Assembly (NCBI GenBank): GCA_028292765.1
Contig: JAQGLR010000298.1
Location: forward strand, 1-34,251
From: Massilia sp.
Lineage (GTDB): Bacteria > Pseudomonadota > Gammaproteobacteria > Burkholderiales > Burkholderiaceae_D
Direction: 5' to 3'
Length of the DNA: 34,251 nucleotides
Positions 1 to 34,251 of the stretch are shown here, piece after piece. The first letter of the stretch is position 1; each line of letters opens with the position of its first letter. Under the pieces are notes generated by a model. It was not told the origin of the DNA, did not search any database, and worked only from the letters and a program-made list of their open reading frames with translations. The translations under genes and the position numbers were made by a program.

Positions 1-2
1 CG

Positions 3-539
3 CGCCTGCGCGTGAACAACGTGTATGCGAACCTGCTCAAGCAGGGAAAAGGCGAAGGCCAGATGAGCGCGCAGCTGCAGGAAGCGAAGTGGCTCATCAA
101 AAATATGCGCCAGCGTTTCGATACGATCCTGCGTGTATCGCAAGCAATTGTGGAGCGTCAGAAGAACTTTTTCAGCCATGGCGCGGTTGCCATGCGTCCC
201 CTTGTGCTTCGCGAGATAGCTGATACACTAGGTCTGCACGAGAGCACAATTTCTCGCGTGACAACTCAGAAATTCATGCTGACCCCGCACGGCATGTTTG
301 AGTTGAAGTATTTCTTCGGAAGCCATGTCGCCACCGAAGCGGGGGGCGAAGCCTCTTCGACGGCGATCCGGGCGCTCATTGCGCAACTGACAGGAGCAGA
401 GGACCCAAGGAACCCATTATCCGACAGCAAGATCGCGGAAATGCTCGGTGAACAAGGAATGGTCATCGCGCGCCGTACGGTTGCAAAATACCGTGAGGCA
501 CTAAAGATTCCTCCGGTCAGTCTCCGCAAATCCTTGTAA
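3..539 (+). CDS. rpoN: RNA polymerase sigma-54 factor, C-terminal part (5' end outside window)
   Basis: Frame is open to the left edge ([12 protein letters not shown]...). Contains the HTH '[23 protein letters not shown]' and the RpoN box '[10 protein letters not shown]'. Confidence 0.97.
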
Positions 540-601
540 CAGCGGCCAGCCACGCGCCCCAAGCGCGATGCGTCAGCCGTTTCTTTTTCAAAGGAGTGTG
601 T

Positions 602-955
602 ATGAATCTCACTATCAGCGGTCACCACCTCGACGTAACCCCCGCCATCCGTGAATACGTACAGAACAAGCTGGAACGCATCACCCGCCATTTCGATCAA
701 GTGATTGACTCCCACGTCATCCTCGCCATCGACAACCTTACCGAAAAAGACAAAAGGCAAAAAGCCGAAATCAACCTGCGCGTCTCGGGGAAGATGGTGC
801 ACGTGGAAAGTGTGGCGCAAGATTTGTATGCCGCGATCGACCTGCTGATGGACAGGCTGGATCGCCAGGTCATGAAATACAAGAGCATCATGCAAAACCA
901 TAGTCACGAGTCGCTCAAGCGTCGTCCTGAAGGCGGAGAGGCTGTTGCTGCCTGA
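602..955 (+). CDS. hpf: Ribosome hibernation promoting factor (HPF/RaiA family)
   Basis: [32 protein letters not shown]... is a typical short HPF. Directly downstream of rpoN. SD-like 'aaaggag' precedes the ATG at 602. Confidence 0.96.
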
Positions 956-981
956 TCGGCAACGAAGCACCGTCTGAACGA

Positions 982-1003
982 GGGCGCCGGAAGGCGCCCT
1001 TTT
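982..1003 (+). terminator. Rho-independent terminator after hpf
   Basis: GGGCGCC-ggaa-GGCGCCC followed by TTTT. Confidence 0.8.
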
Positions 1004-1037
1004 CAATTGGTGGAGCCCGCGGCACGGCTTCGATAGA

Positions 1038-2153
1038 ATGCATGTCTTTCCCACAATCCCACCGACCATGACCGACCATGTCCTGACCCGCGTTGCCAAC
1101 GGCACCGGCGTGATCACCCTCGACCGGCCAAAGGCCCTCAATTCCCTGTCGCTCGCCATGGTGCGGCGCCTGACCGAGACCCTGCTGGCCTGGCGCGACG
1201 ACGCCTCGGTCGACGCCGTCGTGATCACCAGCAGCAGCGAAAAAGCCCTGTGCGCAGGCGGCGACATCCGTTTCTTCCATGAAGCCGGCCACGCGGCGCC
1301 GACCGGCGGCAGCGCCTTGCTCGAAGATTTCTTCACCGAAGAATATGCGCTGAACCACCTGGTCCACTTCTATCCGAAACCCTATATTTCGCTGATGGAT
1401 GGGGTCGTGATGGGCGGCGGCATGGGCATTGCCCAGGGCGGGCCCGAGACCGGCCTGCGCATCGTTACCGACCGCACGAAAATGGCGATGCCGGAAGTGA
1501 ACATCGGCCTGTTCCCGGACGTCGGCGGCAGCCATTTCCTGTCGCACGCGCCCGGGCAACTGGGCAACTACCTGGGCCTCACCGGCCTCACGATCGGCGC
1601 GGCCGATGCGCTGTATGTCGGGCTGGCCGACGTGTTCGTGCCGGGCGCGCAACTGGGCGAACTGAAGGCGCTGATCGACACGGCGCCCGGGGCCCAGCTG
1701 GCGGCAAGCATCCGCGCATTCGGCGCGCGCTTCGCGGATGCCGCCGGGCCGAGCGCCCTGCAGGCGGCGCGCGGCGCGATCGATGTCCACTTCGGCGCCG
1801 GATCCGTGGCGGCGATCATGACCTCACTGGAGGGCGACGCCAGCCCGTTTGCACAAAAGGCGCTGGACGCGATGCGCCAGCGTTCGCCGCTCCTGATGTG
1901 CGTGACGCGCGACATGCTGCTGCGCGGGGCTGCGCTCGGCGTGGCCGATTGCCTGCGCATGGAACGCTCGCTGGTGCGCCGCAATTTCGAGCACGGCGAA
2001 GTGCTGGAAGGCGTGCGCGCGCTGGTGATCGACAAGGACAACCTGCCGAAGTGGAATCCGCCGACGCTGGGTGATGTGAGCCCGGACATGGTGGCGCGCT
2101 TCTTCGAGCCGGTATGGCCGGATTACGCGCATCCGCTGCGGCATTTGGACTAA
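1038..2153 (+). CDS. Enoyl-CoA hydratase/isomerase family protein, probable 3-hydroxyisobutyryl-CoA hydrolase (start may be 1068)
   Basis: Crotonase fold motifs 'ALCAGGDIRFFHEAG', 'PYISLMDGVVMGGGMGIAQ' and 'MAMPEVNIGLFPDVGGSHFLS' are HIBCH-like. Length 371 aa. Confidence 0.88.
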   Translation: MHVFPTIPPTMTDHVLTRVANGTGVITLDRPKALNSLSLAMVRRLTETLLAWRDDASVDAVVITSSSEKALCAGGDIRFFHEAGHAAPTGGSALLEDFFTEEYALNHLVHFYPKPYISLMDGVVMGGGMGIAQGGPETGLRIVTDRTKMAMPEVNIGLFPDVGGSHFLSHAPGQLGNYLGLTGLTIGAADALYVGLADVFVPGAQLGELKALIDTAPGAQLAASIRAFGARFADAAGPSALQAARGAIDVHFGAGSVAAIMTSLEGDASPFAQKALDAMRQRSPLLMCVTRDMLLRGAALGVADCLRMERSLVRRNFEHGEVLEGVRALVIDKDNLPKWNPPTLGDVSPDMVARFFEPVWPDYAHPLRHLD

Positions 2154-2172
2154 ACGGTATCGGGGTTTCGTA

Positions 2173-2194
2173 GCGTGGGCGCTTGAGCCCACGC
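2173..2194. repeat. Palindromic hairpin, REP-like (GCGTGGGC-gcttga-GCCCACGC)
   Basis: Perfect 8-bp stem with no T-tract, between convergent genes. Core GCCCACGC is shared with the element at 31.84-32.06 kb. Confidence 0.5.
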
Positions 2195-2211
2195 GCTGCG
2201 GTGACGGCAGC

Positions 2212-3078
2212 TCAGAACGACTGCTCGCGATGCCGCAGCACGACGCGCTCGGACTCGCCAAAATACGCCGCCAGGCGTTCGGCCATGTACACCGAGCGAT
2301 GCTGTCCGCCGGTGCAGCCGACGGCCACGGTCAGGTAGCTGCGGTTGTCGGTCTTGAACGAAGGCAGCCATTTTTCGACGAACTGGCGGATATCGTTGAG
2401 CATCTCGCCGGCACTGGGCTGGTTGTCGAGGAAGGCGATCACGGGCGCATCGCGGCCGGTGAGCGGACGCAGCGTGTGGTCGTAATAGGGGTTCGGGATG
2501 GCGCGCACGTCGAACACGAAGTCGGCATCGAGGGGCACGCCGACCTTGAAGGCGAACGACTCGAAGAACAGCGTCAGCGGTGCGTGCTTGACCTCGGCCA
2601 GCTCCTTGATCCAGCCGCGCAGCTTGTTGGCCGACGCCTCCGAGGTGTCGATCACGTGGCCGAGCTGCTCGATCGGCGCCAGGCGCTCGCGCTCCTCGGC
2701 GATGCATTCGATCAGGGTACGGCGCGATGCCGGATTTTCGCCGGGGCGCAGCTCGTGCGACAGCGGATGGCTGCGGCGCGTTTCCGAAAAGCGCGCCACG
2801 AGCGAATGGGTGCTCGAGGTCAGGAACATGACCTTCAGTTCATGCCCTTCGTCTTTCAGCTTGCGCACCGTGAGCGGCAGTTCGGTCAGCGACTCGGACG
2901 AACGGGCATCGACGGCGACCGCCAGTTTTTCCGTACCCTGGCTCGAGACGGCCTTCACGACATGCGGCAGCAAGCCCGGCGGCAGGTTGTCGACGCAGTA
3001 GTAGCCCGCGTCTTCCAGGACGTTCAGGGCGACGGATTTACCCGAGCCGGAGATACCGGTAATGAGGACGATGTGCAT
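2212..3078 (-). CDS. rapZ: RNase adapter protein RapZ
   Basis: [37 protein letters not shown]... has a Walker A; C-terminal '[20 protein letters not shown]'. Start taken at 3078 (ATG). Confidence 0.97.
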
Positions 3079-3268
3079 GGCTCGATGATACCCGAACAAC
3101 ATGGGCTTGTCGCGGCCAGCGTGCTGGCGGAGGGCGGGATCGGCATAAATACGTTCCGATGGCGCGAGATAATGGGGAATGTCGGGTCTGCTATCGGCGG
3201 GATTGTGGAACGCGTGGACTAGCCGGGGGGGATTGCCGTTGTAGCCTACGCATTCGCCGGGGAGCAAT

Positions 3269-4204
3269 TCAATCCGAGCTCATCGCTTGGCGTTGCCGCT
3301 CCATGAACTCCTGCAGCGTATCGATCCCGCGCAATTGCAGGATCGTGTTGCGCACCGCGGCTTCGAGCAGCACCGCGATGTTGCGGCCGGCGGCGACCGG
3401 AATGACGACCTTGCGGATCGGCAGGCCCAGCACTTCCTCGGTCGGGAAGTGGAAGGGCAGGCGCTCGACTTCTTCGTCCAGCACGCCGCGCTTGACCAGG
3501 TGGACGATGAGTTTCAGGCGCATCTTGCGGCGCACCGCCGTCTCGCCGAAGATCGCCTTGATGTCGAGCAGGCCGAGGCCGCGCACCTCGAGCAGGTTTT
3601 GCAGCAGCGGCGGGCAGCGCCCTTCGATCATGTTCGGTGCGATGCGCGAGAATTCCACCGCGTCGTCGGCCACCAGGCCGTGCGAGCGCGAAATCAGTTC
3701 CAGTCCCAGCTCGCTTTTGCCCAGGCCCGAGTCGCCGGTAATCAACACGCCCACGCCCAGCACGTCCATGAAGACGCCGTGCATGATGACGCGCTGCGCC
3801 AGCTTTTTGGAGAGATACACGCGCAGGAAGTCGATCACCTGCGCCGCCGGCAGCGGGGTCGAGAACAGCGGGATGTTCTGCTCGTCGCAGATGGCGAGGA
3901 TGTCGGGCGGGGTTTCGAGGCCTTGCGCGATGATCAGCGCCGGCGGGCCGCCACCGATCAGTTCGCCGATGACGTGGCTGCGCGAACTCGATTTCAGGCG
4001 GTGGTAGTAATTCAGTTCCTGGTGCCCGAAGACCTGGATACGGCCCGGGTGGATCAGGTTCAGGTGGCCGACCTGGTCGGCGGCCGAGGCGACGTCGCCC
4101 GAGATCAGCCGCTCGCCGCCCGGAAAGCCGGCGAACCAGCCAAGTTGCAGGCTATCGCGGTTATCGTCGTACAGCCGTTGGATGGTAAGCGGAGTCTGCA
4201 GCAT
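3269..4204 (-). CDS. hprK: HPr(Ser) kinase/phosphorylase
   Basis: Walker A '[17 protein letters not shown]' and C-terminal HprK signature '[31 protein letters not shown]'. Confidence 0.97.
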
Positions 4205-4213
4205 GACCCAATT

Positions 4214-4696
4214 TTACCCCATGGCTTGCAAGCTGGGTTGCCAGTTGATAATACGTTCGTGCACCGAACGCGGATCGGGGTCGGTCGCCAGCGCCGTGCG
4301 GATCGCCTCGTCCGAGAACAGCTCGGCGATTTCGGACAGGATTTCCAGGTGCTGCTGGGTGACGTGGTCCGGGATCAGGAGGAAGAACAGCAGGTTCACC
4401 GGCTGGCCGTCGGGGGACTCGAACGGAATCGGGTCGGCCAGGCGGACAAACGCGGCGATCGGCTGCTTCAGGCTCTTGCTGCCCTTGATGCGTCCATGCG
4501 GCACGGCCACGCCATGCCCGAGGCCGGTCGAACCGAGGCGCTCGCGCGCGAACAGGTTTTCGGACACCGTCGAACGCGCGATGCCGCAGTTGTTCTCGAA
4601 AATCAGTCCGGCCTGTTCGAAGGCGCGTTTCTTGCTCGACACTTCGATGTCGAGCTGGACGTTTTCAAGCGACAGAATTTTGCTGAGGTTGGTCAT
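4214..4696 (-). CDS. ptsN: PTS IIA-like nitrogen regulatory protein
   Basis: IIA-Ntr motif 'GLGHGVAVPHGRIKG'; adjacent to hprK. Confidence 0.95.
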   Translation of the reverse strand: MTNLSKILSLENVQLDIEVSSKKRAFEQAGLIFENNCGIARSTVSENLFARERLGSTGLGHGVAVPHGRIKGSKSLKQPIAAFVRLADPIPFESPDGQPVNLLFFLLIPDHVTQQHLEILSEIAELFSDEAIRTALATDPDPRSVHERIINWQPSLQAMG

Positions 4697-5062
4697 AACA
4701 CGCTTCTAATGTTGCGGCGTACATAGCCGACTTGCCGAGCAGAATTATAGGCCTGTTTCCCGGCCATGTAATTCGGTTTCGCGTCGGTATCGTACCCCTG
4801 TCATCGACTGCTTTCGAGTCCACACTCAGTGATATCAGGGCGGCCATTTGCGCTTCGACAAGGATTCACGCAATTTCCGTTACGGAAATCAATGCGGGAT
4901 GAATAATTGAGGGAAAGAGGGGCGATTCGCCGTCGTTTCCCCGTCTTTGCACAAAAAAAAGGCAATTCGAAAGAAACTACTAATCGTTGTTTGTTCGTCA
5001 GTATCTGTGGCTGGAAAGGTACATACAGCCCGCCTCTTGCTTGTTTTTTGCCTGCTCTTTGT

Positions 5063-5893
5063 TTACTGGCGCGCACCGCGCAGGTTGTGCGGACGCACGG
5101 TACTGAAATTGGTGCGCCACGGATTGATGTCGAGTCCGCCACGGCGCGTATAACGCGCATACACCGCCAGCTTGGTCGGTTTGCACTGGCGCAGGATGTC
5201 GATGAAGATCCGCTCGACACATTGTTCGTGAAATTCGTTGTGCTCGCGGAAACCGATCAGGTAGCGCAGCAAGCCTTCCTGGTCGATCTGCGGTCCCACG
5301 TAGTGAATCTGCACGCTGCCCCAGTCCGGCTGGCCGGTCACCAGGCAGTTCGATTTCAGCAGGTTCGACACCAGCGTTTCTTCGACCGGCGCCTCGTTCA
5401 GGTTCGCGCTCAACAGGTGCGGCGCCGGCGAATAGTCATCGATCTCGATGTCGAGGCGGTCGAGGGAATAGCCCTCGAGTTCGCCCATCTTCAGCTTGCC
5501 GAAGCTTTCCGGTTCAGTGAGCGTGATGTGCACCGGCGCACCAAAGGCGTTCGACAGGTCCTCGCGCAGCAGCGCCAGCAGGGCGTCGGGGCCGGCCACG
5601 CGCGTCTGGTTGAACGAGTTCAGGTAGAGCTTGAACGACTTCGACTCGACAATGTTCGGCGAATCGGCCGGCGCGCTGATGGTGGCGATCCCCACCTGCG
5701 GCTTGCCGCGCATGTTCAGCCACGACAACTCGTAGGCATTCCAGATGTCCAGGCCGAAGAAGGGCAGGGTGCCGGTGATGGCCAGTTCGTCGCGCTTTTG
5801 CTGGCGCGGGATCGGGAACAGCAACTCCGGCGCGTACTGGGTCTGGTAAGCGGAGGATTTGCCAAGTGGCGATTGATCGGGGGTATTGGTCAT
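5063..5893 (-). CDS. queF: NADPH-dependent 7-cyano-7-deazaguanine reductase QueF
   Basis: Motifs '[17 protein letters not shown]', '[26 protein letters not shown]' and '[14 protein letters not shown]'. Start taken at 5893. Confidence 0.96.
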
Positions 5894-5915
5894 GGTCTCG
5901 TCTCGATGAGCCGGC

Positions 5916-5946
5916 GCGCCGCCTTGGCGCGCCGCCAAGGCGGCGC
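5916..5946. promoter_or_regulatory. Strong hairpin in the ilvA-queF intergenic region, immediately upstream of queF
   Basis: GCGCCGCCTTGGCG-cgc-CGCCAAGGCGGCGC is a perfect 14-bp stem with a 3-nt loop and no T-run on the minus strand. Confidence 0.55.
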
Positions 5947-6067
5947 CTCGAAAGCCGGTCTGGCGGCGGCAAAGCGGCGTATCGTACACCTTTCCGGATC
6001 AGACTGCGCGTCGGGATCGCTTGCGGGACAGGCGGCGCTTGCAGCAGGACCTGGGGTGCTGCGGAAG

Positions 6068-7600
6068 TTACAGGAACAGCTTGTACACCGGATTGGCGCT
6101 CTCATCCCAATACCGGTACCCGAGTGTCGCCAGAAACTGCCGGAACTCATCCATCTCCCCGCCCGGCACCTGCAGCCCGACCAAAATGCGCCCCACATCC
6201 CCACCCTGGTTCCGATAGTGAAACAGCGAAATATTCCAGTTCGGCGCCATGCTGTCCAGGAAACGCATCAGCGCGCCGGGCCGCTCGGGGAACTCGAAGC
6301 GGTACAGCAGTTCGTCCTGCGCCAGTGCGCTTTTCCCGCCGACCAGGTGGCGGATGTGCAGCTTGGCCAGTTCGTCGTGCGTGAGGTCGAGCGTCGGGAA
6401 GTCGTGCTGCTCGAAGGTGCGCGCGAGCAGGCCGGACTCGCCGCGGCTGCCCACTTGCACGCCGACGAAAATATGGGCCTGGCGGGCGTCGCTGATGCGG
6501 TAGTTGAACTCGGTGACGTTGCGCGGTCCCACCAGCGAACAGAAGCGGCGAAAGCTGCCGCGCTGCTCGGGAATGGTCACCGCGAACACGGCTTCGCGCG
6601 CCTCGCCCAGTTCGGCGCGTTCGGCCACGAAACGCAGGCGGTCGAAATTCATGTTGGCGCCGCAGGCGACCGCCACCAGGGTCTCGCCCCGAATCGGCTG
6701 GCGCGCCATCTGGGAGCGCTCGACATACGCCTTGGCGCCCGCCACGGCCAGCGCGCCGGCCGGTTCCAGGATGCTGCGCGTGTCCTGGAACACGTCCTGG
6801 ATCGCGGCGCAAATCGCATCGGTGTCGACCAGGATGATCTCGTCGACCACCTCGCGCGCCACGCGGAAGGTCTCTTCCCCCACCAGGCGCACCGCGGTGC
6901 CGTCCGAGAACAGGCCGACGTCGGGCAGGGTGATGCGCTGGCCCGCCTTCAGGCTGCGCGCCATCGCGTCCGAATCAACGGTTTGCACGCCGATGATGCG
7001 GATGTCGGGCCGCACCGCTTTCACATAGGCGCCGATGCCCGAAATCAGCCCGCCACCGCCGATGGCAACGAAAATCGCGTGGATCGGCCCCGCGTGCTGG
7101 CGCAGGATTTCCATGCCGATCGTGCCCTGGCCGGCGATCACGTCGGGATCGTCGAACGGGTGCACGAACGTGAGTTTCTGTTCGCGCTCCAGCGTCAGGG
7201 CGTGCTGGTAGGCGTCGGTGTAGGAGTCGCCGTGCAGCACCACCTCGACCGCCGCGCCGCCGCGCGCCTTGACGGCGTCGATCTTCAGTTGCGGGGTGGT
7301 GGTCGGCATCACGATCAGCGCGCGGCAGCCGAGGCGGGCGGCGGACAGCGCCACGCCCTGCGCATGGTTGCCGGCCGAGGCGCAGATGACGCCGCGGGCC
7401 AGGGATTCGGGCGACAAATGCGCCATCTTGTTGTAGGCGCCGCGCAGCTTGAAGCTGAACACGCTCTGCATGTCTTCGCGCTTGAACCAGATGCGGTTGC
7501 CGAAGCGTTGCGACAGGGTCGGGGCCAGTTCGAGCGGGGTTTCGACGGCGACGTCGTAGACGCGGGCGGTCAGGATCTTCTTGAGGTAGTCAATGGTCAT
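6068..7600 (-). CDS. ilvA: Threonine ammonia-lyase, biosynthetic
   Basis: PLP motif 'SFKLRGAYNKMAHL', 'ASAGNHAQGVA', 'GGGGLISGIG', plus two C-terminal ACT-like regions. Start taken at 7600. Confidence 0.95.
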   Translation of the reverse strand: MTIDYLKKILTARVYDVAVETPLELAPTLSQRFGNRIWFKREDMQSVFSFKLRGAYNKMAHLSPESLARGVICASAGNHAQGVALSAARLGCRALIVMPTTTPQLKIDAVKARGGAAVEVVLHGDSYTDAYQHALTLEREQKLTFVHPFDDPDVIAGQGTIGMEILRQHAGPIHAIFVAIGGGGLISGIGAYVKAVRPDIRIIGVQTVDSDAMARSLKAGQRITLPDVGLFSDGTAVRLVGEETFRVAREVVDEIILVDTDAICAAIQDVFQDTRSILEPAGALAVAGAKAYVERSQMARQPIRGETLVAVACGANMNFDRLRFVAERAELGEAREAVFAVTIPEQRGSFRRFCSLVGPRNVTEFNYRISDARQAHIFVGVQVGSRGESGLLARTFEQHDFPTLDLTHDELAKLHIRHLVGGKSALAQDELLYRFEFPERPGALMRFLDSMAPNWNISLFHYRNQGGDVGRILVGLQVPGGEMDEFRQFLATLGYRYWDESANPVYKLFL

Positions 7601-7795
7601 GGTCGGCGCAAAAGCGGGAAAAAACGAAGTATGGTCGGCCAGTATCCTGGTTCCTGTGACGCGAGACTGTTTTCCCCAGTGGGTGACCGGGACCTGCAGT
7701 GCGATACGAGGCGCTGGGTTGCAGGCTCGTCGTATCGTGTCGGGGCGATGGGTTTTCCTCATTATAATAAACACCTCCCACTTTAAATTCCACCG

Positions 7796-8299
7796 ATGAT
7801 CGAAACCGCTGTCCTCTGGCTGCTCAAGGTCCTCGCCGCTCCCACAGTCGGGCTCACATCGGTATTCCTCATCAGTTTCGTTTCCGCCACGCTGGTGCCG
7901 CTCGGCTCAGAGCCGGCCGTGTTCGCGGTCGTGAAGGCCAACGAGGCGATGTTCTGGCCGGCGATCATCGTCGCCACCATCGGCAACACGCTCGGCGGGG
8001 CGGTCGACTACTACCTCGGCTACCGCGCGAAGATCGCCTTCGCCAAAGAGCGCCAGAGCCGCTGGTTCGGCTGGCTGGCGAAATACGGTGCGAAAACCAT
8101 GCTGCTGTCCTGGGTGCCGGGCATTGGCGACCCGCTCTGCACGCTGGCGGGCTGGCTGCGCATGCCGTTCTGGCCGAGCGTCATGTACATGATGATCGGC
8201 AAATTCGGACGCTACCTCACCATGACGCTCGTGCTGCTGTATGTGCCGGACGACTTCTGGCGCGGCCTCGGCGACATGATCACGCGGATCACGGGCTGA
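7796..8299 (+). CDS. YqaA/DedA-like (VTT) small membrane protein
   Basis: Hydrophobic protein with 'FVSATLVPLGSEPAVF', 'ATIGNTLGGAVDYYLGY' and 'WVPGIGDPLCTLAGWLRM' motifs. Confidence 0.85.
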   Translation: MIETAVLWLLKVLAAPTVGLTSVFLISFVSATLVPLGSEPAVFAVVKANEAMFWPAIIVATIGNTLGGAVDYYLGYRAKIAFAKERQSRWFGWLAKYGAKTMLLSWVPGIGDPLCTLAGWLRMPFWPSVMYMMIGKFGRYLTMTLVLLYVPDDFWRGLGDMITRITG

Positions 8300-8479
8300 C
8301 CGGCCTGCGGCATATTTTCGATGCCTCAGCAGGTCCCTTTGCACACGTAATTCGCACGGAGAGTGTCTTTTGGGCAGTTTGTTGCTGCCGGCGCGTTTCG
8401 AAATTTTCCCGGCCCAGCATTGTGCGGCGCAATAAGCTAGAATGGTTGTCCTTCGGGCCAGACCATTGTTGACCTCATC

Positions 8480-11400
8480 ATGAATGCCCCAGCACAAATC
8501 CATACCCTCCTGGCCGACAACGCCCAGACGCGCCTGCGCGAAATTCCCTACAACTACACCTCGTTTTCGGACCGCGAAATCGTGATCCGCCTGCTGGGCG
8601 AATCGTCATGGCAGTTGCTCGACGAGCTGCGCGGCGCGCGCCAGACCGGCCGCTCGGCGCGCATGCTGTACGAGGTGCTGGGCGACATCTGGGTGGTGCG
8701 GCGCAATCCCTACCTGCAGGATGACATGCTGGACAATCCGAAGCGGCGCCAGAAGCTGATCGACGCCTTGCACCATCGGCTCGCCGAAGTCGACAAGCGG
8801 CGCTTGACGGTGGATACGGGCGAAGGCGATGCGGCCCTGGTGGCAGCCCGCAGCACCGCCGTCGAACGCTTGCTGGCCGCCGCCCGCCGCGCCGTGGACG
8901 ACTTCGGCCGCGAGTTCCGCGAGATGTACGACCTGCGCAAGCGTGCGCGCGCCGTGCTGGGCGCCTACACGGAGAAACGCAACATCCGCTTCGACGGCTT
9001 CCACCGCGTCTCGCACGTGACCGACGCCACCGACTGGCGCGTCGAATACCCGTTCCTGGTGCTGGTGCCCGACAGCGAGGAAGAAATGGCCGGCCTGGTC
9101 AAAGGCTGCATCGAACTCGGCCTGACCATCATCCCGCGCGGCGGCGGCACCGGCTACACGGGTGGGGCGATTCCGCTCACCAGCATGTCGGCCGTGATCA
9201 ACACGGAAAAGCTGATTGGACTGGGCGAAGTCGAGATGACGCGCCTGCCCGGCCTCGATCGCGACTACGCGACCATCCACACCGGCGCCGGCGTGGTCAC
9301 CCAGCGCGTCTCGCAGGCCGCCGAAAAGGCCGGCTTCGTGTTCGCGGTGGACCCGACTTCGGCGCACGCGTCCTGCATCGGCGGCAATATCGCGATGAAC
9401 GCGGGCGGCAAAAAGGCGGTCCTGTGGGGCACGGCGCTGGACAACCTGGCCTCGTGGCGCATGGTCGACCCGAACGGCGACTGGCTGGAAGTCACGCGCC
9501 TCGAGCACAATTTATCCAAGATCCACGACGCCCCGACCGCCATCTTCAAGCTCGAATGGACCCATCCCGCGGTAAAAGGTGCGCCGAAAGGACAGCCCTT
9601 CCGCACCGAGACGCTGACGATTGCCGGCCGCAAGTTCCGCAAGGAGGGCCTGGGCAAGGACGTCACCGACAAATTCCTCTCCGGCCTGCCGGGCATCCAG
9701 AAAGAGGGCACCGACGGCCTGATTACGTCCGCGCGCTGGATCCTGCACAAGATGCCGAAGTTCACCCGTACCGTGGCGCTGGAATTCTTCGGCCAGGCGC
9801 GCGATGCGATCCCGTCGATCGTCGAAATCAAGGATTACCTCGACAGCCTGCCCAAGAACGGCAAGCCCGAGTTCGAGACCCTGCGCCTGGCGGGCCTCGA
9901 GCACCTGGACGAGCGCTACCTGCGCGCGGTCGGCTATGCCACCAAATCGAAGCGCGGCACGCTGCCGAAGATGGCCTTGTTCGGGGATATCGTCGGCGAC
10001 GACGAAAACGCCGTCGCCCTGGCCGCATCGGAAGTGGTGCGCATCGCGAACACCCGCGTGGGCGAAGGTTTTGTCGCCGTCAGCCCCGAGGCGCGCAAGA
10101 AATTCTGGCTGGACCGCGCCCGCACCGCGGCCATCGCGCGCCACACCAACGCTTTTAAAATCAACGAAGACGTCGTCATTCCCCTGAACCGGATGGGCGA
10201 GTACACCGACGGCATCGAGCGCATCAACATCGAACTGTCGATCAAGAACAAGCTGCAGCTGGCCGGCGAACTGCACGCTTACCTGTCGAACGGCCACCTG
10301 CCCCTGGAAAAAAGCGACGACGCCAGCGGCGACCAGGTCGACCGCGACGAGATCATGGGCGACCGCCCCGAGCAGGCGCTGGCGCTGGTGGACGCGGTGC
10401 GCGCGCGCTGGACCTACCTGCTGGCCAACCTCGACCAGCCGCTGGTGGATGCGCACCACCAGCTCGACGCGCTCGGCCTCGGCCATCTCTCCGGCGTGCT
10501 CGACAACCGGATCGGCAACCAGCCGCACGCCACCCTGTTCGACGTGGTCCAGGACCATACCGTGCGCGTGTCGTGGAAACAGGAACTGCGCGCGCCGCTG
10601 CGCCAGGTCTTCAACGGCGCCGCCTACAAATGCATCCTCGACGAATGCACGGCGATCCACAAGCGGGTGCTGCGCTCGCGCGTGTTCGTGGCGCTGCACA
10701 TGCACGCCGGCGACGGCAACGTGCATACGAATCTGCCGGTGAACTCCGACGACTACGCGATGCTGCAGGACGCCCACCAGGCGGTCGAGCGCATCATGCG
10801 GCTGGCCCGTTCCCTGGACGGCGTGATTTCGGGCGAACACGGCATCGGCATCACCAAGCTCGAATTCCTCCACGATGACGAGATCCAGGAATTCCGCGAC
10901 TACAAACTGCGGGTCGACCCGGACGGGCGCTTCAACAAGGGCAAGCTGCTGAATTTAAAGGATGCGCATGCCGACCTGCGCAACGCCTACACGCCCTCGT
11001 TCGGGCTGATGGGCCACGAATCGCTCATCATGCAGCAGAGCGACATCGGCGAGATTGCCAACTCCATCAAGGACTGCCTGCGCTGCGGCAAGTGCAAACC
11101 GGTGTGCACGACCCACGTGCCGCAATCGAACTTGCTGTATTCGCCGCGCGACAAGATCCTCGCGACTTCGGCCCTGATCGAAGCCTTCCTGTATGAGGAG
11201 CAGACCCGCCGCGGCATCTCGATCCGGCACTGGGAAGAATTCGAGGACGTGTCCGATCACTGCACCGTCTGCCACAAGTGCGTGACCCCATGCCCGGTGA
11301 ACATCGACTTCGGCGACGTCTCGATGAACATGCGCAATTTGCTGCGCAAGATGGACAAGCGCAGTTTCAAGCCGGTCAACCGCGCGGCCATGTTCTTCCT

Positions 11401-12487
11401 GAACGCCACCGACCCGACCACGATCAACGCCACCCGCGCGGCGATGGTCGGCATCGGCTTCAAGGCCCAGCGCCTGGGGAATCGGCTGCTGAAGAACTTC
11501 GCGAAAGAGCAGACCGCGGCGCCGCCGCCGACCACCGGCAAGCCGCCGGTGCGCGAGCAGGTGATCCACTTCATCAACAAGAAGATGCCGGGCAACCTGC
11601 CGAAGAAAACGGCGCGGGCGCTGCTCGACATCGAGGACGACAAGGTCATCCCGATCATCCGCAACCCGAAGGCGACGAATGCCGACAGCGAAGCGGTGTT
11701 CTACTTCCCCGGCTGCGGCTCCGAGCGCCTGTTCTCGCAGGTGGGCCTGGCGACCCAGGCGATGCTGTGGGAAGTCGGCGTGCAAACCGTGCTGCCGCCG
11801 GGCTACCTGTGCTGCGGCTACCCGCAACGCGGAGCGGGGCAGTTCGACAAGGCCGACAAGATGATGACGGACAACCGCGTGCTGTTCCACCGCATGGCGA
11901 ACACCCTGAACTACCTCGACATCAAGACGGTACTCGTCTCCTGCGGCACCTGCTACGACCAGCTCGCAACCTACGAGTTCGAGAAGATATTCCCTGGCTG
12001 CCGCATCATGGACATCCACGAATACCTGCTGGAAAAGGGCGTCAAGCTCGAGGGCGTATCCGGCACGCGCTACATGTACCACGACCCCTGCCACACGCCG
12101 ATGAAGATGCAGGATTCCATCAAGACCGTGAACGCACTGGTGCAAACCTTCGATAACGTGAAAATCGAGAAGAACGAGCGCTGCTGCGGCGAATCCGGCA
12201 CCTTTGCCGTCACGCGGCCGGACATCGCGACCCAGGTACGCTTCCGCAAGGAAAGCGAAGTCGAGAAAGGCGCCGCCAGGCTGCGCGAGGATGGTTTCGA
12301 CGGCGAAGTCAAAGTGCTCACCAGCTGCCCGTCCTGCCTGCAGGGCCTGTCGCGCTACGATGGCGACGCCGGCACCTCGGCCGACTACATCGTGGTCGAA
12401 ATCGCACGCCATTTGCTGGGCGAGAACTGGCTGCCGGACTATGTGGCACGCGCCAACAACGGCGGCATCGAAAGGGTGTTGGTTTGA
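8480..12487 (+). CDS. Large FAD-binding/Fe-S oxidoreductase (FAD-linked oxidase plus 4Fe-4S plus CCG domains; DUF3683-type)
   Basis: 1335 aa. FAD-binding '[17 protein letters not shown]'; FAD-oxidase C-terminal '[15 protein letters not shown]'...'[14 protein letters not shown]'; ferredoxin cysteines '[11 protein letters not shown]' and '[13 protein letters not shown]'; CCG motifs '[11 protein letters not shown]', 'GYLCCGYPQ' and '[13 protein letters not shown]'. Confidence 0.92.
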
Positions 12488-12498
12488 ACGGTACGCCA

Positions 12499-12939
12499 AT
12501 GAACGAAGCGGGTTGCGAACTGTGCGCATCGGGAGAGCTGAACGCGGCGCCAACGGTCTACGCCGACGACAAATTGTTCGTCATCATCGTCGACGACGCC
12601 AGCTATCCTGGCTTTTGCCGCGTGATCTGGCGCGACCATGTGCGCGAGATGAGCGACCTGGCGCAGGAAGACCGCCTGCTGCTCAACGAAACCGTATTCC
12701 ATGTCGAACAGGCGGTGCGCGAAACGATGGCGCCAACGAAAGTGAACGTGGCCAGCCTCGGCAACGTGGTGCCGCACCTGCACTGGCACATCATCCCGCG
12801 CTATGCGGACGACGCCCATTTTCCGGCGCCGGTGTGGGCCACCGCCGTGCGCAAGACCGATGAATCCGTATTGGAGGCGCGCCGGGCGCAGTTGCCGCAC
12901 CTGGCCGAGGCCATCGCGCGCCGCCTGCAACAATCGTAA
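12499..12939 (+). CDS. HIT family protein
   Basis: HIT motif 'HLHWHIIPR'. ATG at 12499, with an alternative TTG at 12484. Confidence 0.92.
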   Translation: MNEAGCELCASGELNAAPTVYADDKLFVIIVDDASYPGFCRVIWRDHVREMSDLAQEDRLLLNETVFHVEQAVRETMAPTKVNVASLGNVVPHLHWHIIPRYADDAHFPAPVWATAVRKTDESVLEARRAQLPHLAEAIARRLQQS

Positions 12940-12948
12940 AGAACCATT

Positions 12949-13371
12949 ATGCCAAACCCGACCGAACTGACCGTTCACCAGAAGTCCCGCCTGTTCGACA
13001 TCGCCTTCGATGACGGCAGCGCCTTTTCGATTCCGTTCGAGCTGATGCGCGTGTATTCGCCCTCGGCCGAAGTGAAGGGCCATGGCCCGGGCCAGGAAGT
13101 GCTGCAAGTGGGCAAGCGCGAGGTCGGCATCCGCGGCGTCGAGCCGGTCGGCAATTACGCTGTGAAACCGCTGTTCACCGACGGCCACGAAAGCGGCATC
13201 TTTACCTGGGATTTCCTGTACAAGCTGGGCAGCGAATACGATGCGCTGTGGCAGGACTACATGGCGCGCCTGCACGCGGCCGGGTTCGAGGGCGACAGCG
13301 GGCGCGAGCCGGGTACGGTGCTGCCGGGGGCGCCGGTGCGCACGGGTGGTTGCGGCGGGCATAGTCACTGA
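12949..13371 (+). CDS. DUF971 (gamma-butyrobetaine hydroxylase-like N-terminal) domain protein
   Basis: 'TELTVHQKSRLFDIAFDDGSAFSIPFELMRVYSPSAEVKGHGPGQ...VGNYAVKPLFTDGHESGIFTWDFLYKLG' is typical of DUF971. Confidence 0.9.
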   Translation: MPNPTELTVHQKSRLFDIAFDDGSAFSIPFELMRVYSPSAEVKGHGPGQEVLQVGKREVGIRGVEPVGNYAVKPLFTDGHESGIFTWDFLYKLGSEYDALWQDYMARLHAAGFEGDSGREPGTVLPGAPVRTGGCGGHSH

Positions 13372-13405
13372 CCGGCTTCACCGGCTGCACACCTGCTCAC
13401 AAAAG

Positions 13406-13431
13406 AAAAGCGCCTGGAAGGGCGCTTTTTT
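13406..13431. terminator. Bidirectional intrinsic terminator between convergent DUF971 and csp genes
   Basis: aaaaGCGCC-tggaag-GGCGCtttttt, with an A-rich 5' side giving ttttctttt on the minus strand. Confidence 0.85.
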
Positions 13432-13478
13432 CATGGACTCCAGCCACCGCACCGCCTGGGCGGGCAGGGGCTAAACCA

Positions 13479-13682
13479 TTACTCCGGCTGGATGTTGGCA
13501 GCCTGCTTGCCCTTCGGGCCGGTCGTGATCTCGAAGTTCACGCGCTGGTTCTCGGCCAGCGACTTGAAGCCGTTGGAGTTGATAGCCGAAAAGTGCGCGA
13601 ATACGTCTTCACCACCGCCGTCCGGGGTAATGAAGCCAAAACCCTTCGCATCGTTGAACCATTTAACAGTACCGCTCGTCAT
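13479..13682 (-). CDS. Cold shock protein (CspA family)
   Basis: [34 protein letters not shown]...; 67 aa with both RNP motifs. Confidence 0.97.
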
Positions 13683-13927
13683 ATTGTTACTCCCCTAAAG
13701 ATTATTTGTTGTTATACCTTGTTTGGGCTTGCGGTGATGAAACGCGTAACGCCAGCGCCGGGCCCAACAAAGCAAATTGATTATAGGCATAAGTGAACAA
13801 CAATGAAGCACAATTAATTGCAATTTTGCTGTTGAGTTGGCTCCTCGCGACGCAACGCGCCATCCCGGCATGACACTCGGCACGAAGGGTTGCCGAGGGG
13901 TATCGCAAGGAGGCAAAGTGGCGGTCT

Positions 13928-14110
13928 TTAGAGGCTGAGCGCATCCCTCAACTGTGCGGCATGCCGCCGAGAAACTTCAAGCGTCTTGCCGTTGTCGAGC
14001 GTAACGATGTAGCCACCGCCCATCGATTCCCTGATCGAGGCAATGGCGTGCAGGTCGGCAGCTTTTGGCCCGTGAACGGCGCGGAACCCCGGCTGTGCGG
14101 CGCGGACCTG
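13928..14110 (-). pseudogene. C-terminal remnant of a LytTR-type DNA-binding domain
   Basis: Manual minus-strand translation: ...QPGFRAVHGPKAADLHAIASIRESMGGGYIVTLDNGKTLEVSRRHAAQLRDALSL*. This matches only the C-terminal half of a LytTR domain; no upstream receiver or start is in frame. Confidence 0.7.
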
Positions 14111-14160
14111 CCTGCCTAGTTGCCTGCCTGGTTGCCTGTTTGACTGCCGGCCTGGCTGCC
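14107..14160. repeat. Degenerate short tandem repeat at the histidine kinase 3' end
   Basis: Plus strand 'gcctgcctagttgcctgcctggttgcctgtttgactgccggcctggctgcc' encodes the low-complexity tail GSQAGSQTGNQAGN. Confidence 0.55.
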
Positions 14161-16371
14161 GGCGGCGACCGACAACAACGCCACCACGTCCTCGATCCGG
14201 TACGGCTTGGCGACGATTTTGATGCCCGGCAGCGCCACCTGCTGTTCGGTGTAGCCGGTCGCCAGCACGATCGGCAGGCCGGGATAGCGTTTTTTGAGGA
14301 TGGTGGCGAGGTCGATGCCGCTGACCTGGCCCGGCATCACGATGTCGGAGAACACCACGTCCGGACGGCAGCCCTCGCTTTCCAGCAACCGCAGTGCAGC
14401 CTCGCCGTTGTTGGCCACCAGCACCTCGAAGCCGCTGTCGCCGAGCGCGCGCACGACCGCCTCGCGCACCAACGGGTCGTCTTCCACGAACAGCACGGTG
14501 CCGCTGGCCAGGGAAGAGGGCGCCGCATCCCCGGCGCCGGACGCCGCCACCGGGGCCACGTTTTGTCCGCGCGCCAGGTACATGTCGACCCGCGTGCCGA
14601 TGCCGGGAATGCTGTCGAGCACGAGCGTGCCGCCGGCCTGGACCGCGAAGGCATAGGCTTGCGGCAGGCCCAGTCCGGTTCCCTGGCCAGGCGGCTTGGT
14701 GGTGAAGAAGGGGTCCAGCGCGCGCGCCATGACATCGGGCTTCATCCCGCAGCCGGTATCGGTCATGCTCACCAGCACGTAGTCGCCGCGCGGCAAGGTG
14801 CCGCCCATGTCACCCATGCCGTCGTGGGCGACATTTCTCGCCTGCAAGCGCAGCGTGCCGCTCTCGGGCATGGCGTCGCGCCCGTTCAGGGCGAGGTTGA
14901 GCAGGGCGACGTCGAACTGCAGCGGCTCCAGCACCACAGGCCACACGTTTTTCTCGCAATGCACCTCGACGGCGACCTCGTTGCGCAGCGAACCTTTCAT
15001 CATCTGCTCCGCGCTGTGCAGCTGTTCGCAGATGTCGACCGTCGTCACGCGCGCTTCCTGCTGGCGCCCGAACGAGCCCAGCTGGCCGGTCAGGGCCGTG
15101 GCCCGGGTCACCGTGCGCTGGCAGGTCTGGATCAGGGCCTTGACCTTTTCCTCGCGCGTGCTGAAGGCGGCCAATTGCAGCGCCGTCGTCAGGGTTTGCA
15201 GCAGGTTGTTGTATTCGTGTGCGATGCCGCCGGTCAGGCGGCCGAGCGCTTCGAGCTTCTGGTTCTTCAGCAGGGCGGTCTGCGCCCGTTCGGTGGCGGC
15301 GATCGCCGTGGTGACGCGCGCCTCCATCTCGCTTTGCGCATGGCGGATGCGGGCGCTGGCCTCGGCCAGGCGCTGCGCCACGTCGTCGAGCTCGGCCCAG
15401 CCGAGCGGCTGATAGATCACTTCGACGCCTTCGCCAACCGCCTGCGCGCTATGGCCGAGTGCTTCGATCGGGGCGATTGCGCGGTTGGCGAAACGGTGCG
15501 CGGCGGCCAGGCCGATCAGGAGCAGCAGGGCCATCAGGCCGCCGAGCAGGGCGGCGGCGCGCAGCGGCGCCTGGCGCAGCTCGCCGACAGGCAGGCTCAG
15601 CAGCACTTTCCAGTCCGCGCCCGGGACCGTGCTGACGAACACGCGCGAGTGGACGCGGTCGAGCGTGCGTGACTCATACACCGTTTCCCTGGCGTTGCCG
15701 ATGAGCTTGCGCGACGCTGCGAGCATGGGCTTGCCGACATAGCGCTCCGGCTGGCGCGTACGGGCCACGATGACGCCACTGCGGTCGACCACGCTTGCCA
15801 GCCAGCCGGCGGGCAGGTGCTGGCGCATCAGCAGGTCTTGCAGCGAACTGGCGTTGACGCCCATCGCCAGCATGTAGCGCAGGGTATCGTCGACCTCGAC
15901 CGGTACCTGGATCGCGAAACCGTGGCGCTTGGATACCTGGCCTACGAACAGGTCGGACACCAGCGCGCGGTCGGTCCCGTACTCTGCCATCAGCTCGTCG
16001 ATGTTCGAGGCGTTACTTGTCGGCAGGACGCTGCCGAAAGGGCGGCGCGTGTTGAGCAGCTGGCGCGATTGCAGGTCGAACAGGATGACGGTCGAGTCGG
16101 GCGGCGGCACGACTTTCCTGGCGTGTTCATAGAAGCTTGCCAGGCGGCCATCGGCCAGTGCCGGCGAGGCCGCCAGCGCGCGCAGCACCCCTTCCTTTGT
16201 TTCCAGTTCGTTAGCCACCAGCAGGGCCATGGCGCGGGCGGTCTCGGTCATGCTGCGGTTCTGCGTATCCTGGGCGTCGCGATAGACGTAAGCAACGGCC
16301 AGCGCCGACGCGATGAACGAGGGAACCAGCACGGATAGGACTAACAGCAGGAAACGGGTCCTGGTTCGCAT
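14116..16371 (-). CDS. Hybrid sensor histidine kinase (extracytoplasmic sensor region, HAMP-like, HisKA, HATPase_c, C-terminal receiver)
   Basis: N-terminal TM, then a sensor region and second TM; H-box 'GGIAHEYNNLLQ'; N-box 'LNLALNGRDAM'; G boxes 'DTGCGM' and 'GQGTGLGLPQ'; receiver 'VLFVEDDPLVREAVV...VVFSDIVMPG...KPY'. Confidence 0.93.
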   Translation of the reverse strand: MRTRTRFLLLVLSVLVPSFIASALAVAYVYRDAQDTQNRSMTETARAMALLVANELETKEGVLRALAASPALADGRLASFYEHARKVVPPPDSTVILFDLQSRQLLNTRRPFGSVLPTSNASNIDELMAEYGTDRALVSDLFVGQVSKRHGFAIQVPVEVDDTLRYMLAMGVNASSLQDLLMRQHLPAGWLASVVDRSGVIVARTRQPERYVGKPMLAASRKLIGNARETVYESRTLDRVHSRVFVSTVPGADWKVLLSLPVGELRQAPLRAAALLGGLMALLLLIGLAAAHRFANRAIAPIEALGHSAQAVGEGVEVIYQPLGWAELDDVAQRLAEASARIRHAQSEMEARVTTAIAATERAQTALLKNQKLEALGRLTGGIAHEYNNLLQTLTTALQLAAFSTREEKVKALIQTCQRTVTRATALTGQLGSFGRQQEARVTTVDICEQLHSAEQMMKGSLRNEVAVEVHCEKNVWPVVLEPLQFDVALLNLALNGRDAMPESGTLRLQARNVAHDGMGDMGGTLPRGDYVLVSMTDTGCGMKPDVMARALDPFFTTKPPGQGTGLGLPQAYAFAVQAGGTLVLDSIPGIGTRVDMYLARGQNVAPVAASGAGDAAPSSLASGTVLFVEDDPLVREAVVRALGDSGFEVLVANNGEAALRLLESEGCRPDVVFSDIVMPGQVSGIDLATILKKRYPGLPIVLATGYTEQQVALPGIKIVAKPYRIEDVVALLSVAAGSQAGSQTGNQAGN

Positions 16372-16511
16372 GGAATGAAAGTTGCCAATAAGAAAATTCG
16401 GAGGAGGGACAGTGATTATACAAGAGTCAATAATTAAGCCCCGCACTCATGAGCAGCTGTCCTGGCGCCGGCAGCGTCGCGTGTCCGGAACGCCCCGGCG
16501 CGGAGCGCTTG

Positions 16512-16517
16512 TATAAT
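16512..16517 (+). promoter_or_regulatory. Perfect -10 hexamer (TATAAT) upstream of ubiE
   Basis: TATAAT ~29 nt before the ubiE ATG; -35 not clear. Confidence 0.45.
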
Positions 16518-16545
16518 GCGACAAGATTAAACAGTCACTTACTTT

Positions 16546-17280
16546 ATGACCAATACGACGCATTTCGGCTACAAGACCGTTTCCGAGGACGAGAAGGTCC
16601 ACGAGGTCGCCAAGGTTTTCCATTCGGTGGCGGCGAAATACGACGTCATGAACGACCTGATGTCCGGTGGCCTGCACCGCATCTGGAAGACCTTCACCAT
16701 CGCCCAGGCCGGTGTGCGTCCCGGTTTCAAGGTGCTCGACATCGCCGGCGGCACGGGCGACCTGTCGAAGGCGTTCGCCAAACAGGCGGGCCCGAGCGGG
16801 GAGGTCTGGCTGACCGATATTAACGACTCGATGCTGCGCGTCGGCCGCGACCGTCTATTGAATAAAGGGTTGGTGACCCCAACCTTATTGTGTGACGCAG
16901 AAAAGCTGCCGTTCCCGGACAATTATTTCGACCGCGTCAGCGTTGCCTTCGGACTGCGCAACATGACGCACAAGGACCAGGCGCTGGCGGAAATGCGTCG
17001 CGTGCTGAAACCCGGCGGCAAGCTGCTGGTGCTGGAGTTTTCGAAAGTGGCGACGCCCCTGCAAAAGCCGTACGACGTGTATTCGTTCTCGGTGCTGCCA
17101 TGGCTGGGCCAGCGCATCGCGGGCGATGCCGAAAGTTACCGTTACCTGGCCGAGTCGATCCGCATGCACCCGGACCAGGAAACGTTGAAGGGCATGATGC
17201 AGGACGCCGGCCTGGAGCGTGTGCAGTACTTCAACCTGACGGCGGGCGTGGCAGCTTTGCATACTGGTATCAAACTTTAA
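16546..17280 (+). CDS. ubiE: Bifunctional demethylmenaquinone/2-methoxy-6-polyprenyl-1,4-benzoquinol methyltransferase
   Basis: '[26 protein letters not shown]', '[15 protein letters not shown]', '[15 protein letters not shown]'. Confidence 0.97.
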
Positions 17281-17290
17281 GGGGACATCA

Positions 17291-18277
17291 ATGAAAAAAT
17301 TCCTGGTCACAGCCATGCTGGCGCTCACCGCCACCGCCATGATTGCCGAAGCCACCGCGCGCCCGATGGGCGGCAAGCGTTCGATCGGCCGCCAGTCGCA
17401 GTCGGTGCGCCAGATGCCGGCACCGGCGCCGGCCCCGATGACGCCAATGAACCGGCAAGCGGCTACGCCATCCCCGGCCGCCCCGGTTGCCGGCGCCGCC
17501 GCCGGTGCCGCCGGCGCCCGCGCCGCGGCAACCAATCGTCCGAGCATGTGGAAGGGTTTGCTGGGCGGCGCGCTGCTCGGCCTGGGCCTGGGCGCCCTGT
17601 TCTCGCATCTCGGCATCGGCGGCGCCATGGCGTCCTTCCTCTCGGCTGTCCTGATGATCGCGCTGCTGGCGCTGGCCGTGATGTTCATCGTGCGCATGTT
17701 CCGCCGCAAGGACACGCCGGCCAACCCGGCCTTCCAGGGCGGCTACAGCGGACAGCCGGTCGCGGCCGGCGCCACGCCTGAAATCGGTTCCGGCCTGGGC
17801 CACCAGCCGAGCGCCTTCCAGGGCAGCGCATCCGGCGTGTCGCTGAACAAGGGCGCTGCCGTCGCAGGCACTGTGGGCGCGGCTAGCCCGCACACCCCGT
17901 GGGGCGTGCCGGGCGACTTCGATACCGAAGCCTTCCTGCGCCATGCCAAGTCCTCGTTCATCCGCATGCAGGCGGCCTGGGACAAGGGCGACGTGGGCGA
18001 CCTGCGCGAATTCACCACCCCCGAGGTGTTTGCCGAGCTGAAGATGCAGATCGCGGAACGCGGCGCCAATGCCGACTTCACGGATGTCGTCTCGATCGAC
18101 GCCCAGCTGCTCGGTATCGAAACGACGGCCAGCGATTACCTGGCAAGCGTCCAGTTCAACGGCATGATCCGCACCGCGCAGAACGCGCCGGCCGAGCCGT
18201 TCGCCGAAGTGTGGAACATGGAAAAGCCGCTGTCGGGGAATACCGGTTGGGTGCTTGCCGGTATTCAGCAGCAATAA
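17291..18277 (+). CDS. Tim44-like domain protein with N-terminal signal and internal TM segments
   Basis: Signal-like N-terminus; Pro/Ala linker; glycine-rich hydrophobic region; C-terminal Tim44-like 'FDTEAFLRHAKSSFIRMQAAWDKGDVGDLREFTTPEVFAELKMQI'. Confidence 0.9.
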   Translation: MKKFLVTAMLALTATAMIAEATARPMGGKRSIGRQSQSVRQMPAPAPAPMTPMNRQAATPSPAAPVAGAAAGAAGARAAATNRPSMWKGLLGGALLGLGLGALFSHLGIGGAMASFLSAVLMIALLALAVMFIVRMFRRKDTPANPAFQGGYSGQPVAAGATPEIGSGLGHQPSAFQGSASGVSLNKGAAVAGTVGAASPHTPWGVPGDFDTEAFLRHAKSSFIRMQAAWDKGDVGDLREFTTPEVFAELKMQIAERGANADFTDVVSIDAQLLGIETTASDYLASVQFNGMIRTAQNAPAEPFAEVWNMEKPLSGNTGWVLAGIQQQ

Positions 18278-18317
18278 GCAGCAGCAATCAGCGGCAGCCA
18301 TAAGCAGCAGCAATAAT
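18266..18317. repeat. Four tandem copies of a 13-nt unit
   Basis: CAGCAGCAATAAG / CAGCAGCAATCAG / CGGCAGCCATAAG / CAGCAGCAATAAT. The first copy carries the stop codon of the Tim44-like gene. Confidence 0.8.
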
Positions 18318-18375
18318 TTTTTGCAAAGTTTCCTGTGCGCCCGGGTTTGTGCCGGGCAAACTGGTAAGATCAACG

Positions 18376-18408
18376 CCGCCCGCGTCACAACGGGCGGTTT
18401 TGTTTTTT
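18376..18408 (+). terminator. Intrinsic terminator after the Tim44-like gene
   Basis: CCGCCCG-cgtcacaa-CGGGCGG followed by TTTTGTTTTTT. Confidence 0.85.
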
Positions 18409-18421
18409 AGCGACCCATGCC

Positions 18422-19132
18422 ATGTTCCCGAGCCCTTCTTTACTGTCGCCGCAACGTGCCCTGACCGCCTCCGCCGTCGCCACGATCAACCACCTGCTGG
18501 CCGGGGAGGACTGGGCGCGCGCGTCGCTGCGGCGCCATGCCGGCAAGCTCGCCTGCATCGACACCGGGCATCTGCAATTGCGCCTGCGTGTGGCGGCCGA
18601 CGGCCTGCTCGAAGCAGGAGAGCCGACAGCGCTGCCGACCGTCACCATCCACGTCAAGCTGGCCGACCTGCCGCTGATCATGCAAAACCGCGAGCGGGCG
18701 TTTTCGTATGTGCGCATCGAAGGCGACGCCGAGTTCGCGAATACGGTGTCGACGCTCAGCCGCGGCCTGCGCTGGGAGCCCGAGCACGACCTCGAGCGCG
18801 TATTCGGACCGATTGGCGCCACCCGCCTCGCAGGCGGCGCCCGCAGCGCCGTGACGAACCTGCGTGACACCGGCCGTCGCCTGGCGGAAAACCTGGCCGA
18901 ATTCCTGGTCGAAGAACGCCCCGTGCTGGCGCGGCCAGGCCAGGTCGAGGAGTTCGGCGCCGACGTGGTGCGCCTGCGCGACGACGTCGAGCGCGCCGCC
19001 AAGAGAGTAGCCCGCCTCGAGACGCTGCTGGCACAACACCTGGCACGCAAGGTCGCGGCACAACTTCCTGTCGAGCCCGTCACCCTCATTCCGACAACCC
19101 GCCCGAGCGGGGATTCCACCCTGGATAGCTGA
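18422..19132 (+). CDS. ubiJ: Ubiquinone biosynthesis accessory factor UbiJ (SCP2 domain)
   Basis: N-terminal SCP2-like region, C-terminal coiled coil, and TGATG overlap with ubiB. Confidence 0.88.
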
Positions 19133-20703
19133 TGATATTGAAATTCCTGCGCCTGCTTAAAATCTTCACGGTCGCAACCAAGTACGGCCTCGATGAAATT
19201 GCAATGTCCGGTTTCGACGCGCCGCGGACGGCGCGTTTCGTCAGCGGCATGTTTTTCTGGCGCAGGAGAATGACGAGTCCCCGCGCGATCCGCCTGCGGC
19301 TTGCCTTGGAGGAGCTCGGCCCGATCTTCATCAAGTTCGGCCAGGTGCTGTCGACCCGGCGCGACCTGATGCCGCAAGATATTGCCGACGAACTATCCCT
19401 GCTGCAAGACCGGGTGCCACCCTTCGATTCGGCGCTGGCGATTGCCCAGATCACCGAGTCGCTCGGCGCCCATCCGGACCAGCTGTTCGCCAGTTTCGAT
19501 CCCGTGCCGGTGGCCTCGGCCTCGATCGCCCAGGTGCACTTCGCCACGCTGAAAAACGGCAAGGAAGTGGCGGTCAAGGTGCTGCGTCCGGGCATGAAGA
19601 AAACCATCGACGAGGACGTGGCGCTGATGGACATGGCCTCGAGCCTGGTCGAGCGGGTCTGGAAGGAAAGCCGGCGGCTGAAGCCGCGCGAAGTCGTTGC
19701 CGAATTCGACAAATACCTGCACGACGAGCTGGACCTGATGCGCGAGGCGGCCAACGCCGCCCAGCTGCGCCGGAATTTCGCCGACTCGGACTTGCTGATG
19801 GTGCCCGAGATGTACTGGGACTATTGCTCCAGCAGCGTGATCGTCATGGAACGCATGAACGGCATCCCGGTCTCGCAGATCGACCGCCTGGCGGCCGAGG
19901 GCGTCGACCTGAAAAAACTGTCGAGCGATGGCGTCGAGATCTTCTTCACGCAAGTGTTCCGCGACGGTTTCTTCCACGCGGATATGCACCCGGGTAACAT
20001 CCTGGTCTCGGTCGAGCCGGAAACCTTTGGCCGCTACATCGCACTCGATTTCGGCATCGTCGGCACCTTGAACGATTTCGACAAGGATTACCTGTCGCAA
20101 AACTTCCTGGCCTTCTTCCGGCGCGACTACAAGCGCGTGGCCGAGGCCCACATCGAATCGGGCTGGGCGCCAAGCAATACCCGCGTCGACGAACTCGAAT
20201 CGGCGGTGCGCGCCTGCTGCGAACCGATCTTCGACCGGCCGCTGAAAGACATCTCGTTCGGCCAGATCCTGCTGCGCCTGTTCCAGACCTCGCGCCGTTT
20301 CAACGTCGAAGTCCAGCCGCAACTCGTGCTGCTTCAAAAGACCCTGCTCAACATCGAAGGCCTCGGGCGCCAGCTCGACCCGGACCTCGACCTGTGGAAG
20401 ACGGCCAGGCCCTACCTCGAGCGCTGGATGGGCGAGCAGGTCGGCTGGCGCGGTTTCATGGAGAAACTCAAAGACGAGGCGCCGCGCTACGCCCACATCT
20501 TCCCGCAACTGCCGCGCCTGGTGCACCGTGCGCTCGAGCAGCAGGCCCAGCCGCACCTTGCCACCCATGAGCTGCTCAGCATGCTCGTTGTGGAACAGCG
20601 CCGCACCAACCGGCTGATCGGATTCGTGGCCTGGCTGGCGGGTGGGGTGGCGTCGGGCATCATCTTCGCAGCCTTGCTGACACGCTACGGCAATCCCCTC
20701 TAG
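19132..20703 (+). CDS. ubiB: Ubiquinone biosynthesis atypical kinase UbiB
   Basis: '[37 protein letters not shown]' (KxGQ motif) and '[11 protein letters not shown]...[10 protein letters not shown]'. Confidence 0.97.
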
Positions 20704-20705
20704 CC

Positions 20706-21302
20706 ATGCCCGCGTTTTCCAGCCGCGATCCGCGCACCCCGGGCTTCTGGGACGAGCGCTTCGAACGGGGTTTTACGCCATGGGACCTGGGTGGCGTCCC
20801 GGCCGCCTTGCGCGATTTCACGGCACGGGTGGACGGGCCGAAGGCGGCTTTGATTCCGGGCTGCGGCAATGGCTATGAACTGGCCTGGCTGCTTGAAGCC
20901 GCCTGGGACGCGGTCGCCATCGATTTTTCGCCGGCCGCGGTCAGCCGTGCGAAGCAGGCGGCCGGCCCCTGGGCCGTGCGCGTCGTCGAAGCCGATTTTT
21001 TCTCCTGGGAGCCGCCGCGTCCGCTCGACCTGGTGTATGAGCGCGCTTTCCTGTGCGCGATGCCCCCAGCCATGTGGCCGCAGGTGGCGGCGCGCTGGGC
21101 GGCGCTGTTGCCGGCCGGTGGCTTGTTGGCGGGTTTCTTTTTCTTTGGCGAGTCCTTGAGGGGGCCGCCGTTCGGTATCCGTCGTGCCGACCTGGACGCG
21201 CTGCTGGCGCCGCATTTCGCGCTCATCGAGGAGGCCGGGGTCGCCGACTCGCTACCCGTCTTCGAAGGCAGGGAGCGCTGGATGGTCTGGCGCCGCCGCT
21301 AG
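20706..21302 (+). CDS. TPMT-family SAM-dependent methyltransferase
   Basis: 'FWDERFERGFTPWDLGGVP', 'ALIPGCGNGYELAWL', 'DLVYERAFLCAMPPAMW'. Confidence 0.9.
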   Translation: MPAFSSRDPRTPGFWDERFERGFTPWDLGGVPAALRDFTARVDGPKAALIPGCGNGYELAWLLEAAWDAVAIDFSPAAVSRAKQAAGPWAVRVVEADFFSWEPPRPLDLVYERAFLCAMPPAMWPQVAARWAALLPAGGLLAGFFFFGESLRGPPFGIRRADLDALLAPHFALIEEAGVADSLPVFEGRERWMVWRRR

Positions 21303-21303
21303 C

Positions 21304-21378
21304 CGGGATCACGACGTACGCGGCAGTGAGTGCGGCGGCCAGGGCCACGATGAGACGGCGGGCGAGTGTTGAGTTCAT
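21304..21378 (-). pseudogene. 5' remnant of a second immunity-like gene (N-terminal anchor only)
   Basis: Minus-strand translation MNSTLARRLIVALAAALTAAYVVIP. It aligns by eye over 25 residues (11 identical, no gaps) with the N-terminus of the 22055-21414 protein (MNAKRTRIFIVVVLAAITTAFLTIP), then runs into the 3' end of the methyltransferase gene. Confidence 0.6.
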
Positions 21379-21413
21379 TGCATTGGACGCATTCAATGTT
21401 CCAGATCGATCGA

Positions 21414-22055
21414 TTACTCACCGTCCCAGGCGTACCAGGATTTTTTTCCGATGCCGACGTCGATCAGGTAAAGCGCATCGTCCGCATCGTCGCAGTCTTC
21501 CACGCACTTAATGCGAAGCAGGGACCTGAGATTGCGCTTGGGGACGTTAAACCATTGGTCGCTCTGGGAGTAGCGCAACAGCTCGGCATGCAGCGCTTTT
21601 TGCCCTTCAGGGGACAGGTCGTACCACCCGTTCTGGTTTCCGACCCAGGGAACCCAGCCGCCGGCCTTGAAACGCTCCTGGACCTGTCCCAATACCTCGA
21701 CCGCTTCGGGAAAGCGCAGCGCCTCGAGCATGGGCGACGTCGAAATCGTCCCCAGCACCGCATCGTCAAAAGTAAGGGCGGCGAATTTCGTTGGCGGAAG
21801 CTCGAAGCCATGTCGCGGGTCGACGTATTTGATGATGACGGAAGGTTCGATGACGTCTATCGTGGCGAAACCCGTTTCACCGGTCGGCGGCACTCCATGG
21901 GCCCGAGCCGGATAGGTCGATCGCCTGACGACCTCGTCGTACGGCATATCCATATCGACGACCAGCACGGTCGGTTTCGGCGGGATCGTCAGGAACGCGG
22001 TCGTGATTGCAGCGAGCACGACCACAATGAAAATTCGAGTGCGTTTCGCATTCAT
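21414..22055 (-). CDS. Uncharacterised protein with single N-terminal membrane anchor; candidate immunity protein
   Basis: N-terminal TM 'RIFIVVVLAAITTAFLTI' without lipobox Cys. ATGA start/stop overlap with the upstream ORF in a PAAR cassette. Confidence 0.7.
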   Translation of the reverse strand: MNAKRTRIFIVVVLAAITTAFLTIPPKPTVLVVDMDMPYDEVVRRSTYPARAHGVPPTGETGFATIDVIEPSVIIKYVDPRHGFELPPTKFAALTFDDAVLGTISTSPMLEALRFPEAVEVLGQVQERFKAGGWVPWVGNQNGWYDLSPEGQKALHAELLRYSQSDQWFNVPKRNLRSLLRIKCVEDCDDADDALYLIDVGIGKKSWYAWDGE

Positions 22056-23083
22056 TGCACGCCCCCACCCCGATAGATGTCCCATATCGCCCGTTCGATC
22101 AAATACTTCTCACTGCCCTTCAACAGACGATCGAACTGCCCTGCCGTCCGTAGGGCGAAGGGCATGCGATCGTTCACATCCCACAGGCGGACCGTGGTCA
22201 ACTTCGGGAGCCAGCTGGTGAATTTTCCGTTGGCTTTGCATTGCGCCGACAAGGTCAGCTGGATCTCGGCGGCGCCACGAAGACGATGCACCCAGGCGAA
22301 CTGGTTCGCGTCCAGTGCCAGCCGGGTGTCTTTGTCGTCATAGATGATCTTTTGCAAGATATTGATCTGTTCATGCCGCGCCAAGTGTTCAACGCTCCTG
22401 ATTAAGTTGCCATTCTCGAGTGCCTCAAAGCCCCACAGAATTTCCGGGAACGGAAATCCGAACTCCAGCCGCTTCTTCGCCTCCTCCGGCCAAAGCACCT
22501 TGTCCTTGATCTCGCGCCGGTAATGCAGGCTCGTTTTCAATCCTTCGTAGCCACGCATCATGTAAAACCTGTGGAGCGGATAAATGTCGAGGAACAGGGA
22601 GAGGTTCCCGAGCGCGAGCTTGCCGTACATGGTGTACGCGCCGAGCGCTTCTCCCGTGCTGCCGACGTCCAGGAAGTCCGGATTGGCGACGATCCGGTCA
22701 TGTGCGGCCTGCAGCATCCCGGAGGCATGCAGCAGGCCGCAGCCCACCTGCTTGGAGGCGAAGGCGGCCAGGCCGGCCCACTGGAAGCGCTTGTCTTTTA
22801 TCCAGAGAAAGGCGTACGCCGCATTGATGCGCCGGTTGATGTCGTCCGGCCTTGTCAGGGGCTTGCCGGTCTTCGCGTCGGCCACCCACTGCTGCGCCTC
22901 CTGCTGGCAGCGCAGCCATACCGCCGCCGCATCGAGAATCTTGACGCGGACGTACTTGACCTCTTTCCCATCCCGCAAGGCAGGATAGACCTTGCACTCC
23001 GGCACCGGAGTGATATTGCAGTTCAGCGGGATGGTGTCGGTGCCGTGCGTGGTGAATGGGACGTTAAATGGACCCTTGGGCAT
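22052..23083 (-). CDS. Uncharacterised 343-aa protein in PAAR cassette; candidate T6SS cargo (faint DUF2515-like impression, unverified)
   Basis: Starts 7 nt after the PAAR stop and is coupled by ATGA to the downstream ORF. 'DINRRINAAYAFLWIKDKRFQWAGLAAFASKQVGCGLLHA' and 'LARHEQINILQKIIYDDKDTRLALDANQ'. Confidence 0.7.
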   Translation of the reverse strand: MPKGPFNVPFTTHGTDTIPLNCNITPVPECKVYPALRDGKEVKYVRVKILDAAAVWLRCQQEAQQWVADAKTGKPLTRPDDINRRINAAYAFLWIKDKRFQWAGLAAFASKQVGCGLLHASGMLQAAHDRIVANPDFLDVGSTGEALGAYTMYGKLALGNLSLFLDIYPLHRFYMMRGYEGLKTSLHYRREIKDKVLWPEEAKKRLEFGFPFPEILWGFEALENGNLIRSVEHLARHEQINILQKIIYDDKDTRLALDANQFAWVHRLRGAAEIQLTLSAQCKANGKFTSWLPKLTTVRLWDVNDRMPFALRTAGQFDRLLKGSEKYLIERAIWDIYRGGGVQ

Positions 23084-23090
23084 GCTGTGC

Positions 23091-23648
23091 TCAGGCGCCG
23101 GGCGCGGGGTCTGCTTCGACGTGCCACGCGATCAATGCGTCACGCTCCGCACTCGTCAGCGGCCGGGTGTAACCGTCGGCGTCGGTCACGCCCTCGATTT
23201 TGCGGCCGGGCAGTTCGAGGATGTAATGCCGGTGCCGGAAGGGCTGCTCGTTCGAGTCGCGGATCAGTTGCAGCGGCGCGGCATCCTGCTCGCTCCCGCT
23301 GGATGGCGTCCGGGAGGCAATGGCTTCGAGTGCCTCGTCGATACCCCCAGTGTCATCGATGAGCTGGTATTCGTGCTCCTGGTTCGCGATCAGGCGTGGC
23401 GGCGGGCTGCATCCGCACAGGCACAGGTCGTGTTCGAGGGCGAGTTGCTTGCCGTCGCAAGTGTCGTCGAGGCGCGGCGCGACGCATTGGATGATCCCTT
23501 GCTTCCCGCAGCCCGGACAGTCGAGCAGATCGCCCTCCAGGGCGTAAGGAACGTCGTCGCAGGACATGAACGAGCCGGCTGTCTTGACCGTGCCGCCGGC
23601 CGTCGATTTGGCGCCAAGCAAAATCAGATAGCGTTTGAACATGGACAT
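23091..23648 (-). CDS. PAAR domain-containing protein with ~90-aa C-terminal extension
   Basis: 'KRYLILLGAKSTAGGTVKTAGSFMSCDDVPYALEGDLLDCPGCGKQGIIQCVAPRLDDTCDGKQLALEHDLCLCGCSPPPRLIANQ' matches the PAAR pattern of T6SS spike-tip proteins. Confidence 0.9.
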   Translation of the reverse strand: MSMFKRYLILLGAKSTAGGTVKTAGSFMSCDDVPYALEGDLLDCPGCGKQGIIQCVAPRLDDTCDGKQLALEHDLCLCGCSPPPRLIANQEHEYQLIDDTGGIDEALEAIASRTPSSGSEQDAAPLQLIRDSNEQPFRHRHYILELPGRKIEGVTDADGYTRPLTSAERDALIAWHVEADPAPGA

Positions 23649-23732
23649 CCCCCGGTCGAGTCTGGCAAAAGATGCTCAGTCTAGAGGCGGGGTGGTTCCA
23701 GGCCTTGATGGAATACAAATCCGCGAATGACC

Positions 23733-23757
23733 AAAAAAAATGCCCGCATGCGCGGGC
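23733..23757 (-). terminator. Minus-strand intrinsic terminator with no obvious upstream gene
   Basis: On the minus strand GCCCGC-gcat-GCGGGC-A-TTTTTTTT, located in the divergent PAAR/fmdB intergenic region. Confidence 0.75.
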
Positions 23758-24000
23758 CCGGGAAATACAGCTTTCTTGTACGGCCATGCGGCGATGCTGG
23801 ATCGCGCAAACTTCTGTTTCTTGATCATTCGACCGGAAGGCCCAACCCCGCCGGCAGCATGCTGTTCAGGGATGCTATTTAATCACATAGTTGATGCCCG
23901 GCAAACCGAACCTTGCGCGATGCTGGCGAAAAACAACACTATGGCCTGCGCCCCGGCGTAGCGCGCCGCAGGACCGCCACCCGTTGCGCATCCTCTCGCC

Positions 24001-24020
24001 GCCCTTTCCCGGGAAAGGGC
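24001..24020. promoter_or_regulatory. Perfect 20-bp palindrome upstream of the fmdB-type gene promoter
   Basis: GCCCTTTCCCGGGAAAGGGC, 20 bp upstream of a TATAAT at 24041-24046. Confidence 0.55.
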
Positions 24021-24040
24021 AACGGCGGCCATAAAAGCTT

Positions 24041-24046
24041 TATAAT
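24041..24046 (+). promoter_or_regulatory. -10 hexamer of the fmdB-DUF502-aspS promoter
   Basis: TATAAT, 33 nt upstream of the ATG at 24079. Confidence 0.55.
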
Positions 24047-24078
24047 TCAGGGTTTTGAAGATTTTTGCGGAGTAACAC

Positions 24079-24432
24079 ATGCCGATTTATGCTTACCGCT
24101 GCGACGAATGCGGTTTTTCCAAAGATGTACTGCAAAAAATTTCCGACCCGGTCCTCACCGATTGCCTGTCATGCGGCAAGAGCGCTTTCAAGAAGCAGGT
24201 GACCGCCGCCGGTTTCCAGCTCAAGGGCAGCGGCTGGTACGTGACCGATTTCCGTGGCGGCAAAGCGCCGGCCGGCGCTCCGACGGCGGCGACCGCTGCG
24301 GCGCCTGCCGCCGGAACCTCGTCCGAGGCAGGTGCGACGGCGACCGTGCCGGCTGCCGCCTCGCCCTCGGCCGATGCCGGCAAGAGCGCCGCTCCAGCCG
24401 CTGCATCTGGCGGCGACAAGAGCGCGTCCTGA
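24079..24432 (+). CDS. FmdB family zinc ribbon protein
   Basis: 'MPIYAYRCDECGFSKDVLQK...DCLSCGKSAFKKQVTAAGFQLKGSGWYVTDF', then an Ala-rich tail. Confidence 0.94.
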   Translation: MPIYAYRCDECGFSKDVLQKISDPVLTDCLSCGKSAFKKQVTAAGFQLKGSGWYVTDFRGGKAPAGAPTAATAAAPAAGTSSEAGATATVPAAASPSADAGKSAAPAAASGGDKSAS

Positions 24433-24486
24433 TGGGATCACGCCTTGCGGCCACCCGGCCGCAGCAATAAGAACAACGAGAACGCG

Positions 24487-25131
24487 ATGCGCAAATACTT
24501 CCTCACCGGCCTCCTGATCCTGGTTCCCCTGGCGATCACGGGCTGGGTCCTGAACCTGGTCATCGGCATGCTCGACCAGTCGCTGCTGTTCGTGCCCGAG
24601 CGCTGGCAGCCGCGCAACCTGATCGGCATGGACGTTCCCGGCGTCGGTGCGATCCTGACGATCGCCATCGTCTTCCTCACCGGCTTGCTGACAAATAACC
24701 TGGTCGGCAAATGGGTCGTGCGCGTCGGCGAACGCCTGCTCAAGCGCATTCCCGTGGTCAGCTCGCTCTACGGCAGCGTGAAGCAGGTATCCGATACCCT
24801 GTTTTCGTCTTCCGGCAACGCTTTCCGCCAGGCGGTGCTGATCCCGTACCCGCATGCCGATTCGTACACCATCGCGTTCCTGACCGGCGTGCCCGGCGGC
24901 GACGTGAAGAACCACCTGGTCGGCGACTACCTGAGCGTCTACGTGCCGACGACCCCGAACCCGACCTCCGGCTTTTTCCTGATGATGGAACGCAGCAAGG
25001 TCGTCGAGCTGAACATGACGGTCGATGCGGCGCTGAAATACATCGTGTCGATGGGCGTCGTGGCGCCGGGCGATACCGCGCCGGGCGTTGTGAAGCAGGG
25101 CGAAGCCCCGGGCCTCATCCTCACGCCCTGA
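24487..25131 (+). CDS. DUF502 family membrane protein
   Basis: 'MRKYFLTGLLILVPLAITGWVLNLVIGMLDQ...IPVVSSLYGSVKQVSDTLF...VPTTPNPTSGFFLMM'. Confidence 0.94.
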   Translation: MRKYFLTGLLILVPLAITGWVLNLVIGMLDQSLLFVPERWQPRNLIGMDVPGVGAILTIAIVFLTGLLTNNLVGKWVVRVGERLLKRIPVVSSLYGSVKQVSDTLFSSSGNAFRQAVLIPYPHADSYTIAFLTGVPGGDVKNHLVGDYLSVYVPTTPNPTSGFFLMMERSKVVELNMTVDAALKYIVSMGVVAPGDTAPGVVKQGEAPGLILTP

Positions 25132-25203
25132 CCAGCCAAGACAAGCAAGCATCAAGGCCGCCGCAGGCGGCAACCGATACACCAACCTGGAATAGAGAAA
25201 AAT

Positions 25204-27006
25204 ATGTCCTCCATGCGTACTCACTACTGCGGCCTCGTCACCGAAGAACTGCTGGGCCAAACCGTCAGCCTGTGCGGCTGGGTCCACCGCCGCCGCGACC
25301 ACGGCGGGGTGATCTTCATCGACCTGCGCGACCGTGAAGGCCTGGTGCAGGTGGTCTGCCACCCGGACAATGCCGACGTGTTCAAGGCCGCCGAGCATGT
25401 GCGCAACGAGTACTGCCTGCGCATCACCGGCACCATTGCCAACCGCCTCGAAGGCACGGTCAATGCCAACCTGAAGTCGGGCAAGATCGAACTGAACGCC
25501 ACCTCGCTGGAAGTGCTGAACCCGTCGGTGCCGGTGCCGTTCCAGCTGGACGACGACAACCTGTCGGAAACCACCCGCCTGACGCACCGCGTGCTCGACC
25601 TGCGCCGCGGCCAGATGCAGCACAACCTGCGCCTGCGTTATAAAGTGTCGATGGAAGTGCGCAAGTACCTCGACAACCTGGGCTTCATCGATATCGAAAC
25701 CCCGATGCTGACCAAGTCGACCCCGGAAGGCGCGCGCGACTACCTGGTGCCGTCGCGCGTCAATCCAGGCAACTTCTTCGCGCTGCCGCAATCGCCACAG
25801 CTGTTCAAGCAGCTGCTGATGGTCGCGAACTTCGACCGTTACTACCAGATCACCAAGTGCTTCCGCGACGAAGACCTGCGCGCCGACCGCCAGCCGGAAT
25901 TCACCCAGATCGACTGCGAAACCTCGTTCCTGACCGAGCAGGAAATCCGTGACCTGTTCGAAGACATGATGCGCGTCGTCTTCAAGAACGCCGCCGGCAT
26001 CGACCTGCCGAACCCGTTCCCGGTGATGGATTTCGCCACCGCCATGGGCATGTATGGTTCGGACAAGCCGGACATGCGCGTGAAACTCGAGTTCACCGAA
26101 CTGACCGAACTGATGAAGTCGGTCGAGTTCAAGGTCTTCAACAGCGCCGCCAACATGACGGGCGGGCGCGTGGTCGGCATGCGCGTGCCGCAAGGCGGCT
26201 CGATGCCGCGTTCGGAAATCGACGCCTACACCCAGTTCGTCGCCATCTACGGCGCCAAGGGCCTGGCTTACATCAAGGTCAACGAAAAGGCGAAGGGCCG
26301 TGACGGCCTGCAGTCGCCGATCGTCAAGAACCTCTCGGACGACGTCCTGGCCCAGATCCTCGAGCTGACGGGCGCGCAGGATGGCGACCTGATCTTCTTC
26401 GGCGCCGACAAGGCGAAAGTCGTCAACGACGCCATCGGCGCGCTGCGCGTGAAGATCGGCCACTCGGAATTCGCGAAAAAGGCCGGCCTGTTCGAGGAAA
26501 CCTGGGCGCCGCTGTGGGTCATCGACTTCCCGATGTTCGAGCACGACGAAGAAAACAACCGCTGGACCGCGACCCACCACCCGTTCACCGCACCAAAAGA
26601 CGGCCACGAGGACATGCTGGAAACCAATCCGGGCGCCTGCATCGCCAAGGCCTACGACATGGTCCTGAACGGCTGGGAGCTGGGTGGCGGCTCGATCCGT
26701 ATCCACCGCGAAGAAGTGCAGAGCAAGGTGTTCCGCGCACTGAAGATCGATGCCGAAGAAGCGCAATTGAAATTCGGCTTCCTGCTCGACGCCCTGCAGT
26801 ACGGCGCGCCGCCGCACGGTGGCCTGGCCTTCGGCCTGGACCGCCTGGTCACCCTGATGACCGGCTCGGAATCGATCCGCGACGTGATCGCCTTCCCGAA
26901 GACCCAGCGCGCGCAAGACCTGCTGACCAACGCGCCGTCGGAAGTGGACGAGAAGCAGCTCAAGGAGCTGCACATCCGCCTGCGTAACGAGCCGAAGGTA
27001 GCTTAA
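25204..27006 (+). CDS. aspS: Aspartate--tRNA ligase
   Basis: 600 aa. OB-fold '[31 protein letters not shown]', class II motif 2 '[18 protein letters not shown]', motif 3 '[14 protein letters not shown]'. Confidence 0.98.
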
Positions 27007-27038
27007 TCACGCGCAGCCATACGGCTGGGTAGAATAGG

Positions 27039-27080
27039 GGCCGGAGCGGGTCGTCGTTGACGAAGCGCTCCGGCCTTTTT
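27039..27080 (+). terminator. Intrinsic terminator after aspS
   Basis: GGCCGGAGCG ... CGCTCCGGCC TTTTT. Confidence 0.85.
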
Positions 27081-27110
27081 ATTTGCCTGTAGTTCACGGA
27101 GAAGCCAAGC

Positions 27111-27560
27111 GTGCACAAGATTCCCGAATCCGTCCTCGTCGTCATCCACACGCCCGGGATGGAGGTATTGCTGATCGAGCGCGCCGACCGTCCCGGCTTC
27201 TGGCAATCGGTCACCGGTTCGCTCGACGCGCTTGATGAGCCGCTGCTGGCCACGGCCACCCGCGAACTGTTCGAGGAAACCGGCATCGTCGCCGATGGCG
27301 AACGCATCCGGCTGCACGACTGGGGCCTGTCGAACATCTACGAAATCTACCCGAGCTGGCGCCACCGCTATGCGCCGGGCGTCACCCACAACACCGAGCA
27401 CGTGTTTTCCGTCTGCGTGCCGCGCGACATCGCCATCACCCTCAGCCCGCGCGAGCACCTGCAGTACGCATGGCTGCCCTGGCTGGAAGCGGCGGACCGC
27501 TGCTTTTCCTCGTCGAATGCGGAAGCGGTGCTGCAACTGCCGCGCCATATCGATTCGTAA
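27111..27560 (+). CDS. nudB: Dihydroneopterin triphosphate diphosphatase (Nudix)
   Basis: GTG start. Nudix box-like 'GSLDALDEPLLATATRELFEETGI'; NudB-like 'IPESVLVVIHT...ERADRPGFWQSVTGS'; next to aspS. Confidence 0.93.
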   Translation: MHKIPESVLVVIHTPGMEVLLIERADRPGFWQSVTGSLDALDEPLLATATRELFEETGIVADGERIRLHDWGLSNIYEIYPSWRHRYAPGVTHNTEHVFSVCVPRDIAITLSPREHLQYAWLPWLEAADRCFSSSNAEAVLQLPRHIDS

Positions 27561-27664
27561 GCTTGCCCAGATGGCCCAGCTGGAGACTGATATGCGTTTT
27601 GCGCATATATAGAAGTGAGATTTAAATCCTTCGCTTCGCGGACACCGTGGAGTAATCTGGTCAA

Positions 27665-28582
27665 ATGAACAATGACCACACCGATCCGGCCGGCGCCAGC
27701 CATTGGCACCTCGGCCCCATCATCGACGCGCTGCGCACGTCGCGCGAGTCGACCCACAACATCCGCCACCAGGGGCGCGTGCGCGAGCTGCCCTCGCGCG
27801 AGGTGCTGCGCCAGGTGATCGAGGGCGTGTCCGCGGCGCTGTTCCCGACGCACTATGGCCGCCCCGACCTGAACGACGAAAGCATCGATTATTTCGTCGG
27901 CGACACGCTCAACGTCGCGCTCGACCGGCTGGTCGGGCAGGTGCGGCGCGCACTGCGCTTCAACCCCGGGCTGGAAGAGGCGGGCGACGCCGAGCTGGCC
28001 GCCCGGGCGCACAGCATCACCCGCTCGTTCGCAGGCAGCCTGCCGGACATTCGCGCCTTGCTGGTCTCCGACGTGCATGCGGCGCTGGCCGGCGACCCGG
28101 CCGCCAGTTCCGTGGCCGAGATCATGCTGTGCTACCCCGGCACCATTGCGGTGCTGTACCACCGGCTGGCGCACTGCCTGCATCGCCTCGGTGCGCCCTT
28201 CCTGGCGCGCCTGGCGGCCGACATCGCCCATACGCTGACCGGCATCGACATCCATCCGGGCGCGCGGATCGGCGCCAGCTTCTTCATCGACCACGGCACC
28301 GGCGTCGTGATCGGCGAAACCGCGATCATCGGCCAGCGCGTGCGCCTGTACCAGGCCGTCACCCTCGGCGCACGCCGCTTTCCGACGGACGACAGCGGGG
28401 CGCTGGTGAAGGGAGCGCCGCGCCACCCGATCGTCGAGGACGACGTCGTCATCTATGCCGGCGCCACCGTCCTCGGCCGGATCACGGTCGGCGCCGGCTC
28501 GACCATCGGCGGCAACGTCTGGCTGACGCAGAGCGTCGCGCCGGGCAGCAACGTCACCCAGGCCCAGATGCGTAACGTGTAA
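27665..28582 (+). CDS. Serine O-acetyltransferase (EpsC/CysE-like)
   Basis: Left-handed beta-helix hexapeptides; catalytic 'DIHPGARIGASFFIDHGTGVVIGETAIIG'. Confidence 0.93.
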   Translation: MNNDHTDPAGASHWHLGPIIDALRTSRESTHNIRHQGRVRELPSREVLRQVIEGVSAALFPTHYGRPDLNDESIDYFVGDTLNVALDRLVGQVRRALRFNPGLEEAGDAELAARAHSITRSFAGSLPDIRALLVSDVHAALAGDPAASSVAEIMLCYPGTIAVLYHRLAHCLHRLGAPFLARLAADIAHTLTGIDIHPGARIGASFFIDHGTGVVIGETAIIGQRVRLYQAVTLGARRFPTDDSGALVKGAPRHPIVEDDVVIYAGATVLGRITVGAGSTIGGNVWLTQSVAPGSNVTQAQMRNV

Positions 28583-28814
28583 GCCCCTTCGATTCCCGCC
28601 CGGCGCCCCGTGCGCCGTGGCTGTGCCGCGTTTCCCGGGACGGCAATGTTCCACTTCGGCACACCAGCTCGCGGCCCTTTGATCGAGCTGATTGCCGAAA
28701 CATGATTTTTTGATATCGGTCAAGCGTTTTTCGTGTGTAGGCGCAAATACAACGCTGCCCCTCCAAAATTCCTACAAGACAGCTGCGTGAAAACCCACAT
28801 AACTTTTCTAAATG

Positions 28815-28855
28815 CAATAGAAATTATGCTTATTAACAACCGTAAGTTTCTATTG
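28815..28855. repeat. Inverted repeat in AT-rich intergenic region
   Basis: CAATAGAAA-ttatg-CTTA-ttaacaaccg-TAAG-TTTCTATTG; 9-bp plus 4-bp arms with a bulge. Confidence 0.6.
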
Positions 28856-29042
28856 AATAGGTGAAAGATCGTCAGACTGGCCGCAAAAAGGGCTGATTTG
28901 CATACAATTTGATACAAATATGCGCACTGGTTAAACAAATTATCTAAGGAAACTTTCCTAAATACATCGTTTATTGTGTCCCAAAGGGAAAAGTTGCAAT
29001 GGGATATTTGCTATGTTGGTTAACGCACAATAGATTCGTCGT

Positions 29043-29071
29043 TTGACAATCGGAAACGAGTCGCATATCGT
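29043..29071 (+). promoter_or_regulatory. Sigma70-type promoter upstream of the DUF2442 gene
   Basis: TTGACA, 17-nt spacer, TATCGT. Confidence 0.5.
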
Positions 29072-29140
29072 CAGTGGTTCGCGTCGAGCGAATTTTTGAA
29101 CTGCAACAAAGTCCAACCAACGGATTCTGGGAGAAAAAGC

Positions 29141-29341
29141 ATGGAACATTTCGAACCAAAGCACGAGAAAGTGAAAGCAGTCAGCATGGACGAGGATTGT
29201 TTTTATATCGACCTGCAATGCGGGTTGCGCCTCGCCGGCCCGCGCTTGATTTCCGTGCCGTTGTCCGAAGCAGAACACCTGGCATCACCCCGCAACGCGG
29301 CCTTGCGCGAACGCTGGGAAGCGGCACCTGCGTTTGAATGA
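29141..29341 (+). CDS. DUF2442 domain-containing protein
   Basis: 'VKAVSMDEDCFYIDLQCGLRLAGPRLISVPLSEAEHLASPRNAALRERWEAA' resembles DUF2442 (v..v.f.d..l.v.l.dGr.isvPL..f..L..a....R..we). Confidence 0.7.
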   Translation: MEHFEPKHEKVKAVSMDEDCFYIDLQCGLRLAGPRLISVPLSEAEHLASPRNAALRERWEAAPAFE

Positions 29342-29349
29342 TCTTGCGG

Positions 29350-29382
29350 ACGGGGTAGCGGTTCTCAGAGGCCGCACCCCGT
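29350..29382. other. Hairpin immediately 3' of the DUF2442 gene
   Basis: ACGGGGT-a-GCGG ... CCGC-ACCCCGT with no T-tract. Confidence 0.5.
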
Positions 29383-29442
29383 GTTCGCACGATTGGAAGC
29401 CTTATAAAAAAGAACACGGACTGATGGGGTTAGAATGTTCCC

Positions 29443-30255
29443 ATGAAGATTCGTGTCGCAACCTATAATATCCACAAGGGCGTCTCCTCCTTGCGCAGTA
29501 CCCCACGGGTGCTGGCACTGAAAAAGGCGATCGCTGAATTCCACGCCGATATCGTATTCCTGCAGGAAGTACAGGGACGCCATGACCGCCACCAGGTACG
29601 TTATGGCGAGCTTGCGACCAGTCACCGTCACTGGCCTGAAACGGCCCAGTACGAATACTTCGCCGGCGATTCGCACCACTCCGCCTATGGCATGAACGCG
29701 GTTTATGACCACGGCCACCACGGCAATGCACTGCTCAGCAGTTTTCTGATCGAAAACAGCCACAACCACGATGTTTCCGACCACGCCTACGAACAGCGCG
29801 GCATCCTGCATTGCGTGTTAGAGACGCCCGCCGGCAAGGTCCACTGCTATGTCGTCCACCTCGGCCTGTTCGAAGGCGGGCGCGGGCGCCAGGTGCTCCA
29901 GCTGATCGAGGCCGTGAGTCACTCGGCGCCGAACGACGAGCCGGTGATCATCGCCGGCGACTTCAACGACTGGCGCAACACCCTCAGCGACCGTTTGCGC
30001 CAGGCGCTGGGCGTGACCGAGGTATTCGACGAACTCGGGCCGAAATCGGCCCTCGGCGACATGGTGCGCAGCTGGGCCGGTCGCCAGCCGCGCCTGGCGC
30101 CGGCGCGTACTTTCCCGGCCGCGCTGCCCTGGTTCCGGCTCGACCGCATCTATGTGCGCGGCTTCAAGGTCGACAATGCACAGGTGATGGCGGGCTCGAT
30201 CTGGGCCAAACTGTCCGATCACGCGCCGATCGTCGCCGAACTGCAGCTGGCCTGA
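29443..30255 (+). CDS. Endonuclease/exonuclease/phosphatase family protein
   Basis: 'MKIRVATYNIHKGVSS', 'VFLQEVQGRHDRHQ', 'IIAGDFNDWR', 'RIYVRGF', 'SDHAPIVAELQL'. Confidence 0.95.
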   Translation: MKIRVATYNIHKGVSSLRSTPRVLALKKAIAEFHADIVFLQEVQGRHDRHQVRYGELATSHRHWPETAQYEYFAGDSHHSAYGMNAVYDHGHHGNALLSSFLIENSHNHDVSDHAYEQRGILHCVLETPAGKVHCYVVHLGLFEGGRGRQVLQLIEAVSHSAPNDEPVIIAGDFNDWRNTLSDRLRQALGVTEVFDELGPKSALGDMVRSWAGRQPRLAPARTFPAALPWFRLDRIYVRGFKVDNAQVMAGSIWAKLSDHAPIVAELQLA

Positions 30256-30258
30256 GCC

Positions 30259-31443
30259 ATGCGCAGCGTTACATATGTAGCGAACAACGACGTCACCCTG
30301 CTGGAAACCGGGCAGCAGCTGTTCCCGGCGATGATCGAGGCGATCGACGCCGCGCGGCAGGAAATCCTGTTCGAAACCTATATCTTTGCCGACGATTCGG
30401 TCGCGCGCCGCATCGAGGCGGCGCTGGTGCGCGCCGCCGGCCGCGGCGTCAAGGTACGCGTGCTGGTGGACTGGTTCGGCACCGGCGAGCGCACCTGCCG
30501 CCGCCTTGGCGAAGCCTTCGCCGCCGCCGGTGTGCATTACCGCGTCTTCAATCGCTGGTTCAGGCGCGGCATTGCGCGCACCCACCGCAAGATCACGGTC
30601 GTCGACCGCGCCGTGGCTTTTGTCGGCGGCATCAACATCAACGACGACATGCTGTGCGACTACGATCCCGACCGCCCGCTGCCGGCGCCGCGCTGGGATT
30701 TCGCGGTGCGCGTGCGCGGGCCGCTGGTGGCGCAGATACACTTCGAGGCACAGGCCCAGTGGATGCGGTCCGGCCACCTGAAGCTGATCCGCCGCATGGA
30801 GCTGTTTCTCGAAACACAACGCGCCACGCGACGCGACACCCTGCGCCAGCCCGCCAGCGTAGGTGTGCGGCCGATGCGCGCGGGCTTTGTCGTGCGCGAC
30901 AACCTGCGCAACCGGCGCACGATCCAGCGCGCCTACCTGCAGGCCATCGGCCAGGCACGGAAAAGCGTGCTGCTGGCCAATCCGTATTTCGCGCCGGGGC
31001 GCAAGTTCCGCGACGCCCTGGCCCAGGCGGCGAGCCGGGGTGTCGAGGTGACGCTCCTGATCGGCGTCGGCGAATTCCGCATGCAGGACGCCGTGGCGCG
31101 CTCGTTCTATCCGAAGCTGCTCGCCGCCGGCATCCAGGTGGTCGAATACCGCAAGACCCAGCTGCACGCGAAGATCGCGGTGGTCGACGACGACTGGGCC
31201 ACCGTCGGTTCGAGCAACTGCGACGGCCTGTCGCTGTTCCTGAACCAGGAAGCGAACATTGTGGTCAGAAACGCCTCTTTTGCACAGGCCGTGCGTACCC
31301 ATATCAGGGGGGGCATCGCCGACGGCGTCGTCGTCTGCCCCAAGGAATTCGAAGGCGTGGGATGGATGCGCCGGGCCTCGTATGGACTGGCCTACCTTCT
31401 GTATAAACTCACCATGCGGATTTTTGCCATCGGTTACGCATAA
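30259..31443 (+). CDS. clsB: Cardiolipin synthase ClsB (phospholipase D superfamily)
   Basis: Two HKD-like motifs: 'THRKITVVDRAVAFVGGININDDM' and 'LHAKIAVVDDDWATVGSSNCDGLS'. Confidence 0.94.
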   Translation: MRSVTYVANNDVTLLETGQQLFPAMIEAIDAARQEILFETYIFADDSVARRIEAALVRAAGRGVKVRVLVDWFGTGERTCRRLGEAFAAAGVHYRVFNRWFRRGIARTHRKITVVDRAVAFVGGININDDMLCDYDPDRPLPAPRWDFAVRVRGPLVAQIHFEAQAQWMRSGHLKLIRRMELFLETQRATRRDTLRQPASVGVRPMRAGFVVRDNLRNRRTIQRAYLQAIGQARKSVLLANPYFAPGRKFRDALAQAASRGVEVTLLIGVGEFRMQDAVARSFYPKLLAAGIQVVEYRKTQLHAKIAVVDDDWATVGSSNCDGLSLFLNQEANIVVRNASFAQAVRTHIRGGIADGVVVCPKEFEGVGWMRRASYGLAYLLYKLTMRIFAIGYA

Positions 31444-31456
31444 GAAAGAGCAGGGC

Positions 31457-31837
31457 ATGGAAAACGACAACGTACGCATCGACAAGTGGCTCTGGGCCGC
31501 GCGCTTCTTCAAAACCCGCTCGATGGCCGCCGACGCCGTCGACCGCGGCCGGGTGCGCATTGGCGGCGAACCGGTCAAGCCGGCGCGCGCCGTGAAGGTG
31601 AACGAAAAAATCTCGATCGATAATGGTTCGGACCGCTGGGAAGTCGTGGTGCTCGGCATTTCGGACAAGCGCGGCGCGGCGCCGATCGCGCGCGCGCTGT
31701 ATCGCGAGACCGAAGAAAGCATCACGCGGCGCGAGAACGATTCGGAGGCACGGCGGCTGTTTCCGGAGCCGGGCAGCAGTATCAAGGGGCGGCCGACCAA
31801 GCGCGACCGGCGGGCGATTTCGCGCGCGGGCGGGTAG
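31457..31837 (+). CDS. hslR: S4 domain RNA-binding protein, Hsp15-like
   Basis: 'VRIDKWLWAARFFKTRSMAADAVDRGRVRIGGEPVKPARAVKVNEKISI' is a typical Hsp15 S4 domain. Confidence 0.92.
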   Translation: MENDNVRIDKWLWAARFFKTRSMAADAVDRGRVRIGGEPVKPARAVKVNEKISIDNGSDRWEVVVLGISDKRGAAPIARALYRETEESITRRENDSEARRLFPEPGSSIKGRPTKRDRRAISRAGG

Positions 31838-31840
31838 GGT

Positions 31841-32057
31841 GGGGTCATTGAGGCCGGGGGCCTCAATGACGTGCCCACGCGGAACGTGACGTCATCGGCG
31901 ACCTCATCGACAGACCAACCGTTAGCGGCCGCGCTCGCACGCCTTGAAATTCAGGCCACGTGCTGATCCGAACCGACGCTAACGCTGCTCAACGTTCCGC
32001 GTGGGCAGGGAGTGCCCGGTGACCCCGTAATTGAGGCCATTGGCCTCAATTACCCCT
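31841..32057. repeat. Compound palindromic element (REP/REPIN- or MITE-like)
   Basis: Hairpin A (31844-31870), inverted blocks TGCCCACGCGGAACGT / ACGTTCCGCGTGGGCA, nested CGTTAGCG / CGCTAACG, and hairpin B (32027-32053). No ORF. Confidence 0.8.
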
Positions 32058-32112
32058 ACTAGAACCCCACCTCTAAGTTCCCGTTTGACATTCCACGGCC
32101 GATAGATAATAG

Positions 32113-32126
32113 TACGAGCGTTCGGA
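32113..32126. promoter_or_regulatory. Possible TetR operator (imperfect palindrome)
   Basis: TACGAGCGTTCGGA, dyad symmetric at 10 of 14 positions, 48 nt upstream of the TetR ATG. Confidence 0.4.
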
Positions 32127-32173
32127 TTTTTCGATTCACGCAGGGGACAGTCATCAATACTTCAGTCAAATTC

Positions 32174-32776
32174 ATGCGCAAGGGCGAGCAGACGCGGGCC
32201 GCGATTCTCGACGTCGCGCTCGAGCTGGCCAGTCGGAATGGCCTCGAAGGCTTGACCATCGGCCTGCTGGCCGATCGCATGAGCATGAGCAAGTCGGGCG
32301 TGTTCGCGCACTTCGGTTCGCGCGAAGACCTGCAGATGGAGGTGCTGAAGCTGTATCACCACCGCTTCGAGCAGGAAGTCTTCTTCCCCAGCGTGAAAGA
32401 GCCACGCGGCTTGCCGCGCCTGGAATCGATGTTTGCGCGCTGGGTCAAGCGGGTATCGGTCGAAATCGCGTCGGGTTGTATTTATATCAGCGGCGCGGTG
32501 GAGTACGATGACCGGCCGGGCCCGATTCGCGAATCGCTGGTGGCGATGGTACGTGCCTGGCAGGGCGCCTTGCTGCGTTGCGTGCAGCAGGCAATCGATT
32601 GCAAGGACCTGAAGGCCGGCACCGACCCAGAGCAACTGGTGTACGAATGCTACGGGATGATCCTGGCCCTGCACCACGACGCACGTTTTTTGCGGGTCCC
32701 CGGCGCGGTCGAGCGCGCCAACCGCGGCTTCGCGCGGCTGATCGAGAACTACCGTAATCCCGTTCAAAGCAATTAA
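32174..32776 (+). CDS. TetR/AcrR family transcriptional regulator
   Basis: N-terminal HTH 'RAAILDVALELASRNGLEGLTIGLLADRMSMSKSGVFAHFGSREDLQMEVL'. Confidence 0.95.
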   Translation: MRKGEQTRAAILDVALELASRNGLEGLTIGLLADRMSMSKSGVFAHFGSREDLQMEVLKLYHHRFEQEVFFPSVKEPRGLPRLESMFARWVKRVSVEIASGCIYISGAVEYDDRPGPIRESLVAMVRAWQGALLRCVQQAIDCKDLKAGTDPEQLVYECYGMILALHHDARFLRVPGAVERANRGFARLIENYRNPVQSN

Positions 32777-32836
32777 GCCGGTCTCATCGCCTGCTCCTCA
32801 GTTACAAATACATCTTACCTTCGTCAGGAGAAAACC

Positions 32837-34251
32837 ATGGGTCAGTACGTCGCGCCAATTCGGGATATGCAGTTTGTGCTGCACGAATTCCTCAACGTCA
32901 CCGAAGAGTTCAAGAACTTGCCGGCGTACCAGGAGATCGACGCCGACATCATCAACCAGGTGCTGGAAGAGGGCGCGAAATTCACGCAGGAAGTGCTGTT
33001 CCCGCTGAACCACTCCGGTGACCGCGAAGGCTGCCATTACGACGCCGCCACCAAGACCGTGACGACCCCGAAGGGTTTCAAGGAAGCCTATAAACAGTAC
33101 GTCGAAGCCGGCTGGGGCGCGCTCGCCTGCGATCCGGAATACGGCGGCCAGGGCCTGCCGGTCTCGCTGAACAATTCGTTCTACGAAATGCTGAACTCGG
33201 CCAACCAGGCCTGGACCATGTACCCGGGCCTGTCGCATGGCGCCTACGAATGCCTGAAGGAACACGGCACCGACGAGCAGAAGCAGCTCTACCTGCCGAA
33301 GCTGGTGTCGGGCGAGTGGACCGGCACCATGTGCCTGACCGAGGCGCACTGCGGCACCGACCTCGGCCTGCTGCGCTCGAAAGCCGAGCCGCAGGGCGAC
33401 GGTACCTATAAAATCACCGGTTCCAAGATCTTCATCTCGGCCGGCGAGCACGACGTCGCCGAAAACATCATCCACCTGGTGCTGGCGCGCCTGCCGGACG
33501 CGCCGGAAGGCTCGAAAGGCATCTCGCTGTTCCTGGTGCCGAAGTTCCTGCCGAACGCGGACGGCTCGCTGGGCGAACGCAACCCGATCTTCTGCGGCGC
33601 CATCGAAGAAAAGATGGGCATCCACGGCAACGCCACCTGCCAGATGAACCTGGACGGCGCCGTCGGCACCCTGATCGGCCAGCCCCATAAAGGCCTGAAC
33701 GCGATGTTCGTGTTCATGAACGCCGCCCGCCTCGGCGTCGGCATGCAGTCGCTCGGCCTGACCGAAGTGGCTTACCAGAACGCGCTGGTGTACGCGAAGG
33801 ACCGCATCCAGATGCGCAGCCTGTCGGGCCCGAAAGCCCCGGACAAGCCGGCCGACCCGATCATCGTGCACCCGGACGTGCGCCGGATGCTGTTGACCGC
33901 TAAAGCCTATGCCGAAGGCGCACGTGCGGTGTGCTCGTACGTCGCGCTGCAGATCGACCGCGAACTGAACCACCCTGACGAAGCAGTGCGCAAGGAAGCC
34001 GCCGGCGAAATCACGCTGCTGACCCCGATCGTGAAAGCCTTTATTACCGACAACGGCTGGATCGCGACCTCGGAAGCGATGCAGGTCTACGGCGGCCACG
34101 GCTACATCAGCGAGTGGGGCATGGAGCAGTACGTGCGCGACGCGCGCATCAACATGATCTACGAAGGCACCAACACCATCCAGTCGCTGGACCTGCTTGG
34201 CCGCAAGATCCTGATGGACAACGGCGCCAAGCTGCGCGCCTTTGGCGAAAA
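32837..34251 (+). CDS. Acyl-CoA dehydrogenase, 3'-truncated by window edge
   Basis: Manual translation: MGQYVAPIRDMQFVLHEFLNVTEEFKNLP...GTMCLTEAHCGTDLGLLRSKAEP...YGGHGYISEWGMEQYVRDARINMIYEGTNTIQSLDLLGRK. SD 'caggag'. No stop before the window end, so absent from the ORF track. Confidence 0.95.
   Translation, partial: MGQYVAPIRDMQFVLHEFLNVTEEFKNLPAYQEIDADIINQVLEEGAKFTQEVLFPLNHSGDREGCHYDAATKTVTTPKGFKEAYKQYVEAGWGALACDPEYGGQGLPVSLNNSFYEMLNSANQAWTMYPGLSHGAYECLKEHGTDEQKQLYLPKLVSGEWTGTMCLTEAHCGTDLGLLRSKAEPQGDGTYKITGSKIFISAGEHDVAENIIHLVLARLPDAPEGSKGISLFLVPKFLPNADGSLGERNPIFCGAIEEKMGIHGNATCQMNLDGAVGTLIGQPHKGLNAMFVFMNAARLGVGMQSLGLTEVAYQNALVYAKDRIQMRSLSGPKAPDKPADPIIVHPDVRRMLLTAKAYAEGARAVCSYVALQIDRELNHPDEAVRKEAAGEITLLTPIVKAFITDNGWIATSEAMQVYGGHGYISEWGMEQYVRDARINMIYEGTNTIQSLDLLGRKILMDNGAKLRAFGE

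Follow-up and report, generated by a model that had tools for sequence, protein, structure and literature searches.

What is encoded by a compact three-gene cassette that lies among the housekeeping genes of a Massilia genome and begins with a gene for a PAAR spike-tip protein? The 34,251-nucleotide stretch of DNA that was analyzed (hereafter the window) carries three tightly packed open reading frames (ORFs) on its minus strand, namely a PAAR gene of 185 codons (23091-23648), an ORF of 343 codons (22052-23083) and an ORF of 213 codons (21414-22055). Only 7 nt separate the PAAR stop from the ATG of the second ORF, and an ATGA at 22052-22055 is common to the second and the third, which thus overlap; a longer in-frame start of the third ORF is possible and would make a protein of 223 aa. 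The original prediction had read this arrangement as an orphan effector island, in which the 343-aa protein is a PAAR-delivered effector of unrecognized activity and the 213-aa protein its anchored immunity partner. The packing, coordinates and strands on which it rested were confirmed, as was the position of the cassette between a methyltransferase gene and the fmdB-DUF502-aspS genes. According to Pfam, the former is a TPMT-type methyltransferase gene (20706-21302, plus strand) preceded by a UbiB/ABC1 gene, and the latter, likewise on the plus strand, encode an FmdB-type Zn ribbon (24079-24432), a DUF502 protein (ending at 25131) and AspS (25204-27006).

The spacing between the methyltransferase and fmdB genes is 2776 bp in the window versus 324-711 bp in 9 of 12 re-fetched relatives from the genus; two of the remaining three (G434 and G428) have unrelated insertions at the same site, and in the third the contig ends there. 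The short gap in most relatives and the unrelated insertions in two of them show that this site between housekeeping genes is variable and that the insertion of the cassette is specific to its lineage. As each of the three ORFs has conserved homologues whose order is kept in many genomes, the arrangement is far beyond chance. A 79-bp segment at 21300-21378 (minus strand), truncated at the methyltransferase gene, aligns to the 5' end of the proposed immunity gene with 66% identity (score 63.5; the best of 300 shuffles scored 49.5), and in view of this remnant the cassette probably once contained a second immunity copy. No tRNA was found within the window. A terminator-like GC-rich hairpin with a T-run (23742-23757, minus strand) lies on the strand of the PAAR gene, about 95 nt ahead of its start. 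It would keep transcription that arrives from upstream out of the cassette; terminator-like hairpins are no more numerous in the region than in shuffles. Elsewhere in the window, a mechanically called ORF of 959 codons (4907-7786, plus strand) has no Pfam match and may be a non-coding frame.

The first protein is a PAAR protein, as had been predicted, with the Pfam PAAR_motif (PF05488, E 1.8e-10) over residues 12-81 (23406-23615, minus strand); in a PHROGs scan it also matches an unnamed phrog. The 343-aa protein belongs to the DUF2515 family (PF10720; residues 83-332, E 2.8e-44, 152.1 bits against a curated cut-off of 24.3). DUF2515 is a family without a described function, and searches with DUF2515, PF10720, YppC and the conserved motif returned nothing relevant from a literature whose coverage was partial, such that an earlier mention elsewhere is possible. 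The cargo that the original prediction listed as unknown hence bears a family name. The 213-aa protein has no Pfam match, and scans of NCBIfam, PHROGs and PADLOC returned no family for either of these two proteins. In the profile search DUF2515 was also recovered, as a control match, from Bacillus subtilis, which to our knowledge lacks a T6SS; therefore membership in the family is by itself no proof of a T6SS role.

In all, 256 relatives of the DUF2515 protein were confirmed by a scan of genome contigs and 80 were retained, with mechanical gene calls in their loci. They come from Massilia, Duganella, Pseudoduganella, Rugamonas, Burkholderia, Paraburkholderia, Caballeronia, Pandoraea, Xenorhabdus and Pseudomonas, the closest being that of Massilia sp. 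IC2-278 (76%), to whose group the host of the window therefore probably belongs. Because the patterns used to choose them came from an alignment with the window sequence in the lead, the sample is biased toward its subfamily. In 73 of the 80 newly fetched loci, a profile made from five proteins (that of the window plus four from three loci of the genome search) detects a homologue of the 213-aa protein immediately after DUF2515, with the exact ATGA overlap in 62. One of the other seven loci stops at a contig edge, and six, namely five from Massilia (L066, L074, L083, L090 and L107) and a Pseudomonas fusion (L122), have no recognizable adjacent immunity gene, with the core residues of DUF2515 intact. 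Extra immunity copies are present in 18 of the 80 loci. C-terminal fragments of DUF2515 also occur in these loci, seven in all; two of them are at contig ends, and the other five adjoin immunity copies or lie between them. In four loci (L103, L110, L121 and L123) immunity arrays downstream of the main fusion are interspersed with C-terminal DUF2515 fragments of 67-134 aa, an organization that resembles orphan toxin-tail modules. The immunity proteins are more variable than the toxins, with a mean column identity of 34% versus 51%. One of the immunity-less genes, that of Massilia solisilvae (L074), is divergent from an Hcp-like ORF (7262-7756, minus strand) followed by an ORF resembling murein endopeptidase effectors (6728-7252, minus strand), both recognized by eye.

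The proposed immunity protein reaches its hydropathy maximum (2.31) at residue 8, and its AlphaFold2 model (pLDDT 93.9) consists of a helix at residues 3-22 followed by an alpha/beta domain. It is accordingly predicted to have one N-terminal transmembrane helix (3-22) and an exported alpha/beta domain, and this topology, together with the pairing in 73 loci, supports the suggestion of an anchored immunity protein. Foldseek comparison of the model with the PDB gave nothing at E<=0.001; the weak matches to MTC28 and TiME lie above that threshold and were set aside. Profiles of the immunity family returned nothing from a PDB sequence search except one non-significant match of the subfamily-B profile. 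Most immunity homologues share a single N-terminal hydrophobic segment, and several from subfamily B have lipoprotein-like (lipobox-like) starts; profile comparison by hhalign relates the immunity families of subfamilies A and B to each other (probability 84-86, E about 6e-6 to 8e-6). Given the predicted membrane anchor and exported domain, and the lipoprotein starts in the sister subfamily, the toxin should act in the periplasm, a placement that we regard as likely.

The AlphaFold2 model of the DUF2515 protein (pLDDT 93.3, pTM 0.90) is almost entirely helical and includes helices 33 and 56 residues long. The HMM search and structure prediction that had been suggested for this ORF thus yielded a named family and a confident all-helical model, for which Foldseek found no relative in the PDB or BFVD at E<=0.001; a PDB search with the toxin sequence profile was likewise empty. 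Conservation points to several candidate functional residues: N160 (codon 22604-22606), D166 (22586-22588) and H171 (22571-22573) on the long helix 140-195, and H237-E238-Q239 (22367-22375) on helix 227-248, all on the minus strand. N160, E238, Q239 and R306 are invariant in 70 of 70 aligned family members, as is H171, whereas D166 is found in 69 (E in one) and H237 in 68. C115 and C282 are co-present in 68 of the 70 sequences, which suggests a probable disulfide between them; both are absent from two copies from viral contigs, and this joint loss counts as one event because these copies are near-identical. In a distant homologue (L158), K111, H171 and H237 are not conserved, as judged by eye, whereas the two cysteines and N160, D166, E238 and Q239 are. 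The conserved residues of the two long helices are read as a polar functional site. Viral-contig scans recovered three near-identical DUF2515 copies of low identity and nothing further, and plasmid searches found no DUF2515 relatives. The viral-contig copies (L128 and L129, both at 5719-6930; L130, 1881-3092) are start-truncated and lie beside an integrase-like ORF; they lack both conserved cysteines and have Q in place of H237.

The leading single guess at the activity, a narrower version of the explanation favored here, is that the toxin is a peptidoglycan hydrolase or another glycan-cleaving enzyme with D166 and E238 as its Asp/Glu pair. Such an enzyme would suit a periplasmic immunity protein and a pair of long helices that carry two invariant or nearly invariant acidic residues as well as an invariant N and an invariant Q, and alpha-rich muramidase-like enzymes are common among T6SS effectors; against it, neither sequence nor fold searches revealed similarity to lysozyme-like or any other hydrolase family or fold, and we consider this guess possible while still improbable on balance. 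Less probable again is that the toxin forms pores, its long helices entering the inner membrane from the periplasm. The all-helical model with its helices of 33 and 56 residues and an immunity protein predicted to be anchored in the inner membrane are what a pore-former would lead one to expect, yet the effector has no transmembrane-like segment (the maximum 19-residue hydropathy is 0.97, and about 0.9-1.4 in sampled relatives), it carries conserved charged and polar residues mid-helix, and its immunity protein is a single-anchor protein with a soluble domain, or a lipoprotein, rather than a multi-pass protein. It is the lack of hydrophobic segments in the effector that lowers this reading, and an enzymatic toxin is moderately favored over a pore-forming one.

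DUF2515 tends to co-occur with the T6SS. DUF2515 above the cut-off was found in 12 of 399 genomes of the order, and TssC in 10 of these 12 as against 94 of the 399 overall (hypergeometric P 1.5e-5, a value that ignores kinship); across the phylum DUF2515 is rare (2 of 399 genomes, one being the window's own). In two DUF2515 genomes of the order TssC was not found, one being the incomplete assembly from which the window comes and the other G003. In the former, TssC is probably missing because the assembly is only 84.6% complete and split into 520 contigs; the same genome contains TssK with a neighboring PAAR gene, TssF-like and TssG-like ORFs recognized by eye (L159) and at least seven VgrG genes. 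For this reason the cassette, taken to be an orphan effector island from its immediate surroundings, is probably an orphan only locally. G003, whose genome is complete, has neither VgrG nor TssC and nevertheless encodes DUF2515, immunity and PAAR proteins. In its locus (L026, G003:C1, 7040-10210) DUF2515 is accompanied by an immunity gene in duplicate and by PAAR in divergent orientation; this cassette is possibly a relic or put to a defense use. It might be argued from G003, from the failure to find TssC in the window's own assembly and from the truncated second immunity copy that the window cassette too is a non-functional leftover of a genome that has lost its T6SS. All three of its ORFs are intact, however, and the T6SS genes still encoded in so incomplete an assembly make a leftover distinctly unlikely.

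The gene architectures of the relatives link DUF2515 directly to the spike. PAAR, DUF2515 and immunity are encoded as separate genes, as in the window, in 27-29 loci, depending on the length cut. In Pseudomonas, PAAR and DUF2515 are fused in a single protein (L117, L112 and L115), and the PAAR of the window shares 45% identity over 100 aa with the N-terminus of the first of these; a fusion of a PAAR tail to DUF2515 is found in Duganella radicis (L062). In subfamily B a VgrG gene stands directly before DUF2515 (L024, L027, L028, L030 and L035 have VgrG followed by DUF2515), in some cases next to TssK. A Xenorhabdus locus (L060) has the order TssF, VgrG, DUF4123, a small transthyretin (TTR)-like protein, DUF2515 and immunity. 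In the distant locus L158 a Tox-PAAR-like::DUF2515 fusion comes after VgrG and DUF2169; the protein encoded next, of 295 aa, has a hydrophobic segment at its N-terminus and resembles the immunity profiles only weakly. In about half of the relatives neither PAAR nor VgrG is directly adjacent; the DUF2515-immunity pairs without a directly adjacent spike gene are mostly from Pseudomonas. The neighborhood survey that had been proposed as a check thus favored the prediction in the immunity partner and in the T6SS co-occurrence, but did not show a spike gene throughout. Taken together, the fusions, the VgrG, DUF4123 and DUF2169 neighborhoods and the co-occurrence support the view that the DUF2515 protein is an effector delivered with the PAAR protein, and we hold it to be very likely a T6SS-delivered effector with a cognate immunity protein. 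That it is instead an accessory or structural spike protein (an adaptor or chaperone), with the 213-aa protein as a partner in spike assembly, would agree with its place beside PAAR, VgrG and DUF4123 and with a family lacking a described activity, but is very improbable in view of its fusion to the PAAR C-terminus, the usual effector position, of tandem immunity copies and orphan C-terminal fragments that typify effector-immunity loci rather than adaptors, and of an exported membrane-anchored partner that fits poorly with a cytoplasmic adaptor.

How the effector might be held by the spike is suggested by the C-terminus of the PAAR protein, where profile matches revealed a TTR-like tail (residues about 124-177; 23118-23279, minus strand). 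This tail of about 55 residues recurs at the ends of different PAAR types that precede DUF2515, forms a separate small protein of 77-78 aa in Xenorhabdus and is carried by one VgrG (L027); the E-values of the local profile scans behind this recurrence and the neighbor architectures refer to small sequence sets. It also ends a 165-aa protein encoded downstream of the DUF2515-immunity pair in several Pseudomonas cassettes (L088:10317-10814 and its equivalents in other Pseudomonas loci), which is possibly a separate loading factor. The best PDB matches of a mixed tail profile are to C-terminal regions of the EAEC VgrG (6sjl, E 3.3e-6) and of P. aeruginosa VgrG2b (6h56, E 1.3e-8); a profile of only the seven window-type PAAR tails gives E 0.0026 and 0.0044, respectively, and the window tail alone, as a single-sequence query against the PDB, gave no match. 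TTR-like tails of VgrG proteins select and stabilize cargo (PMC6684961), and in EAEC the N-terminal strand of Tle1 complements the TTR of VgrG (PMC10715212). The PAAR tail is thus a probable docking site for the DUF2515 protein. On the side of the effector, BLASTP aligns the window DUF2515 protein with the L117 fusion (40% identity) only from residue 55 onward, and residues 1-55 (22919-23083, minus strand), modeled by AlphaFold2 as a short helix and a beta-hairpin, are therefore a candidate docking segment.

From the gene order, families, fusions, pairing, co-occurrence and predicted topology established here, we infer the following course for secretion, docking, toxicity and neutralization. 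The PAAR protein would cap a VgrG spike encoded elsewhere in the genome, and its TTR-like tail would hold the DUF2515 protein, probably via the N-terminal segment of the latter. Upon firing, the DUF2515 protein would reach the envelope of a neighboring bacterium, where it would act as a soluble, all-helical periplasmic toxin, most likely an enzyme that attacks an envelope component, with the conserved N160, D166, E238 and Q239 on its two long helices and a probable C115-C282 disulfide. The 213-aa protein, with one helix in the inner membrane and its folded domain in the periplasm, would bind and block toxin arriving from sister cells. As a whole, this account of a PAAR-delivered T6SS cargo cassette with a periplasmic DUF2515 toxin and an anchored immunity protein is likely the correct one.

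Several known systems offer parallels. In EAEC VgrG1-TTR/Tle1 and P. aeruginosa VgrG4b/VgrG5-PldA/PldB a spike-borne TTR-like tail is likewise found beside genes for a cargo effector and its immunity protein, and the EAEC VgrG tail is itself matched by the PAAR-tail profile; here, in contrast, the tail resides on PAAR or on a separate small protein and not on VgrG alone, and the cargo is DUF2515, which is unrelated to phospholipases. Specialized PAAR effectors with C-terminal toxin domains, such as the Pantoea PAAR-ARC toxin (PMC12605009) and the colicin M-like DUF3289 (PMC11148199), share the succession of PAAR, toxin and immediately downstream immunity, and the Pseudomonas relatives have this fused form, whereas the window encodes PAAR and toxin separately and the toxin fold is without a solved match. 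The PF10720 member of Bacillus subtilis is of the same sequence family as the window toxin; unlike it, whose host is not known to have a T6SS, the Pseudomonadota members analyzed here are tied to T6SS tips and immunity proteins.

On this evidence, DUF2515 would add a new family of toxins to a kind of system that is already known. The analysis proposes a testable role for a family without a described function and names its cognate immunity superfamily, which previously had no Pfam model. A single docking module appears to have been reused in PAAR-borne, VgrG-borne and free-standing forms, and the confident toxin model without a PDB relative suggests that the fold of the toxin, and perhaps its target as well, is new. 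It is conceivable, at somewhat less than even chances, that DUF2515 represents a new class of envelope-targeting antibacterial toxin, which would combine a previously unseen all-helical fold and an activity new among T6SS effectors with an immunity superfamily of its own, membrane-anchored or lipoprotein in form, and with loading through a TTR-like docking module that is interchangeable, whether borne by PAAR, by VgrG or by a small protein of its own.
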